A program made the position numbers and the translations under genes. The notes below the pieces were generated by a model. The model was not told where the DNA came from. It worked only from the letters and a program-made list of their open reading frames with translations, and did no database searches. Below, piece by piece: positions 1 through 64,000 of a DNA stretch of 64,000 nt. Position 1 is the first letter of the stretch, and every line of letters begins with the position of its first letter. This DNA is from an uncultured Gemmatimonadota bacterium (lineage in GTDB: Bacteria; Gemmatimonadota; Gemmatimonadetes; Gemmatimonadales; Gemmatimonadaceae), in assembly GCA_902826615.1 (NCBI GenBank), contig CADEFN010000001.1:1054001-1118000 (forward strand), read 5' to 3'.

Positions 1-1112
1 TGGCCGCGATACGAATTCTGGCCCTTTCCGGCCGAGATGCCCTTCGATACGATGTTCGACTTCGTGTTCTTGCCGATGTGGATCATCTTCGTGCCGGTGT
101 CGGCCTGCTGCCGGTTGTTGACCACGGCCACGGAGTAGAACTCGCCGGTGGAGTTGTCGCCCTGCAGAATCACGCTGGGGTATTTCCAGGTGATCGCTGA
201 GCCGGTCTCCACCTGTGTCCACGAGATCTTGGAGTTGGTCATCGCCTTGCCACGTTTGGTGACAAAGTTGTAGATGCCACCCTTTCCTTCCTCGTCGCCC
301 GCATACCAGTTCTGCACGGTGCTGTACTTCACGCTGGCGTTGTCGAGTGCGACAATCTCCACGACCGCGGCATGCAACTGGTTGGTGGAGCGCTTGGGCG
401 CCGTGCAGCCTTCGAGGTAGCTCACATACGCACCTTCGTCGGCCACAATCAGTGTGCGCTCGAACTGGCCGGTGTCAGCCGCATTGATGCGGAAGTAGGT
501 CGACAACTCCATCGGGCAGCGCACACCCTTCGGGATGTAGACAAACGATCCGTCGGAGAACACCGCCGAGTTGAGCGCGGCGAAGTAGTTGTCGCTGTAG
601 GGCACGACAGAGCCGAGGTACTTCTCGATCAGCTCCGGATGCTCCTGCACCGCCTCGCCAAACGAGCAGAAGATCACTCCGTGTTTCCGGAGCTCTTCCT
701 TGTACGTCGTCCCGACGGAGACCGAATCGAACACGGCGTCAACGGCCACTCCGGCCAGCAGCTTCTGCTCGTGCAGCGGAATGCCGAGTTTGTCGTACGT
801 CTCCTTGATCTTCGGATCGAGTTCGTCGAGTGAGCCGAGCGGCTTCGCCGTCTTGGGGGCCGAGTAATACGACACGCCCTGGTAGTTGATGGGCTCGTAG
901 GTGACGTTAGGCCACTTGGGCTCCGTCATCTGCTGCCAGCGGCGGAACGCCTTGAGGCGCCACTCCAGCATGAAGGCCGGCTCGTTCTTCTTTTTCGAGA
1001 TGATCCGGACGACGTCCTCGCTCAGGCCGGGCGGGATGGTGTCCGCCTCGATGTCGGTGACAAATCCGTGCTGATACTCTTTGCCCACCAGGGCTTCGAT
1101 GGCCGAACTCAT
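1..1112 (-). CDS. sufB: Fe-S cluster assembly scaffold SufB (3' end beyond window)
   Basis: SufB is the scaffold subunit of the SufBCD complex, which builds Fe-S clusters in the cytosol. About 370 codons are visible and the frame is still open at the window edge, so the C-terminal quarter is missing. The translation runs through typical SufB text such as '[20 protein letters not shown]', '[19 protein letters not shown]' and '[20 protein letters not shown]'. The ATG at 1112 overlaps the stop of the regulator gene upstream (ATGA), so the two are translationally coupled. sufC, sufD and sufS would be expected just left of the window. I am very sure of the family. Confidence 0.95.
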
Positions 1113-1825
1113 TTGGTCTCCTGCAGCTGGCGGTGGCCCGCCGGTTCATCCTTCGGTTCGTCGTGGTGCCGCCGGGCGATCCCCGCCGGCTCCGACACGC
1201 AGTACTCACAGCAACTGCCGCCCTTCGCGATATGGGTGCTCCGAATGACTTCGGCGCCAAGCACCTCCCCGATAAAGCGCTGCTCGGCAGCACAGACCTC
1301 GGGAAAGCGTTTCGCGACCGATTGGATCGTGCAGTTGTGCTCGCGAATGGTGGCCGAGTCGGCGTCGCCGCTTGATTCGGCCATGTAGCCCATGGCGCTC
1401 AGCATCTCGGCGAGGCGCCGGGCCCTCTCAGGTAAAGGCAGAAGGTCGAGTTCCGGTTTCGCCCTCAAGGCCATTTCGCGCCAGCGCCCCCGGAAGAGCT
1501 CAACCACCGCCTCACTACCGTACTGGCGCTGCACCGACTCAAGTACTTGGGCCAGAACAACATCGTAACTGTGAGGGAACAGACGTTCCCCCCTTTCTGT
1601 GAGCTGGTACGTAAAGACCGGCCCTCCCACCCCGCGAATCTCTCGCCGGTATTCGACGATGCCGTCCGCTTCCAACTCCTTCAGGTGTCGCCGAAGGGCA
1701 TTCGCCGTCACTCCGAACTCGGCAGCCAAATCCTTGATGCTCATGGGCTGCCGCTTTTTGAGGGCCTCGAGAATGTCTCCTTTGGCCCCCCGGAACCCCG
1801 GAATTGCGCTGAGCGGTCCTGTCAT
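1109..1825 (-). CDS. sufR: SufR-type Fe-S-sensing winged-helix repressor
   Basis: A 238-residue DeoR/ArsR-like winged-helix regulator. Residues about 14-80 form the DNA-binding domain ('[20 protein letters not shown]' is the recognition region). The C-terminal half carries Cys165, Cys178, Cys205, Cys206 and Cys209, the kind of cluster that binds an Fe-S centre in SufR proteins. In cyanobacteria and actinobacteria, SufR represses the suf operon when clusters are plentiful; the same role here is inferred from its position directly upstream of, and overlapping, sufB. A TTG nine bases further upstream is unlikely as a start because it falls inside the predicted -10 box. Confidence 0.85.
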
Positions 1826-1833
1826 GGGGAGCA

Positions 1834-1862
1834 ATGCTATCGGGATTCAGGAAATAAGTCAA
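1834..1862 (-). promoter_or_regulatory. sigma70-like promoter for sufR-sufB
   Basis: Read on the minus strand: TTGACT, a 17-base spacer, then TAGCAT. Transcription would start near 1827, only about two bases before the sufR ATG, so the message may be leaderless. This is a pattern match by eye. Confidence 0.45.
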
Positions 1863-1988
1863 CGAAAGTGTGTGTGAATGGCTCGAGCGATCATCCTGAC
1901 GGGGCGCTGGGTGGTCAGCGGACGAGCTTGACGATTTCCCAGGCCATCACAACCATGGGGAGATCGATTCTCCAAAGGAGTCACTGCT

Positions 1989-2474
1989 ATGTCGCTCGCT
2001 CCCAGGTTGGCTGCGGTTGCCGCAGCTGTCGCAGCTGCCGTCTTCGTCCCACGTGCGGCAACGGCACAGGCTCAGGAAGTCCGCGACACCTTCGGACGAG
2101 TGGTGATCACGGCCACTTCATCCGTCGGTCGCCGGCCCGCCGAAACGACGTACACCGTGGATCAGGTCGATGTCGCCGCCCAGGTGTTGCCGCGCGGGCC
2201 GCAGGCGCGGTTCCCGGATTCGCTCAGGGTGGCAGGGGTGACGGGCGCCGTCACTGTGCGGTTTGTCATCGATCGCTCGGGCAAACCCGACATGGCCACC
2301 TTCCGCGTCGTGAGCGCATCACATCCCGAGTTTGCCGATGCCGTCACGACTGTGGTGCCGTATGGACTCTACATTCCAGCCCGCAAAGGAGGGCAGGAGG
2401 TGCGGCAGGTGGTACAGCAAACCTTCCAGTTCGACATCGCCGAACGGCAACGACGAAGCGGTGACCTGCGGTAG
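1989..2474 (+). CDS. secreted TonB C-terminal-like domain protein
   Basis: A 161-residue protein with an alanine-rich signal peptide (residues 1-27, ending 'RAATAQA') and one C-terminal domain like the TonB/TolA C-terminus. The stretch 'GAVTVRFVIDRSGKPDMATF' is the typical 'v.v.f.id.dG.v' core. There is no membrane anchor or proline-rich linker of a real TonB, so it is probably a free periplasmic protein. A strong ribosome-binding site (AAAGGAG) lies about eight bases before the ATG. The stop codon abuts the stop of the convergent dehydrogenase gene with no spacer. Confidence 0.75.
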   Translation: MSLAPRLAAVAAAVAAAVFVPRAATAQAQEVRDTFGRVVITATSSVGRRPAETTYTVDQVDVAAQVLPRGPQARFPDSLRVAGVTGAVTVRFVIDRSGKPDMATFRVVSASHPEFADAVTTVVPYGLYIPARKGGQEVRQVVQQTFQFDIAERQRRSGDLR

Positions 2475-3569
2475 TCAGCCCGGAACGATCAGCGCCTTGG
2501 TGACTTCGCGCTGTGCAACCGCCTGCAATGCCTGACTGGCCTCGCCCAGTGAATACTGCCGCGAGGCCATCTCCTTCCAGGGAACATGATCCGCGTGTTT
2601 GGCGGCAACACGCACCGCCCGATGGAAGTGCGCGAACGTCGAGCCCCAGCAGCCGCGCAGCTCGATGTGCTTGCGGTTGACATGCCAGTGGGGATGGAGG
2701 CGAATGTCCCCGTTGTCGGTGTAGTGTCCGCAGACCACGATGCGTCCGCCGTCGCGCACCAGGTCAAAGGCCTGGAGGACGGCATCTGGGGCACCGCTGG
2801 CCTCGATGACCACATCCACACCAAAGCCCGACGTGATCTCCTTGACCGCGGCGGCGCGCGCCTCGGCGGGCAGGTCGAGACCAAACGTATCCGTGGCGCC
2901 CATGCGTCGCGCAAAGTCGAGCCGGGATGATGGATCGCCAATGCACACGATGCGGTCGGCGCCGGACAGCGCGGCCAGGGCAACGATGGACTGACCCACC
3001 GGGCCAGCCCCGAGCACGGCCACCGAATCACCAAGCCCGATCCGTGCCAGTTCCACCGCGTGCATACCGGTGACGAGACCGCAGCCGCCCCCGATGAACG
3101 TCCGCTCGTCCAGCTCGTCAGGCAGCCGCACCATGTGCACACCCGGCTTCATCCACAGCGCCTCGGCCCATCCGCCGAGTAGTCCTTCATTGGAGCTGTA
3201 GGTGATGCCGTAGACCTTGCGAGCGGGACACCGGGTGGGCTGCCGCGTGACGAGGCAGTGGTAGCATCGACCACACGTCTCGTGCACGTCCAGGAAGGTG
3301 ACGCGATCTCCGCGCTGGAACTCCCGGCCTTCCACGTCGCGAATGCGGCTCCCGAGTTCTTCGACAACACCTACCGACACGTGGCCGGGAATGATGGGGT
3401 AGGGGACCCCGCTGAGCTTCCCGTGGTGCAGGTGGACGTCGGTGCCGCACACCTCGGAGTAGGTCACCTTGAGGAGGGCGGCGTCGCGCTCGATACGCGG
3501 CGCAGCAACCGCCTCGACGGTGAGTGGTGCATGCGGCGCAGACATCACGGCGGCACGAAATGACGTCAT
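2475..3569 (-). CDS. zinc-dependent medium-chain alcohol/polyol dehydrogenase
   Basis: A 364-residue medium-chain dehydrogenase (GroES-like domain plus Rossmann fold). Catalytic zinc ligands appear as Cys41 ('SEVCGTDVHLHHG') and His63. Cys99, Cys102, Cys105 and Cys114 form the structural zinc lobe. 'VAVLGAGPVGQSIVALAAL' is the nucleotide-binding turn. The usual 'GHE' after the catalytic cysteine is 'GHV' here. The sequence is closest in style to threonine/sorbitol dehydrogenases, but the substrate cannot be read. It lies 11 bases downstream of the FAD-subunit gene on the same strand, so the two may share a transcript. Confidence 0.85.
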   Translation of the reverse strand: MTSFRAAVMSAPHAPLTVEAVAAPRIERDAALLKVTYSEVCGTDVHLHHGKLSGVPYPIIPGHVSVGVVEELGSRIRDVEGREFQRGDRVTFLDVHETCGRCYHCLVTRQPTRCPARKVYGITYSSNEGLLGGWAEALWMKPGVHMVRLPDELDERTFIGGGCGLVTGMHAVELARIGLGDSVAVLGAGPVGQSIVALAALSGADRIVCIGDPSSRLDFARRMGATDTFGLDLPAEARAAAVKEITSGFGVDVVIEASGAPDAVLQAFDLVRDGGRIVVCGHYTDNGDIRLHPHWHVNRKHIELRGCWGSTFAHFHRAVRVAAKHADHVPWKEMASRQYSLGEASQALQAVAQREVTKALIVPG

Positions 3570-3580
3570 GGTCGAGTGAC

Positions 3581-4540
3581 TCAGGCGACGAGGGTGGTTA
3601 TGGCGCGGCGCAACAGGCCAGCAGCAACATCAAGTTTGTATGCGTTTCCGGAGAGAGGCTCGGCGTCGTAGAGCGCGCGCTGCGCGAGGGTTTCGATATC
3701 ATCCTCGGCCAGCCCTCCTGATGCGACGTCCTCCTCGATGGAGTCGGTCACCCGCCATGGCGTATTGGCCACGCCGCCAAGCACTAGCCGGACCTCGCCA
3801 TCGCGTCGTTTGATCCCCGCAATGGACACCAGGGCAAAGTCCCAAGCTGCACGCTGCATCACCTTCTCGAAGAACTGCGTCCCGCCTGACGAGTGCGCGG
3901 GCAACATTATTCCGGTGACCACCTCACCCGGCTGCAGGGCCGTTTCTCCATCGAGTCGGTCGCGCGAGGTGAGGAAGAAGTCGGCGATCGGGATCTCTCG
4001 CTGGCCCTGCGCTGACTGCACGTGCACGACGGCCTCGAGGGCCACAAGCGCCACAGCCGGGTCAGAGGGATGCGCAACGACGCAGGGGCCGGTGCGAAAG
4101 ATCGCGTGGTACTGATTCTCGCCGATTTCGGCGGAACAGTGCGAGCCGCCGGTGCGCAGACACTCATGGCCGTGACGGAAATACCAGCAGCGAATACGCT
4201 GGCAGATGTTGCCCCCGATGGTCCCCATGTGGCGGAGCGCGTACGACCCCACGGCACCACACGCCTCGGAGAGCATGGGGTAGGCCTCGATCACCGCCTT
4301 GTCGGTGGCGAGTTGCCGCAGCGTGACCGCCGCGCCGATCTGCACACCACCGTTTGACCAGGAGATGCTGGTGGCCTCGGGAATACCACGCAGGTCGATC
4401 AGGCTGCCAGGCGCGGCGCGCCCTTCCCGAATGAGGGGGATGAGATCGGTACCCCCGCCGAGTGGAGAGACATCGCCGTCTGCCAGCGCAGAGGTGGCGG
4501 CGCTCCAGTCGTTGGCCCGCGAGTAGGTGAATGGACGCAT
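3581..4540 (-). CDS. xanthine dehydrogenase-family FAD-binding subunit with extra Fe-S motif
   Basis: A 319-residue FAD subunit of a molybdenum hydroxylase. The FAD-binding motifs are '[10 protein letters not shown]' (from residue 28) and '[10 protein letters not shown]' (from residue 105). Cys113, Cys118, Cys127 and Cys135 form the insert seen in subunits of the E. coli PaoB/YagS and 4-hydroxybenzoyl-CoA reductase type, which hold a 4Fe-4S cluster. That layout makes this more likely an aldehyde- or aromatic-oxidizing enzyme than a true xanthine dehydrogenase. Its expected partners, a molybdopterin subunit and a 2Fe-2S subunit, are not adjacent but lie at 27.1-30.0 kb on the same strand. Confidence 0.88.
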
Positions 4541-4642
4541 GCCGGAGAAAGTAGCGACGCGGCAATGGCGCGGGGATATGCGCAGGCTCTGTCACACGCT
4601 TTCTTCCAGATATTGCCCTCTTCGACCTCCTCACCTTCCCCC

Positions 4643-5032
4643 ATGATCCGCACCAACATCTCCTCCGGCACCGCCTGGGAGCCAATCGTCGGCTACTCTC
4701 GCGCGGTTCGAATCGGCAATGTCATTCACGTCTCCGGGACCACCGCCACCGGGCCCGGCGGTGTTGTGGTGGGAGTTGGTGACGCCACTGCCCAGACCGT
4801 GCAGACGCTGGAGAACATCGCGAAGGCGCTGGAGCAGGCCGGGGCGTCATTCGCCGACGTTGTACGAACGCGGATCTATGTGACCGACATCTCCCGATGG
4901 GAGGAGGTCGGGCGGGCACATGGCGCGGTTTTCGGCACAATCCGGCCCGCGACGTCGATGGTCGAGGTGAGCAAGCTCATCGACCCCGACATGCTGGTTG
5001 AAATCGAGGCCGAGGCTATCGTCAGCGACTGA
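4643..5032 (+). CDS. RidA/YjgF family enamine/imine deaminase
   Basis: A 129-residue protein of the RidA/YER057c family, which hydrolyses reactive enamine/imine intermediates. '[16 protein letters not shown]' near the N-terminus and '[13 protein letters not shown]' at the C-terminus are the family signatures, and '[17 protein letters not shown]' is the central helix-strand. The first ATG that begins the domain is at 4643; open sequence upstream has no family similarity. It is divergent from the FAD-subunit gene across a roughly 100-base gap and overlaps the 3' end of the facing lipoprotein gene by 11 bases. It belongs to the short-arm RidA subfamily that lacks the classic C-terminal Arg motif, so its substrate is open. 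Confidence 0.85.
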
Positions 5033-5489
5033 CTGGCTGGAAGCTCACGATTTCGTGCCCGTACTCCTCGTCGGCGATCATCTCGGAGTAATCGATCTGG
5101 AAGAGGCGGGGGTAACCCCGCGCGGAATCGTAGGTGGCATCGATCTCTTTCGCGTTCCGTTCAACCGCGTTTTCGATCAGGTCGAAGAGCCCTTCGACGG
5201 AGTAGTAGTTCTCCGTGGGGAGTGACTGGCCGCCTTGCACGAGTGTAGCCGTCGTCACGCGCCCGGCGCGCACGGTCACCCGCACTTCCTGTCCGCCATA
5301 CACGCAGAAGCAGAGGGCGCGAACCACCATGTCATAGTCGCTCACGCCACTGGTATTCCAGCGAGCCTTGGCCGCAACGAGATCGCGCAGCTCGCCGTCG
5401 GCATCACGCGGGCCAACAAAAACAATGCAGCCCGTTGCGGTCAGGAGGGCGGCTGCAGCCAGGGTCCGGCGAATGATGGCCATGCGCAT
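5022..5489 (-). CDS. small lipoprotein, DUF6174-like
   Basis: A 155-residue predicted lipoprotein with a signal peptide ending in the lipobox 'LLTATGC'. The mature part has the DUF6174-type layout: '[20 protein letters not shown]' followed by Cys-x-Cys ('[20 protein letters not shown]'), a short strand-rich domain, then a helix '[17 protein letters not shown]'. The function of the family is unknown. ATG codons at 5489 and 5483 both fit; longer open sequence upstream is not credible. It is transcribed towards ridA and overlaps its end. Confidence 0.7.
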
Positions 5490-5580
5490 GATTTCAGTCG
5501 GTCGGGAGGCCCGGGGGGTGTACCGCAGGCAGGGTCGTGGGTTCCATTGGGTGGTGCATTGGGCAACTCTTCTGCTTCGC

Positions 5581-6201
5581 ATGCGTCCTATTTTCCTGCT
5601 GAGTGCCCTGCTGCTGGCGGCGTGTGGTCCTGGTCTCACGCCCCTGCCGCCCCCGGTGTCGCCCTATCCCGACTCCGAGGCAGCGCCACCCCCGCCCACG
5701 CCATTACCGACAGCTGGGCGACCCGTCATCCCTGACGATGACGCCGCTCTCGTAGCTCGGGAGCTCCTGATCCCCGTGGCCGGGGTGTCGGCGACGCGTT
5801 TGCAGGACAGCTTCCTGGCAAAACGGGACGGCAACCGGGTCCATGCTGCCATCGACATCATGGCGCCCCGGGGTACACCGGTCCTCTCGGCGGACGCCGG
5901 AAGCGTCTGGAAGGTGCGATCGAATGCGCTGGGTGGGTTTACCGTGTACGCCATCGATGACGAACAGCGCTTTGTCTACTACTATGCACACCTCGACCGA
6001 TACGCCGACGGACTCAAGGAAGGGCAGCGTATCGCCAGGGGGGATGTGCTGGGGTATGTGGGCACCACGGGAAACGCGCCACCCAACACACCGCATTTGC
6101 ACTTTCAGCTCATGCGGTACCGCGGGAATGGTCGCTGGTGGGACGGCGACCCGATCAATCCCTATCCCTATTTCACACGCAAGCGAGCGGCCCAACGATG
6201 A
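5581..6201 (+). CDS. M23 family (LytM-like) metallopeptidase lipoprotein
   Basis: A 206-residue lipoprotein with signal peptide 'MRPIFLLSALLLAAC', a proline-rich linker and a C-terminal LytM/M23 domain. Zinc-site motifs are 'HAAIDIMAPRGTPV' (HxxxD) and 'HLHFQL' (HxH). Such enzymes cleave peptide cross-links in peptidoglycan or act as regulators of amidases. Its TGA overlaps the ATG of yhbY, so the two genes are coupled. Confidence 0.9.
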   Translation: MRPIFLLSALLLAACGPGLTPLPPPVSPYPDSEAAPPPPTPLPTAGRPVIPDDDAALVARELLIPVAGVSATRLQDSFLAKRDGNRVHAAIDIMAPRGTPVLSADAGSVWKVRSNALGGFTVYAIDDEQRFVYYYAHLDRYADGLKEGQRIARGDVLGYVGTTGNAPPNTPHLHFQLMRYRGNGRWWDGDPINPYPYFTRKRAAQR

Positions 6202-6509
6202 AAGGCAAAGAACGTGCGGAGCTGCGCGCTGAGGCGCACCATCTCGACCCCATGGTGCACGTCGGGGTTTCGGGCGCGACCGACGCGGTGTTGATGACCA
6301 TCGACGATGCCTTGCGCACGCACGAGCTGGTGAAGATCGCCATCGGGCGCCATGAAGGCCTCGACCCCAAGCCACTCGCCGCCACGCTCAGCGACACGTT
6401 AGGCGCCGACGTGATCCAGGTGATCGGACGAAAGATCACGCTCTACCGGCACAATCCCGACTTGTGGAAGAAGCCGCGACTCACGCCCCCCTGGCAGCCC
6501 AAACGCTGA
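6198..6509 (+). CDS. yhbY: YhbY/CRS1-YhbY (CRM) RNA-binding protein
   Basis: A 103-residue single-domain CRM protein that associates with the pre-50S ribosomal subunit in other bacteria. The signature 'VHVGVSGATDAVLMTIDDAL' and the later 'LVKIAIGR' and 'VIGRKITLYRHNP' fit YhbY well. The start is the ATG that overlaps the stop of the peptidase gene; a TGA frame upstream has no similarity. A clear hairpin terminator follows. Confidence 0.9.
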   Translation: MKGKERAELRAEAHHLDPMVHVGVSGATDAVLMTIDDALRTHELVKIAIGRHEGLDPKPLAATLSDTLGADVIQVIGRKITLYRHNPDLWKKPRLTPPWQPKR

Positions 6510-6517
6510 CCTTTCAT

Positions 6518-6545
6518 GGGCCCCGCTTGGGGCCCTTGTTACTTT
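6518..6545 (+). terminator. rho-independent terminator after yhbY
   Basis: A 7-bp perfect stem GGGCCCC/GGGGCCC with a GCTT loop (6518-6535), followed by a T-rich stretch TTGTTACTTT. It separates yhbY from prfC, so prfC probably has its own promoter or relies on read-through. Confidence 0.7.
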
Positions 6546-6551
6546 GCGTCC

Positions 6552-8159
6552 ATGCCCACGGCGACCCCTGTCGAACTCGAGGCCGCCGTCGCCCGGCGGC
6601 GCACCTTTGCCATCATCAGCCATCCTGACGCCGGCAAAACCACGCTGACGGAAAAGCTGCTGCTGTACGGCGGCGCCATCCATCTCGCGGGGTCGGTCAA
6701 GTCGCGTCGTGCCGAGCGCCATGCCACGTCCGACTGGATGAAGCTGGAGCAGGAGCGCGGCATTTCGGTGACGTCGAGTGTGATGCAGTTCGAGTATGAG
6801 GGGTACGCCATCAACCTCCTCGACACACCGGGCCACGAGGACTTTTCCGAAGACACGTACCGCACCCTGGTGGCGGCTGACAGCGCCGTGATGCTCCTCG
6901 ACAACCGCAAGGGCGTGGAAGAACGCACGCGCCAGCTCTTTGAGGTGTGCAAGAAGCGCCGGACGCCGATCTTCACCTTTGTCAACAAGTGTGACCGGGT
7001 GGGCGAGGACTCACTCAAGATCGTCAGTGATGTCGAGAGTGACCTCGGGATCCAGTGTCATCCCATCACCTGGCCCATCTTCGACGGCAATTCCTTTGTA
7101 GGGGTGTACGACCGCCGGCTCGACCGGGTGCATCTCTTCGGTCGCGACGAACACCACGGATCGACGCGTGCGGCCGAGCTGGTACTCCCCCTGCATGGCG
7201 CGGACACGGCCAAGCGGTTGGGTGACGAGGCGTATGGACGCCTGATGCACGATATCGAGCTCCTCGACGCCGCCGGACATCCCTTCGATCGGGAGATGGT
7301 GCTCAGCGGGGAACTGTCGCCGATGTTCTTTGGCAGTGCGCTGACCAACTTTGGAGTGGAGCCCTTTCTCCGCGAGTTTCTGGAGCTGTCGCCCGCGCCG
7401 GTTCCGCGCGAGAGCACCCAGGGGCCGGTGGATCCGGCGACGCCAAACTTCACGGGGTTTGTCTTCAAGATCCAGGCAAACATGGACCCTCGGCATCGCG
7501 ACCGTGTGGCGTTCGTGCGCATCTGCTCGGGGAAGTTCGAGGCCGGCATGGAAGTGGGACAGGTCCGCACCGGCAAACGCATTCGCCTCGCGTCGCCGCA
7601 GCAGTTCATGGCACGCGAGCGCATTGCCGTGGAAGAGGCGTGGCCGGGAGACGTGATTGGTGTAGTGGACCGCGGCAACCTGCGTATTGGTGACACGCTG
7701 GCCGAGGAAGGGACCATGGAGTACAGCGGCGTCCCGCGGTTCCCGCCCGAGCACTTTGCGCGTGTGGTGTTGCTCGACCCGATGAAACGCAAACAGCTTG
7801 ATGCCGGTCTGCGTCAGCTCACCGAAGAGGGGGCGGCCCAGGTGTTCTTCACCTCACCCACCGAGGTGGCCGGGCCGACACCGATCATCGGTGCCGTCGG
7901 CATGCTGCAGTTTGACGTGATGTTGCACCGGCTCGAGCATGAATACGGCGTGCGGTGCAAGCTGGAGCGCATGGGTGGCAAGTCGCCGCGCTGGGTGGTA
8001 GGTCCGCAGGCCGAGATCGAGCGCATCGGTCGTGAGCGTGGCCGGACCGTGTTGTACGATGCGACTGGTGCCCCGCTGATTCTGTTCGAGGACGCGTGGG
8101 GGCTGCGGTGGACTCTGGAACGCGAGACGTCCCTCAAGTTCTACGAGGCGGCCCCCTGA
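6552..8159 (+). CDS. prfC: peptide chain release factor 3
   Basis: A 535-residue translational GTPase that recycles RF1/RF2 from the ribosome. The P-loop is 'SHPDAGKTTLTEK', the switch II region 'LLDTPGHEDFSEDTYRTL', and the guanine-specificity motif 'FVNKCDR'. The RF3-specific 'KSRRAERHATSDWMKLEQER' follows the P-loop. Length and motif order match RF3 rather than EF-G. The ATG at 6552 lies just before the conserved N-terminus. Confidence 0.96.
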   Translation: MPTATPVELEAAVARRRTFAIISHPDAGKTTLTEKLLLYGGAIHLAGSVKSRRAERHATSDWMKLEQERGISVTSSVMQFEYEGYAINLLDTPGHEDFSEDTYRTLVAADSAVMLLDNRKGVEERTRQLFEVCKKRRTPIFTFVNKCDRVGEDSLKIVSDVESDLGIQCHPITWPIFDGNSFVGVYDRRLDRVHLFGRDEHHGSTRAAELVLPLHGADTAKRLGDEAYGRLMHDIELLDAAGHPFDREMVLSGELSPMFFGSALTNFGVEPFLREFLELSPAPVPRESTQGPVDPATPNFTGFVFKIQANMDPRHRDRVAFVRICSGKFEAGMEVGQVRTGKRIRLASPQQFMARERIAVEEAWPGDVIGVVDRGNLRIGDTLAEEGTMEYSGVPRFPPEHFARVVLLDPMKRKQLDAGLRQLTEEGAAQVFFTSPTEVAGPTPIIGAVGMLQFDVMLHRLEHEYGVRCKLERMGGKSPRWVVGPQAEIERIGRERGRTVLYDATGAPLILFEDAWGLRWTLERETSLKFYEAAP

Positions 8160-8164
8160 GCCGG

Positions 8165-8183
8165 GGCTCGCCGCGGGCGAGCC
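8165..8183. terminator. bidirectional hairpin between prfC and the kinase gene
   Basis: An 8-bp perfect stem GGCTCGCC/GGCGAGCC with a 3-base loop, placed exactly between the two convergent stop codons. The T tract is weak on both sides. Confidence 0.5.
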
Positions 8184-10909
8184 TATTGAATGCCCTCGCA
8201 GTACCGCTGCGCACTCTGTCGCGACGTGCGCATGCCCCGCCACTTGGCTGAATCGAGCGCACTCGCAATGCCGCGCGCGGCCATGTCTTGCCAGGTCGCC
8301 GCAGCAGCCCCAAAAAGCGTCTCCGCCTTTTCGCACGCGCCGTCGGCCTTTCCCTCGATCCGCCGTGAGACGTCAACGTACGCGGTAGCGAGTGTACCCT
8401 CGGTCTCGGCGACAAACGAACGAATCACTGCGTCAGTGGAATCGACCCGGGTACGATTCATGAATGCTGTGACGCGATCGAGGAGTTCGGAGGCCCGTCC
8501 GGGTGGCCCTGTGCGTGACATGACCTGCGCGATGCGTGCGTCGGCTTCGATCAATGCGGCTCGCTTCCACAGGTTGGTGGAGTCTGCGGCCACATCGCCC
8601 ACACGCCGGGAAGACGCCTTCTCGAAATAGGGCAGGGCGGCTTTGTCCTGCCCCTGCCTGACGAGCATGTCACCCACGCGGACCTCGGCGTACGCCAGGC
8701 CACCCCGATATTGCTCACTCGCGGGATCGCGGCGGTGCAGCTCGGCATGGAGAGTGACATTCTCCCGATACAGTGCCTCGGCTTCGCGCACCCGGCCCAT
8801 GGCTGCGAGGATCTCTCCCTCGTTGTAGAGGGCAATGCCAGTGATGTAGCGGTAGTCGGTGTTCAGCGGATCATCGCGAACGAGCGCTCGACGCACTTCG
8901 ACCGAGCGATGCACATTCTCCACTGCTTCGGGAAAGCGCGCCATCTCGAAGAGCAGGAGGCCGAGGTGCTCGTAGGCCACCGAGTAGCCACGCCGTACGC
9001 GGACCCCTTCTCGATCGGTCGCCGGCATTGAATCCAGCGCCGCCAGCGACGCACGATAGGCAAGAGCGGCTGCGGGGCGATCACCGACACCCTGCAGGAT
9101 CTGGCCGAGATAGTCCTGGCTGGCATGCAACCGAAACCAGGTATCACTTGGCACAGGAGGACGTGCGACCAGCCGTGTGAGCAGTTGCGTGGAGACCCGC
9201 ATATGGCCAAGTCCCCGCTGCGGATCTCCTGTCTCCCAGAGCGTCATGCCGAGCATCCGAGATGTTCCGGCGAGATCTTCCACCGACTCGGCGTCGGCAG
9301 AGTCCTCGCGCACCAGCGCCGACAGGATCGCCACGCCCTTCTCCAGGCTGGCGATGGAGGCGGGAGTGTTGCCGAGGCTGGAGATCATGGTCCCACCCTG
9401 GACCTCGCCGACACGCAAGTAGCCCTGCGCGAGCTCGCGTCGCAGCGTGCGATCGTCGCCAGCATCCTTCGATAGTTTGTCCAGATAGGTGAGGCCATCC
9501 CGGACCAGCCGCTCACGGACGGGCGTGGCGCCCGGGAGATCGCGCACCGCGTCGTGGTAGTCGAATAGAACCGACCGCGACAGGGACCTGAGTTCGTTGA
9601 AGCGCCGCGTCGCAAGTTCGGCCTCCCGCCTGGCGATCCTGGCCTGCCAGGCCACGGCTGCGGTGCCTCCGATGGCGAGGACGAGTCCCAACCCGGCGGC
9701 GGCCACCCCGACGGCGTTTCGGCGCACAAACTTTTCTGTGCGGTAACGCAATGTGTCCGGGCGTGCGGAGACCGGGAGGCCCGCGAGATGGCGGCGGATG
9801 TCGGCGGCGAAGCGCTCTACAGAGGCATACCGTCGTTCAGGCTCCTTGCGCAGGGCCATCAGCACGATCGTATCGATGTCACCCTGCAGGCTGCGACGTG
9901 TGGCACCGGAGAGCGTGGTCGTGTGTGCACTGGGTCGTTGCGGTTCCGTCGTGCGAATCGCGCTGGCCATCGCCTCGGGTGTCCGGCTCGCAACCGTGTA
10001 TGGGAGCGTCCCCGTCAGCAACTCATAGAGCACAACACCGAGCGAGTACACATCGCTGGCTGTGGCGGCGTGACGACCCTCCAGCTGCTCGGGGCTGGCA
10101 TATGCTGGGGTGAGCGCGTTGAAGCCTGTGGCCGTGGCCATCTCCGCGTCGGCCTGAAGGATGCGGCCGATGCCGAAGTCCAGCAGCTTGGGCACGCCGT
10201 CGGGTGTGACCATGATGTTGAGCGGCTTGAGATCCCGATGCACCACGAGCTGCTGGTGCGCGTAGGTCACCGCGTCGCAAACCTTCAGGAATAGCTCGAG
10301 CCGAGCCGTGATCGAGAGGTCGCGTGCTGTTGCGAAGCGGTCGATCGGTTGCCCCGCAATGAACTCCATCACGAAATAGGGGCGCCCGTCGTCTGTGCTA
10401 CCGCCGTCGAGGAGACGCGCGATGTTGGGATGTGCAAGCGACGCGAGGATCTGTCGCTCCGTGTGAAAGCGCTGCAGCACGAAATCGGTGTCCATCCCGC
10501 GCTTCACGAGCTTCAGCGCCACCCGTTGCTCGAACTGCTGGCCCACGCGCTCGGCGAGATAGACCACCCCCATCCCGCCACGCCCCACCTCCTCGACCAG
10601 CCGAAAGGCTCCGATCTGGCGGCCAATCGTGTCGTCCTCCTGACGCACAGGGATCAAGGCGTCGAACCGCTGAGCGGCCCCCCGGTCCAGCCACAGGTTT
10701 TCGGAGTCGGCCACGGCGAGAAGGCGCTCGACATCGGCCAGGAGTTCGGCGTCGTTGGCGCAGGTCGACGCCAGCCAATCCGCGCGCGCTTCCCTGGGGC
10801 GCTCGAGGGCTGCGTCGAAAAGCAGGGAGGCACGCTCCCAGCGCTCCGGCGTCCATTGGTTCCCCACGAGCGCTGGAGTCATCCCGGGCGGAGAGAGGTC
10901 GTGAGTCAC
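8183..10909 (-). CDS. Ser/Thr protein kinase with membrane segment and TPR-like C-terminal half
   Basis: A 908-residue Hanks-type kinase. After an N-terminal helical region ('WLASTCANDAELLADVERLL'), the kinase domain spans about residues 100-370: glycine loop 'GRGGMGVVYLAERVG', Lys133 in 'VALKLVKRG', catalytic 'HRDLKPLNIMV' (224-234), 'DFG' (244-246) and 'TPAYASPEQ'. One membrane helix follows near residues 390-412, and about 480 residues of helical TPR-like repeats. This architecture is typical of planctomycete and Gemmatimonadota kinases found with a TIGR02999-type ECF sigma factor. One such factor lies at 16.6 kb, divergently oriented. The start is a GTG; the ATG just upstream is followed at once by a stop. 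Confidence 0.92.
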   Translation of the reverse strand: MTHDLSPPGMTPALVGNQWTPERWERASLLFDAALERPREARADWLASTCANDAELLADVERLLAVADSENLWLDRGAAQRFDALIPVRQEDDTIGRQIGAFRLVEEVGRGGMGVVYLAERVGQQFEQRVALKLVKRGMDTDFVLQRFHTERQILASLAHPNIARLLDGGSTDDGRPYFVMEFIAGQPIDRFATARDLSITARLELFLKVCDAVTYAHQQLVVHRDLKPLNIMVTPDGVPKLLDFGIGRILQADAEMATATGFNALTPAYASPEQLEGRHAATASDVYSLGVVLYELLTGTLPYTVASRTPEAMASAIRTTEPQRPSAHTTTLSGATRRSLQGDIDTIVLMALRKEPERRYASVERFAADIRRHLAGLPVSARPDTLRYRTEKFVRRNAVGVAAAGLGLVLAIGGTAAVAWQARIARREAELATRRFNELRSLSRSVLFDYHDAVRDLPGATPVRERLVRDGLTYLDKLSKDAGDDRTLRRELAQGYLRVGEVQGGTMISSLGNTPASIASLEKGVAILSALVREDSADAESVEDLAGTSRMLGMTLWETGDPQRGLGHMRVSTQLLTRLVARPPVPSDTWFRLHASQDYLGQILQGVGDRPAAALAYRASLAALDSMPATDREGVRVRRGYSVAYEHLGLLLFEMARFPEAVENVHRSVEVRRALVRDDPLNTDYRYITGIALYNEGEILAAMGRVREAEALYRENVTLHAELHRRDPASEQYRGGLAYAEVRVGDMLVRQGQDKAALPYFEKASSRRVGDVAADSTNLWKRAALIEADARIAQVMSRTGPPGRASELLDRVTAFMNRTRVDSTDAVIRSFVAETEGTLATAYVDVSRRIEGKADGACEKAETLFGAAAATWQDMAARGIASALDSAKWRGMRTSRQSAQRYCEGIQ

Positions 10910-11081
10910 ATCTAAAGCTGGTACGTGTAGTGGAAGTCAAACCGGAAAATTCTCCCCGGCAAGGTGGGCATTTCCGGGAGCAGCTCGCCAGCCCGTACTC
11001 CGAAGTGACCCGCCGGTCGCTGTCGCATCGGCACGAGCGTGGCGGTCACACAACTCTTCTGAACAACGGGCGGGTACTCCG

Positions 11082-11954
11082 ATGGCTGCACAAAACGCGG
11101 TATCGCAAGAGTTCATTGACGCGCTGATCGATGCCGGAGGGCCAGTGGCGAAAGCCAACGACCTGCCACCGGCCGCGATGGTCGCGTGCGCTATTGGCGA
11201 ATCGGGAGGGTCCAGTGCCATCTACAAGACGACACACTGTCCCTTCAACCTGCAAAAGCCCGCGCACTTCACCTGGGTGCACTGCAACACGGTCCTCATC
11301 CGCACACACACAAAGACGGATAGCAGCGGCCGGAGCGGCCAGCCCATGTACGCTCCGTTCTGTACGGCTCGTGGTGTCACAGAAGCCGAGTGGCTCGCGG
11401 ACGCCACGCGTATCTGGTGCGAGTGGGTGCTGGGGTGGCCGAATCCCGGAGCGCGCGCGCAGCTCCTCGCGGTGCGTGGCATGCCGGAGGCCTTTGCCCG
11501 GAATCTGCCACTGGTCGGTTTTGGGGAAGGTGACAAGCGCGTGCAGAACGGTGACACCTTCGCGCGAATCCTGCGCGAGAACAACCTGGTCGAGCGGTGT
11601 GCCAACATCGTCCCCAAGCGAGAAGCGCGTGTCTCACTCCCGATACCGGGATGGCTGCCTGGCTGGTGGATCGTCACGTGGCGTGCGCAAACGTTCTTCT
11701 ACCACTTCGACAAACAGCAGCAGGTGACGTGGACTCAGGTCCCTCCGATCAGTGCGACGATGCCACCACTTATCGCGTCGGACACTGGCAAGTTCATCAT
11801 TGGCGGTGGATCGGCGATTTCCATCACCTGGGGTGCGACGGGTTCCGAGGAATCGTTGGCTCCCACGTCCAAGGCCGCCAAGCCCGATGCCTTGGCAGGC
11901 ATGTGGAGGGGCTCAGAGCCGTTGACGGCTGTCCGCTTCCCGGCCAAGCCGTGA
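11082..11954 (+). CDS. glucosaminidase-like domain protein
   Basis: A 290-residue protein. Its N-terminal 150 residues look like the FlgJ/Bax-type glucosaminidase domain: 'FIDALIDAGGPVAKANDLPP', then 'GESGGSSAIYKTTHCPFNLQ', where the Glu corresponds to the catalytic 'ESGWG' position and the 'NL' to the family's 'NLFG'. The C-terminal part is a strand-rich region without recognised motifs. No signal peptide is visible, so export, if any, is by another route. It heads a right-facing block of five envelope-type genes. The family call is moderate. Confidence 0.6.
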   Translation: MAAQNAVSQEFIDALIDAGGPVAKANDLPPAAMVACAIGESGGSSAIYKTTHCPFNLQKPAHFTWVHCNTVLIRTHTKTDSSGRSGQPMYAPFCTARGVTEAEWLADATRIWCEWVLGWPNPGARAQLLAVRGMPEAFARNLPLVGFGEGDKRVQNGDTFARILRENNLVERCANIVPKREARVSLPIPGWLPGWWIVTWRAQTFFYHFDKQQQVTWTQVPPISATMPPLIASDTGKFIIGGGSAISITWGATGSEESLAPTSKAAKPDALAGMWRGSEPLTAVRFPAKP

Positions 11955-12015
11955 TCCACGCGGGCCTCCTCATGTTGCTATCCGCGTTTCAATCAATGTT
12001 GCCATTCGCCCCATC

Positions 12016-12726
12016 ATGATCACTGAACTACTCCAGGCTGCCTGGAACACGGTGACATCGCCATCGCTAGCTCTCGTCGAACGGGTTGGCATTGGTGTGA
12101 TGTTTGCCTCACCGGCCCTCTTGGCGGGTCTCTTCATCGTGCGCTACATCCTGGGAGGCCCGCGCCGGGTTGCGTGGAGGGCACTCGCCGAGCGCAACGG
12201 GTGGATGTCACCGCGTGACGGTCGACTCACTGGAATCGCCGGCTCGATCGCGTGGCAGTACGGGCCGGATGGCAGCGACCACGAGGATGTGGCCTTTGTC
12301 GCCCGAGGGGTGGACCCGGGCGTCACCCTCCTCGTCGGCCCGCGTGACGCGTATGAACGAGCCAGTCGCAGTGCATCCGGTGGTCTGACACTTGGCAAGC
12401 TCCTGGATGTTGGGACAACCGCTTGGATGCGCGTCCCTGGTCTGATCAGTGTCGACGTCGGGAGTGGCGAATTCCAGCGGCTGTTCGTGGTGCTCGTTAC
12501 GCGACCCGCCGATGCGCACAGGGCCATAACGACCGAGCTCGAGCGCTGGTGGCTCCAGGAGGGCTCGCCCGGGTTTACCGCAGAAAAACTCGACGTGTCC
12601 GTTACGCAGGGAACGGTCCGAGTGCGACTTCCTGTGCGCTCGCCCGGCCCTGAAGGGGCAGAGCGGCTCGTACGCGTTGGGCTGGCGTTGACTCAGGCGC
12701 TGTCTGACACGACACCGTCGCGCTGA
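12016..12726 (+). CDS. membrane-anchored protein of unknown function
   Basis: 236 residues with one N-terminal membrane helix ('VGIGVMFASPALLAGLFIV', about residues 24-46) followed by a basic turn and a soluble domain of about 180 residues. I recognise no family. It follows the glucosaminidase-like gene by about 60 bases on the same strand. The soluble part would be cytosolic or periplasmic depending on topology; the basic 'RRVAWRALAER' after the helix favours cytosolic. Confidence 0.6.
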   Translation: MITELLQAAWNTVTSPSLALVERVGIGVMFASPALLAGLFIVRYILGGPRRVAWRALAERNGWMSPRDGRLTGIAGSIAWQYGPDGSDHEDVAFVARGVDPGVTLLVGPRDAYERASRSASGGLTLGKLLDVGTTAWMRVPGLISVDVGSGEFQRLFVVLVTRPADAHRAITTELERWWLQEGSPGFTAEKLDVSVTQGTVRVRLPVRSPGPEGAERLVRVGLALTQALSDTTPSR

Positions 12727-12808
12727 AACCCTCGTTTCCGGTTGGTCGGCGAAATGACGTGAACAGGGAAGAGCGCCACCTCGCGCCCCTCTCACCTCGC
12801 TTCAGACC

Positions 12809-14056
12809 ATGCGTGACCCACGTCAAGCCGCTCCACTGGGAGCGCCGCGATTCTTCTCGAGCGCACTACGGGCGTGCGTGATCCTGCTCGTCACTCATCG
12901 GACAGCTCTCGCGCAGGGCGACGCGCCGGTCCCGCGCATACCCCTCTGCGTAGGTCTGACGATTACCACCGCCGTCAGCCAGCCCAATGGGGACTACGAG
13001 TCGATCAAGACCGTGCGATCGATATCCAACACAGAAGTGCAACTCACCTACTCCTCGGAAGCCATGCAGCAGGGGATGTTCGACGAGCAGCCACGACTGG
13101 TGCGGACGAATGTGCGCCGCGTCATGCAGCGCGCCGACCTCGACACCGCGAGTCTCTACTTGCAGCAGTTTGGTGAATACGTCCCCGAGCGCGCTGCCGG
13201 GACGACGAGTATCGGCACCTCAGCGGCCGTGCTGCGCGCACTCAAGACCAGGGGGCAGGCCGAACTCGCGCTCTTCCTGCCATTCGCGGGTCCGGTGAGC
13301 GGCAATCGAGGGGATCACCCGAGTGTCTACGACCATCAAGTGTTGGTGCCGGTGCACCGCGTTGGTGCCACCACTGTTCCGGTGCTCGTGGACGACCGAC
13401 GGGTTGAGTTACCGGTGATCCGCGTGGCCGGCAACTTTTTCGGTGATAGCGCGGAGTTGTTCCTGCTGGACGACCCTGCCAATCCGCTGACCCTCGCCTA
13501 CCGGTTTGGCATCGGCGGCGTCAAGCAGGAGGATCTTGACCTGCTGCCGCATCTCGCCAACGGACGCAAGGGTGGCGACGACAAGGACGTGATGCGCGTG
13601 GTGAAGATCGCCACGCAGTGTAGTGCACCCCCGCCGTCCGACCGTGCGCCCGAGCGTGGCACAGGACGTGGCGACGCGCTGGGGAGAATGGAGGACGCAC
13701 TGGTGATGCGGCGCAAGGTGGACCTCTTCCAGCTGTTCTTTGGCTTCAACAGCGACACGTTGCGTGAAGAGTCATTCCCGACGTTGTCTGCGATCGCCAC
13801 GCTGATGGCCAAACATCCGGACTGGGTGCTGCGCATCGACGGCCATACCGACAACGTCGCCAGCGACGGTTATAACCTCACGCTCTCCAAACGGCGGGCA
13901 GCGGCGGTCAAGCGGATACTCGTTGCCAAACACAAGATCTCCGAGGGCCGGTTGCAGTCCGATGGGTTTGGCGAGACGCGGCCGATCGACTCCAACGCAA
14001 CGTTGCAGGGACGGGCCCGTAATCGGCGCGTCGAGCTGGTTCGGGTGGACCCATGA
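12809..14056 (+). CDS. OmpA-family outer-membrane/peptidoglycan-binding protein
   Basis: A 415-residue protein with a signal peptide ending near 'RTALAQG', a central region of about 270 residues of unknown fold, and a C-terminal OmpA-like domain (about residues 305-413). The latter shows 'LFFGFNSDTLREESFPTL', 'LRIDGHTDNVASDGYNLTLS', 'KRRAAAVKRIL' and 'RARNRRVELVRV', all standard for peptidoglycan anchoring. Its TGA overlaps the ATG of the next gene. It probably ties the outer envelope to the cell wall. Confidence 0.88.
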   Translation: MRDPRQAAPLGAPRFFSSALRACVILLVTHRTALAQGDAPVPRIPLCVGLTITTAVSQPNGDYESIKTVRSISNTEVQLTYSSEAMQQGMFDEQPRLVRTNVRRVMQRADLDTASLYLQQFGEYVPERAAGTTSIGTSAAVLRALKTRGQAELALFLPFAGPVSGNRGDHPSVYDHQVLVPVHRVGATTVPVLVDDRRVELPVIRVAGNFFGDSAELFLLDDPANPLTLAYRFGIGGVKQEDLDLLPHLANGRKGGDDKDVMRVVKIATQCSAPPPSDRAPERGTGRGDALGRMEDALVMRRKVDLFQLFFGFNSDTLREESFPTLSAIATLMAKHPDWVLRIDGHTDNVASDGYNLTLSKRRAAAVKRILVAKHKISEGRLQSDGFGETRPIDSNATLQGRARNRRVELVRVDP

Positions 14057-14778
14057 TGCGGCGCCGTCTGTACCGGTGTGCGACAGCCGCCGTCACGCTC
14101 CTGGTCGCACTCGCGACCACCGGTCGCGCGCAAGACCTGAAGGTCATGGACCGCTCCCGGGCCGCATATGCCGCGCTTGATACCTACGCTGATTCCGGTA
14201 CCGTCGTCGTGGAGTCTGGCATCGCCGGCGCCGTGCTCGTCGAACGCTTCACCTTCCGCACCGCCTTCAAGCGCCCGCGCCAATACCTGTTCGAGTTTGT
14301 CGGACCTGACGATCGGGTCGCGCTGTGGTGCGAGACGAGGGACGGCGACTTTCACTCGTGGTGGAAGACGACCGGGGTGCACGAGGTGCATGGCAACCGC
14401 ACGGGGATCAACGCCTTTCTCACGACGGCCGCACCCACAAAGGGGACGAGCCTGTATCTGGTGTCCATTCTGCTGCCCCAAACGGAGCTCCTTGCGTCGT
14501 TGTGGGACTTCAAGCCGACTGGTGCGGTTCGCGACACCATCGGTGGGCGTGCGCACCTGAAGCTCACCGGCGAGATGAAGGGACACTTTGGTAGCGGACG
14601 CCCGATCGCCATCTGGGTCGACCCGGCGACGCTGCTCATTCGCCGCATTGTGGAGGACACGCCCGCTGAGTCACCCGCCGGGAGCGTGGACCGCGTGACG
14701 ACCAACTTCCTGGCTCGTGCCAACCCACCATTGACCGAGAGCACCTTTCGCTATCGCGTGCCGGGCACACGCCAATGA
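14053..14778 (+). CDS. secreted lipoprotein-carrier-like protein
   Basis: 241 residues with a signal peptide ending 'TTGRAQD'. The mature part resembles the LolA/DUF2092 fold: an early helix 'AYAALDTYADSGTVVVESG', strands with 'FTFRTAFKRPRQYLFEFVG' and 'IAIWVDPATLLIRRIVEDTP', which is typical of this half-barrel. Such proteins bind acyl chains. It is coupled by ATGA overlaps to both neighbours. Fold-level call only. Confidence 0.6.
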   Translation: MMRRRLYRCATAAVTLLVALATTGRAQDLKVMDRSRAAYAALDTYADSGTVVVESGIAGAVLVERFTFRTAFKRPRQYLFEFVGPDDRVALWCETRDGDFHSWWKTTGVHEVHGNRTGINAFLTTAAPTKGTSLYLVSILLPQTELLASLWDFKPTGAVRDTIGGRAHLKLTGEMKGHFGSGRPIAIWVDPATLLIRRIVEDTPAESPAGSVDRVTTNFLARANPPLTESTFRYRVPGTRQ

Positions 14779-16508
14779 ATCGCGCGATCATCTGCTGGTT
14801 AGGGCTCGCCGTGGTGATGCTGCCCGCGATTGCCGGCGCACAATCGTTGACCGGGGTGCGGCAGCTCACCGTGCAACCCCCGATCGTTCCCCCCGGGACA
14901 CAGGTCATCCTGCGCGGCGTCTTCCCTATGGATGGCCCGACCACCAAGCATGGCCGCATTTCACTGGTGGTGCACCCGGCCAACGACGGAGTGAAGCCAC
15001 CAAGGCCGATCACCCTGGTGGCTCGTGCCGATACCAATGGCCGCTTCGTCTATGCATGGTCGGGTGCGAAAACCATCGGGACCTACACAGTGACAGCGAC
15101 ATCACCGGGAGGACGCTTCACCGCAAGTGATACCTTCCATGTCGCAGACGTTGATGACGTCAGCTCGCTCTATGTCGAGGAGTTGACGAAGATCCTGCTG
15201 CATGCAGCCAAGGTCATTCGGTCGCTGGGCACCCTGCTGCCGACCTTGCCACCGTCTCCCGAGCGCGCATCGGTCGAGGAGGACTGGGAAGCGATGGAGC
15301 CGAAACTCACCAGGGTGGTCGGCGCTCCCGCGCGCCTCAAACGCGCCTTCGCGGTCGCCCGTCCGCTTTTTGAAATTCAGGAGCTGGAGTTTCAGGACAT
15401 CGAGTTTGCCGCCGACATCGAGCTGGACGCGGGTCCGTCACAGGGAATATCGCCAAAGACCAAAGCACTCCGTCAGCTCGATGCCTGGCGTGGCAAAGCC
15501 AAGACCTACGGCCCCATCGTCGACGCACACCTCAAGGCGAGCAAGTCTGCCGGAGAACGCTGTGAAGTCATCGACCAGATCAGCGAAGGCCTGCAGCTGG
15601 TCTCCGCGCTTTTTGGGCTCGCGGCCAAGCCCTTCGACATTCTGGTGAACTTCTCCAAGGACGTCCTGGCATCGAAACTCGGTGGTCTCGCGTCATCATC
15701 GGGCAAACAGTTTGTGAATGGCCAGGCGGCCAAACAGATCAGCCTCATGGGCATCGAGGAGGCCAATTGGCACGCCGTCGCTCATGGCGCATTGGTCGAC
15801 CTGACGGGCCAGCTCACCAAACTGGTGTTCGAGAAGTACTGCGAGTCGATTGCTGGTCCCGTTGCTGGCGGCATGCAGGCCGAGTTCTCCAATCTCTCGG
15901 GCACGTGGTGGAGGTACAGCTTCGAGGTCAGCGGACGGCTGGTGCTGCGATACGCAAAGGCAGGTGCCGGAGCCGCTCGCACCGTGCGAGGGGAGTTCAT
16001 TGGGAGTGGGTACAACTTTGGCGTCAGCTGGAGGCCACCCATCGATCCCAAGTTCATCGCGAACACCGGCTCCATTCTCTTGCACAATGTGTTCTCACCT
16101 GTCGGGACGCGTCCGGAAGTTCGTCCCGAGTTCGAGGGAAAAGTCCTCGAGATGGCCAGCCCGAAGTCGTTCTTTGTTCCCGTGGAGGGCGAGATCGTAA
16201 ACGATCGCGTGGTACTGAGACTCCAGAACGCCCGTATCGACTTCGAGAATCACACCTCCGCGTGGGGGTTCTACTTTCTGCTGTCGCCATTGTCGCTCAG
16301 CATCGAGTATGAAGATGTGGAGCTCCCGTACAAGGGAGCGCATCACCTCATACTCCGTGCGGCGGAAGACGGGCCTCTGGTGTTGCCGCTCAAACGCACA
16401 CGCAGCCAGGAAACGGCGGAACGCCAGTTCACGCGCCGCAAAACGACAGAGACCTCGCGCGCCAGCTATCAACTGACCATCAAGTTGTGCTCCGGAGGCT
16501 GCAGCTGA
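14775..16508 (+). CDS. large secreted protein of unknown function
   Basis: 577 residues with a clean signal peptide ('MNRAIICWLGLAVVMLPAIA', cleavage after 'GAQS'). Residues about 30-130 look like an Ig-like or carbohydrate-binding beta-sandwich ('GRFVYAWSGAKTIGTYTVTA'). A helical middle follows (about 130-370), then a strand-rich C-terminal domain (about 375-530) ending with an arginine-rich stretch and 'LCSGGCS'. I recognise no family. It is translationally coupled to the gene before and ends about 80 bases before the sigma-factor start. Confidence 0.6.
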   Translation: MNRAIICWLGLAVVMLPAIAGAQSLTGVRQLTVQPPIVPPGTQVILRGVFPMDGPTTKHGRISLVVHPANDGVKPPRPITLVARADTNGRFVYAWSGAKTIGTYTVTATSPGGRFTASDTFHVADVDDVSSLYVEELTKILLHAAKVIRSLGTLLPTLPPSPERASVEEDWEAMEPKLTRVVGAPARLKRAFAVARPLFEIQELEFQDIEFAADIELDAGPSQGISPKTKALRQLDAWRGKAKTYGPIVDAHLKASKSAGERCEVIDQISEGLQLVSALFGLAAKPFDILVNFSKDVLASKLGGLASSSGKQFVNGQAAKQISLMGIEEANWHAVAHGALVDLTGQLTKLVFEKYCESIAGPVAGGMQAEFSNLSGTWWRYSFEVSGRLVLRYAKAGAGAARTVRGEFIGSGYNFGVSWRPPIDPKFIANTGSILLHNVFSPVGTRPEVRPEFEGKVLEMASPKSFFVPVEGEIVNDRVVLRLQNARIDFENHTSAWGFYFLLSPLSLSIEYEDVELPYKGAHHLILRAAEDGPLVLPLKRTRSQETAERQFTRRKTTETSRASYQLTIKLCSGGCS

Positions 16509-16585
16509 CCCTGGCGTTGTGACGGCACCTGTGTTGCCGGAGGCGCGTCGGCGGGAGCAGATTGCACCGCCCCCACCTCCGCGCA

Positions 16586-17149
16586 ATGCCCGACGGCGAC
16601 GCCCACCAGATCACTGACCTCTTGCTGCAAATCCGCGCGGGGCAGTCCGACTCCCTCGAGCGGCTCATGCCTCTGGTGTATGCCGAGCTGCACCGGATAG
16701 CGAGTCACCGGGTGCGGGGGCACGACCAAACGATGGGCGCCACCTCACTCGTGCACGAAGCCTACCTCAAGCTCTTCCAGGGTGCCGGGATCGACGTGCA
16801 AACCCGCGGGCACTTCTTTGCGGTTGCGGCGACCGCGATGCGGCAGATCATTGTGGATCGGGCCCGTGCGCACCTGAGTGACAAACGCGGGGGTGGACAG
16901 AAGCGGGTGACCCTCGACGACAACTCGGCGAGCACGGACGACCAGGCGGAGCAGGCGGTGGCACTGGACGATGCACTTGATCGTTTGGAAGCCCTGGACC
17001 CGCGCCTGCGCCGCGTGGTGGAGTGTCGGTTCTTTGCCGGACTCACCGAAGAGGAGACCGCCGAGGCCGTGGGCGTGACGTCGCGGACGGTACGGTCGGA
17101 TTGGGTGAAGGCGCGGGCGTTGTTAGGCAGCTGGCTGGCTGCCGAGTGA
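16586..17149 (+). CDS. ECF sigma factor (TIGR02999-like, kinase-associated type)
   Basis: A 187-residue ECF sigma factor. Region 2 is 'LVYAELHRIASHRVRGHDQT' with 'GATSLVHEAYLKLF', which is diagnostic of the group that partners with Hanks-type kinases. Region 4 is 'VVECRFFAGLTEEETAEAVG' with the recognition helix 'TSRTVRSDWVKARALL'. In this group, control is thought to be by kinase phosphorylation rather than a zinc anti-sigma factor, and no anti-sigma gene is adjacent. The candidate kinase is the divergent gene at 8.2-10.9 kb. The ATG at 16586 is preferred over a TTG upstream. Confidence 0.9.
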   Translation: MPDGDAHQITDLLLQIRAGQSDSLERLMPLVYAELHRIASHRVRGHDQTMGATSLVHEAYLKLFQGAGIDVQTRGHFFAVAATAMRQIIVDRARAHLSDKRGGGQKRVTLDDNSASTDDQAEQAVALDDALDRLEALDPRLRRVVECRFFAGLTEEETAEAVGVTSRTVRSDWVKARALLGSWLAAE

Positions 17150-17227
17150 GAGGTCGCATCCTGGCACTCCAGCACCGGTAATGCCACGTACCAAGACAAG
17201 TGCCTGACAGTCGCGAGCGGCCTGCGG

Positions 17228-18025
17228 CTAATTGACACGCGCGCACAGGGCGACGACTTCTACCACGTAGGCTGGCAGGAACATATCGATGGGCATGAGC
17301 ATCTCTACCACCCACTCTCGGTCGGAAAAGCCAAACGCCGCGTTGGGATAACTTCCGGTTGGGTAGGGGTTCGCGTTGAAGTTAGATCTTGTTACCGACG
17401 GAACGTCGGTAATGCGGTACGCGGTCTGGTGAGTGATTCGGTACTCGGCCGAAGGGCTCAGCAGCCCACCACCGATCGCGATCTTCCCTTGAGGACAGGT
17501 CGCCGTCAGAAATTCGGTGCCGAACGCACCCTTGAGATCGTACCTCTGTTTGACTCGCTCGAACCCGGAAAGCGTACCCGATCCGACGAGTGACCCCGGC
17601 GGACCGGCCGGACCAGCGGGACCCTGAACTCCTGCTGCTCCCTGCGGCCCCACCATTCCCTGAGGGCCAGCATCCCCTTTGGGCCCCGCCGCACCGACAG
17701 GCCCACTCGGTCCCTGGGGGCCTGCCGGCCCTGGTACTCCAGTCGACGGACCGGCGGGTCCCTGTGGACCAACGGGACCCTGTGGGCCGGGACTTCCCTG
17801 CGCCCCTGCCGGCCCCACTGCATTCCACTGAACCAACAAATGATCAGCAGCGCGGCACGCCGCTGGAGCATTGTCGCGGCCGACGAGGTACAGCGTGCCC
17901 GACCGTGGCACGAAGCAGGCGAGGATCGGAGCGGTTTGTTGCGCGGACAGGGTGGACGAGACGGCGAGTGAAAGTCCCAACGCGAACGATGCACAAAGCG
18001 GGGCGAGCAGGCGGGGCATGGTCAT
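17228..18025 (-). CDS. secreted collagen-like protein, paralogue 1
   Basis: 265 residues: signal peptide ending 'STLSAQQ'; a conserved N-terminal module ('[19 protein letters not shown]'...'QWNAVG'); a Gly-X-Y collagen-like rod of about 24 triplets broken once by 'PSTG'; and a globular C-terminal module with '[14 protein letters not shown]', '[17 protein letters not shown]' and a final 'VVALCARVN'. The rod should trimerise like bacterial collagens; the ends may be adhesive or assembly domains. It is the last of five tandem paralogues read leftwards. An ATG six bases inside is equally possible. Confidence 0.85.
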
Positions 18026-18134
18026 ACTCCAGGTGCGAAAGGGTCCACCGTGAAGTACGAGAAAACGGGATGCTCGCGGAAATGCGGTGATGTCGCGCCA
18101 GTCAGAGGCAGCACCACCGTCGTTCATCGCACCG

Positions 18135-18938
18135 TCAGTTTGCGCGCGCGCACAGGGCCACGGCGTTTACCACATAGCTGGGCCGAGGCATTGAGTGAGG
18201 AATGAGTATCTGGACCACCCACTCACGCGGCGAGAAGTTGAACGCCGCGTTGGGATAACTTCCGATGACGTGCGGATTGGCGATGGACGCTCCAGCGGAA
18301 ATCGCGGGGTATTCCGCGAATGACCATTGGGCCCCGTGATTGATAAAGAGCGGTGCGTCCGGACTCAGCAATCCACCGCCGATCGCAGTCTTCCCCGGGG
18401 GGCAGGTCGCCGCCAGGTAGGAGATGCCCCATCCGAACTTCCCGAGGTCGTGTGGTTGCTTGATGGTCTCGAACCCGGAAAGCGCACCCGACCCCGCGAG
18501 TGACCCCGGCGGGCCGGTCGGACCAGCAGACCCTTGCACTCCTGCCGCGCCTTGCGGCCCGGCAACTCCCTGAGGCCCAGCGTCGCCCCTGGGACCCGCC
18601 GCACCGGTCGGTCCGCTGGGCCCACTTGGCCCCGCCGGGCCGGCAGGTCCCGGCAATCCCGTCGACGGACCGGCAGGCCCTTGTGGCCCAGCTGGCCCCG
18701 GCGGCCCTGCGAGTCCCTGAGCGCCCGCAGGTCCGACGGCGTTCCATTGCACCGCAATGTGGTCGGCGCTCCGACAAGCGGCGGGCGTTCCAGCGCGCCC
18801 CACCAGGTAAAACGTCCCGGAGCGCGGCACGACGCAGGCCAGAATGGGAGGATCTCCCTGCTGCGCCGTCAGGGGTGCTGACGTCCCCATCAGCGCCGCC
18901 ACCATGGAGAGTCCCAGGGTCAAGTTCGCGCCGCGCAT
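18135..18938 (-). CDS. secreted collagen-like protein, paralogue 2
   Basis: 267 residues with the same plan: signal peptide to 'APLTAQQ', module '[19 protein letters not shown]', a Gly-X-Y rod of about 25 triplets with the 'PSTG' break, then the globular end with '[14 protein letters not shown]', '[17 protein letters not shown]' and terminal 'VALCARAN'. It is separated from paralogue 1 by about 110 bases and from paralogue 3 by about 70. The end domain differs enough from paralogue 1 to suggest old duplication. Confidence 0.85.
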
Positions 18939-19006
18939 CGGTCTGGTACCTGTGAGTTAGGGTCACCCGTACAGACGCGAATCCCGCACGATACCGGAAA
19001 TACGCC

Positions 19007-19591
19007 TCAGAGCACCCTGACGCACACCACGGCTAACCGTGCCGCGAAGGTGGCGGCCAGGCGAGTGTCCAGACTCACACTGATCTGTGTGATCCACTCG
19101 CGCTCCGAGAATCCGAATGCGCGGTTGGGGTAGCTGCCGATCTCGTGCACGAAGGGAGCCCCATTGGTCCGCCCCCCGTTGGTCCCGTCGCGCAGCATGC
19201 CGCCGCCTATGGCCACTTTGCCGACGGGGCAGGTGGCGGTCAGGAAGTACTCCACGCCACCACTCACGGTCATCGAGACGGGAACGACCACCGTCTCGTA
19301 CTGGGTGAAGGCCCCACTCCCCGCGAGCGTTGCGGCGGCCCCTGCGGGTCCCGTGTCACCCTTTGGCCCTGCCGGACCCATGGCGCCAACCGTGTTCCAC
19401 TGCACGAGTGTGTGATCGGTGGCACGGCACGCCGGGGTCGCGCCGTTCTGTCCAACGAGATACAGCGTGCCTGATCGTGGGACAAAACACGCGAACAGCT
19501 GCGGGGCCTGTGCGCCGAGTGGATCGGCGATCGTGGCCGAGAGGGCCGTGACGACACCGAACATCACACAAAGAGTCCGACAGACCTTCAT
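19007..19591 (-). CDS. secreted collagen-like protein, short-rod paralogue 3
   Basis: 194 residues. The N-terminal module ('[19 protein letters not shown]') and C-terminal module ('[16 protein letters not shown]', 'GSYPNRAFGFSEREWI', 'AVVCVRVL') are kept, but the rod is cut to about six Gly-X-Y triplets and the 'PSTG' break is lost. The final 'CARVN' has become 'CVRVL'. This shows that the end modules, not the rod length, are the constant part of the family. Confidence 0.82.
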   Translation of the reverse strand: MKVCRTLCVMFGVVTALSATIADPLGAQAPQLFACFVPRSGTLYLVGQNGATPACRATDHTLVQWNTVGAMGPAGPKGDTGPAGAAATLAGSGAFTQYETVVVPVSMTVSGGVEYFLTATCPVGKVAIGGGMLRDGTNGGRTNGAPFVHEIGSYPNRAFGFSEREWITQISVSLDTRLAATFAARLAVVCVRVL

Positions 19592-19643
19592 ATCACACCT
19601 CGAGTTCAAGGGATGCAAGCGTTCCGCATTCCGCGACGCCAAG

Positions 19644-20462
19644 TCAGTTGATGCGGGCGCACACAGCCACGGCCTGCACCATCCAGTCTGCATGGCCAAC
19701 GAGCCCGACCGGCACCTCGAACTGCATCACCCACTCCGTCGTGGCGAATCCGAACGCGCCGTTGGGATAACTCCCAACGAGTCGCGGCGACTCAGCGAGC
19801 TTGTATCCACGCGTGAGCGTCGTGCCCAGGACATCGTAGGAATACGACCCGGGTGCCAGATTCAGGGTATAGGGCGCGTCCTGGTTCAGGACGCCGCCAC
19901 CAATGGCCACCTTGCCCGTCGGACATCGCGCCACGGCGTACTGCATCGTCCCGTTGTAAAGCGTGTGGATGTTGACCGCTTGCTTCACGATCTCGAATGC
20001 TGACAGCGACCCCGCCAGCGAGCTGGCGGGCCCCGACGGGCCCATGGGCCCTTGTGGTCCAACGACACCTTGCAGCCCGGTCGCGCCAACCGGACCTGGA
20101 GGCCCGGCAGGCCCCGGATCACCCTTCGCACCCACATCGCCTTTTGCTCCCTGTGGCCCCGCGGGCCCGGGGATTCCCGTGGTGGGTCCCGCCGGCCCCG
20201 GCGGCCCCGCCGGTCCGGCGTTACCCTGGGGACCCATTGGCCCCGCGGGCCCGACGGCGTTCCACTGCAACAACACATGCCCTGCGGCGCGACACGCCGC
20301 TGGTGCACCGTTCTGCCCAACGATGTACATGGTCCCGGATTGCGGGACGAAGCAGGCAAGCATGAGGTCCGCTCCCTGCCACTCCCGCGCGCCAAGTGCG
20401 CCTAACGCCATCAGTGTCACGAGCGGGGCATGCCGCCACACATTCGAGCCGGCCTTCATCAT
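19644..20462 (-). CDS. secreted collagen-like protein, paralogue 4
   Basis: 272 residues: signal region '[20 protein letters not shown]', module '[18 protein letters not shown]', a Gly-X-Y rod of about 26 triplets with the break '[11 protein letters not shown]', and the globular end with '[15 protein letters not shown]', '[18 protein letters not shown]' and 'VAVCARIN'. A good ribosome-binding site (AGGAGAAGG) lies directly upstream of two consecutive ATGs; the second has better spacing. Confidence 0.85.
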
Positions 20463-20520
20463 TCCTTCTCCTGTCGTGGTGCGCTGCATCTGCAACGGCG
20501 CGCTGTTCTGGATCGGGCGA

Positions 20521-20913
20521 CTATCGTCCCGCAGCCGCCAGGACATCGATGGCGACGTCAAGGGCGAGCGACACGGCATCGCGGTCCGCCTCGACGCCAA
20601 CATCCGTGCAGGTAGCGAGCGCCGTACGCACGGTCTCGACGTTGGCGCGCGTCGCGTTCAGGAACGGCGACATGAGTGAGCGCAGCGTGGCAAGCTCGGT
20701 CGTCAGTCGTGTCGAACAACTGCCGAGTGCCGGCGTCAGGCGCGCAGAAGCATCCTCGAGAGCCCCGATGACGTTGGATGGAGGACCATTCACTGGCGGC
20801 GGCGGTGGTGGCGGTGGGGGTGTGACACCCGGCGCATCGGCCCCTCCGCCGCAGGCAACGAGAGCGACCAGCGCGAGGGCGATCGTGAGACACACTGTGA
20901 TGTTTTTACGCAT
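20521..20913 (-). CDS. polyproline lipoprotein coupled to a collagen-like gene
   Basis: 130 residues: lipoprotein signal peptide with lipobox 'LVAC', then a run of nine prolines, then a helical domain of about 80 residues with two cysteines ('LGSCSTRL' and 'ALATCTDVG') that could form a disulfide. Its ATG shares bases with the TAA of the upstream collagen-like gene (TAATG), so translation is coupled. I recognise no family. It may anchor or display the collagen-like product at the outer membrane; that is inference from coupling only. Confidence 0.7.
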
Positions 20914-21728
20914 TAGTTCACCCGGGCGCAAATGGCGAAGAGCTCAACGGAGGCTGTGACCGACATGTCGATGGGGATGAGGAGCTGGATGACCCAGGTG
21001 CGTGGATCGCCCCCAAAACCGGCCTCGGGATAGCTGCCAGTCAGGTACGCACTGGGCCAGTTTACGGTGTATCCCCCTGGCGTTGGCGGGGCGTTGGGGA
21101 CGAACCCGACGCGACGGTTGCTCGGTGAGTTCCAGATCCCGCCACCAATCGCGATTTTGCCAATTGGGCAAGTGATCTGGACCGGTATGCTGAGTCCCGT
21201 GGCTCCCTGAAAGTTGTACGGGAGTCGGACGATCTGATGCGCGGACAACGCAGTGGTTCCACCTAACGATCCGGCCGGACCGGTCGCACCCTGTGGGCCG
21301 ACCGGACCTGTCGCACCAGTTGGGCCAGTGGGTCCCGCAATGCCCTGTGGCCCCGAATCACCCTTGGGTCCCGGTGCTCCCACATCTCCTTTGGTCCCCT
21401 GCGGCCCTGCCGGCCCCGGCACACCAGTGCTAGGCCCTGGCGGTCCTTGCGGCCCGGCAGGCCCCTGCGGACCTGTTGCGCCCGGTGCACCCGGCACCCC
21501 GGCAGGACCCACCGCGTTCCATTGCAGGAGCAGGTGATCAGAACTGCGGCAGGCTGCCGGTGCACCCGCCTGACCTACCACATACATGGTGCCGGATCGC
21601 GGAACGAAGCAGGCAAGCACAGGACCGCTAGTAGTTTGTGCGCTCACGATAGGTGCTGTTACCAACGCCGTCACCAGGACGGCCACGCTAGGAAGAAGGC
21701 GCGCAGAAGGGCAGGGTCGGCGGTTCAT
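20913..21728 (-). CDS. secreted collagen-like protein, paralogue 5
   Basis: 271 residues: signal peptide to 'APIVSAQTT', module '[19 protein letters not shown]', a Gly-X-Y rod of about 27 triplets with the '[11 protein letters not shown]' break, then the globular end with '[14 protein letters not shown]', '[18 protein letters not shown]' and 'FAICARVN'. It is the most upstream of the five in the direction of transcription and the only one directly followed by a coupled lipoprotein gene. Confidence 0.85.
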
Positions 21729-21818
21729 GGTTGAGCGAGGGACGAGGGAATGCGAATGGGCCGTCGTCTACCTGTACGTCAGCGGTCCCGCAATGCGGAA
21801 ATGCCCGTCTGATGCTTG

Positions 21819-22319
21819 TCAGCAGGGATCAAGCGCCAGAATGCGATCGATCTGATCCTGATTGGCAGCGTAGAACGCCAGGTTGGAAGGTGTGGGCACC
21901 GGCTGCTGCGGAACGATCCCGCTGCGCCGACCCTCGTGCGCCATCCCGGCGATGACCAGGGCGAAGACAATTTCGACAAACGCTCTCGAGGAGAGTGAGC
22001 CTGCCGCAAGCGCTGCGCGGACGCCCGGATGGGCGTCCATAAGGGCTGCCTCTGAAGCGATTGACCTGGCATCCGAAAGACCACTGAGCCACTCGCAATA
22101 GCTGGGGTCTCGGCGGGAGAGCAGTGCCAGCTCCTTGAGTGTCCGCTCGATCCGCGCGAGCTGGTCGCGGGTCAGAGGGGTCCGCGCGGCGGTTGTCTGT
22201 TCAGCCAGGGGCCACGAGTTCACTCCCGGCTGGTCCTTCGGCGACCAGGTTGCCAGGAGCAGGAGTGAGAGCGCGAGGGATTGTAGCGTCACCGGATTGA
22301 CGGAGCAATTTGGGCGCAC
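21819..22319 (-). CDS. small exported protein of unknown function
   Basis: 166 residues with an N-terminal hydrophobic signal ('LQSLALSLLLLATW') and a mostly helical mature part. Two cysteines are present ('SYCEWL' and the terminal 'DPC'). I recognise no family. It is the first gene upstream of the collagen-like cluster on the same strand, with a gap of about 90 bases, and could be its first member. Confidence 0.5.
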   Translation of the reverse strand: MRPNCSVNPVTLQSLALSLLLLATWSPKDQPGVNSWPLAEQTTAARTPLTRDQLARIERTLKELALLSRRDPSYCEWLSGLSDARSIASEAALMDAHPGVRAALAAGSLSSRAFVEIVFALVIAGMAHEGRRSGIVPQQPVPTPSNLAFYAANQDQIDRILALDPC

Positions 22320-22414
22320 GGCCGCAGATGGCCGGCACTCTCATCTACGGCGCGGCACGCCCTACTCCGGAAATTCCTGCTTTGTCTCCCCCCGTTGAAT
22401 GCCCGCTCGACTCC

Positions 22415-24577
22415 CTACCGTTTGGGCGGCGCCAGCTCCTCCCCCCGCAGACGCGTCTGCTCACGTACCAGGAACGCGTGAATGTCACGCGAGTTCTCCG
22501 CGGTCAGTACGTCGGCATGTGGCGCCATGCCGAAGTCCTTGAGCGCACCACGCAGCACGATGTCGTCGAAGCGTGCGTGTGTTTCCGCAGTCATCCGATT
22601 GAGGTCCGGGTAGGCCGAGCGCTGTGCGTTGCCACGTCCAGCGTGGCAAAAGACGCAGTGGGACATGAACAGTCCTTCGCCACGTGCGGCATCGGCACCC
22701 GCCAGCTCGGGAAGGGCGGGGGGCAATGGTGTGGTGTCGTTGGTGCGCAGCGGCGGGAGCTTGGGAGCTGCACCGCCCAGTTTGAATGCCAGCACTCGGC
22801 CGTAGTTCTCGCGCGTGATCGCCGCGGTGCCCGGCGGATAGGCGACCTGCAGGGCGCCACCGTACCCCGCGTTCACGGCGATGTATTGCTCGCCCTTCAT
22901 CTCATAACTCGACGGCGCGGCGAGGATGCCGGTGCCGATGTTCCACTCACCGAGTGCGGTGCCACTGTCCGCGCTCCAGGCCAGGAGCCGTCCGTCGTGC
23001 GAGCCGGTAAACACCAGGTTGCCGGCGGTGGTGAGCACGCCGCCATCGATTTCGGTCTTGCCTAACGGGCGGCGCCAGCGGGCCTTGCGCTGCACGGGGT
23101 CCCAGGCCACCAGCCACGCCTGTGGAGCGGGGTCCGGATGTTTGGCCGCCTCTGCGCGGAGTTTGGTCATGGCTGCGGCCGGCACCCCGGGCAGAGCCGG
23201 GGGAATCACCCCCAGGTAGGCAGACGCCCCCATGTTGATGCGGCCTGGCTTCCATGTGTAGGTCTTTTCACCCCACATGACCATCCCTTCCTCGAGCGCG
23301 GTCAGGTACATCAGGCGTGTTTGCGGATTCCACGCCATGGGTTGCCAGTTGTGCGCGCCAGCTTGTGTGGGAAACACCAGGGCCGGTCCATTGCGGTAGT
23401 CAGCGGCCGGGTTGAGCGTGGGCCGCCCGGTAACGCTGTCGATGCCGGTGGTCCAGTTCACATGTACAAAGGGTGTGCCCGAAATAAAGGCGCCGGTCTC
23501 GCGGTCGAGCACGTAGAAGATCCCGTTCTTCGGCGCCTGCATGATCACTTTGCGGGTCGCGCCCCCGATGGGGAGGTCCGCGAGGACGAAGTTCGATGTC
23601 GCGGTGTAGTCCCAGATCTCCGAGGGGACCTGCTGATAGTGCCAGGCCAGGCGCCCGCTATCGGGCTTTATCGCAAGGATCGAGACGAGATAGAGGTTGT
23701 CTCCTCCAGCAGGGCTGCGATGCCAAATGGGGTAGGGTGACGAGTTGCCGGTTCCGACGTAGAGCAGATCGAGGGCAGGGTCGTACGCCATCTCACCCCA
23801 CACGGTGCCACCGAGACCCGACGCCCAGTCGGACTTGGGATCCCAGGTCTTCGCGGCCTCGGCTACCTCGGGATGTTCGGCGCCTTTGGCCGGATCGCCG
23901 GGCACCGTATAGAAGCGCCACGAGAACTTGCCCGTTTCCCAATTCCAGGCCGAGATGTAACCGCGGACGCCGTACTCCCCGCCGCTGTTCCCGATGATGA
24001 CGTTGTCGCCGGCCACGATTGGTGAGCCGGTGATGGTGTACGAGCGCGTGCGATCGGTGAAGGTGTCGCTGCGCCAGCGTTCCGCGCCGGTGGCGGCGTC
24101 GAGTGCCACGAGGAAGCCATCGAGTGTGGCGACATAGACATTGCCCTTGAACACGGCCACACCGCGATTCACCACGCCGCAGCAGGCACGCCGTCCATAG
24201 GCACCATCGACCTTCGGATCGTAGCGCCACTTCTCGACGCCTGAGACGGCATCAATCGCTGCCACCGTTCCCCAGGGGCCGCTCACATAGATCACCCCGT
24301 CGACCATCACCGGTGTGGCTTCCTGGCCATGTTCCACGCGTCCGCGGTGTGAGCGGAACTCGTACTCCCACGCCACACCTAACGAGTCGACGTTCTGGTC
24401 GCTGATGCGGGTGAGGGGGGAGAAGCGTTCGGCGCGCCAGTTACGTCCGTTGGCGAGCCATTGGCCGGGTTCGGTGTCGCGCTGGAGCCGCGCGTGGTCG
24501 ACCGCACCTGGCGTCGGCGTGGAGTTGCAGGCAGTCAGGCACAGAACGAGGAGCGGGAGCCGGAGCGGGAAGCGCAT
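22415..24577 (-). CDS. PQQ-dependent alcohol dehydrogenase with C-terminal cytochrome c (quinohaemoprotein)
   Basis: 720 residues, starting with a lipoprotein signal ('LLVLCLTACNS'). The body is an eight-bladed PQQ propeller; 'GRRACCGVVNRG' contains the adjacent-cysteine disulfide typical of PQQ alcohol dehydrogenases, and 'GTVAAIDAVSGVEKWRYD' and 'GFLVALDAATGAERWRSD' are classic PQQ repeats. The last 90 residues hold one c-type haem site ('CVFCHAGRG') with a Met ligand candidate in 'DFGMAPH'. It would oxidise alcohols or sugars in the periplasm and pass electrons to the chain. No PQQ biosynthesis genes are in view. Confidence 0.93.
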   Translation of the reverse strand: MRFPLRLPLLVLCLTACNSTPTPGAVDHARLQRDTEPGQWLANGRNWRAERFSPLTRISDQNVDSLGVAWEYEFRSHRGRVEHGQEATPVMVDGVIYVSGPWGTVAAIDAVSGVEKWRYDPKVDGAYGRRACCGVVNRGVAVFKGNVYVATLDGFLVALDAATGAERWRSDTFTDRTRSYTITGSPIVAGDNVIIGNSGGEYGVRGYISAWNWETGKFSWRFYTVPGDPAKGAEHPEVAEAAKTWDPKSDWASGLGGTVWGEMAYDPALDLLYVGTGNSSPYPIWHRSPAGGDNLYLVSILAIKPDSGRLAWHYQQVPSEIWDYTATSNFVLADLPIGGATRKVIMQAPKNGIFYVLDRETGAFISGTPFVHVNWTTGIDSVTGRPTLNPAADYRNGPALVFPTQAGAHNWQPMAWNPQTRLMYLTALEEGMVMWGEKTYTWKPGRINMGASAYLGVIPPALPGVPAAAMTKLRAEAAKHPDPAPQAWLVAWDPVQRKARWRRPLGKTEIDGGVLTTAGNLVFTGSHDGRLLAWSADSGTALGEWNIGTGILAAPSSYEMKGEQYIAVNAGYGGALQVAYPPGTAAITRENYGRVLAFKLGGAAPKLPPLRTNDTTPLPPALPELAGADAARGEGLFMSHCVFCHAGRGNAQRSAYPDLNRMTAETHARFDDIVLRGALKDFGMAPHADVLTAENSRDIHAFLVREQTRLRGEELAPPKR

Positions 24578-24649
24578 CGGGAATGTGTGCGAGGAGCAGA
24601 AATGTTCGCCCACAAACGGCGCCAAGGCCAGCACGCGCCGGTCTTCCAG

Positions 24650-25741
24650 CTACTTTGGTCTGCGATAGAGTCTTAGCACGACGTCGTCAGAACTGCTGTC
24701 CGCGGCGAGGAATGTGCTGTCGGTCAGGAACACCGCGGGGAACACCGCACTCGCAGAGGAGCGCACGAGGCTTCCGTCCGGCGCGAACACATCGACCAGA
24801 GGTTTCGCGCCGGGAGGACTAGTGCGGAGCACCCAGAGGGCTCCGCTGGGCGCTGCGACAAGTCGCGTCACCACGGGGACCGTCGGCGCCATAGTGCGCT
24901 GCTTCAGCGCCGATTCGGGACTGAGGATGCAACTCGCACCCGGAGTTCGCACACTTCCGCCGAGAGAGCCACTCAGGGCCTCACGCTCGGTCGCGGGCCG
25001 TGCAGCAACCGGAAGGCGTATTGCTGCACCGCCTGACCGGCGGATAACGTAGGCGTCGGTACCTGCTGAATACGTTCGCCCACTGACGCTTGACCATCGG
25101 AGTGTGGGCCAGAAGACCGGGGGACCGGCCGCCTCCACAGTTACCCCGCACGGGTACTGTACCGCTCGCGATGTGGCTGTTGGCGTCGAGTCGAGGACCA
25201 CCGAATGCCCCGGCGAACGGCGCACCAGTCGCTCTGTCTGGCTTTGCGCTGATGCCGAAAGCGTCGAGAAGACCCACGAAGAATCCGTGAGCTGCGTCAT
25301 GCCTGTCAGGCGCGTCGAAGTGGTCCCAATCAGGCTATCCAACGGCAGTTGTCGCGGTGGGTCTCCTCTGAGGGAGAAGACCACGAGCGCATTCTTGCCG
25401 CCGTCGACGACGCCAATGCCGGAAAGCATCCCAACGAGTCGCTGAGGGAACAGCAACTCGCCTGGTCCCCCCCCTGGGCGTCCAAGGCGCGCGATCACCC
25501 GACCATCCGTACCGATGACAAGGACCTGTTTGCCGCGGTAGTCGAGCAACGCGAAGGTGCTTTCGGAGAATGCAATGATACTGCCGCTTTGCAGCCCTTC
25601 GATTCGGGCTTCAATGTCCGCTTCTGAAATGACGTAGCGTCCCGAATCGCTTTCGACCGTCGCGCGACGCCGTTCTGGCTCCGCAGCTTCACAGCCGATG
25701 GCAAGTAGCCAGCACTGGAGAACTAACAGCCCCTTATTCAC
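24650..25741 (-). CDS. six-bladed beta-propeller lipoprotein, copy 1
   Basis: 363 residues. A GTG start gives a signal peptide with lipobox 'LAIGC'. The repeats 'LLDYRGKQVLVIGTDGRVIA' and 'RLGRPGGGPGELLFP' are the hallmark of the 6-bladed beta-propeller (NHL-like) proteins common in Bacteroidota and Gemmatimonadota. Ligand and role are unknown. It lies 70 bases upstream of the PQQ dehydrogenase on the same strand. Confidence 0.7.
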   Translation of the reverse strand: MNKGLLVLQCWLLAIGCEAAEPERRRATVESDSGRYVISEADIEARIEGLQSGSIIAFSESTFALLDYRGKQVLVIGTDGRVIARLGRPGGGPGELLFPQRLVGMLSGIGVVDGGKNALVVFSLRGDPPRQLPLDSLIGTTSTRLTGMTQLTDSSWVFSTLSASAQSQTERLVRRSPGHSVVLDSTPTATSRAVQYPCGVTVEAAGPPVFWPTLRWSSVSGRTYSAGTDAYVIRRSGGAAIRLPVAARPATEREALSGSLGGSVRTPGASCILSPESALKQRTMAPTVPVVTRLVAAPSGALWVLRTSPPGAKPLVDVFAPDGSLVRSSASAVFPAVFLTDSTFLAADSSSDDVVLRLYRRPK

Positions 25742-25818
25742 GACGCGCTACGCGGTGCGTCTGTATGAGTGACTCGGCTCGGGCCAGAGTACCCTGGCAG
25801 CGACAACCATTCTGCGAG

Positions 25819-26889
25819 TCATGGGCGATCAGGATAGACCATGGTGACCAGGCGTGCGACGGAATCTCCGGCAGTCCGGCTGCCCACCGCGACGAGAGTG
25901 TCATCGGAAGTCGCGCCTACAACTTTGTATGGCGTCAGCCAGGATCGGCAGGAGTTCGCGGCTACCAGCGCGCATCGCACGACACGAAAGCGGTCTCTGC
26001 CAAGCGTTGTGTCGTGCCGGGCGAGGAGGACGTGCAGCTGGGTGTTAGTCGCGAATACGCCTTCGATCCCGTCAACAGTGGTCCTGAACCGATTGATGCT
26101 CCTCAAATCCAGGGAGAAATTGGCGTCGCGAACTGGTGTCATGTGCTCGCTCAGGTCGACGGAATCAACCAACCTGAGTTGTCGGTCAAGCAAGCGAATC
26201 AGGGGCGACAGAGGTTCCCAACAATAGAACCCTTTCGGCGAAACGGTGACGCCGTTCCATCGAAAAATCTGGGCAATGCCAGACCGAGCGATGCTAGCTC
26301 GATAGAGGGCATTTGGTCGACACGCCGAGAGCGGTGTAGTGATCGAATCGACTGCATAGGCAGTGACCGACGTATCAGCCAGAATTGCCTGATCACTTTC
26401 CGTGACGGAAACCAGGGTGAGCCCTTCGAACGCGCCCACGCCGGTGGGTGATCCCTTTAGGCGCATTGAGAGTTTTCGAACGAGGCGGCCATCTCGATCG
26501 AAGACCCAGACGCCCTCGTCGGGGTCTACATCAACGATCAGGAGCTGGTCCTTCAGCCATGCCACGCCGCTCGGGTGCGGCGGGCCCGTCCGATGGTCGA
26601 GAGACCAGAGCTTTTGGCCGGACAGGTCGAACACGACGATTCGTCGAGCGGGCAGATCGACCACGGCTGCCAGAGATCCACCCACGGCGACATAGTTGAC
26701 CGCCGACACTGACGTCGCAGAGTCGGTCCCCAAGGGGACCGGCGGTGACAACACATGGAGAGAGTCAGCGGTTGCACCTCTCGGTGCCTCTGCACTGCCG
26801 CCCGCGCAGGCTGCGAGAAGCCAGAGACACGTGCGCGCGGCGTTGCTCAGCGAACGACAAGCTGACTCGGCCGGGAGCTGGTCAGACAT
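25819..26889 (-). CDS. six-bladed beta-propeller lipoprotein, copy 2
   Basis: 356 residues, with a hydrophobic stretch and lipobox-like 'LWLLAAC' preceded by an unusually long N-region of about 25 residues. The propeller repeats ('RRIVVFDLSGQKLWSLDHRT', 'DEGVWVFDRDGRLVRKLSMR') parallel copy 1, with which it is probably a diverged tandem pair. Base composition here is visibly less GC-rich than in the flanks. The ATG at 26889 is preferred; a TTG lies six bases upstream. Confidence 0.68.
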   Translation of the reverse strand: MSDQLPAESACRSLSNAARTCLWLLAACAGGSAEAPRGATADSLHVLSPPVPLGTDSATSVSAVNYVAVGGSLAAVVDLPARRIVVFDLSGQKLWSLDHRTGPPHPSGVAWLKDQLLIVDVDPDEGVWVFDRDGRLVRKLSMRLKGSPTGVGAFEGLTLVSVTESDQAILADTSVTAYAVDSITTPLSACRPNALYRASIARSGIAQIFRWNGVTVSPKGFYCWEPLSPLIRLLDRQLRLVDSVDLSEHMTPVRDANFSLDLRSINRFRTTVDGIEGVFATNTQLHVLLARHDTTLGRDRFRVVRCALVAANSCRSWLTPYKVVGATSDDTLVAVGSRTAGDSVARLVTMVYPDRP

Positions 26890-27126
26890 GTTCAATGAGG
26901 TATCAAGGCGACTACGGCGGAGAAGCCGTGCAGGTCCAACCCGCTACACTTCGCCCCGGCGATCCGTGGAACACTATACGACCCCTTCGGATCCTTGTCA
27001 ACAGAAACTAACTATCAGTCACCAGAAGCGGCATCGGTTGCGTGGGGTTGTCACCAGACTCATCAGCAGGCATTGCGCCTTAAGGTAAGCGTGTCGAATC
27101 CCCGCCTCCATTCTGGCGCACAAGAC

Positions 27127-29502
27127 TCACGCGGTCCGCACGGCGTGGATGACTCGCCACGGCGTGAGCGGGAGTTCATTCACCTCCACCCCCAGCGCAT
27201 CAGCCACCGCGTTCGCGATCGCCGGGGCGGTAGGTATGATCGGAGGCTCCGCGAGACCCCTGGCGCCCACGTGGTTGGCGGCCGTGTCGACGGTGTCGAT
27301 GCAGAAGGCGTCGATCACCGGCACGTCGGAGAATACCGGCAGCTTGTACTCATGCATCGAGACATTCACCGGTCGCCCGGTGTTGTGGTCATGCAATCGT
27401 TCCTCGCCCAGCGCGAAGCCGATGCCCTGGAGAATGCCTCCTTCGAGCTGGCTTTCGGCGAGGAGTGGGTTGATCACACGCCCGACGTCGTGCGCCGCCA
27501 CGAGACGCAGCACTCGCACCACCCCCGTGTCGAGGTCGACCACGACATCGGCAAACTGCGCTCCAAAGCTCATGAGGCCCACGCCGAGCGGGTTGGGGCC
27601 ACGGCTCCCATTCCCCATGATCATCACGTTGCCGAGTTTCTTCGTGACCTCGGCGAACGTCAGCTTTCGGGCGCCATCGCGCGTGGTGAGCACGGAGTCG
27701 CGCGCCACCAGGTCGTCGGGGTGGCACTCCAGCATTTCGCTGGCGGCTTCGCGCAGTTTGTTTTGCGCTTCTTCGGCGCCCGCACGCACGGCGGGCCCGA
27801 CACTCGCGGTGGTCATGGAACCCCACGAATTGCCGGCGTAGGGGGTGCGCTCGGTGTCGCCGAGTATGACGCGGACGTCGGCGAACCGCGCGCCTAACGC
27901 TTCGGCGGCGATCTGGGCGAGGACGGTGCGTGCTCCCGTGCCGAGGTCCTGGGTGCCGGAGAGCACGTCGATGGAGCCGTCGGTGTTGATGCGGACGGTG
28001 GCGTAGGCCGGTGGGCCGCCGCCGGCGCCCCAGACCTGGGCGGCCATGCCGAACCCGCGCACGAGATTGCGAGGCGGCCGAGCCCGGGGGCCCCCCCCCG
28101 TATCGAAGTTGCTGCCCTCCCCGCCATTTCGCGCAACCATTCCATCCCCCATCACATCATTTCTTCGCGACTCACGCTCCCCCCACCCGAACCGCGCCGC
28201 CCCCTCCTCGTAACACCGCATCAACCCATTCGCCGTGTACGGCCGGTCCTTGCTCTCATCGCGCTCCGCGAAGTTCCGTCGTCGGAGTTCGAGCGGGTCC
28301 ATGCCGAGCTCGCGCGCCAGCGTGTCCATCGTGCGCTCCAGTCCAAACGCTCCCTCCACATGCCCCGGCGCGCGGAAGGCCTGCATGGCCTGCGCATTCA
28401 CCCACGCAAATGTCTCCACACTCCGCACATTCGGGCACGAATACATCTCGTGGAAAATCGCGGCCGCCGTCGCCTCCCACCCCGAGATGCCTAACGCAAT
28501 CTCGGAGACCACGTCGATGGCCGTCAGTCGCCCATCACGAGTGGCACCCAGCTTTACTCGCAGGTGTGACGCCGGCCGGTGTCCCGTATCAGTCTGTTCC
28601 CCGGTGCGATCGAGGACACACCGCACGGCCACTCCGTGTCGTCGCGCGAGCACGGCGGCAATCAGCGTGTGGGCGCCCGCATTGTTCTTGGCGCCAAAGC
28701 CGCCCCCCATGTAATCCTTGATCACGCGCACGTTCGATGCCGGCATGCCTAACGCCGACGCCACCTCGCCGCGCACACGGAACACCCCCTGGGTCGACTC
28801 CCAGATCGTGACCCGGTCGCCCTCCCACTCGGCCACGGCACCATGTGGCTCCATTGCCGCATGCAGCTGACTCCCCGTGCGGTACTCGCGTTCGACCACC
28901 ACCGCCGCCTCCGCAAAACCCGCTGCGACATCGCCTCGGGTTGTGGTGTGCGGCGATCCCCGCATCACATTGCCGCCCTTGCGCACCACCGGAGCCCCGT
29001 CGGCCATGGCCTCTTCCCAGGTGGCGGCATGAGGTGCCACCTCGAGTTCGAGGGTGACAGCCGCGGCTCCACGTTCTGCGGCATCCCGCGACTCGGCGCA
29101 CACCACGGCCACCGGCTGGCCCGGATAACTCACCTCACGCGACAGCAGGTTCACACCACCGGCCTTCATGGGGCGCGGCAGGTGTTCGGCGGTGAACACT
29201 TCGAGCACGCCGGGAATGTTCAGCGCGGCGCCCGTGCCGATGCTCGCCACACGTCCCGCCGCGATGGGCGATCGAACAAAGGCAGCGTGCAGCATGCCGG
29301 GGCGCTGAATGTCAGCGGTAAAGACGGCGCGACCCGTGACCTTCTCCAGCGCGTCCACCCGCGGAATGCGCTGTCCCACAATGCGCAACTCGGCGTCGCT
29401 GCCCCAGGGCGCGGGTTCGTGCGCGGGCAGCTCAACAACTTTCGTTTCGACGCGCCCCTCGACCTCCACCTGCGTGGAGACAAAACGCTTCTGGTCGGTC
29501 AT
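27127..29502 (-). CDS. molybdopterin-binding subunit of a xanthine dehydrogenase-family enzyme
   Basis: 791 residues. 'IVGQRIPRVDALEKVTGRAV' opens the aldehyde oxidase/xanthine dehydrogenase a/b hammerhead domain; 'YMGGGFGAKNNAGAH' and 'QAFRAPGHVEGAFGLERTMD' are molybdopterin contacts; 'GLAEPPIIPTAPAIANAVAD' holds the catalytic Glu. It oxidises aldehydes, purines or similar rings by hydroxylation. Near residue 475 the protein has a Gly-rich stretch encoded by a run of nine C; the frame stays open across it. The ATG overlaps the stop of the 2Fe-2S subunit gene. The FAD subunit is probably the gene at 3.6-4.5 kb. Confidence 0.92.
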   Translation of the reverse strand: MTDQKRFVSTQVEVEGRVETKVVELPAHEPAPWGSDAELRIVGQRIPRVDALEKVTGRAVFTADIQRPGMLHAAFVRSPIAAGRVASIGTGAALNIPGVLEVFTAEHLPRPMKAGGVNLLSREVSYPGQPVAVVCAESRDAAERGAAAVTLELEVAPHAATWEEAMADGAPVVRKGGNVMRGSPHTTTRGDVAAGFAEAAVVVEREYRTGSQLHAAMEPHGAVAEWEGDRVTIWESTQGVFRVRGEVASALGMPASNVRVIKDYMGGGFGAKNNAGAHTLIAAVLARRHGVAVRCVLDRTGEQTDTGHRPASHLRVKLGATRDGRLTAIDVVSEIALGISGWEATAAAIFHEMYSCPNVRSVETFAWVNAQAMQAFRAPGHVEGAFGLERTMDTLARELGMDPLELRRRNFAERDESKDRPYTANGLMRCYEEGAARFGWGERESRRNDVMGDGMVARNGGEGSNFDTGGGPRARPPRNLVRGFGMAAQVWGAGGGPPAYATVRINTDGSIDVLSGTQDLGTGARTVLAQIAAEALGARFADVRVILGDTERTPYAGNSWGSMTTASVGPAVRAGAEEAQNKLREAASEMLECHPDDLVARDSVLTTRDGARKLTFAEVTKKLGNVMIMGNGSRGPNPLGVGLMSFGAQFADVVVDLDTGVVRVLRLVAAHDVGRVINPLLAESQLEGGILQGIGFALGEERLHDHNTGRPVNVSMHEYKLPVFSDVPVIDAFCIDTVDTAANHVGARGLAEPPIIPTAPAIANAVADALGVEVNELPLTPWRVIHAVRTA

Positions 29503-29972
29503 GGAGCGTCTCCCGCCTTCTTCAAAGAGGCGGCCTGGTGGATGGCGGCGCGAATCTTCGGGTATGTGCCGCATCGGCACAGGTTCCCACTCATGGCCTG
29601 ATCGATCTCGGGATCAGCCGGCGACGGCGATCGCTCAAGGAGCGCGATTGCGGCCATGATCTGGCCCGGCGTGCAGTAGCCACATTGCACCGCGTCGCAA
29701 TCAATGAAGGCCTGTTGCACCGGGTGGAGCGCGCCACCCGGCGGGGCGACCCCTTCGATGGTGCGGACGCTGGCACCCTCGCTGGCGCGGGTGAGTGTCA
29801 GACACGAATACACCGGTTGCCCATCGACGATCACGGTGCAAGCGCCGCATTCCCCCCGGTCGCACGCGAGCTTGCTCCCCGTGAGCGCCAGTCGCTCGCG
29901 CAGGGTTGTGAGGAGCGATTCGTGGTCCGGGACCGTCACGTCGCGCGGACGGCCGTTTACGTCGAGACGCAT
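29499..29972 (-). CDS. 2Fe-2S subunit of the molybdenum hydroxylase
   Basis: 157 residues, with the two expected clusters. The plant-type cluster uses Cys37, Cys42, Cys45 and Cys57 ('ACDRGECGACTVIVDG'), and the second uses Cys97, Cys100, Cys132 and Cys134 ('CGYCTPGQIM', 'GNLCRCGTYPKI'). It moves electrons from the molybdenum centre to the FAD subunit. No Tat signal precedes the ATG at 29972, which would suggest a cytosolic enzyme. Open sequence upstream of this ATG lacks similarity. Confidence 0.92.
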   Translation of the reverse strand: MRLDVNGRPRDVTVPDHESLLTTLRERLALTGSKLACDRGECGACTVIVDGQPVYSCLTLTRASEGASVRTIEGVAPPGGALHPVQQAFIDCDAVQCGYCTPGQIMAAIALLERSPSPADPEIDQAMSGNLCRCGTYPKIRAAIHQAASLKKAGDAP

Positions 29973-30078
29973 GCCGAGTGTGGTGAACTTCCCGACGAAT
30001 GTACCACGCTGGCGCGGCCGCGCGTGACTCACTTCCGGACTCGAGAGTCCATTCCGGATGTTGGGGACGCCCCTGATC

Positions 30079-30107
30079 TTGGACTCCCCGGTTCCTTGGC
30101 ATAACTT
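30079..30107 (+). promoter_or_regulatory. sigma70-like promoter for the ferredoxin gene
   Basis: TTGGAC, 17-base spacer, TAACTT. It ends 28 bases before the ferredoxin ATG, in the divergent gap with the 2Fe-2S subunit gene. Confidence 0.45.
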
Positions 30108-30135
30108 CCTCCCCCGACCGAATACCGCCGAGCTC

Positions 30136-30399
30136 ATGCCCTACGTCATTACCGAAGCCTGCAAGTCGACCAAGGACAAGTCGTGTGTCGACGTCTGCCC
30201 CGTGGATTGCATCTACGAAGGGCCGGACATGCTCTATATCCACCCGGACGAGTGCATCGATTGCGGTGCCTGTGAGCCCGAGTGCCCGGTAACCGCGATC
30301 TTCCCCGAAGAAGACGTGCCCGCCGCGCAGAAGGAGTACATCCAGCTCAACCGGGCGGTGTTCAAGAGCGAGAATCCGCCGGGTCGTCCGACGCGTTAG
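30136..30399 (+). CDS. 7Fe ferredoxin (3Fe-4S plus 4Fe-4S)
   Basis: An 87-residue electron carrier. Cysteines are at 9, 17, 21, 25, 40, 43, 46 and 50. Shifted by one, this is the spacing of Azotobacter ferredoxin I, whose positions 8, 16 and 49 bind 3Fe-4S and 20, 39, 42 and 45 bind 4Fe-4S. Motifs are '[13 protein letters not shown]' and '[13 protein letters not shown]'. The frame ends at a TAG that is in the same frame as the following gene. Confidence 0.93.
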
Positions 30400-30402
30400 G
30401 CG

Positions 30403-31125
30403 TTGCTCCGGGCCGTCACGCTCGACTACTGGGACACGATTTACGCTGGCGCCTCCGTGCCCGAGCGCGTTACGCGCCGGCGGGAGGCGCTTTTGCGCAT
30501 GGTCCGGCGCCTTGGGAGCCCGGTCACGCCCGCGGACTTCGAGGTCGTCTATCGCGATTCGGCCATCGAAGCCGATCGCTGGTGGCGTGAGGAACACCGG
30601 GGGTATTCCACCGGCGACCGCATACACTGGATTCTCGACCGTCTCGGTCTCGCCGCCTCGGCCGCAGAGGTGGGCGAAGCGGCCGCTGAAGTCGACCAGA
30701 CCCTGATCGATCTCCCCGCACCTCTCCTGCCCGGGGCACGCGCCGCGCTCGAATTGCTGGGCTCGCGGGTGAAGCTGGCCATCGTCTCCGACACCGGCTT
30801 TGCGAGTGGGCAGGCCCAGGACGCCCTCCTGGTGGCGGACGGCGTGCGGGCGCACTTCACGGCGACCGTCTACAGCATGGATGTCGGGCGCGCCAAGCCG
30901 CACGCGTCGATGTTCCAGACGGCCCTCAACGCGTTAGGCACCGAACCGGGGGAAACGCTGCACGTGGGTGACAATGAACGCACCGACGTGGGTGGGGCGC
31001 TCTCGATGGGAATGCGAGCGGTGCGGCTGGACGCCGTGCGTCAGTCGGGGCCGAGCCGCGCCGAGTTTGTCGCGCCGACACTCGAAGCCCTCGCGCGGTA
31101 TATCGTGGAGCGCACGAGCGCCTAA
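30403..31125 (+). CDS. HAD-superfamily hydrolase
   Basis: 240 residues of the HAD-IA (haloacid dehalogenase/phosphoglycolate phosphatase-like) group. The nucleophile is Asp8 in 'TLDYWDTIY'; the position two later is Trp instead of Asp, a variant known in this superfamily. Motif II is 'LAIVSDTGFASG', motif III is the Lys in 'DVGRAKPHASMFQTAL', and motif IV is 'HVGDNERTDVGG'. The TTG start is forced: an in-frame stop lies one codon upstream and the nucleophile is only eight residues in. Its stop overlaps that of the facing hydrolase gene. Confidence 0.85.
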   Translation: MLRAVTLDYWDTIYAGASVPERVTRRREALLRMVRRLGSPVTPADFEVVYRDSAIEADRWWREEHRGYSTGDRIHWILDRLGLAASAAEVGEAAAEVDQTLIDLPAPLLPGARAALELLGSRVKLAIVSDTGFASGQAQDALLVADGVRAHFTATVYSMDVGRAKPHASMFQTALNALGTEPGETLHVGDNERTDVGGALSMGMRAVRLDAVRQSGPSRAEFVAPTLEALARYIVERTSA

Positions 31126-31916
31126 CTCAAACTGAAAGAAGCGAGAAACTCGCTCAGCACGTGATTCACGGCCGCCGGCCGCTCCACGTTGCTGACATGC
31201 CCGGCGCCGGCAATCACCTCGAGTCGGCTGCCGGCAATCCCACGGTGCATAGTTTCCGATTCTGCCACCGGGGTCAGCACATCCTCGTCGCCCACCACGA
31301 TGAGCGTGGGCACGGTGATCGTCGCCAGCGTCGGAGTGGAGTCGGGGCGCTCCATCAGGGCGTGCAGCGCCTCGAGGATTCCGCTGACGGGCGCGCTTTC
31401 AAGCATGGCGTGCATGGTGTCCACCACTTCGGGACACTTCTCGCGAGTGCTTTTGCCCACCATTCCGGTGATCATGGCGTCGGCCACCCCTGACGCCCCC
31501 CGTTCCTGTGCCAGCGCAATCATGTCACGACGTTTCCGGATGCCTTCGGGGGCGTCGGCCCCGGCGCGGGTGTCCATCAGCACAAGGCCGCGCACCCGGG
31601 CCATGTGCCGCCGCCACAGGGCAAAGGCGGCATACCCTCCCATGGAGAGGCCGCAGACAATCGCGCGTTCGATCTTGAGGTGGTCCAGGAGGGCGGCCAC
31701 GTCGTCGGCGTAGTCGTCCATGGTGGTCGACTGCCCGGCCTCTGACTCGCCCAGCCCACGCAAGTCGACAGTGATGCAGCGCGCCCGGTCCATCAGGGCG
31801 CTCACCTGTGGGGCCCACAATCCCCGGTGGTGCGGAAACCCGTGGAGGAATACCACCGGGTCGCCCGCCCCTGCGTCCTCGTAGCCCACGGCGCGGCCAT
31901 GGATCCACGCAAGCAT
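31122..31916 (-). CDS. alpha/beta-hydrolase
   Basis: 264 residues. 'VVFLHGFPHHRGLW' forms the oxyanion-hole region, 'CGLSMGGYAAF' the nucleophile elbow, 'VGDEDVLTP' the acid, and 'IAGAGHVSNVERP' the histidine. It resembles 3-oxoadipate enol-lactonase and BioH-type esterases; no ring-degradation genes are nearby, so the substrate is unknown. Confidence 0.88.
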   Translation of the reverse strand: MLAWIHGRAVGYEDAGAGDPVVFLHGFPHHRGLWAPQVSALMDRARCITVDLRGLGESEAGQSTTMDDYADDVAALLDHLKIERAIVCGLSMGGYAAFALWRRHMARVRGLVLMDTRAGADAPEGIRKRRDMIALAQERGASGVADAMITGMVGKSTREKCPEVVDTMHAMLESAPVSGILEALHALMERPDSTPTLATITVPTLIVVGDEDVLTPVAESETMHRGIAGSRLEVIAGAGHVSNVERPAAVNHVLSEFLASFSLS

Positions 31917-31931
31917 GAATGCTCCTGTCAG

Positions 31932-32951
31932 TTAGGGTCGCGACAACCAGCGGGCGTCGAATGTGTGCCAGAACAACACCGGCGTCCGGCTGGAGCGCGC
32001 GTGCTGAAAGGCGGCATAACATGCCTTGGCAGAGTAGGTCGCGTCGAGTCCCGCCCCGACGTGGGCCTCGAGGGTCGCGGCCAATGCCTCTGCCCCGGGA
32101 TGTGGTCTCGCGTAGGCTCCGGCAAAGACATCATGGACAATTGTCACCGACGCCGGCGGCAGCTGATCTGATGAAACACCGAGTCGTTCAACCCGTCGTC
32201 TCAAATGCCACGAGAGCCAGGCCAGCCACGCGGCGTCCACCCCGGTCCGCGGACCACACCTCACCGCCATCACGCGGGTTTTGAGTCCCGCGGTGGCCAG
32301 GCCGACCGCGAGGCCGGTGGCCGTTCCTCCCGTCCCCAGTGGGACGAATATCATCGACGGTGCCGGGCAGTCGGCACGTTCCACCTGAAGTGCAAACTCC
32401 AGCGCGGCCTTCATGTGGCCCACCATGCCGACGGCCGACGTACCTCCGAATGGCACCCAGCGCTCTCGTGCCCTCCGATCTCGCAGGAAGGCGGCAGCGA
32501 GGGCCCGGGCCGCCCCGCCGAGCACCGGGGAGGACTCGCAGTTGGCGGCGATAGCGTCGGCCACCCGAGTTGCCACGGGATGCAGCTCGTGCGGCCATCG
32601 CCAGCAGCGTGTGACAGCGCCAAGACGCGCGGCATGGACGGCCGTCGCCAGAATATGGGTGGAACCAACGCCACCCACCGTGGCGACCCGGTCACCCTTT
32701 TGGAGTCCGGCGAGGAGCAGTTCCAGGGCTCGTGCCTTGTTGCCCCCCATCACAGGCGTGTTGCGATCGTCTCGTTTGACCCATACCGAGACGCCGTCAG
32801 CCTTCCACTCCTCGATCGGCGACTCCACCAGGCCGAGTGGTGCCCGCGGCAAGGTGTCGAGCACCGCCCATGGTGTTCGAAGTGAGCCTCCGCTCACGAG
32901 CAAGTAACCAGCTTTTGAGCGAGCATCGCTAAGTTTACCCGACAGATTCAC
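31932..32951 (-). CDS. PLP-dependent D-cysteine desulfhydrase / ACC deaminase-like enzyme
   Basis: 339 residues (GTG start) or 321 from a second GTG at 32897. It is a fold-type II PLP enzyme: the PLP lysine lies in 'MGGNKARALE', the phosphate-binding turn is 'PLGTGGTATGLA', and 'VSVWVKRDDRN' is the family's N-terminal motif. D-cysteine desulfhydrases release sulfide, pyruvate and ammonia. The start is only 13 bases from the divergent rnd start, which favours the shorter form. It sits 15 bases upstream of the alpha/beta-hydrolase. Confidence 0.8.
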   Translation of the reverse strand: MNLSGKLSDARSKAGYLLVSGGSLRTPWAVLDTLPRAPLGLVESPIEEWKADGVSVWVKRDDRNTPVMGGNKARALELLLAGLQKGDRVATVGGVGSTHILATAVHAARLGAVTRCWRWPHELHPVATRVADAIAANCESSPVLGGAARALAAAFLRDRRARERWVPFGGTSAVGMVGHMKAALEFALQVERADCPAPSMIFVPLGTGGTATGLAVGLATAGLKTRVMAVRCGPRTGVDAAWLAWLSWHLRRRVERLGVSSDQLPPASVTIVHDVFAGAYARPHPGAEALAATLEAHVGAGLDATYSAKACYAAFQHARSSRTPVLFWHTFDARWLSRP

Positions 32952-32964
32952 CAGCCGCGCTCAC

Positions 32965-34152
32965 GTGACCCCTCGGAACACCCAAACCTCCTCCGCCGCC
33001 CTGTACCTCGACTCCCCGTCGAGCGCTGACAGGTTCCTCGACGGAATTGCGGGGACGAAGGTGATTGCGGTGGACACCGAGGGCGCCAGCTACCACCGCT
33101 TCGTCGACCGGATCTACCTGCTGCAGCTGTCCACCGCCACGCAGCACGCCATTATCGACCCGCTGAAAGTCACCGAGCTCAGCCGCCTGAGGGCACTGCT
33201 CGAGGCGCGTGATGTCGAGGTGGTCTTTCATGACGCCGACTACGACCTGCGACTGCTGCATCAGGACTATGGCTGGCGGGTGACCAACATGTTCGACACC
33301 CGGGTCGCCGCGCAGCTGCTGGGGATGAAGGCGTTCGGGTTGGCGGCACTGCTGGAGCATTTTTTCGGAGTGAAGCTGGACAAGAAACACCAGCGCGCCG
33401 ACTGGTCCATGCGCCCGCTGACCGAGGACATGCTCGACTACGCGGCCCAGGACACGCTGTACCTCATCGAGTTGAGCCAGAAGTTGCGCGCGGCGCTCGA
33501 GAAAAAGGGGCGCTGGGCATGGGCGCAGGAAGAGTTCGACCGGCTCGAAGGCACGCAGTGGGAAGCAGAGGACACGGACACGGCCTTTCTGCGGATCAAG
33601 GGCGCCCGCGATCTGACGCGACGCGAACTGGCTCGGCTTCGTGAACTGGTTCCATGGCGTGATGGGATCGCTCGGTCGCAGGACCGGAGCACCTTTCGTG
33701 TGCTGACAAACGAAGCACTGCTTGACCTGGCCCGCCGCAATCCGCCATCGGTGGCAGAATTGGCGTCGCTTCGCGGGCTGAACTCGCGTCTGGTGGAACA
33801 GCGTGGGCGTGAGATTGTCGAGGCGCTGGCCCGCGGGAGCCGCGTGGCCGAAGCGGACCTCCCGCGTTTTCCCAAGGCAGCTCGCTGGGATCGCGATCCC
33901 GACTTCGACGACCTGGTCAGCCGACTCAAGCGCGTCCGCGATGAGGCGGCGCAGCGTCTGGAACTCGACCCGGGCGTGCTGTGTGCACGTGAGCGGCTGG
34001 AGGCGGTGGTGCGCAAGCGCCCCAAAAAAATGGAAGACTTGGCCGCACTCCCCGAGTTGCGGCGATGGCAGGTGGAGGTATTGGGGACCGACTTCCTCAA
34101 AGCCCTTCGCGATGCACGGCCCGGTCCCGAATCTCCGTATCGTGAGGGGTAG
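32965..34152 (+). CDS. rnd: ribonuclease D
   Basis: 395 residues. The DEDD exonuclease domain comes first: 'VIAVDTEGASYHRF' (Asp, Glu), 'VVFHDADYDLRLLHQDYG' (Asp) and 'DYAAQDTLYLIELSQ' (Tyr, Asp). An HRDC domain follows ('FRVLTNEALLDLARRNPPSV') with a second helical region. RNase D trims tRNA 3' ends. The start is a GTG just ahead of the domain. The last 41 bases overlap the possible start of the next gene. Confidence 0.92.
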   Translation: MTPRNTQTSSAALYLDSPSSADRFLDGIAGTKVIAVDTEGASYHRFVDRIYLLQLSTATQHAIIDPLKVTELSRLRALLEARDVEVVFHDADYDLRLLHQDYGWRVTNMFDTRVAAQLLGMKAFGLAALLEHFFGVKLDKKHQRADWSMRPLTEDMLDYAAQDTLYLIELSQKLRAALEKKGRWAWAQEEFDRLEGTQWEAEDTDTAFLRIKGARDLTRRELARLRELVPWRDGIARSQDRSTFRVLTNEALLDLARRNPPSVAELASLRGLNSRLVEQRGREIVEALARGSRVAEADLPRFPKAARWDRDPDFDDLVSRLKRVRDEAAQRLELDPGVLCARERLEAVVRKRPKKMEDLAALPELRRWQVEVLGTDFLKALRDARPGPESPYREG

Positions 34153-35752
34153 GTGGTGGTCGGCAGTGGCCCTGGCGGCCGCTGCAACGTCGCCGGTTGC
34201 GGCGCAGTCGTGGGAGCGCGGTGACTTGTACGCGCCCTTCACCGAAGATTCGGCCCCGCCGCCGGTGGCGCGCGAGTTTCGCGCCGTCTGGCTCGCGACG
34301 GTGGACAACATCGACTGGCCGTCGAAACCGGGATTGCCGGTCGAGGCACAGAAGGCCGAACTCCTTGCCCTGCTGGAGCTGGCGCGACGCACCCGGCTGA
34401 ATGCCGTGCTCTTTCAGGTGCGCCCCTCGGCAGACGCCCTGTATCCGTCAAAGCTCGAACCCTGGTCGTATTTTCTCACCGGGGCCATGGGACGCGCGCC
34501 GGTGCCCGCCTGGGATCCGCTGCAGTTTGCCATCACCGAGGCCCATCGCCGCGGGATCGAGCTGCATGCATGGGTCAATCCGTATCGGTCGCGACATCCG
34601 GCTGACAAAGGGCCCGCTGCAGCTGGACATGTCAGCCGCCGCGCACCGGCATGGACTCGGAAATACGGGCCGTACGGCTGGATGGATCCGGGCGAACCGG
34701 GTGTGCGCAAACACACCACCGACGTCATCCTCGACATCGTGCGACGGTACGACGTGGATGGCGTGCACATGGACGATTATTTCTACCCCTATCCCGTGCA
34801 GACCCGGCGCGGCGCCGATGTGCCATTCCCCGATGATCGTCCATGGCGTTCGTATCAGCGCGGCGGGGGTGCGCTCGCGCGCAACGACTGGCGGCGACAG
34901 AACGTCGATGAGCTGATCCGCACATTGTACGACTCGGTCAAACGTGAAAAGCCATGGGTCAAGGTGGGCATCTCGCCCTTCGGCATCTGGCGTCCCGGAT
35001 ATCCGTCCAGTGTGAGCGGATTCGACGCCTTTGACAAACTGTATGCAGATTCCCGCAAATGGCTGCGTGAGGGATGGCTCGACTACTTCACGCCACAGCT
35101 GTACTGGCGGCTGAGTGCGCCGCGTCAGCCGTACGGCCAACTGCTCTCGTGGTGGATCGGGGAAAACACGCAGGGGCGCCACATGTGGCCGGGCAACTAT
35201 ACCGGGCGGGCATCGGCGCCAGGTCGCACCAGCTGGCCCGTGGCCGAGGTGTTCGAGCAGGTCACCGAGACCCGACGCCAGCTGGGGAATGTGAGTGGCA
35301 ACGTGCATTTCCCCATGCATGCATTTGCGGCCAACGTGGACCAGCTGGTGGAGCGCTTCGAGGCCGGGCCGTACGCCGAGCCGGCCCTGGTACCTGCATC
35401 ACCCTGGTTGTCAGCCGGGGCGGCAGAGTTGCCGGCAGTGCGGGCGACGGTGGGTCCGGCAGGGACCGAACTGCGCATCGAGCCGCTGATTGTGTCGACG
35501 CGCCGCGTGGATCCCGGTGCTGCGCGCGATGCGACGCGACGGCCAGTGCCGGTGGAGACTGGCAGCAGCAGCGCGCCACGCTGGTGGCTGGTCAGGGCCC
35601 GATATGGTGATGGCTGGCGCGTGCTGATTGCTGATGCCGGCACGCGGACCATACGGCTGGCCGCCGACCCGTTAGGCGCGGGGCCGCGTTATGTGACGGT
35701 GACGTCGGTGGATCGATCGGGCCAGGAAAGCGCGCCCGTTCGTGTGCCGTAA
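34112..35752 (+). CDS. secreted family-10-like glycosidase (GHL10/DUF187)
   Basis: 546 residues if the ATG at 34112 is used; a GTG at 34142 gives a shorter, more typical signal peptide ('SAVALAAAATSPVAAQS'). The mature enzyme opens with 'REFRAVWLATVDNIDWPSKP' and 'LNAVLFQVRPSADALYPS', the GHL10 signatures, and continues with 'GIELHAWVNPYR' and 'DVDGVHMDDYFYP'. The C-terminal 120 residues look like a beta-sandwich. E. coli DigH of this family cuts denuded peptidoglycan glycan strands; the same role is plausible here. Confidence 0.88.
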   Translation: MHGPVPNLRIVRGRWWSAVALAAAATSPVAAQSWERGDLYAPFTEDSAPPPVAREFRAVWLATVDNIDWPSKPGLPVEAQKAELLALLELARRTRLNAVLFQVRPSADALYPSKLEPWSYFLTGAMGRAPVPAWDPLQFAITEAHRRGIELHAWVNPYRSRHPADKGPAAAGHVSRRAPAWTRKYGPYGWMDPGEPGVRKHTTDVILDIVRRYDVDGVHMDDYFYPYPVQTRRGADVPFPDDRPWRSYQRGGGALARNDWRRQNVDELIRTLYDSVKREKPWVKVGISPFGIWRPGYPSSVSGFDAFDKLYADSRKWLREGWLDYFTPQLYWRLSAPRQPYGQLLSWWIGENTQGRHMWPGNYTGRASAPGRTSWPVAEVFEQVTETRRQLGNVSGNVHFPMHAFAANVDQLVERFEAGPYAEPALVPASPWLSAGAAELPAVRATVGPAGTELRIEPLIVSTRRVDPGAARDATRRPVPVETGSSSAPRWWLVRARYGDGWRVLIADAGTRTIRLAADPLGAGPRYVTVTSVDRSGQESAPVRVP

Positions 35753-35775
35753 CGCGTGCTGCGCGCGGCGGTAGC

Positions 35776-36180
35776 CTAAAAGCCCAGGTAGGCGCGGACG
35801 CGCGGCTCGATGCGGTCAGGCGTCCAGGGTGGTGACCAGACCAGATTGATGGTCGCGGTGCCAATCCCGTCAATCATTTTGATCTGCCGTTCAGCATCAC
35901 CCATGATTTCGGGGCCCGACGGGCATCCCGGTGAGGTGAGGCTCATGTCGACCTTCACATCGGTGCCTTCGACGGCGATGTCGTAGATGAGGCCGAGGTC
36001 CACGATGTTGAGATTGAGATCGGGGTCCTTCACACGCCGCAACGCGATCCGAACGCTGTCCGTGGTGAGCCCGGGATCAGCGGCCGCGATTTCGGTGGGT
36101 GAAGCGTCAGCCTCACCACTCGGCGGTGTCGGGTGCCGTGGTGGCGTGGGCTCTGGCTCGAACATCGGAAGGCCTCTCAT
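35776..36180 (-). CDS. DUF59/MIP18-type metal-sulfur cluster assembly factor
   Basis: 134 residues, or 129 from a second ATG. After a proline-rich leader of about 35 residues, the DUF59 domain shows 'RVKDPDLNLNIVDLGLIYDI' and the conserved cysteine in 'LTSPGCPSGPEIM'. Bacterial members (SufT, PaaD-like) help mature Fe-S proteins. It is unlinked to the suf genes at the left edge, 35 kb away. Confidence 0.85.
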   Translation of the reverse strand: MRGLPMFEPEPTPPRHPTPPSGEADASPTEIAAADPGLTTDSVRIALRRVKDPDLNLNIVDLGLIYDIAVEGTDVKVDMSLTSPGCPSGPEIMGDAERQIKMIDGIGTATINLVWSPPWTPDRIEPRVRAYLGF

Positions 36181-36280
36181 TGTCTCTGCTCAAGATCGCC
36201 GGTGCTGTGACGGCGAGGCAAGCAGCGTGACGCTAAAGACACTTGGCCCGGGATAAAGTCCGGGGAGCGAGCTTTCCGTT

Positions 36281-36298
36281 CCCTGACGGAGGTCAGGG
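36281..36298. other. stem-loop between the hydrolase and DUF59 genes
   Basis: A 7-bp stem CCCTGAC/GTCAGGG with a 4-base loop in the intergenic space. There is no T tract on either side, so it may be a weak terminator or a processing site. Confidence 0.35.
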
Positions 36299-36333
36299 CC
36301 CCGAGTCGTGCAAACTGCTCGACGGCTCCGGGA

Positions 36334-37719
36334 TCAGCCGCGCTTGGAGGGGGCTTTGCGCGCGGCGGGTTTTTTCTTCGCCGGCGCAGCCTTGGCGGCC
36401 GGACGTTTGCCGGAGGTGGTGCGCTTTGCCGCAGCGGCCCGGGCAGCGGCGGCACGACGGGCACGGGCAGAGCGTGCCGAGCGGGAGCGTCGGGTGCGAA
36501 CCGCCGGATTCCACCCATCTGCGCGGTCGGCGCGGAAGGACGCCGGCATGTCGAGCGGGCTTTCCACGCCGTCGACCACCGCCAGGGCGGCCGCATCGGC
36601 CAGGTCGGCGCGAACATCCGAAATCACTTTCGCGGGACGACGGGCCCGGGCGGCGTGGACCCGGTTGGTAAGCAGGATGACGAACATGTCGCGATCGGGA
36701 TCGATCCACATCGACGTCCCGGTGTACCCGGTGTGCCCGTAGGCGCGCGGCGAGAGATGTTCACCGGATCCGCCATCGCCATCGGCAGTGTCCCAGCCTA
36801 ACGCGCGGGTGCCCGCAGTCCGTGCGGTGAAGCGGGCGACGGTGGTGTCACTGATGATACGCTCGCCTTCGTAGACGCCACCATTCAGCAGCATTTCGGC
36901 AAACACCGCCAGATCGGCGGCAGTGGAGAAGAGCCCGGCGTGTCCGGCAACCCCGCCTAACGCAAAGGCATTTTCGTCGTGGACCTCACCCTGCAGGGCG
37001 TAGCCACGAGGGGGCGTCACTTCAGTGGGTGCGATACGCGGGCGCCACGACGCCGGAGGATTGAAGCGGGTGTCGTTCATCGAGAGCGGCGTGAACACTC
37101 GCTCGTTGAGGAACTCGTCGAGCCCCATACCGGCTACCGACTCCACGACCCACCCCAGGACGTCGGCCCCGAGGTCGGAGTAAACAAAACAATCGCCGGG
37201 GGCGCAGTTGAGCGGTGTCTCGAGGACGATACGCTTGGCTTGCTCGCGATTGAGCGCGGCGCGCCAGAGTTGTTTGCCTGCCGGGAGACCCGAGTGGTGC
37301 GTCAGCAGGTGGCGCACGGTCACGCGGTCCTTGTTGACGGTCCCACCGAATGCGGGGAGGTACTGCACGACCGGGGCGTCGAGGCTCAGGCGCCCTTCGT
37401 CGTAGAGAATCATCGCGGCGGTCGTTGTACCGACCACCTTGGTAAGTGACGCAAGATCGTAAACGGTCTCTTCGGCGTTGACGGCAGCGCTCGAGGAGGT
37501 CCAGCCCAGCCGGCCGTAGCCACGCTGCATGGCAGCTGCACCACGGCGTCCCACCACCACGGCCGCCCCGGGATATCCTCCCGCAGAAAGTCCGCGGCGG
37601 ACCACCCTGTCGATGTTGGCCAGGCGCTCGGCGGACATGCCTACCTCACGCGGCGCCTTGACCGGGAGCCGGTCGGCGGGAGCGTAGGCAAACAAGGCGG
37701 CGATGAGCGGGATGAACAC
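36334..37719 (-). CDS. beta-lactamase-fold serine hydrolase with histone-H1-like basic tail
   Basis: 461 residues. The N-terminus is a short signal-like segment ('MFIPLIAALFAYAPADRL'). The class C/beta-lactamase domain has Ser91-x-x-Lys94 ('YDLASLTKVVGTTTA'), 'FVYSDLGADVLG' as the Tyr-x-Asp motif and 'GHTGYTGTSMWID' as the third motif. The last 52 residues (410-461) are almost only Lys, Arg, Ala, Pro and Ser, like histone H1 tails, and are not part of the family's normal fold. A strong ECF-type promoter lies upstream. Substrates could be peptidoglycan peptides or esters. Confidence 0.88.
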   Translation of the reverse strand: MFIPLIAALFAYAPADRLPVKAPREVGMSAERLANIDRVVRRGLSAGGYPGAAVVVGRRGAAAMQRGYGRLGWTSSSAAVNAEETVYDLASLTKVVGTTTAAMILYDEGRLSLDAPVVQYLPAFGGTVNKDRVTVRHLLTHHSGLPAGKQLWRAALNREQAKRIVLETPLNCAPGDCFVYSDLGADVLGWVVESVAGMGLDEFLNERVFTPLSMNDTRFNPPASWRPRIAPTEVTPPRGYALQGEVHDENAFALGGVAGHAGLFSTAADLAVFAEMLLNGGVYEGERIISDTTVARFTARTAGTRALGWDTADGDGGSGEHLSPRAYGHTGYTGTSMWIDPDRDMFVILLTNRVHAARARRPAKVISDVRADLADAAALAVVDGVESPLDMPASFRADRADGWNPAVRTRRSRSARSARARRAAAARAAAAKRTTSGKRPAAKAAPAKKKPAARKAPSKRG

Positions 37720-38024
37720 TTTGTGGCAACTCCGAGGGGTACGAACTGGACTCGACTACTACCCAAGAGACGAGCAAAGGTCTTGCCAAGTTCCGAGGCA
37801 AGCCCAACGGCGAACCTCAACAATTGCTCATGTCGTTGGTAAAGCGCAAGTTCCGCGGCCTTGGTTAATGTAAATTCACGCCATACTGCAGAGCTTGGTG
37901 TGTGTGGCGGCGTACAGTGGAATGCGTCGCAAGGAAGGGGAAGGGCGTGGGGTCGAGGTGCGCTCAGGTGCCTCACCCGGTAAACCTTCCGTCTCAAGCA
38001 CCGTGACCAAGATTTCGGAACGCC
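37720..38024. other. intergenic control region between hydrolase and ECF sigma genes
   Basis: This 305-base divergent gap holds two minus-strand GGAACTT boxes (37788-37794 and 37848-37854). The first has a well-spaced -10 box. No clear promoter for the rightward sigma gene was found, though TTGGTT/TACTGC near 37860-37890 is a weak candidate. Confidence 0.5.
37766..37794 (-). promoter_or_regulatory. ECF (RpoE-like) promoter for the serine hydrolase
   Basis: On the minus strand: GGAACTT, 16-base spacer, GTCTCT. This matches the E. coli sigmaE type (GGAACTT, about 16 bases, GTC). It points at the beta-lactamase-fold gene, whose ATG is 46 bases downstream, and lies next to an RpoE-like sigma gene. 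Confidence 0.5.
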
Positions 38025-38597
38025 ATGGCTACTGATCAGGACCTTATCCAGCGCGCAGTCGACGGCGACGAGCGGGCAATGCAGCGACTCTGGTCGCAGC
38101 ATGCCCCGCATATCGATGCCGTGGTCCGGAGGCTGGTCGGCGACCCCGATACGTCGGCGGATATCGCTCAGGAGGTCTGGATTCAGATCTTCAAGGCATT
38201 GCCCAGTTATCGGGGCGAATCGCAGTTTGGCACCTGGGCACACCGGATCGCCGTCAACCGAACGCTGAACGCGCTGCGTCGCACTCGGCGGCTGGAAAAG
38301 ATCGAGGCCGATATCGACGAAGACACGGCGTCGGTGGAACAGACCAGCGAGGGCACCCTGGTGATGGAAACCATCCAGGATGCAACGGCCCGGTTGTCGC
38401 CGGGAGCACGGACGGTCTTTGTGATGCACGATGTCGAGGGTTACACGCACGAAGAGATTGCCAAGGAACTGGGGATCACCACGGGGGGATCAAAGTCGCA
38501 GCTGTTCAAGGCACGAGCGCGCCTGCGCAAGCTGTTGGGTCACCTGGTCGATGGATTCGGGAAGAGAGATGATGAGCGAGCTGCACCCGCCTATTGA
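38025..38597 (+). CDS. RpoE-like ECF sigma factor
   Basis: 190 residues. Region 2: 'AMQRLWSQHAPHIDAVVRRL', 'DTSADIAQEVWIQIFKALPS', 'FGTWAHRIAVNRTLNALRR'. Region 4: 'LSPGARTVFVMHDVEGYTHE' and 'EIAKELGITTGGSKSQLFKA'. This is the classic RpoE group held by a zinc anti-sigma factor, and such a gene overlaps its 3' end by 29 bases. Together with the PDZ gene it forms a three-gene envelope-stress operon. Confidence 0.92.
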   Translation: MATDQDLIQRAVDGDERAMQRLWSQHAPHIDAVVRRLVGDPDTSADIAQEVWIQIFKALPSYRGESQFGTWAHRIAVNRTLNALRRTRRLEKIEADIDEDTASVEQTSEGTLVMETIQDATARLSPGARTVFVMHDVEGYTHEEIAKELGITTGGSKSQLFKARARLRKLLGHLVDGFGKRDDERAAPAY

Positions 38598-39282
38598 ACG
38601 TTTTGCCGAGCTGGCCGACACGGCGCCCACGCCATTCGAGCGTGAGCACCTGCAGGGCTGTGCGCAGTGTCGCGCCGAACTGGACGCCTATCGAGCCGTC
38701 GTGGCGCTGGCGTCTGACGAACGGCGCCGGATTGCTCCGCCCCTGACGCAGTGGTCGTCGTTGCGCAGCGCTCTGGACGCCGAGGGATTGGTGGCCACAC
38801 CGGGTCGTCGCATGCGTCCCGCGCAGCGCTGGGCCCTGCGAGCGGCCAGTGCTGCCGTCCTGGTCACCGGAGGAGTCGTTGCTGGTCGTTTGTCCCACGG
38901 GATGACGCTGGGCACCTTTGGGGTGGCCGAGCGAGGCGTGGAGGTGGATGTCCCCGGCGTGATTCCGGTGTCTGAGGGCGCGGTCTTCCAGTCGTCCGAG
39001 GAGGCACTGTCGCAGCTGGAGCGGGCGCAGCGCGCCTACGAAGATGCGGCGGCCTATCTGGCCGCGCACGACACCACCACCACCCAGAGTGCGCCCGATC
39101 AGTATCGCACGCGGCTCGCCGCGCTCGACATGGCGTCGGAGACCTTTGAACAGGCGCTGACCGATGCGCCGGTCGACCCGATCCTGAATCAGTACTTCAT
39201 GGCGACGATGAGTGCCCGTGAGGCCACGATCCGGCGGCTCGGCACCGCGATGCCGGCGTCGGTCCGTGTGGGGAGGTTCTAG
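38569..39282 (+). CDS. zinc anti-sigma factor with one membrane helix
   Basis: 237 residues. The ZAS motif His27-x3-Cys31-x2-Cys34 ('HLQGCAQC') marks a zinc-binding anti-sigma domain. A membrane helix follows near residues 86-106 ('RAASAAVLVTGGVVAGRLS'), then a periplasmic helical domain. Two consecutive ATGs follow a GAAGAGAG ribosome site; either may be used. It overlaps the sigma gene and should hold that sigma factor at the membrane until it is cleaved or loses zinc. Confidence 0.85.
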   Translation: MMSELHPPIERFAELADTAPTPFEREHLQGCAQCRAELDAYRAVVALASDERRRIAPPLTQWSSLRSALDAEGLVATPGRRMRPAQRWALRAASAAVLVTGGVVAGRLSHGMTLGTFGVAERGVEVDVPGVIPVSEGAVFQSSEEALSQLERAQRAYEDAAAYLAAHDTTTTQSAPDQYRTRLAALDMASETFEQALTDAPVDPILNQYFMATMSAREATIRRLGTAMPASVRVGRF

Positions 39283-39283
39283 G

Positions 39284-40441
39284 ATGCTCGGCCAGCGATC
39301 TGCCTCGGCTCGGTTGGTGTCCTGGCTCGCGTTAGGCGCGGTCCTGACGCCCGGGGCTACACAGGCACAGCAGCCCGACTCCGTCCGCGTCACCATCATT
39401 CGTGGGGTGACACCCTTCGAAATCCAGGTGGAACGCCTGGCGCGGCAGCTGGTGGGTCAGCAGCAGCGAGTGATCACGCTGAGCGGTACACGTCAGCAAC
39501 TGCAGGGGCTCTTGCGCACCGCTTCGTTGGACGATGGCCGGCGAAACTCGCTGGTCACTCGCCTGCGGCTGGTGGAGTCTGAACTCTCGTCGCTCGGGAC
39601 GTCGGCGGCCTCGCTTCGCCGCGAGCTGGAGCGCGTCTGTGCACCGACGCGACTGGCCGAGGGATGGGTGGGAATACAGTACAGCGGCGAGTACACAGTT
39701 GACATCACTCCCGGCGGCGCTGTGATGCGGGTGCGAACGCCTCCTTCAATCGAATCAGTCGACCCGGGCTCGCCTGCGGACAAAGCGGGGTTGCGCCGCG
39801 GTGACGTGATCCTGGCCATGGGTGGGCGCGAGATGGTGGATGCGGTCGTCGATCTCGGCCAGCTGCTCAAGATCGGGACGCGTGTGCCCGTCCGTGTTCG
39901 GCGTGGAGTCGAATCGCGCTCCATGGTTGTGGTCATCGAGGCGCGGCCAGCCGACTTTGTCCCGACCTGTGCCTGGGAGGACGAGACCATCGCTCGGGCG
40001 CTGGCTCCGGCTCCCGGTGGCTTCACCTTTGTGATTGGCGGTCAGGCCACTCGTGAATCGCCGAATCCCTTCAGGATCGGTTCGACTCCGCCTTCGACTA
40101 TTTCGCTGGTGCCGTCGAACGAAGCGCCTCAAGGCCGGATTGGCTTCACCTTCAGCGGGTCATCGGACCAGTTTGCGGCTGGAGCCCAGCTCATGCCGCT
40201 CAACGAGGGACTCGTCGCCATCACTGGTGTTGAGCGCGGCATCTTTGTGGTCGAGGTGGCACGCCGATCCTCGGCCGCTCAGTCGGGGCTTCAGGCGGGT
40301 GATGTCATTGTGTCGGTCGAGGGGCGCAGTGTCAGTTCGCCGGGTGGCTTGCTGCAGGCGATGGAACGCGCCGATCCTCGTGAGCTTCGCTTGCAGGTGA
40401 TGCGGCAGAAGCGGACCGAGGCGGTCGTCCTGCGCTGGTAG
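39284..40441 (+). CDS. periplasmic protein with two PDZ domains
   Basis: 385 residues with a signal peptide to 'GATQAQQP'. After a coiled-coil-like helical stretch ('LVTRLRLVESELSSLGTSAA'), PDZ-1 shows 'SIESVDPGSPADKAGLRRGD' and PDZ-2 shows 'RRSSAAQSGLQAGDVIVSVE'. No protease residues are visible, unlike DegS or MucD. It starts one base after the anti-sigma stop. A role in sensing misfolded proteins and relaying them to the anti-sigma factor is inferred from the operon. Confidence 0.82.
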   Translation: MLGQRSASARLVSWLALGAVLTPGATQAQQPDSVRVTIIRGVTPFEIQVERLARQLVGQQQRVITLSGTRQQLQGLLRTASLDDGRRNSLVTRLRLVESELSSLGTSAASLRRELERVCAPTRLAEGWVGIQYSGEYTVDITPGGAVMRVRTPPSIESVDPGSPADKAGLRRGDVILAMGGREMVDAVVDLGQLLKIGTRVPVRVRRGVESRSMVVVIEARPADFVPTCAWEDETIARALAPAPGGFTFVIGGQATRESPNPFRIGSTPPSTISLVPSNEAPQGRIGFTFSGSSDQFAAGAQLMPLNEGLVAITGVERGIFVVEVARRSSAAQSGLQAGDVIVSVEGRSVSSPGGLLQAMERADPRELRLQVMRQKRTEAVVLRW

Positions 40442-40443
40442 CC

Positions 40444-41223
40444 TTACTTCCTGCTTCCCACCCGTCCGGGTGGGAGGGAGTACAGCAGCTGCGCCGTCGC
40501 ACGATCGGGTCCTGACAACTCCTTCACGCGAACTCGCGGCGCCATGATGCTGGTGGTGTCGGTCGTATGATCGAGACCCAGCAGATGGCCAACCTCGTGC
40601 AGCGCAATCGCGCGGGTGGCGGCGCGATCCAGGGGTTCACCGCTCTGGTGGTGCACCGCGATCATGACATTGGCCTGGAGGATGTACCAGCGCTCGTCAT
40701 GCGTCCACAACGTCTTGCCGCTGATGGGCTCGCGAAAACGATCGACCCATGTGACGTGAACATTCGCTGACGCCGAGTCGAGCACGAAGGTGAAGTTGAT
40801 CGGCACGCCGGACTCCGCCCATTCGAGGAAGGCGTCGCGTACGAGCGGGAGCGACGTGGGCGACCAGTTCTGAATGCGCGAGACGGGCTGGATCCAGACG
40901 CGGAGCGGTTCGGTGCGGCGATCGGGCCAGCGCGCGAGGGAAGAGTCGTGCGCAGCAAGCACTTCGCTGATGTAGGTGCTGGTGGAGGAGAGTTCGAGCC
41001 GACGTTTGATGTCTTCGAGGCTCGGATTTTCGTCGGCAGCGCGGACGCGGTTCTTCCGTCGTCCTCCCTCACTCGGCGTGTCCACGCTCCCGCCATCGGA
41101 AACGACGCTCTCTCCGTTATGCGCACGCTCAGCATGCAGCTGACGCGTCTCCATCGCCTCACTGGCGACGAAGGCCGCGAGGGCGGCAAGACTGACGGCA
41201 ACGAAGAGGTCGAAGCGCTTCAT
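40444..41223 (-). CDS. matrixin-like zinc metalloprotease (M10A)
   Basis: 259 residues with an N-terminal signal anchor ('FVAVSLAALAAFVASEAM'). The metzincin site 'HEVGHLLGLDH' (209-219) is complete with all three histidines, and the Met-turn is 'TSIMAPRV'. The pro-region has no clear cysteine switch. It would act outside the cytoplasm. The ATG overlaps the stop of the alpha/beta-hydrolase gene upstream. Confidence 0.88.
   Translation of the reverse strand: MKRFDLFVAVSLAALAAFVASEAMETRQLHAERAHNGESVVSDGGSVDTPSEGGRRKNRVRAADENPSLEDIKRRLELSSTSTYISEVLAAHDSSLARWPDRRTEPLRVWIQPVSRIQNWSPTSLPLVRDAFLEWAESGVPINFTFVLDSASANVHVTWVDRFREPISGKTLWTHDERWYILQANVMIAVHHQSGEPLDRAATRAIALHEVGHLLGLDHTTDTTSIMAPRVRVKELSGPDRATAQLLYSLPPGRVGSRK
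40456..40475. terminator. hairpin at the convergent PDZ/matrixin junction
   Basis: An 8-bp perfect stem TCCCACCC/GGGTGGGA with a GTCC loop, inside the last codons of the matrixin gene and 15 bases after the PDZ-gene stop. There is no T tract. Confidence 0.35.
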
Positions 41224-42164
41224 GCGGTGGGGTGTTTCTCCGGCTGATTCAGGAACGCGAGTGTGGCGGCAAAAAAGGCCTCGGGCCTCTCCCAGAAGGG
41301 CATGTGGCCCGCTCCGGGTATCAGCTCGAGTTGTGATCGCGGGATAAGTGCGACCAGTTCCCGGGCAACCGCCGGGGGGAGCAGGTCACGCTCTCCGTGG
41401 ATGACGAGGGTTTGTGTATGCACGGCACGTACCAGCGTCGTCCAGTCATACCCTTCGCGCCGTAGACGTGACGCCACGGCCGCCCCTACCCGGCTCTCAC
41501 TACGCGGTGGCGCAAAGAGTTGCGCGAGATCTGGGTCACCAAACCAGGCTGGGTACACCGCACGCGAATAGGCCGAATGGACCGACGGGTCGGCCTCGTG
41601 GAGCGCCGAAGGGTCGAGCCGCTGCAACACTGCCCGGTCTGCCATCTGCAGTCGCTCGAGGGCTCGGTCATGTAGTCCGGCGAGCCATGAGGAGGTCGGA
41701 CCGACCGAATTCACCAGCACCAGCCGACGCACGCCGTCCCGGTCCTGCTCAGCACCGAGCATCGCAATTCCCCCACCCCAGGAGTGTCCCAGAACATCCC
41801 AACGCCGAAAGCCGAGCGCTTTGCGAATTGCGACAAGATCCCCGGCGTCGTGTTCGATCTTCGCGCTGTGAGGGGCCGGGGGTATGGCCGTTTCTCCGCG
41901 TCCCCGCTGATCATAGAAGATGAGCTGTCGCCCCTGCGCGAGTGGGGACAGCGCGGGCCAGAGGAGTTTGTGGCCGAAGAGGAGGCCGCCATTCACACAG
42001 ACCAGCGGCGGCACATCGGGGACCGGTGGCGTGGAGTAAATCGCAAAGGCGAGCCCGCGCACCTCGAGCGTCTGGCGCATGAGTCGCGGAGCAGGCGGCA
42101 ACGAGCGTCGGAACGCGGTGAAGCGTTCGCGCGCGGTGAGGGCAGTGTCGGGGCTCGTCGTCAC
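41220..42164 (-). CDS. alpha/beta-hydrolase, proline iminopeptidase-like
   Basis: 314 residues from a GTG at 42164; longer starts would run into the divergent monooxygenase gene. 'VCVNGGLLFGHKLLWPALSP' gives the HGG-like oxyanion region, 'IFYDQRGRGET' the family strand, 'VLGHSWGGGIAML' the nucleophile Ser, and 'PGAGHMPFWERP' the His. The layout fits S33 peptidases and related esterases. It is coupled to the matrixin gene by an ATGA overlap. Confidence 0.82.
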   Translation of the reverse strand: MTTSPDTALTARERFTAFRRSLPPAPRLMRQTLEVRGLAFAIYSTPPVPDVPPLVCVNGGLLFGHKLLWPALSPLAQGRQLIFYDQRGRGETAIPPAPHSAKIEHDAGDLVAIRKALGFRRWDVLGHSWGGGIAMLGAEQDRDGVRRLVLVNSVGPTSSWLAGLHDRALERLQMADRAVLQRLDPSALHEADPSVHSAYSRAVYPAWFGDPDLAQLFAPPRSESRVGAAVASRLRREGYDWTTLVRAVHTQTLVIHGERDLLPPAVARELVALIPRSQLELIPGAGHMPFWERPEAFFAATLAFLNQPEKHPTA

Positions 42165-42252
42165 GATGCGGGAATAAGCTGCGGGAATATGCCCGCGTTC
42201 CGTCCTTCGGCTACCATTCAGCGCTGCGCTACCCCTTTCCAGTTTGCTGGCC

Positions 42253-43284
42253 GTGGAACTTGGCATCTACTCATTCGCTGAAAACACCGTCGACGCCACC
42301 ACCGGGCGCGCCCTCTCGCCCGCGCAACGTCTGCAGAACCTGCTCGAGGAGATCGAACTCGCCGATCAGGTAGGGCTCGATGTCTACGGAGTAGGTGAAC
42401 ACCACCGCCCCGATTTTGTGGCCTCCTCGCCGGCGGTGATCCTTGGCGCGGCGGCGGCGCGCACCAAGCGCATTCGTCTGACCACCGCGGTCACGGTGCT
42501 CAGCTCCGACGACCCCGTGCGGGTCTTCCAGGAGTTTGCGACCCTTGATCTGCTGTCGAACGGCCGGGCGGAGATCATGGCAGGGCGCGGGTCCTTCATC
42601 GAGAGCTTTCCGCTCTTCGGGTACGATCTCCACGATTATGACACGCTGTTCAGCGAAAAGCTCGAGTTGCTGCTGCAGCTGCGTGCACATGAGCGCGTCA
42701 CGTGGAAGGGGCGGCATCGCGCGCCACTGAGTGGACAGGGGGTGTATCCGCGTCCGGTGCAGAATCCCATCCCGGTGTGGGTGGCGGTTGGTGGCACCCC
42801 CGAATCGGTGGTGCGTGCGGCAACGCTGGGTTTGCCGATGGCGCTGGCCATTATTGGTGGGCAACCGGAGCGCTTTGTGCCGTTTGTCGAGTTGTACCGC
42901 GATGCGGCGCAGCAGGCGGGCCACGATCCGGCGACGCTCCCGGTCTCCATCAACTCGCACGGGTTCATTGCCGCCACCGAGCAGGAGGCGGTCGACGCCG
43001 CCTATCCGCCGTACATCGATACGATGGGGCGGATCGGGCGCGAGCGCGGCTGGCCACCACCAACGCGGCAGCGCTTCGATGCCGAACGTTCGCCGACGGG
43101 TGCGATTCTGATCGGGAGCCCGCAGCAGGTGATCGACAAGATCCTCTACGAGCACGAGCTGTTCGGCATGCAGCGCTTTCTGCTGCAGCTCACGGTTGGG
43201 TCAATGCCGCACGCGAAGGTGATGCGTGCGATCGAGCTGTACGGGACGGTGGTGGCGCCGGCGGTGCGGAGTGCGGTGGGGTGA
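42253..43284 (+). CDS. luciferase-like (LLM class) flavin-dependent monooxygenase
   Basis: 343 residues. From the GTG at 42253 the protein begins '[20 protein letters not shown]', the normal N-terminus of this family; a TTG nine bases upstream is less likely. '[13 protein letters not shown]', '[20 protein letters not shown]' and '[20 protein letters not shown]' are family signatures. It uses reduced flavin and oxygen on an unknown substrate. It forms the left housekeeping border of the caspase/CHAT locus. Confidence 0.9.
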
Positions 43285-43318
43285 AAGGCCTGCCCGGGTG
43301 GACCGGGCACGTACCCTC

Positions 43319-43621
43319 ATGAACATCGCCAGCGATCACCTCCTGCTCTGGACAGCTGGCGTCGCGGGCTCGAAGCTCCGGATTCCGGATCAGAGGCAGT
43401 CATCGCAACGTACAAGCCGCACCAAGAGGGGCGCCGTGTTGCGCGACCTCTATCGAAAGGAAACGACTTCGGACCGTTGGCCTTGGCTCCTCTACCTCAG
43501 GGAGCGAGAAGAGATCGTCCGCGAATGGAGCCTTCTCAAGTCGGCTGGCGACCGGACCAAGATCGCGCGTCTCACCCGCGCTTGCAGCGTGCGGTTAGCA
43601 TCGGTAATTTTGCTATGGTAA
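43319..43621 (+). pseudogene. decayed, internally deleted copy of the CHAT gene 5' end
   Basis: Two blocks align by eye with the 5' end of the CHAT gene. Bases 43287-43410 match 45965-46083, including 'CTCATGAAC' and the shared 'CTCCTGCTCTGGACAG'. Bases 43441-43554 match about 46642-46757; in protein terms, 'RWPWLLYLREREEIVREWSL' here against 'RWPWELYLREGAEIVKEWSL' there. About 560 bases between the blocks are missing, including both catalytic residues of the CHAT domain. A short open frame remains, but it cannot make a working protein. Confidence 0.75.
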
Positions 43622-43706
43622 CCCCTCCAACGCATCCCGGGGTTGTGGTCTCCGGAATATCGCGGTAAGGTCGCACCTCCCCCGCGTTCACTCACCTCGG
43701 TAGTTG

Positions 43707-45539
43707 ATGGATTCGAAACGCGACGTCATTCGCGAGGAAGCCGTCGCTCGGGTCGTCCCCCAAGGGCGACGACTCGGCCTTGTTGTTGGGATCGACGCAT
43801 ACCGCGTTGAGTCGGGCATTCCTCCACTACGTGCTGCCGTGGCAGATGCCGCGGCGATCCACGCGGTGATGGTGGATCCCCAGTGCGGTCGCTTCCCCCA
43901 AGACCTCACGGTGTTGCTCAACGACGATCAGGCGACCGACACCAACATCCGCATCGCCTTGGAGCGCTTGTCGAAGACCGCCACGTCGGCAGATGAAGTG
44001 TGGTTCTTCTACGCGGGACACGCGCTGATCGTCGATGGTGAGCATCGTTTGCTTCCGATCAACGCCCGGCGAGAGTATCTGGACGCCACGTCGGTCGACT
44101 TCCCCGCGCTGTTCAGAAAGATCCGATGCCGGCGCAAGATCGTCATCCTCGACTGCTGTCACGCGGGCGCAACCGACATGACCACGCGCAACGTGCACGA
44201 CGTAGAGGAAATACTCCGTAATTATCAGGCGAGCGGCACCGTCACATACTGCTCGTCGGACGGCGACCAGAAGTCGGTGGAGCTGCCCGAGCAGGGGCGC
44301 GGGGCGTTCTCGTACTGGTTGGAGAAAGGGCTGCGGGGCGCGGCCGACGTGGACGGCAGCGGCATCGTCACCAGTGACGAGTTGTGGCGGTACGTGTGCG
44401 AGCACGTCGAGCGCGATGCACTACGGTTGACGGGTCGAAAGCAGACACCTCGCCTAAAGCTTGATTCCACCGGCTCGTTCGCACTCACGGTCAACATCGC
44501 GGCGCTACGCGCGCGCGAGGAAGCACAGCGTCAGGAGGAGGCAGAACAACGCGCGAAAGCGGAGCGGTTCGAGGCTCATCTCGCTTCCCTGCGGCAACTG
44601 CTCGGCGATGACGATTACGCGAACCTCTCTACCGACGAACTCAAGGCCGCGCGGACCCTGTTGCAGAACGAACCGGCGGCGCGCGCCACTCAGGAGATCA
44701 TTCGCGCGCTGGACTCCTTCCGCGTCAATAAGGACGGCAACGCTGCCGTGCTCCAAGTCAGGGGCGTGCTCGTCTCCGCGCGTTCGTCATCTAACACGCC
44801 ACCGGGTCATACAGGAGTGCCAAGGGTAGAGCCACGCGTACCCGAGAGATTCGTCAATCATGTCGAGAAGCGAAGCGGGCGTGCACCCGCCGACGAGCCA
44901 CCTGTGGCTAAACGTCAGAGAGCCTCGGCTGAGTCCTCGGCTGCCCGTGCAAAGGGTCCCGCGGCGGGTGCTTCTTCGGAACGTCGGCTAGATGGGAGCG
45001 AAACACAGGCTCGCGATCACCATGCGGGAACCGGGCCTACGCTTCTTGGCGTTCCAACCCCCAGCTGGGTGAAGCGGGCCAGGATCACTACCGCTATAGG
45101 AGGCGTACTTCTGCTCATCCTGAAACTGTCTCAGTCAGCCGGAGAGAAGACGCTCCCTGATTTGAGCGACACGAGTGCAGCCCCGGCATTGCCAGCACCG
45201 ACTACTGTCACCACTCACGTAGTCAAATTGCTTGGCGACGGCACAGGCTACTACTTCGAACCGAAGGAACTCAGGGTTAGGGCTGGCGACGCCGTCAAGT
45301 TCGTGATGGTCTCCGGTGCCCCACACAACGTTGCATTCGACGCGAGCAAACTGCCTGCGCAGGTTCAGACGCAACTCCGGGCCAACATGCAGAGCTCCGA
45401 ACTCTCGAGCCCGTTTCTTATGGGCACGGGTGAGGAGTACACGATCTCGTTTGCCGGGGTCGCTGCTGGCACGTACGACTTCATCTGCATCGCTCACCTT
45501 GCCATGGGCCAGACTGGTAGGATCACGGTGAGCAACTAG
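43707..45539 (+). CDS. caspase-like protease fused through a membrane helix to a blue-copper (plastocyanin-like) domain
   Basis: 610 residues. Residues 20-265 are a peptidase C14 caspase-like domain: 'RRLGLVVGIDAYR' opens it, His105 lies in 'VWFFYAGHAL', and Cys151 in 'VILDCCHAG'. A perfect EF-hand-type loop, 'DVDGSGIVTSDE' (214-225), follows inside the domain. Residues 262-340 are helical or coiled coil, 360-450 are disordered, and 459-476 are one membrane helix ('ITTAIGGVLLLILKLSQS'). Residues 503-610 are a cupredoxin with a full type-1 copper set: His540, Cys594, His597, Met600 ('PHNVAF', 'FICIAHLAMGQ'). The copper domain should face the periplasm and the protease the cytosol. The ATG at 43707 is preferred over a TTG just upstream. 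Confidence 0.88.
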   Translation: MDSKRDVIREEAVARVVPQGRRLGLVVGIDAYRVESGIPPLRAAVADAAAIHAVMVDPQCGRFPQDLTVLLNDDQATDTNIRIALERLSKTATSADEVWFFYAGHALIVDGEHRLLPINARREYLDATSVDFPALFRKIRCRRKIVILDCCHAGATDMTTRNVHDVEEILRNYQASGTVTYCSSDGDQKSVELPEQGRGAFSYWLEKGLRGAADVDGSGIVTSDELWRYVCEHVERDALRLTGRKQTPRLKLDSTGSFALTVNIAALRAREEAQRQEEAEQRAKAERFEAHLASLRQLLGDDDYANLSTDELKAARTLLQNEPAARATQEIIRALDSFRVNKDGNAAVLQVRGVLVSARSSSNTPPGHTGVPRVEPRVPERFVNHVEKRSGRAPADEPPVAKRQRASAESSAARAKGPAAGASSERRLDGSETQARDHHAGTGPTLLGVPTPSWVKRARITTAIGGVLLLILKLSQSAGEKTLPDLSDTSAAPALPAPTTVTTHVVKLLGDGTGYYFEPKELRVRAGDAVKFVMVSGAPHNVAFDASKLPAQVQTQLRANMQSSELSSPFLMGTGEEYTISFAGVAAGTYDFICIAHLAMGQTGRITVSN

Positions 45540-46080
45540 AAGGCCACTGCGTTCCACCTTCAGGCGGTCGCTACGAATGCACGGCTGTTTGCTCTGCCCG
45601 GCGATCCTGGCGTGCGGGGCAAATAGCCGTCCCTCACACATAACCACCGAAGGGCGCAACTGCAGCCATCCACGAGGTGCCGTTCATAGGCGGACCGACA
45701 GGCGTCGATGACCAAGCGGCCGTGCGCGCCGATCGCGCCCCTCTGTTCCAACGCCGCTATCGCGATCGAGGCTCCGCCCGGCGGGTTGTATGGTAACGAG
45801 TCGCTGACACTCCTGGCGAGAGACTACATCGCTCAAGCTCTGCTTGGCTGCGCGCTCCGGCAAGAGACCCATTCACGGGGGCACAAACAAGTTGCATTGA
45901 ATCCGTGCGCGAGGAACCTTGCGGCGTGCAGGCTTTACTCTTGGTGCCTCGAGCGCTTACGAAACCCGGCCTTGGTGGATCGACACGTCCCCTCATGAAC
46001 GAGCAGCGATATCTCCTGCTCTGGACAGTTGGCATCGCGTGATCGAAATTCCGAATTCCGCATCGGAGGCAGTCAGCGCA
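45540..46080. other. 541-base gap before the CHAT gene
   Basis: No credible gene. The last 115 bases are a conserved leader also found in the decayed copy upstream of the caspase gene; it ends in GGAGG, 11-12 bases before the ATG. The rest holds nothing I recognise; short open frames on both strands have no motifs. Confidence 0.5.
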
Positions 46081-49000
46081 ATGGACAGGCATCGTCCGCC
46101 GGTCATCTTCCTCGCCTTCGCCAATGACCGTGGCGACGGAGCCCGCTACCTCCGGAACCTTCCCGAGGAAACGCGGCAGCTCCAGAAGGTGCTGGATCAG
46201 CCCGGTACGGCGCATCTCTACGAGCTGGTCGTTCGCTCTAACATTACACTGCGGGAGCTGCTCGATGTCCTGCAGGACCCGCGTTATCGTGGCCGCATCG
46301 CCGTGTTCCACTTTGGCGGTCACGCCGGTGACATGCGGCTCTGGCTCGAGTCCACGGCGGGCGACGCCACCGTCGCGCACGGCGAGGGACTGGCAGGACT
46401 ACTCGGCCTGCAGCAGGGGCTCGAGCTTGTGTTCTTGAACGGCTGCTCCACCGAGCCCCAGGTCGAGGGCCTGCTGAGCGCGGGCGTTCCGGCCGTCATT
46501 GCGACATCAGAGTCCATCGGTGATGCCGTGGCGACCGAGCTCGCCTCCCGATTCTACCGGGCGATGGCTGGAGGTGCGACCATCGCGAGGGCATGGACGG
46601 AGGCCGTCGATTCGGTACGCGCTTGGAAGGGCGAGGCCCAGAGAGACTTGTACCGGCAAGAGGAACCGACCGGGGGCCGCTGGCCGTGGGAGCTCTACCT
46701 CAGGGAGGGAGCCGAGATCGTCAAGGAATGGAGCCTTCCCAGGGCGGCTGGCGACCCGCTCTTCGGCCTGCCCCCGCTCCCTAAGCGCGACCTGCCGGAG
46801 ACGCCCTACCGTCACCTGCAGTGGTTCAGAGAAGAGGACGCCGAGCTGTTCTTCGGCCGAGGACGCGAGATCCGCGCGTTCTACGAACACGTCGTCCCCG
46901 CGAGTGCCGCGCCGATCGTGCTGTTTTACGGGCAGTCTGGCGTTGGCAAGTCCTCGCTGCTCGATGCAGGGCTCGTACCTCGCCTGCGGGCCTCGCACCA
47001 AGTGCGCTACGCCAGGCGCGACCGTGACGTCGGGCTCACCGGCGCCTTGGCCGCCGCGTTAGGCGACGCCGCTCCGGGACAGTCGCTCGGCGCCACCTGG
47101 CACGCGCTCGAAGCAGCGTCCGGCGCGCCACTAACCGTCATTATGGATCAGGTCGAGGAGGTCTACACACGCCCCCGTCCCACCGATTCCGGGGAGTTCG
47201 ACCAGTTCGTGCGCGTGCTGGACGAGACCTTTGCCAGCCGGGCAACGCGCCCGCGCGGCCGGTTGGTGCTCGGCTTCCGCAAGGAGTGGCTGGCGGAGAT
47301 CGAGCAGACGTTGCGCGCCGCCAGGCTCACATGGTCCAGGTTCTACCTCGATCGGCTCGATCGAGATGGCATCGTGGAGATCGTGGAAGGACCGACGCGA
47401 TCGACGCGGCTGAAGCAGCACTTTCGCCTGACCGTCGCGCAGGGGCTGGCGGATGACATTGCCCATGACATGCTGGAGGACCGCGACGCGCCCGTCGCGC
47501 CGCCGCTCGAGGTGCTGCTCACCAAAATGTGGGACGTGGCGAGGGAGGGAAGTGAGGAGGCCCCGGCCTTTACCACCGAGGTCTATCAGGACCTGCGGCG
47601 GAAGGGGCTGTTGCTCGACGACTTCGTTGAGGAGCAGCTCCGAGCACTCCGCAACTGGAACCCGCAGGTGATAGACAGCGGGCTCGCACTTGACGTCCTG
47701 GCGTTCCATACCACGCCGCTCGGCACCGCCGAGTCGCGGACGCCCGCAGAGCTGGAGGAGGCGTATCCGCACCGGGGGGCAGTGCTGCCGGCGCTGGTAC
47801 AGCAGGGCAAGGACCTCTACCTGCTCGTGGACAAGGCGCCGGACGCACAAGCCGCGGGAAGCCAAGCGCCGGGCACACGTTTGTCGCACGATACCGTGGC
47901 ACCGCTCATACGCCGGCGCTTCAGGGATTCCGACGCGCCCGGCCAGCGGGCGCGCCGCATCCTGGAGAACCGAGGAGAGGAGTGGCGCGATGCGAAGGCC
48001 GGCAACCCGCTGGACGAGGCCGACCTCCGGACTGTGGAAGCGGGGGAGGCTGGGACGCGGCACTGGACAAACGACGAAGTGCGTTTGATCGAGGCGAGCC
48101 GCGGTGCGCGCCGGAGGCGACGGGTGTTGTGGCGGGGGCTTGTGGGCGCCGGGGCGGTCGGCTTCGCCGTGATCGTCGGGCTGATCTTCTCCGCCCGCGC
48201 CAACGAGAGGTCGGCACGAGAAAGCGAGCGGCGAGCGGAGTCCCGGAGGCTGGCCGTCCTCGCGCGCGCCGAATCTGAGAAGGAAGTAGCGGCGCTACTT
48301 GGTGTGGAGGCCGTTCGTGAACACGCGACGTCTGAGGCTTGGGATGCCTTGCTCGTCGGCCTGCAGCGCGAAGCGCCCTTAATCCGCGTCTTGGGATCTC
48401 ACCAAAGCGCGGTCAGGGGCGTGGCGTTCAGCCCCGACGGCGCGACACTAGCGTCAGCCGGAGACTCATCCATCCGTCTGTGGGACGTGAAAGGGCGCCG
48501 TCTGCGCGGCGACCCCCTGAGCGGCCATATCGGCGGGGTGTCGAGCGTGGCGTTCAGCTCAGACGGCTTCACGCTAGCTTCGGGAGGCGACGACGGCACG
48601 ATCCGGCTTTGGAACGCGACGACGCGGCAGCTGCGCGATTCTTTGATCGGTCACAAGGGTTCGGTGAGGAGTGTGATGTTCGGCCCCAGCGGTGCCACAC
48701 TTGCCTCGGCGAGCGACGACGGCACGATCCGGCTTTGGGACATGCGGACACGCAGCTCCGAGGGTAACTCGTTCGTCGGGTTCACGGGCATGGCTTTCAG
48801 CCCCGATGGCACTACGCTGGCCTTGATACGCGTCGGCGGCACGATAGTGCTCTGGAATTTGCAGATGGGCCGCCGGATGGGCGAATTCATGACCGGTCAG
48901 GCTGGTGTTGACGCGATCGTTGCGTTCAGCCCGGACGGCAGAACTCTGGCTTCGACGGGCGGCGATGGCACGATACGATTATGGGACGTTCGGACCGGCC

Positions 49001-50316
49001 GCCCACGGGGCGACCCCCTTGTCGGCCACACGTCGCCCTATGTAAACAGCGCTTCTTTCAGCCCCGACGGCAGCACGCTGGCTTCGACGAGCCGCGACGG
49101 CACGATACGGCTCTGGCACGTTCAGACCGGCCGCCCACTGGGCGACCCCATCGGCGACCCCAAGGAAGGGGCCATTCACGCTACGTTCAGCCCCGACGGA
49201 ACAATGTTGGCCTCCGGGGGCGACGACGGCGCAATACGACTTTGGGATGTGCGGGTGCGCCGCACGTTAGGCGAGCGCCTCGGCGACCACCAGCACTACG
49301 TCCAAAGCGTCGCCTTTAGCCCAGACGGCACCATGCTAGCCTCGGGGAGCTTCGACAACACCATTCGGCTCTGGGACGTGCAGACGCGCCGCCCGCGCGG
49401 TGATCCGCTCGTCGGACACCGCAAAGCCGTCTTTAGCGTCGCGTTTGACCCGGATAGCAGAACGCTGGCCTCGGCGAGCGAGGACTCAACGGCCCGGCTG
49501 TGGGATGCGCAAACGGGCCGCTCGTGGGGCAACCCCCTTGTCTTCCACAAGTCACACGTCTCGAGCGTGGTGTTCAGCCCCGACGGCACCAAGCTCGCCT
49601 CGGGGAGCGGCGATGGCTCGGTCTGCTTCTGGGGCGCGCGGACTCTTAGCCCGCGCTGCGCTGCCGTCGCAAGCCGTGCGGGCGGCGTCTCGAATATTGC
49701 ACTCAGCCCCGACGGCACCCTACTGGCTTCGGTGAGCTACGACCGCACGATCTGCCTCTCGCAGCTGCGGACACGCCCACTGCGGTGTGACCCCCTCTCC
49801 AGACGAGCGGGCGGCGTCTCGAATATTGCTTTCAGCCCAGACGGCGCGACACTGGCGTTGGCTGGCGGCGATGGCACTATCCGGCTCTTGGATGTCCGGA
49901 CTCTCGGCCAGCGGGGCGACCCCCTAACTGGCCACAGAGAGGCCGTCACTAGCGTAGCGTTCAGCCCCGACGGCACCACGTTGGCATCGGCGAGCGCGGA
50001 CTCCACGATCCGGCTCTGGGACCTCCAAACGCGCCGAATGCGCGGTGATGCCCTCATTGGACACGAGAGCGGCGTTTCGAGCGTCGCATTCAGTCCTGAC
50101 GGCACCACTCTCGCCTCGGGGAGCTTGGACAACACGGTCCGGCTTTGGCCCGGCGAAGCGACCGCCTGGGTCGGCCTCGTATGCGCGACATCCGGTAGCA
50201 ACCTGCCCCTGGCGGTGTGGGAGAGGGTCTTCCCCGAACGCCCGTACCGCTGCACGTGCTCGAACCTCCCCCCCGGCGAAGGAGTTCAGGAATGCCCCGG
50301 AAGCAGCACGCGTTGA
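46081..50316 (+). CDS. CHAT protease - STAND NTPase - membrane helix - 14 WD40 repeats
   Basis: 1411 residues. The CHAT (caspase HetF-associated) domain spans about 1-225, with His81 in 'FHFGGHAGD' and Cys122 in 'VFLNGCST'. An nSTAND1-like NTPase follows at about 240-660: P-loop 'GQSGVGKSSLLDAG' (284-297), Walker B 'LTVIMDQVEEVYT' (351-363). A membrane helix is at about 682-704 ('GLVGAGAVGFAVIVGLIFSA'), then a charged coiled coil with 'LAVLARAESEKEVAALLGVE'. WD40 repeats run from about 778 to 1356. A Cys-bearing tail closes the protein. Such proteins are thought to oligomerise on sensing a ligand with their repeats and then fire the protease. ATG at 46081 is chosen because similarity begins there. 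Confidence 0.9.
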   Translation: MDRHRPPVIFLAFANDRGDGARYLRNLPEETRQLQKVLDQPGTAHLYELVVRSNITLRELLDVLQDPRYRGRIAVFHFGGHAGDMRLWLESTAGDATVAHGEGLAGLLGLQQGLELVFLNGCSTEPQVEGLLSAGVPAVIATSESIGDAVATELASRFYRAMAGGATIARAWTEAVDSVRAWKGEAQRDLYRQEEPTGGRWPWELYLREGAEIVKEWSLPRAAGDPLFGLPPLPKRDLPETPYRHLQWFREEDAELFFGRGREIRAFYEHVVPASAAPIVLFYGQSGVGKSSLLDAGLVPRLRASHQVRYARRDRDVGLTGALAAALGDAAPGQSLGATWHALEAASGAPLTVIMDQVEEVYTRPRPTDSGEFDQFVRVLDETFASRATRPRGRLVLGFRKEWLAEIEQTLRAARLTWSRFYLDRLDRDGIVEIVEGPTRSTRLKQHFRLTVAQGLADDIAHDMLEDRDAPVAPPLEVLLTKMWDVAREGSEEAPAFTTEVYQDLRRKGLLLDDFVEEQLRALRNWNPQVIDSGLALDVLAFHTTPLGTAESRTPAELEEAYPHRGAVLPALVQQGKDLYLLVDKAPDAQAAGSQAPGTRLSHDTVAPLIRRRFRDSDAPGQRARRILENRGEEWRDAKAGNPLDEADLRTVEAGEAGTRHWTNDEVRLIEASRGARRRRRVLWRGLVGAGAVGFAVIVGLIFSARANERSARESERRAESRRLAVLARAESEKEVAALLGVEAVREHATSEAWDALLVGLQREAPLIRVLGSHQSAVRGVAFSPDGATLASAGDSSIRLWDVKGRRLRGDPLSGHIGGVSSVAFSSDGFTLASGGDDGTIRLWNATTRQLRDSLIGHKGSVRSVMFGPSGATLASASDDGTIRLWDMRTRSSEGNSFVGFTGMAFSPDGTTLALIRVGGTIVLWNLQMGRRMGEFMTGQAGVDAIVAFSPDGRTLASTGGDGTIRLWDVRTGRPRGDPLVGHTSPYVNSASFSPDGSTLASTSRDGTIRLWHVQTGRPLGDPIGDPKEGAIHATFSPDGTMLASGGDDGAIRLWDVRVRRTLGERLGDHQHYVQSVAFSPDGTMLASGSFDNTIRLWDVQTRRPRGDPLVGHRKAVFSVAFDPDSRTLASASEDSTARLWDAQTGRSWGNPLVFHKSHVSSVVFSPDGTKLASGSGDGSVCFWGARTLSPRCAAVASRAGGVSNIALSPDGTLLASVSYDRTICLSQLRTRPLRCDPLSRRAGGVSNIAFSPDGATLALAGGDGTIRLLDVRTLGQRGDPLTGHREAVTSVAFSPDGTTLASASADSTIRLWDLQTRRMRGDALIGHESGVSSVAFSPDGTTLASGSLDNTVRLWPGEATAWVGLVCATSGSNLPLAVWERVFPERPYRCTCSNLPPGEGVQECPGSSTR
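48412..50148 (+). repeat. 14 tandem WD40 repeat units
   Basis: Fourteen units of about 42 codons, each with a variant of 'VAFSPDGTTLASGS' and 'DGTIRLWDV'. Units 10-12 are the most diverged ('CFWGAR', 'ICLSQL', 'IRLLDV'). Fourteen units would build two seven-bladed propellers. Confidence 0.9.
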
Positions 50317-50408
50317 ACGACGAGACCCGAATAGGGAGCGCAAAGGCCCTTGATATCGGCCTGAAACAGCCGGCGTCGAGTCCGGACCCAGCGCGGTGGG
50401 GTGAGCCT

Positions 50409-51479
50409 CTACGCCGGCCGCGCGCGTTCGTACTGCGGTGGCCAGGTGACCTTCGCGCCGAGCTGACTGGCGGCCAGCAGCGGCCAGTGCGGCTGCCGCA
50501 GCATTTCACGCGCGAGGAGTACCATGTCGGCCTCACCCGACGCCACAATCGACTCGGCCTGCCCGGCTTCGGTGATCATCCCCACCGTCGCCGTTGCCAT
50601 GCCGCCTTTGGCGCGAATCGCTTGTGCAAAGGGAACCTGGTAACCGGGTCCCGTGGTGACCTTCACCCCGGTCGCCAAACCGCCCGACGAGCAATCGATG
50701 AGGTCCACGCCTTCGGCGTTGAGCAGGCGCGCGAGCTGGATGGACTCGTCGACGTTCCACCCACCCTCCACATAGTCGGTGGCGGAGATGCGCACAAACA
50801 GTGGCGTGCCTTCGGGGATCACCCCGCGCACGGCACGGGTGATGTCGAGCAGGAGCCGGGTGCGGTTCTCGAAGGAGCCGCCGTACTCATCCGAGCGAAG
50901 ATTGGAGAGCGGAGAGAGGAACTCGTGGATAAGGTATCCATGTGCCGCGTGCAACTCGATCACGTCAAAGCCCGCGCTGACGGCACGTTGTGCTGCCACG
51001 CGAAAGGCCGCGACCGTTGCCCGGATATCCTCGCCGGTCATGGCGACGGGCTGCGGATATGTAGGCGAAAACGCCACAGGGCTGGGGGCCATCACGTTGC
51101 TCCAACCTCCGGCCTCGGAGAGCACCGTGCCATTGCCTTCCCATGGGCGCATGGTGCTCGCTTTGCGCCCGGCGTGCGCGAGCTGAACTCCTGACGCCGC
51201 CCCCTGGGCGTGGATGAATCGCGTGATCTGCTGCAGCATGGGCACATGGTCATCGGACCAGATGCCGAGGTCTTGTGGCGAAATGCGTCCTTCCGGGAGC
51301 ACCGCCGTGGCTTCGGTGAAGACGAGCCCGGCTCCGCCGACGGCAAATCCACCGAGGTGCACCAGGTGCCAGTCGTGCGCGAAGCCGTCAACCGACGAAT
51401 ACTGGCACATCGGAGACACACCGATGCGATTGCGCAAAGTGACGCCGCGCAGGGGGAGCGGATCGAAAAGAGAGGTCAT
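50409..51479 (-). CDS. old yellow enzyme-family NADH:flavin oxidoreductase (YqjM/NamA-like)
   Basis: 356 residues of a FMN TIM-barrel ene-reductase. 'SLFDPLPLRGVTLRNRIGVS' with 'PMCQYSS' is the YqjM-type N-terminus whose Cys tunes the flavin. 'AGFDVIELHAAHGYLIHEFL' with 'SPLSNLRSDEYGGSFENRTR' is the family hallmark. It reduces activated C=C bonds. The ATG at 51479 is used; the open sequence upstream of it is translation of a REP-like repeat. Confidence 0.93.
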   Translation of the reverse strand: MTSLFDPLPLRGVTLRNRIGVSPMCQYSSVDGFAHDWHLVHLGGFAVGGAGLVFTEATAVLPEGRISPQDLGIWSDDHVPMLQQITRFIHAQGAASGVQLAHAGRKASTMRPWEGNGTVLSEAGGWSNVMAPSPVAFSPTYPQPVAMTGEDIRATVAAFRVAAQRAVSAGFDVIELHAAHGYLIHEFLSPLSNLRSDEYGGSFENRTRLLLDITRAVRGVIPEGTPLFVRISATDYVEGGWNVDESIQLARLLNAEGVDLIDCSSGGLATGVKVTTGPGYQVPFAQAIRAKGGMATATVGMITEAGQAESIVASGEADMVLLAREMLRQPHWPLLAASQLGAKVTWPPQYERARPA

Positions 51480-51499
51480 TGGGTGGTGGATCAGGGAGG

Positions 51500-51517
51500 T
51501 CCCCGCTTTCGCGGGGA
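51500..51517. repeat. REP-like palindrome
   Basis: TCCCCGC-TTTC-GCGGGGA, a perfect 7-bp stem between glgB and the OYE gene. The motif is a common intergenic repeat whose translation yields spurious 'FPAKAGTS' peptides. Only this copy was noticed in the window. Confidence 0.5.
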
Positions 51518-51520
51518 ACA

Positions 51521-53512
51521 CTACCCGACGATAAGTGGTGCGGCCGCGGGGTCAGACGCCTCGGCGATCAGGTCGGCGTCGGGTCTGAGGACCGGTCGCA
51601 AATAGAGGATCGACAGCGGCGGCAGGTCGAGCGAGATGGAGCAGGGACGCCCGTGCAGCTCCACGGGTTCGGCAACAGCTGTCCCTCGTTTGCCCCATCC
51701 AGACCCGCCGTAGATCACGTCGTCGCTGTTGAGCACTTCCTCCCAGCGTTCGCTATCGGGAACCCCGATGCCATACGCGGGGCGGGGAACCGGTGTGAAG
51801 TTGCACACCACCAGGGTGGGATCGCGACGGTCCTTGCCGTACCGCAGGAAACTCACCACGCTCTGCTTCGCGTCGTTGCAGTCGACCCATTCGAAACCGG
51901 TGGGCTCACAGTCAAGCTCGTGCAGTGACGCGGTCGTGCGATAGAGTGTGTTGAGGTCGGTGATCCAGCGCTGAATGCCAAGATGCTCGGCGTGCTGAAG
52001 CAAGTGCCAGTCGAGCGACGAGTCGTGGTTCCACTCCTTCCATTGCCCGATTTCGCATCCCATGAAGAGGAGCTTCTTGCCCGACTGGGCCCACTGGTAG
52101 CCAAGCAGGAGACGGAGATTGGCGCGCCGCTGCCAGTGATCGCCTGCCATCTTGCCGATGAGCGACGCCTTGCCGTGCACCACCTCGTCATGCGAGATGG
52201 CCAGCACGTAGTTCTCCGAGAAGGCGTACATCATCCGGAAGGTGACCTTCTGGTGATGGAAGGTGCGATGGATGGGGTCGAGGGCGAAGTACTTGAGGGT
52301 GTCATGCATCCACCCCATGTCCCACTTCATGCCGAAGCCGAGCCCACCGAGATAGGGCGGGCGTGAGACCATCGGCCAGGCGGTGGAGTCTTCGGCGATG
52401 GTCACCGCGTGCGGGTGATCGCGATACACACCTTCGTTGAAGCGCCGCAGGAAGTCGACCGCCTCGAGGTTCTCCCGGCCGCCGTACTTGTTGGGAATCC
52501 ACTCCCCTTCCTTGCGCGAGAAGTCGTTGTACAGCATGGAGGCAACCGCGTCCACGCGGAGTCCATCGGCGTGGAACATCTCGAGCCAGAAGACGGCGTT
52601 GCTTCGCAGGAAGTTCTGGACTTCGTTGCGGCCGTAGTTGAAGACGTAGCTCTGCCAGTCTGGCTGAAAGCCGCGTTTCGGGTCTTCGTGTTCGTAGAGG
52701 TGGGTGCCGTCGAAGTACGAAAGGCCGTGTGCGTCGGTGGGGAAGTGTGAGGGGACCCAGTCGAGGATGACGCCGACCCCGGCCTGATGCAGGGTGTCGA
52801 TGAGGAACATCAGGTCCTGGGGAGTGCCATACCGGCTGGTCGCGGCAAAGTATCCGCAGATCTGGTATCCCCACGATCCGTAGAAGGGGTGCTCCATCAC
52901 CGGCATCAGCTCCACATGCGTGAAGCCGGTCTGCACGGCATACTCCGCGAGCCGAGGCGCAATCTCTCGGTAGGTCATGGAGCGATTGCCGTCTTCGGGG
53001 ACGCGGAGCCATGAACCGAGGTGCACCTCGTAGATGCTCATCGGCTTGTTGAGCACGTTGCCCCGTGCCTGCTGCGCGCGCCATTCGGTGTCCCCCCATG
53101 TGTAGTCCATGTTCCACACAATGGAGGCCGTTTTGGGGGCGACCTCGGCGTGGTATCCGTAGGGGTCGGTCTTGTCCACGCGATAGCCGCGGGTCGGCCC
53201 GGCGATATGGTACTTGTAGGGTGTGCCGTGCCCGATCCCCGGAATGAACCCTTCCCAGATACCCGAGCCGCCGTGCACCCGCAGCGGGTGACGGTCCCGC
53301 TGCCATCCGTTGAAGTCGCCTACCACCGAGACGCCAAGCGCGTTAGGCGCCCAGACGGCAAAGTAGGTTCCGGTCTGCCCGTCCGGCGCCGTGTGTTCGC
53401 GTGCGCCCAGCACGCGGTGGGCGTGGTCGAGTGTTCCTTCGGCGAAGAAGTGGATGACGGTGTCGTCGAGCAGGGTGACGTCGTGACGAACGTCGCCGGC
53501 GGTGGTGCTCAT
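51521..53512 (-). CDS. glgB: 1,4-alpha-glucan branching enzyme
   Basis: 663 residues. After an N-terminal CBM48 module ('YFAVWAPNALGVSVVGDFNG') comes the GH13 barrel: 'VILDWVPSHFP', nucleophile Asp in 'DGLRVDAVASMLYNDF', acid Glu in 'VTIAEDSTAWP', and 'LAISHDEVVHGKASLIGKMA'. It makes alpha-1,6 branches in glycogen. No other glycogen gene is present. Its ATG overlaps the TGA of the upstream serine hydrolase (TGATG), so the two are coupled. Confidence 0.96.
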   Translation of the reverse strand: MSTTAGDVRHDVTLLDDTVIHFFAEGTLDHAHRVLGAREHTAPDGQTGTYFAVWAPNALGVSVVGDFNGWQRDRHPLRVHGGSGIWEGFIPGIGHGTPYKYHIAGPTRGYRVDKTDPYGYHAEVAPKTASIVWNMDYTWGDTEWRAQQARGNVLNKPMSIYEVHLGSWLRVPEDGNRSMTYREIAPRLAEYAVQTGFTHVELMPVMEHPFYGSWGYQICGYFAATSRYGTPQDLMFLIDTLHQAGVGVILDWVPSHFPTDAHGLSYFDGTHLYEHEDPKRGFQPDWQSYVFNYGRNEVQNFLRSNAVFWLEMFHADGLRVDAVASMLYNDFSRKEGEWIPNKYGGRENLEAVDFLRRFNEGVYRDHPHAVTIAEDSTAWPMVSRPPYLGGLGFGMKWDMGWMHDTLKYFALDPIHRTFHHQKVTFRMMYAFSENYVLAISHDEVVHGKASLIGKMAGDHWQRRANLRLLLGYQWAQSGKKLLFMGCEIGQWKEWNHDSSLDWHLLQHAEHLGIQRWITDLNTLYRTTASLHELDCEPTGFEWVDCNDAKQSVVSFLRYGKDRRDPTLVVCNFTPVPRPAYGIGVPDSERWEEVLNSDDVIYGGSGWGKRGTAVAEPVELHGRPCSISLDLPPLSILYLRPVLRPDADLIAEASDPAAAPLIVG

Positions 53513-54717
53513 CAGCGTGGGGTGTTGCGAGAGGAGGAGGTGCGTGGGGCGGGCGCGCGCAGCAACTCGAGTGCGCGCGTCATGATGGGCGTGAAGTACT
53601 GCGGTGTGCCGCGCACGTTGCTGTCGGTGTTGAAGGCGACCACGACCCCGGTGTTCGTCGCCGGGTTGACCCACACGAAGGAGGTGAAGCCGGCCTGACT
53701 CCCGGTGTGGCCGATGATCTCGCTGGTGGCGTCTTTCATGAGGAAGTAGCCGAGCCCGAGACTACTGGTCACGCCCTGCTGCGTGCCGGTAGGAACGACG
53801 GGCTGCCACATCTCGGTGAGGGTGCGACGTGGGAGGACGGCGTCAAAGCGGGCGGGCATGGAGCTATCTCCGGCGGGACTTCCCGTCAGGAATGCGACAT
53901 ACGCCGCGAGGTCGTCGAGCGGGGCGTTCCACCCGCCGTTGGGGATGGTGATGCCGGGATTGAAGTCGCGCCCATTCTCTCGCAGCACGTTCTGCTGTGT
54001 GGCCGAGTCGCGGACGATGGTGTAGTTGTTGGACCGGTCCGCGGCGAGGTAGTAGGGAGTGCCGTTGAAATAACTGCGGTCAAGCTTGAGCGGGGCAAAG
54101 ATATTTTTCTGGATGTAGGCTTCCCACGGATCGCCGCTGATGGCTTCGATCACTCGGCCGAGGTAGATGTATCCCGGATTGGAGTAGCCGAACTGTGAGC
54201 CTGGCTTGAAGTGGAGTTTCTGGTAGGGCATCATCGCCACCAGCTGGTTCCAGGTCGTCGGTTCGAAGGGTTGCCATGTTTCGCCGCCGTAGGGCCATGT
54301 GCCGTTCTGGAAGCCTGACGAGTGCGAGAGCAGCATGCGAATGGTGATGCTGTCGCGCAAACCATAGGGGTCGTGGATCTGCCGCAGCTCGGGAATCCAG
54401 CGGACGATCTTGTCGTCGAGGGTGAGCTTGCCCCGATCGCGCAGCTGCATGATGGCGATCGCCGTGAGGGTCTTGGTGATCGACCCATAGTGAAAGAGTG
54501 TCCGCTCGTTCACGGGCTGGTTGCGCGCGCGATCGGCAAGACCGTAGTGGTGTCGCGCGACGATCCGCCCCTCCTGCACCAGCACCGCCGACCCACCAAC
54601 AACCTGTGCCGCACGGCTCACGCTGTCGAACCAGGTGCCGAACGCAGACCACGAGGTGGGGGCACCCTGCGCGAAAGCAGAGGCTGCCAGGAAAGGCGCG
54701 AGCAGCAGGAGACGCAT
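53512..54717 (-). CDS. secreted beta-lactamase-family serine hydrolase
   Basis: 401 residues with signal peptide 'MRLLLLAPFLAASAFAQG'. Motifs of the class C fold: Ser-x-x-Lys in 'YGSITKTLTAIAIM', Tyr-x-Asn in 'QFGYSNPGYIYLG', and 'IGHTGSQAG'. These proteins are usually esterases or D-aminopeptidases rather than true beta-lactamases. It shares a TGATG junction with glgB. It is distinct from the basic-tailed hydrolase at 36-37.7 kb, lacking any tail. Confidence 0.9.
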   Translation of the reverse strand: MRLLLLAPFLAASAFAQGAPTSWSAFGTWFDSVSRAAQVVGGSAVLVQEGRIVARHHYGLADRARNQPVNERTLFHYGSITKTLTAIAIMQLRDRGKLTLDDKIVRWIPELRQIHDPYGLRDSITIRMLLSHSSGFQNGTWPYGGETWQPFEPTTWNQLVAMMPYQKLHFKPGSQFGYSNPGYIYLGRVIEAISGDPWEAYIQKNIFAPLKLDRSYFNGTPYYLAADRSNNYTIVRDSATQQNVLRENGRDFNPGITIPNGGWNAPLDDLAAYVAFLTGSPAGDSSMPARFDAVLPRRTLTEMWQPVVPTGTQQGVTSSLGLGYFLMKDATSEIIGHTGSQAGFTSFVWVNPATNTGVVVAFNTDSNVRGTPQYFTPIMTRALELLRAPAPRTSSSRNTPR

Positions 54718-54816
54718 GGCCGTTCGGGAAGGGGACGTTCGAAAGGTATGTCGCAACGACACACGCTGTGAACGGCGCCGAACAGCACAATCGATTGAGG
54801 AACCTGCCAGCGCGTC

Positions 54817-55230
54817 TCAGCTTCGCGTCTGTCTGGCGACGAAGGCGATGTCGATGGCGGCGGCGAGGGCAACACCGGCGGCGTAGCACCACAGGTCCGA
54901 TGCCAGAAAGCCCTGTCCCAGCGCCAGGTGACCCAGACGCGTGTTCCGGATGGCGTCGATCCAGGGTGCATGGTAGAGCTGGCTCAGTTCCACTCCAATC
55001 GCGATGCACAAGGCTGTGATGGAGAGGCGGCGTGTGGGGCTTGTCGTCGTGATAAACGCGAGCACCCAAAAGACCATCGTGGCCCACAGCGTATCGCCGG
55101 CATAGTCCGCGACAAGGCGCGGGAGGGAGTCTGCGAATCGCCGCGAGGCCAGTCCGGCGAGCACAGTGGAGATCAGCAGCGCGCCAATGAGGGAGCGTGA
55201 GCGGGTGACGCGCGGCGGCGCGAAGGGCAT
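54817..55230 (-). CDS. DUF2809 membrane protein
   Basis: 137 residues with about four membrane helices. The DUF2809 pattern is clear: 'YAGDTLWATMVFWVLAFI', 'IGVELSQLYHAPWIDAIR', and 'LGHLALGQGFLASDLWCYAA'. Function is unknown; it is a distant relative of VanZ-like proteins. It lies 37 bases downstream of queG on the same strand. Confidence 0.85.
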   Translation of the reverse strand: MPFAPPRVTRSRSLIGALLISTVLAGLASRRFADSLPRLVADYAGDTLWATMVFWVLAFITTTSPTRRLSITALCIAIGVELSQLYHAPWIDAIRNTRLGHLALGQGFLASDLWCYAAGVALAAAIDIAFVARQTRS

Positions 55231-55267
55231 GCCCTGGTCTCGCGTGGTGTGATTCAGACTGGCGCGT

Positions 55268-56302
55268 TCAACTGTGCTGGTCCAGCGCCCACTGCGCATG
55301 ACTGCGCACGAGGGGTTCGGCGTCCTGCGCCGCTCGCTGCAGTGCAACACGATCAGGGTGCTCGTTATTGCCCACCGCCACGGCCGCGTTGCGCAGCAAC
55401 CCTTTGCGTTTGGTGCGCAGCACCGGTGTGCCGCGGAACTTCGCCCGGAACTGCTCGTCGCTGAGCGCCAGAAGCCCGGCCACATCAACGGACGTCAACT
55501 CCGCGCGCGGCCGCAACTCGGCGTCACGCACATCCTGCGAAAATTTCACGTTCCAGGGGCACACCTCCTGGCAGATATCACAACCGAAGACGAGGTCGCG
55601 CATGAGCGGCCGCAACTCCACCGGGATGTCGTGCCGCAGCTCGATGGTGAGATACGAGATGCAGCGCGTGGCGTTCAGCTGATACGCACCGTCAAAGGCA
55701 CTCGTCGGGCAGGCCTCCAGGCAGCGCGTGCAGGTGCCGCAATGGTCAGTGGCAAAAGACTCGTCAGGCGCCAGGGGCAAGTCGATCAGCAGCGATCCGA
55801 TGAAGAAGTACGAACCAAGCTGCGGGTTGATGAGATTGGTGTTCTTGCCAAACCAGCCGAGCCCTGCGCGACGGGCGAGGTCGCGCTCGAGGATGGGGCC
55901 CGTGTCGACATAAGGCTTGCCGCGTACATCGGGCGAGACGTCCTCCCTGATGCGCGAGAGCAGCTCGTTCAGCCGGTCGACGATGACGTCGTGATAGTCA
56001 CGTCCGCGTGCATAACGAGCAATGGGCCCGGACGGCTGGGTGCCACCGTAGTTCATTCCCACCACCACTGCGGTGATGCTCCCTTCGAACACCCAGCGGG
56101 TGTCGTCGCGTTTGTCGGCGCCGCGGGCCAGGTACTCCATGGTTCCGGCGTATCCCTTGGCCAGCCAGTCACGAAACTCCGGTGCGGTCTCCGCCGGGCC
56201 TAACGTGGTGACGCCGACGAGGTCAAAGCCGAGCGCGTAGGCGAGGGCCTTGACCCGTTCCGCGGTATCGCCCAGTTCAGCGGCTGGCGGCCCAGCGGGC
56301 AT
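55268..56302 (-). CDS. queG: epoxyqueuosine reductase
   Basis: 344 residues. It makes the last step of queuosine in tRNA, reducing epoxyqueuosine with cobalamin and two 4Fe-4S clusters. 'CGTCTRCLEACPTSAF' and 'CDICQEVCPWN' give the eight cluster cysteines; 'LARRAGLGWFGKNTNLINP' is the QueG signature near the cobalamin site. HEAT-like repeats close the protein. The ATG at 56302 starts within the 3' end of the small gene upstream, overlapping it by 26 bases. Confidence 0.95.
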   Translation of the reverse strand: MPAGPPAAELGDTAERVKALAYALGFDLVGVTTLGPAETAPEFRDWLAKGYAGTMEYLARGADKRDDTRWVFEGSITAVVVGMNYGGTQPSGPIARYARGRDYHDVIVDRLNELLSRIREDVSPDVRGKPYVDTGPILERDLARRAGLGWFGKNTNLINPQLGSYFFIGSLLIDLPLAPDESFATDHCGTCTRCLEACPTSAFDGAYQLNATRCISYLTIELRHDIPVELRPLMRDLVFGCDICQEVCPWNVKFSQDVRDAELRPRAELTSVDVAGLLALSDEQFRAKFRGTPVLRTKRKGLLRNAAVAVGNNEHPDRVALQRAAQDAEPLVRSHAQWALDQHS

Positions 56303-56522
56303 AACGCTCCACGTCTTCGGCTGGGGGAATGGTTCCGGGGTCACCGTAGGCGGTGTGCATGCGCCAGCGCACGTACGCTGGGGAGGGGAGGGGGAGAAAG
56401 GGGAAACGCCGCAGCCAATGCCGGTCGCGAAAGCGCCACGCGACGACAATCAGGGCACGCGCCAGCCTGGGATCCAGGGCGGCGCGGGCCGCCAGCTGCA
56501 GGGAAAGCTTCGTCCACGACAT
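56277..56522 (-). CDS. small basic protein upstream of queG
   Basis: 81 residues: 'MSWTKLSLQLAARAALDPRL' followed by an Arg/Trp/Phe-rich middle ('WRFRDRHWLRRFPFLPLP') and an acidic end. No family was recognised. The overlap with queG and the ATG 98 bases before the divergent gene support it as a real, coupled gene. Confidence 0.6.
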   Translation of the reverse strand: MSWTKLSLQLAARAALDPRLARALIVVAWRFRDRHWLRRFPFLPLPSPAYVRWRMHTAYGDPGTIPPAEDVERYARWAASR

Positions 56523-56619
56523 GGTGCAAACATAGTCGCTCGGCCGGTTCGTCCCGCGCGGGATGCCGAGCGCCTGTCCGCGGGATACGTTTGGCCCCTC
56601 TCCAGACACCCGACGCGTC

Positions 56620-59600
56620 ATGCTGAAGCGATTTCTCGCGGCCACTCTTTTCCTCACCACCGTCGCTGGCGCCCAGACCGTGGCGCAGGCCGACAGCGCG
56701 GCCCGTGCTGCCACGCGCAACAATGGGCTGCCGCTGATTGCCACCCGGACCCTCAAGTTCACCACCAGCGAGGGTACCTGGATCTCCCTCGACGTCTCTC
56801 CTGACGGCCGCACGATCGTGTTCGAGCTGCTGGGGGACCTCTACACTCTCCCGATCGGGGGCGGCACCGCCACGCGCATAACGAGTGGCCAGGGATACGA
56901 CACCCAGCCGCGGTACTCGCGCGACGGCTCGCAACTGGTCTTTCTCAGCGACCGCAACGGATCCGAGAATGTCTGGGTCGCCAATGCCGATGGCTCGCAG
57001 CCACGTGCCATCACGAAGACCGAGCGCATCAACTATGTCTCCCCGGTCTGGGCACCGGACGGCCGGTACATCGTGGTGACACGCGCGGGACAGCTCTGGC
57101 TGTATCACAAGGATGGCGGCTCCGGTGTGCAGATGACGGGTGTACGCGCCGACGGCGCGGCGCCTAACGCGCCAGGGGCCCCCGGCGCGCCCGCATTACT
57201 CGGCGCGGCGTTCAGCAACGACCCGAGGTACCTCTGGGTCAATGCGTCGGGCAACCTTGGTGGCGCCTTTCAGAGTGGCATCGATTTCGACCCGGCGGGC
57301 CCGGATGTCACGCACGACCACTCACCACGCAGCTCGGCGCGTCGCATTGGCAACTATCAGATAGGCCTGTACGATCGCACGCTGGGGCGCACCGCGGTGC
57401 GTACCACGGAATCCGACGGTGCCTTCCGCCCCATGCCAAGTCCCGACGGTCGCTGGCTTGTTTACGCGACGCGCTACATGGCGCGGGAGGGACTCAAGCT
57501 GCTGGATCTCTCCACAGGCGGCGACCGCTGGCTGCGCATGGATGTGCAGCGCGATGCCAGTCAGGGAGGCGCCGACCGCGACGTGTATCCCGGTTCTGCC
57601 TTCACCCCCGACTCGCGCAGCCTCATCACGGCCTACAACGGAAAAATCTGGAAGGTGTCCGTGCCGTCGGGCGAGGCGACCGAAATTCCGTTCACCGCCG
57701 AGGTGGAGCAGTCCATCGCGCCCCTGGCACGCTTTGACTACCCGATCAACGATTCGACGCTCGTCGTGAGCCAGATCCGTGGCGCACGGCCGTCACCGGA
57801 TGGGCGTCGGGTGGTCTTCACTGCACTCGACCGTTTGTACATCGCCGACCTTCCCGTTGGTCGTGGTGCCGCTGGCCGTCCGGCGGGATCACCCGCGAAT
57901 CACCCGACCATCACCGGCGCGCGCCGCCTGACGAGTGCCGCGAGTGTCGAACATGCGCCCGTCTGGTCGCCCGATGGGCAATCCATCGCCTATGTCACGT
58001 GGAGCGATTCGGCAGGCGGCGACATCTATCGGGTGCGCGCTGACGGCGACGGAACGCCACAGCGCCTGACGACGGTGTCCGCATTCTATGACAAGGTGAG
58101 CTGGTCACCTGACGGCCGCCGGCTGGTGGCCATGCGCGGTTCAGCGAAACACCGCATGAATACCCTCGAGGATTTCGGGAGTCATGGGTCAACCGCGGAA
58201 ATGGAGATCGTCTGGTTGCCGGCCGAGGGAGGTGCGGTGCAGCGGGTTGCCTGGTTAGGCACGGGTGAGACACAGCAGGGGCGCAACGTGCCGCATTTCG
58301 GGCCGGACAGCACCCGCATCTACGTGTGGCTGGGCACGGAGGGGTTGGTGTCCATGCGTTTTGATGGAACCGACCGGCGGACAGTCGTGAAGGTGACAGG
58401 GCTCCCGGCGCCGGCCGGCCCGGGCGCGCCGCAGGCGCCTGACGAGGTGGTGCTGTCACCCGATGGCTCTCGCGCTGTAGTCCGCACTGATCGCAACGTC
58501 TTCATGATCACGGTGCCACCTGTGGGAGGCACGGCGCCCACTGTCTCCGTGAGCGGGACGTCGGCGGTTCCCACCTGGCGCCTGACGAGAATCGGAGGGG
58601 ACTTTGTCGGGTGGGCCAATGATGGGCAGTCCGCCTTCTATTCGATGGGGAAGAGTTTCTTCCGGTACAACCTGCCCCTGGCCGACTCGTTATGGCGCGA
58701 TTCCCTGTCGCGGGCCACGCCCGTCGCGGGTACAGCACCCGCGCCTGCAGATACCAGCCGCCGGGCCGCGCCGGCGTACGAGCCGTCCCGCGTGGACATT
58801 GCCATCACCGCGCAGAAAGACAAACCGAGTGGTGTGGTGGTGCTGCGTGGGGCGCGGATCATCACCATGAAGGGAGATGAGGTGATCGCATCAGGCGACA
58901 TCGTCGTGCGCGACAACCGCATCGTGGGCGTCGGTCGTCGTGGTTCGGTGCCGGTGCCGCGTGGTGCGCGTGTGATCGACGTGTCGGGGAAGACCATCAT
59001 GCCGGGACTGGTCGACATCCATGCGCACACCTGGGTGGCGTGGGGTGTTCACCGCACACAGGTCTCCCAGTTCCTTGCCCAGCTGGCCTACGGCGTCACC
59101 ACGCAGCGTGATCCACAGACCAGCAGCGAAGACATCGTGACCTACAGCGACCTGATGGAGACGGGCGCCTTCATCGGACCGCGCCTTTACTCTACGGGTC
59201 CAGGCATCTTTGGCGCCGACAACATCCGAAGCCTCGATGACGCCCGCGACGTGGTGCGTCGTTATGCAGATCACTTCAACACGCAGACCATCAAGCAGTA
59301 CCTCGCTGGCGATCGCAAGGTGCGGCAGTGGGTGATCACGGCCGCGCGCGAGCTGGGACTCACGGCCACCACCGAGGGGGGGGCCGACTTTGTCATGAAC
59401 CTCACCCTCATGCAGGACGGGTACCCCGGACTCGAACACTCGCTGCCCCTCAGCCCGTTGTTCCGGGACGTCACACAGCTGGCGAGCACCAGCGGCATCA
59501 CCTACACCCCCACCTTCATCGTGGCGTATGGTGGCCCAGCGGGGTTCAGCAAGTACCTCACCACCAACGACCTGGTCGGCAACCCCAAGCTCCGTCGCTT

Positions 59601-60075
59601 CACCCCATTCGAGGAACTCGACAAGTGGAAGACGGTCACCTGGCAGCGGGATGACCAGTATGTCCACTCCCTGCACGCGCAACAACTCCCCAAACTTCTG
59701 GAAGCTGGTGCGAAACTCGGGCTGGGTTCTCACGGTGAGCTGCAGGGGCTGGGCACCCACTGGGAGCTGTGGATGATGGCCTCAGGCGGGATGAAGGCAC
59801 ACGATGCTCTGCGGCTGGCCACTCTTGACGGCGCGCAGGCCATCGGGCTGTCGAGGGATCTGGGCTCACTCGAGCCGGGCAAACTCGCCGACCTCATTGT
59901 GCTCGACCGAAACCCGCTGCTCGATCTGCAGAACACCACATCGATCCGCTACGTGATGAAAAACGGCCGGCTGTATGAGGGGGAAACCCTCAACGAAGTG
60001 TGGCCGCGCGCCAAAGCACTCGAGCCGCAGTGGTGGTGGGGGAAGACGCCCCCACTGCCCACCAGCGCACGTTAG
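56620..60075 (+). CDS. secreted TolB-type propeller / amidohydrolase fusion
   Basis: 1151 residues with signal peptide 'RFLAATLFLTTVAGAQTV'. Residues about 60-740 hold many TolB/PD40 propeller repeats ('PRYSRDGSQLVFLSDRNGSE', 'PVWSPDGQSIAYVTWSDSAG'). Residues about 745-1150 form an amidohydrolase domain: 'GKTIMPGLVDIHAHTWVAWG' gives the HxH metal site, 'LGLGSHGELQGLGTHWELWM' the later ligand region, and 'GSLEPGKLADLIVLDRNPL' the C-terminal strand pair. Substrate unknown; the propeller may gate it. The permease gene starts five bases after the stop. Confidence 0.92.
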   Translation: MLKRFLAATLFLTTVAGAQTVAQADSAARAATRNNGLPLIATRTLKFTTSEGTWISLDVSPDGRTIVFELLGDLYTLPIGGGTATRITSGQGYDTQPRYSRDGSQLVFLSDRNGSENVWVANADGSQPRAITKTERINYVSPVWAPDGRYIVVTRAGQLWLYHKDGGSGVQMTGVRADGAAPNAPGAPGAPALLGAAFSNDPRYLWVNASGNLGGAFQSGIDFDPAGPDVTHDHSPRSSARRIGNYQIGLYDRTLGRTAVRTTESDGAFRPMPSPDGRWLVYATRYMAREGLKLLDLSTGGDRWLRMDVQRDASQGGADRDVYPGSAFTPDSRSLITAYNGKIWKVSVPSGEATEIPFTAEVEQSIAPLARFDYPINDSTLVVSQIRGARPSPDGRRVVFTALDRLYIADLPVGRGAAGRPAGSPANHPTITGARRLTSAASVEHAPVWSPDGQSIAYVTWSDSAGGDIYRVRADGDGTPQRLTTVSAFYDKVSWSPDGRRLVAMRGSAKHRMNTLEDFGSHGSTAEMEIVWLPAEGGAVQRVAWLGTGETQQGRNVPHFGPDSTRIYVWLGTEGLVSMRFDGTDRRTVVKVTGLPAPAGPGAPQAPDEVVLSPDGSRAVVRTDRNVFMITVPPVGGTAPTVSVSGTSAVPTWRLTRIGGDFVGWANDGQSAFYSMGKSFFRYNLPLADSLWRDSLSRATPVAGTAPAPADTSRRAAPAYEPSRVDIAITAQKDKPSGVVVLRGARIITMKGDEVIASGDIVVRDNRIVGVGRRGSVPVPRGARVIDVSGKTIMPGLVDIHAHTWVAWGVHRTQVSQFLAQLAYGVTTQRDPQTSSEDIVTYSDLMETGAFIGPRLYSTGPGIFGADNIRSLDDARDVVRRYADHFNTQTIKQYLAGDRKVRQWVITAARELGLTATTEGGADFVMNLTLMQDGYPGLEHSLPLSPLFRDVTQLASTSGITYTPTFIVAYGGPAGFSKYLTTNDLVGNPKLRRFTPFEELDKWKTVTWQRDDQYVHSLHAQQLPKLLEAGAKLGLGSHGELQGLGTHWELWMMASGGMKAHDALRLATLDGAQAIGLSRDLGSLEPGKLADLIVLDRNPLLDLQNTTSIRYVMKNGRLYEGETLNEVWPRAKALEPQWWWGKTPPLPTSAR

Positions 60076-60079
60076 GCAC

Positions 60080-62515
60080 GTGGGCCAGCTCGGGACGGAC
60101 TTGCGCGACGCGTGGCGCTCGCTGAGAGGGCGACCGGGATACGTGTTCGTGATGGTGGTGTCGCTGGCGCTCGGGCTTGGCGCCGGCATCGCCGCATTTG
60201 GGGTGGTGGATGCCATCCGCCTGCGCGCGCTGCCCTTTCCAAGTGCGGAACGGCTGGTGGTGCTGACCGAAGTTCCCGCCGGCGTGTCGACGGACGCGCC
60301 CGGCTGCGGGGCGAGATGCGATGTGTCGTATGCCACTTTTGCCAACGTGCTGCGTCGCGCACCACTGCGCAGCGTCGATGCCGTGGTCGGCTTTACTGCC
60401 GGTGGCAAGGTGTTCATGGCCGGGGGCGAACCTGTGCCCGTCATGGGCGGTGTACTCACCCCCGACGCGTTCGCACTGTTAGGTGTCACGCCCGCGCTCG
60501 GTCGCCCGCTGCTGCCATCCGACGATCAGCTCGGCGTCCCCCTCGTCACCGTGCTCTCACACGACTTCTGGACCAACCAGCTCGGTGGCGACTCCACGGT
60601 GCTTGGGCGTGTCATCAAGCTGAGTGACTCGCAGTACACCGTCGTGGGCGTGATGCCAGCGGGGTTCGACTTCGAGAGCGGTTCAAAGTTCTGGTTGCCC
60701 GCCGTGCCCACCCTCGACCCATCGACGCGTCCTTCCATCCGGTCACTCACCGTGATGGCGCGTCTGTCGCCGGGGCGCACCATCTCCGATGCGCGAGCCG
60801 AAATGGCCTCGCTCGAAATCCCCGAGTCGCGCGGGGCCGCTGGACCAATTCGGATGACGATTGACGTGGCCCCGCTGCGGTCGAGGTACGTCCAAGCCAC
60901 CCAGTCGCACGATACCATGTTTGCCGCGATGGTGGCCTGCCTGCTCGCGCTGACGGTCGCCAACCTGGCCAACCTGTCGCTCGTTCGGGCGCTGGATCAG
61001 CGGCGGGACGTGACGGTGCGTGCGGCGTTAGGCGGCACGCGGTGGCGTCTTGCCTGGCAGCTGGGCCTGCAGCACGTGCTGCTCGTGCTGGCAGGGGGCG
61101 CCGGCGGAATGCTGGTGGCAGTTTGGCTTTTTGACCTGCTGCGGTCCGTCGCGGTGCTCACGTCCCTTCGGCCGTCGGGCATGGAGGCCGGCCTCGATTG
61201 GCACACGGCATGGTTCGCGCTGGGGCTCACGCTGGTGACCGGCGCCGTGCTTGCCCTCGCGCCCATTCGTGTGGCGCTTGAAGCTGGCGCCGACAGCGCA
61301 CTCCGCGCCTCCGCGGGAAGTTCGGCCCCTCACAGCAGTTGGCAGCGCGTATTGGTGGTGGTGCAGGTTGCCGGCGCCTTTGCGCTCCTCGCCGCGGGCC
61401 TGCAGCTCCAGCGCTCCTCGGCAGCACTCGGACGTGTGAGCACGGGATTCGATGCCACCAGGATTGTTCAGGCCTCGCCCAGTTTTCCGCACCCCTGGCG
61501 TGTGCCCGGCACCTACCGTCCCGTAACAGAACGGATCCTCCTGGAGCTGCAGCAGGTGCCCGGGGTCGCGGCGGCCGCGGTGCGCACCTCCGGTTCACTG
61601 GCGGGGGCGGCGCTGGTTCTCGATGGCGGACAGGCCCCGCTGCCGGCCCCGCTCGTTCCTTCGACGCAGGCCGGTGTCAGCGAGGCGTACTTCGCCACGT
61701 TAGGCATCGGTGTGATACGTGGTCGTGCCTTTGATCCCTCTGATGTGGCCGATGGAGCGCCGGTGGCCATCGTCAACCAATGGGCTGCTCGCCGCTGGTG
61801 GCCTGGTGCGGACCCGGTCGGGCGGACGGTGCGTGTGGATACCGCACCCGGTGAGGGCACCGTGCTGACGGTCGTCGGCGTGGTCCCTGACAATCGTGCG
61901 GCCCAGAGTGACTTGTTGCACGCCGAACCGGGGCCCGAGCTCTACCGGCCGTGGCGTCAGGCGGCGACCGCCTTTCCCACGTTTGTTGCGTCGACCACAG
62001 GGGACGCGGCGGCGCTGGTCAAGCCGATGCGTGATCTCATGGTGCGGAGTGTTCCAGACCGCCCGGTGTCCGCCGTGCGCCTGCAGGAAACGATTGACAC
62101 CCAGCTCGGCGGGATGCGTACCAACGCGGCGCAGGCGGGGTGGATGGCGCTTGCCGGTTTGCTGATCGCGTGGATCGGTATCCATGGTGTGACGGCATAC
62201 ACGGTTCGTCGGCGCACACGCGAGATCGGCATTCGCAGTGCCATGGGCGCCACACCACGCCACATCGTGCGCCTCCTGTTGCGAGAAGTTGTGGTCGCCG
62301 GAATGTGCGGCGTCGCCTTGGGTCTTCCTCTCGCCCTCGCCGCAGGCCGGCTGATGGAGCCGGTACTCTTTCATGTCCGGGCCTTCGAACCGGGAATACT
62401 CCTGGCGGTCGCGGCTGGCTTGCTGGGTGTGATGACGCTGGCTGCGGGCCTGCCGACGTGGCGCGCCCTGCACATTCCTGCCGTGGATGCGGTGCGCGCG
62501 GACTCCTCAACCTGA
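60080..62515 (+). CDS. FtsX-type ABC permease (acidobacterial duplicated orphan permease type)
   Basis: 811 residues from a GTG just after the amidohydrolase stop. It starts 'LGTDLRDAWRSLRGRPGYVF' and has a first helix 'VMVVSLALGLGAGIAAFGVV'. A MacB periplasmic core follows, then two sets of FtsX helices ('AALGGTRWRLAWQLGLQHVL' and 'REIGIRSAMGATPRHIVRLL'). This duplicated form usually has no ATPase gene next to it, and none is here. Role probably in export or envelope stress. Confidence 0.9.
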   Translation: MGQLGTDLRDAWRSLRGRPGYVFVMVVSLALGLGAGIAAFGVVDAIRLRALPFPSAERLVVLTEVPAGVSTDAPGCGARCDVSYATFANVLRRAPLRSVDAVVGFTAGGKVFMAGGEPVPVMGGVLTPDAFALLGVTPALGRPLLPSDDQLGVPLVTVLSHDFWTNQLGGDSTVLGRVIKLSDSQYTVVGVMPAGFDFESGSKFWLPAVPTLDPSTRPSIRSLTVMARLSPGRTISDARAEMASLEIPESRGAAGPIRMTIDVAPLRSRYVQATQSHDTMFAAMVACLLALTVANLANLSLVRALDQRRDVTVRAALGGTRWRLAWQLGLQHVLLVLAGGAGGMLVAVWLFDLLRSVAVLTSLRPSGMEAGLDWHTAWFALGLTLVTGAVLALAPIRVALEAGADSALRASAGSSAPHSSWQRVLVVVQVAGAFALLAAGLQLQRSSAALGRVSTGFDATRIVQASPSFPHPWRVPGTYRPVTERILLELQQVPGVAAAAVRTSGSLAGAALVLDGGQAPLPAPLVPSTQAGVSEAYFATLGIGVIRGRAFDPSDVADGAPVAIVNQWAARRWWPGADPVGRTVRVDTAPGEGTVLTVVGVVPDNRAAQSDLLHAEPGPELYRPWRQAATAFPTFVASTTGDAAALVKPMRDLMVRSVPDRPVSAVRLQETIDTQLGGMRTNAAQAGWMALAGLLIAWIGIHGVTAYTVRRRTREIGIRSAMGATPRHIVRLLLREVVVAGMCGVALGLPLALAAGRLMEPVLFHVRAFEPGILLAVAAGLLGVMTLAAGLPTWRALHIPAVDAVRADSST

Positions 62516-62522
62516 GGTCGAC

Positions 62523-62957
62523 ATGAATATCGAACACGAACTCGTGATTGCCGCTCCCATCGAACAGGTCTTCGCCTGCTTCGCAACAGCCAGGGGCCTC
62601 GATGCCTGGTGGCCCGCTACGTCAACGGCCGAAGCGACTCTGGGTGGTCGCTACACCTTCGGTTTCGACGAGGTACATCAATGGACCGGGATCGCTCGCG
62701 TGTTCGAAGCACCAAACGCGATCGAGTTTGAAATGACCGAGACCGAGCCGATGGCGGACTGGCTCGGCACCCGCGTCGGCGCGCAACTCTCTGCCGAGGG
62801 TCCGCACACCCGTTTGCACTTCTATCACAGAGGGTGGGAAGGGGCGACGCAGCACGAACGCATTTCGTCCTTCTGCTGGGCGATGTATCTGAGGCACCTC
62901 GCCCGGTACTGCATGACGGGTGAGGTCGTTCCGTACGTTCGTCGTCTCGACCTCTGA
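62523..62957 (+). CDS. SRPBCC (AHSA1-like) protein
   Basis: 144 residues: 'MNIEHELVIAAPIEQVFACF' followed by 'GGRYTFGFDEVHQWTGIARV' and the terminal helix 'SSFCWAMYLRHLARYCMTGE'. It is a small hydrophobic-ligand-binding fold of the Hsp90-activator-like type; no ligand can be named. It starts seven bases after the permease stop and is probably in the same operon. Confidence 0.85.
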   Translation: MNIEHELVIAAPIEQVFACFATARGLDAWWPATSTAEATLGGRYTFGFDEVHQWTGIARVFEAPNAIEFEMTETEPMADWLGTRVGAQLSAEGPHTRLHFYHRGWEGATQHERISSFCWAMYLRHLARYCMTGEVVPYVRRLDL

Positions 62958-62976
62958 TCGCAATTGCGGTCAGAGG
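62951..62976. terminator. 26-base palindrome at the end of the SRPBCC gene
   Basis: CCTCTGATCGC-AATT-GCGGTCAGAGG: an 11-bp stem with one G-T wobble, spanning the stop codon. There is no T tract, so it is a weak terminator or a protein-binding palindrome. Confidence 0.4.
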
Positions 62977-63400
62977 TGTCCGAAAGAGTCGCCACTGGCG
63001 GTGCATTCGATATCGTTTCGGATCCAACCTCTTCCTGCGGAACACCTAAGAGCTGGGAACCTGTTTTGTCAGATGGGGCGCCGGCGACGTGCGCCGCGAT
63101 CTAGGACCCGGCACGGCGCGTCCATCATGAACAGGCACACCCCCGACAAGGCAGTCAGGGAGACCCAAGGTCCAAGACGTGGATCGCGTTTCTGCGCTGA
63201 TTCTCAAGGTTGAGTCTGGCTACCGGGCAACGGCGCGATGTGAGGAGAAAGAACAAACGTCGGACGAGGTCGCTTGGCTCAGTTAGGATGTTACCAAATA
63301 AACACGCAATGTGTGATTTGCGATTCTGGCGCAAACTCCAAGCAGGGCATAGTTTGGTCAGACCGATGTGAGTTCATCTCTCGCGATCAGGAGGGAAACC
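62958..63400. other. 443-base non-coding stretch
   Basis: No credible gene. Base composition drops from about 63280 on ('GTTACCAAATAAACACGC'). The right end carries the AGGAGG ribosome site of the next gene (63389-63394). Nothing else is recognised. Confidence 0.45.
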
Positions 63401-64000
63401 ATGAAAGGCAAGTGCACAACGAGGTGGCACAGGGTGTGCTGGGGGGGGGCTTGGAACGCTCGCAGCTGCATGCGTAACCCCTGAGAATGGTCTTGATCCT
63501 GACAAGGCCCGCGAGCTGGCGCCAAGCTCAGCGGTAACAGCGTCGGCTAATTCCGGCCGCCCAGCGGAGATTGTCGGCGAGCTGGTGGTGAAATCGTCTC
63601 TGGTCGGCGCGGTCCGATCGCCTGTACAGCCTGCTCGTGAGCGCCGACTGCAGGCCACGGTCACGTTCAACGCCGACGGCTCGTCGGGCCTCACGTTCGA
63701 GCCAGTGAACTACCGGGGTCAACCCGCGGGGAGCGGCCAGGTTCGGATACCTGACCTTGCTTCCAGTCCGGCGAGGCAGTTCGTGAGGGCCTTCGAGGCC
63801 AACTTATCGCCGGAGGGCCGCGCAGAACTCGCGAAGCGGGTTGCCGAGCTCCAGAAGCAGAATTCACCCGGCACGTCCTCCGGCATCAAGAGGCAGCTGC
63901 TCGTGCTCGACGCGGCGACAGCGGCGGAGTACCGAACCCACGCCGAGTCGCGCTCCACGGTGAAGGGCGCCAGGGTCGGGACTGCTTCACGCACTTTGAT
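63401..64000 (+). pseudogene. lipoprotein gene with frame broken at a run of nine G (continues past window)
   Basis: ATG at 63401 follows AGGAGG by six bases. The first 13 codons run into nine Gs (63441-63449), and the frame then stops at 63484. With one G fewer, the frame continues without a stop to the window end (about 185 more codons). It then reads as a lipoprotein signal 'WGGLGTLAAACVTPENGLD' and a mature domain with 'LQATVTFNADGSSGLTFEP' and 'NLSPEGRAELAKRVAELQKQ'. The family is unknown. The open length and the lipobox in the second frame argue that the gene is real. It may be phase-variable, recently broken, or a sequencing error. Confidence 0.65.

Follow-up and report, generated by a model that had tools for sequence, protein, structure and literature searches.

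A single gene in the window, the 64,000-nucleotide stretch of an uncultured Gemmatimonadota genome analysed here, joins a caspase-type protease to a plastocyanin-like copper domain, and the same domain order recurs in a second protein, L075, whose genome belongs to a different family within the class. The finding is real and rare. The gene combines two known folds in a known layout, and it is the combination for which we found no description. From its domain content, the pairing hints at a protease under copper or redox control, and we assign a probability of roughly 45% to the reading that the extracytoplasmic cupredoxin is the input module of a membrane-tethered caspase.

The open reading frame at positions 43707-45539 (plus strand) is single and uninterrupted and encodes 610 amino acids, in the order caspase, helical and low-complexity linker, one weak membrane helix and C-terminal plastocyanin domain. 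A first-pass annotation, made from the DNA letters and their reading frames, had placed caspase and cupredoxin in one gene; Pfam Peptidase_C14 and Copper-bind both match far above their curated cut-offs, and the six residues it named (His105, Cys151, His540, Cys594, His597 and Met600) lie at the positions it gave. Other window genes that were tested are ordinary. The features discussed below are:

43289..43553, plus strand: remnant of a second copy of the downstream CHAT gene's 5' part, decayed and in part deleted (two blocks at about 79-80% DNA identity)
43707..45539, plus strand: caspase - helical linker - membrane helix - plastocyanin gene, 610 aa (ATG start; an in-frame TTG at 43704 is possible)
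43767..44462, plus strand: caspase (Peptidase C14) domain, residues 21-252, dyad His105 and Cys151 (Pfam, AlphaFold2, fold match, invariant dyad)
44346..44381, plus strand: EF-hand-like loop, residues 214-225 (DVDGSGIVTSDE), lying between two helices (alignment and model)
44496..44603, plus strand: long helix, residues 264-299 (36 residues), probable coiled coil (AlphaFold2 model)
45081..45134, plus strand: candidate membrane helix, residues ~459-476 (RITTAIGGVLLLILKLSQ), with basic VKRAR before it (hydropathy only; weak)
45207..45536, plus strand: plastocyanin-like (cupredoxin) domain, residues 501-610, with His540, Cys594, His597 and axial Gln602 (Pfam, plastocyanin match, ligand columns)
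45919..50316, plus strand: downstream neighbour, a large nSTAND1 NTPase and WD40-repeat protein (nSTAND1 6.4e-33, WD40 8.3e-129; start codon uncertain)

Peptidase_C14 matches residues 21-252 with an E-value of 1.1e-14 (55.1 bits against a cut-off of 21.4). The caspase part was modelled with AlphaFold2 from an alignment of 48 caspases from many phyla; the fold is predicted with confidence (pLDDT 91, pTM 0.88), and among solved structures the model matches MALT1 (Z 23.6), plant metacaspase 4 (Z 22.6) and caspase-7 (Z 22.1). His105 and Cys151 are invariant across the 48 aligned caspases, and the His-Cys dyad is intact. HMM match, model and dyad, the first two being checks that the first-pass annotation had suggested for the N-terminal part, bear out its complete caspase-like domain. 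The window protein shares the caspase fold and the dyad with the MALT1 paracaspase and the metacaspases but differs from them at ~20% identity and in its partner domains, and the matched solved chains carry neither a membrane helix nor a copper domain.

The EF-hand-like loop at residues 214-225, earlier proposed as a possible calcium input, is present but is not special to the window protein, D214 and G219 being at least 90% conserved among the 48 caspases. Calcium input is possible across the family rather than particular to this gene. This bears on a serious, if unlikely, rival to the input-module reading, in which the cupredoxin would pass no signal and serve outside the cytoplasm just as an anchor or docking domain, placing the caspase next to a partner in respiration or electron transfer, with the caspase being switched otherwise (by a partner protein, calcium or oligomerisation): because the loop is family-wide, a calcium input would not depend on the cupredoxin.

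On the NCBIfam model for EACC1-associated caspases (NF047832) the window protein scores 99.7 bits, below the cut-off of 140. No EACC1 gene above cut-off was found in its genome, and none lies directly 5' of the window gene, where the upstream DNA is the decayed CHAT copy. We read the gene as a divergent or convergent, EACC1-less relative of the EACC1-type caspases. The nearest caspase paralog in the same genome (G000 contig C8, L045:4529-6767, minus strand; 43% identity) has a frame that ends in low-complexity residues, while the adjoining DNA holds, in another frame, a stretch with several membrane helices; it is possibly a frameshifted membrane-tethered caspase. The C-terminal module after the caspase differs between the two, with plastocyanin in the window protein and another ending in the contig C8 paralog.

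The C-terminal domain, described as a cupredoxin in the first-pass annotation, does match that family: Pfam Copper-bind (PF00127) covers residues 507-608 (E 2.9e-16, 60.1 bits against a cut-off of 21.2), and the best solved relatives are cyanobacterial plastocyanins (3cvb, E 9.1e-14). On the plastocyanin equivalog model TIGR02656 the protein scores 67.6 bits, under the cut-off of 87.85. AlphaFold2 run on the single sequence gave a model of medium confidence (pLDDT 70.7) that has no significant match in the PDB and that we take as uninformative; the cupredoxin fold is here assumed from the HMM match.

All four type-1 copper ligands had been claimed for this domain. Three are present, the equatorial His540, Cys594 and His597, but the fourth, Met600, is not the axial residue. 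The axial position was fixed by alignment to plastocyanins, 65 further cupredoxin domains and L075; the plastocyanin loop (C-x2-H-x4-M) puts it at Cys+8, which is Gln602. We also considered Met600 as an amicyanin-type axial ligand (C-x2-H-x2-M) and rejected it, since the loop length and the following Gly fit the plastocyanin loop and Met occupies Cys+8 in 64 of the 66 aligned domains; the two exceptions in this column are the window protein (Gln) and L043 (Glu). The Pro between the Cys and the second His, likewise kept in 64 of the 66, is Ala596 in the window protein. With neither the axial Met nor this conserved Pro, the site may bind copper in an altered manner or not at all; a type-1 site of another flavour is possible but not assured. 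Gln is the natural axial ligand of stellacyanin, with a potential of 265 mV compared with 375 mV for plastocyanin (PMC11881046), and a stellacyanin-type site would be expected from the ligand set if copper binds. The likeness to such blue copper sites (e.g., cucumber stellacyanin; PMC11881046), an axial Gln beside a Cys and two His, is a resemblance in one ligand only, as the sequence of the window domain places it with the plastocyanins rather than the phytocyanins. An anchor would easily tolerate the loss of the axial Met, but the retention of His540, Cys594 and His597 goes beyond an anchor's needs.

Departures from the usual ligand set occur in other plastocyanin-like proteins as well. The protein with the axial Glu (L043:3046-4008, genome G018) is the sister of the window cupredoxin in the tree described below and carries a C-terminal extension of ~150 residues. 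In a plastocyanin-like lipoprotein from genome G056 (L040, in a 501-aa ORF frame) neither the Cys nor the second His ligand is kept (STPRLAQGM), and this is probably no longer a copper protein.

Between the two domains, the coiled coil that had been proposed after the caspase is consistent with the 36-residue helix at residues 264-299 of the AlphaFold2 model. The single membrane helix of the first-pass annotation stands as to place but not as to strength: residues 459-476, located between the two domains, are the only and best candidate segment in the protein, but the helix they would form is short and weak, its best Kyte-Doolittle mean over 19 residues being 1.53 and its insertion energy about -0.4 kcal/mol by our own rough approximation. 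The window protein has no N-terminal signal sequence, and a helix that sits between the domains does not act as a secretion signal placing both on one side. Basic residues precede the membrane helix in the window protein and in L075 alike, and in the window protein the charge around the helix suggests an N-in/C-out orientation. Both cupredoxins have as their nearest relatives lipoproteins that are exported and bear an ACGGG-like lipobox at the N terminus; derivation from such plastocyanin-like lipoproteins, as indicated by lipobox and trees, implies that the ancestors of both domains were extracytoplasmic. From the position of the helix between the domains, the preceding VKRAR, the lack of an N-terminal signal and the exported relatives, we infer that the caspase of the window protein is cytoplasmic and its cupredoxin extracytoplasmic, as the first-pass annotation had it.

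A search for the same order of caspase, membrane helix and cupredoxin in other genomes, which had been suggested as a check on the arrangement, returned one further case. L075 (554 aa) came up when 395 genomes of the phylum were searched with the caspase part, and its ORF runs from the caspase via a membrane helix into the plastocyanin domain (Pfam C14, E 1.2e-17; Copper-bind, E 4e-11). Its copper site has the complete four-ligand set (CDPHAPTGM), and its membrane helix is strong (Kyte-Doolittle 2.41 at residue 399 of the open frame). The caspase lies above the NF047832 cut-off (163.1 bits against 140) and is of the EACC1-associated type. The gene ending 24 bases upstream of the caspase start matches PF19953 just under the cut-off (E 0.00015, 22.1 bits against 23.6) and is predicted to encode an EACC1-like protein. 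By its sequence, we read L075 as an EACC1-type system with a new module.

The window protein and L075 were chosen as a pair from their domain order, before any tree was seen. In the cupredoxin tree (66 domains) each domain falls inside the lipoproteins of its own family, and the branch between them has a support of 100/99; forcing the two together gave an AU p-value of 0.0013. In the caspase tree L075 groups among EACC1-like caspases of Acidobacteriota and Desulfobulbaceae, and the window protein lies outside this group, in a loose grouping with its own genome's paralog and with Rokubacteria and Latescibacterota sequences. Forcing the two caspases together gave an AU p-value of 0.00024, in a quick tree with long branches involved. 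Common inheritance of the fusions is rejected by the AU tests on both domains, which argues for two independent assemblies; by these trees, a caspase captured a plastocyanin-like lipoprotein domain twice, independently. Nor is the window cupredoxin a recent copy of its own genome's lipoprotein, L044, which is placed elsewhere in the cupredoxin tree.

The second example also argues against an assembly or sequencing artefact joining two genes, to which we give next to no probability. The assembly has 98 contigs and the exact gene occurs in no other species searched, but the frame is open through the linker, the window cupredoxin lacks a lipoprotein signal and has substitutions absent from the free lipoproteins, and the same domain order exists in an unrelated genome. 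The fusion of two separate genes by misassembly, raised in the first-pass annotation as a way in which the arrangement could be false, is countered by this last point.

No third caspase-cupredoxin fusion was found in the ~740 genomes searched, some of them with the caspase part as sole query. There was none in 149 relatives of the window genome, none beyond the window gene and L075 in the phylum and class samples, and no further one in the whole order of L075 (154 genomes). Searches of 50 caspase-rich genomes from other phyla, of 247 Acidobacteriota genomes (the phylum of L122), of 80 EACC1-like loci (for a further case) and of plasmids and viral contigs were likewise negative. Neither fusion has an ortholog in the genomes searched, and each is a single instance. 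Long frames containing plastocyanin (400-500 aa, some up to 1000) were considered as candidates; those that were read (L040, L098, L100 and others, though not all) are ordinary lipoproteins in GC-rich run-on frames.

The closest relatives of both fused cupredoxins, at about 50-61% identity, are plastocyanin-like lipoproteins of Gemmatimonadota, which occur in nearly every relative genome and in most genomes of the class. They differ from the fusions in being free proteins of about 160-200 aa with a lipoprotein-type signal and a conserved axial Met. Nearly every Gemmatimonadaceae genome encodes at least one plastocyanin-like lipoprotein, and the hosts are mostly presumably non-phototrophic; we found no paper on these Gemmatimonadaceae proteins.

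The caspase-cupredoxin gene is bracketed by a decayed duplicate and the downstream nSTAND1-WD40 gene. The duplicate consists of two blocks (43289-43417, corresponding to 45966-46090, and 43458-43553, corresponding to 46661-46756), and its presence beside the gene indicates a rearranging region. The N-terminal part of the protein encoded at 45919..50316 is, by eye, a CHAT (caspase-like) domain. CHAT and nSTAND1 both form part of the repertoire of caspase-like conflict systems; nSTAND1 has been noted in EACC1 systems (PMC8195603).

These surroundings bear on a second serious rival, rather unlikely in our judgement, in which the window fusion would be a sporadic, weakly selected or decaying gene, produced by recombination in a rearranging region and left with a degenerating copper site. 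The decayed duplicate directly upstream and the altered copper site, from which the axial Met and the Pro of CxPH are gone, strengthen this rival; the weak membrane helix, the restriction of the fusion to one species and the lower third-position GC of the linker (0.63, compared with 0.77 in the caspase part; codon phase set by hand) also fit it. Decay is harder to reconcile with an uninterrupted frame of 610 codons, an intact dyad and three of four copper ligands kept, with a cupredoxin that is no recent copy of L044, or with an independent second example whose copper site is complete.

Our search of the text of openly licensed papers found none that joins a caspase to a cupredoxin, in agreement with the earlier statement that no described system combines these parts. 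The novelty holds for this pairing but not for the general layout, as a caspase with an exchangeable, sometimes extracellular C-terminal module has been described (PMC7159879). In EACC1 systems some 50 different modules occur C-terminal to the caspase, among them a membrane helix with a PBP domain outside the cell, and membrane sensing followed by autoproteolysis has been proposed for these systems (Kaur et al. 2020, eLife, PMC7159879); the text of that paper does not name a copper domain or cupredoxin among the modules. The window protein and L075 match this two-gene conflict system ('System 4', PMC7159879) in their N-terminal caspase and exchangeable C-terminal module, and membrane helices are frequent in it, with a helix followed by an extracellular domain described (PMC7159879). 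L075 is further like System 4 in its upstream EACC1-like gene and its above-cut-off EACC1-type caspase, whereas the window gene has no EACC1 neighbour and a caspase below the family cut-off. Metacaspase-CHASE2 proteins (PMC3501461) similarly have a caspase inside and a receptor domain outside, across membrane helices, but the CHASE2 receptor has four helices and a copper domain is not reported there.

Other EACC1-like caspases end, by eye, in TPR/Sel1-like, HEAT-like or SUMF1-like domains. Three from Desulfobulbaceae (L123, L124 and L125), including the cable bacterium Electrothrix, have similar C-terminal domains that are DUF1566-like by eye, with a membrane helix in L124 and L125; going by sequence, these C-termini are a candidate family of outward-facing caspase modules. 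Module exchange also occurs in the window's own family, where an EACC1-like caspase (L094, genome G037) has a C-terminal domain that is SIR2-like by eye.

The great diversity of the EACC1-type modules, many of them adaptor-like (the TPR/Sel1-like, HEAT-like and SUMF1-like ones), fits a cupredoxin that serves as an anchor, but the independent recruitment of the same kind of redox domain twice goes beyond what an anchor needs. The cupredoxin could also be an effector, the caspase detecting something that happens inside the cell and then cleaving the linker, so that the outward-facing redox protein is released or altered; we think this quite improbable, although it would accord with the view of Kaur et al. 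(PMC7159879), for whom the variable C-terminal domains are chiefly effectors that autoproteolysis sets free. After a cut on the cytoplasmic side, the cupredoxin would still be anchored in the membrane and no different on the outside. Also counting against an effector, we know of no obvious toxic activity of plastocyanin.

With the cupredoxin as input module, the window gene product would be a single-pass inner-membrane protein in which a cysteine protease of the caspase type, located in the cytoplasm, is tethered through the helical linker and one membrane helix to a plastocyanin-type domain on the outside of the membrane. The input would be the cupredoxin's copper occupancy or redox state, or the docking of the domain to an electron carrier in the periplasm. 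Through a change in the oligomeric state or conformation of the protein it would switch the caspase, which would then cut itself, cytoplasmic targets or both as part of a stress or suicide response. The protein would work as in EACC1-type conflict systems, the window gene being a version without an EACC1 partner and L075 a version with one. In this scheme we infer the topology, copper binding, proteolysis, signalling direction and biological role of the window protein. The fuller claim, that an extracytoplasmic type-1 copper domain, through its copper or redox state, gates the activity of a cytoplasmic caspase from across the membrane, that this evolved at least twice in Gemmatimonadota and that it is a direct switch of a kind undescribed before, is tentative and somewhat doubtful.

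What defines a bacterial caspase system is the module joined to the protease, and for few of these systems is the switch known. A cupredoxin is rare among such modules, and its chemistry (copper loading, colour and redox potential) can be predicted and measured, which makes the input of a membrane-tethered bacterial caspase directly testable by single-ligand mutants. The independent second example lifts the arrangement above a mere curiosity, and the gain of the same redox domain by two unrelated caspases suggests selection for the pairing. Should the input-module reading prove true, bacteria would have a link from copper or redox stress in the periplasm to regulated proteolysis or cell death.
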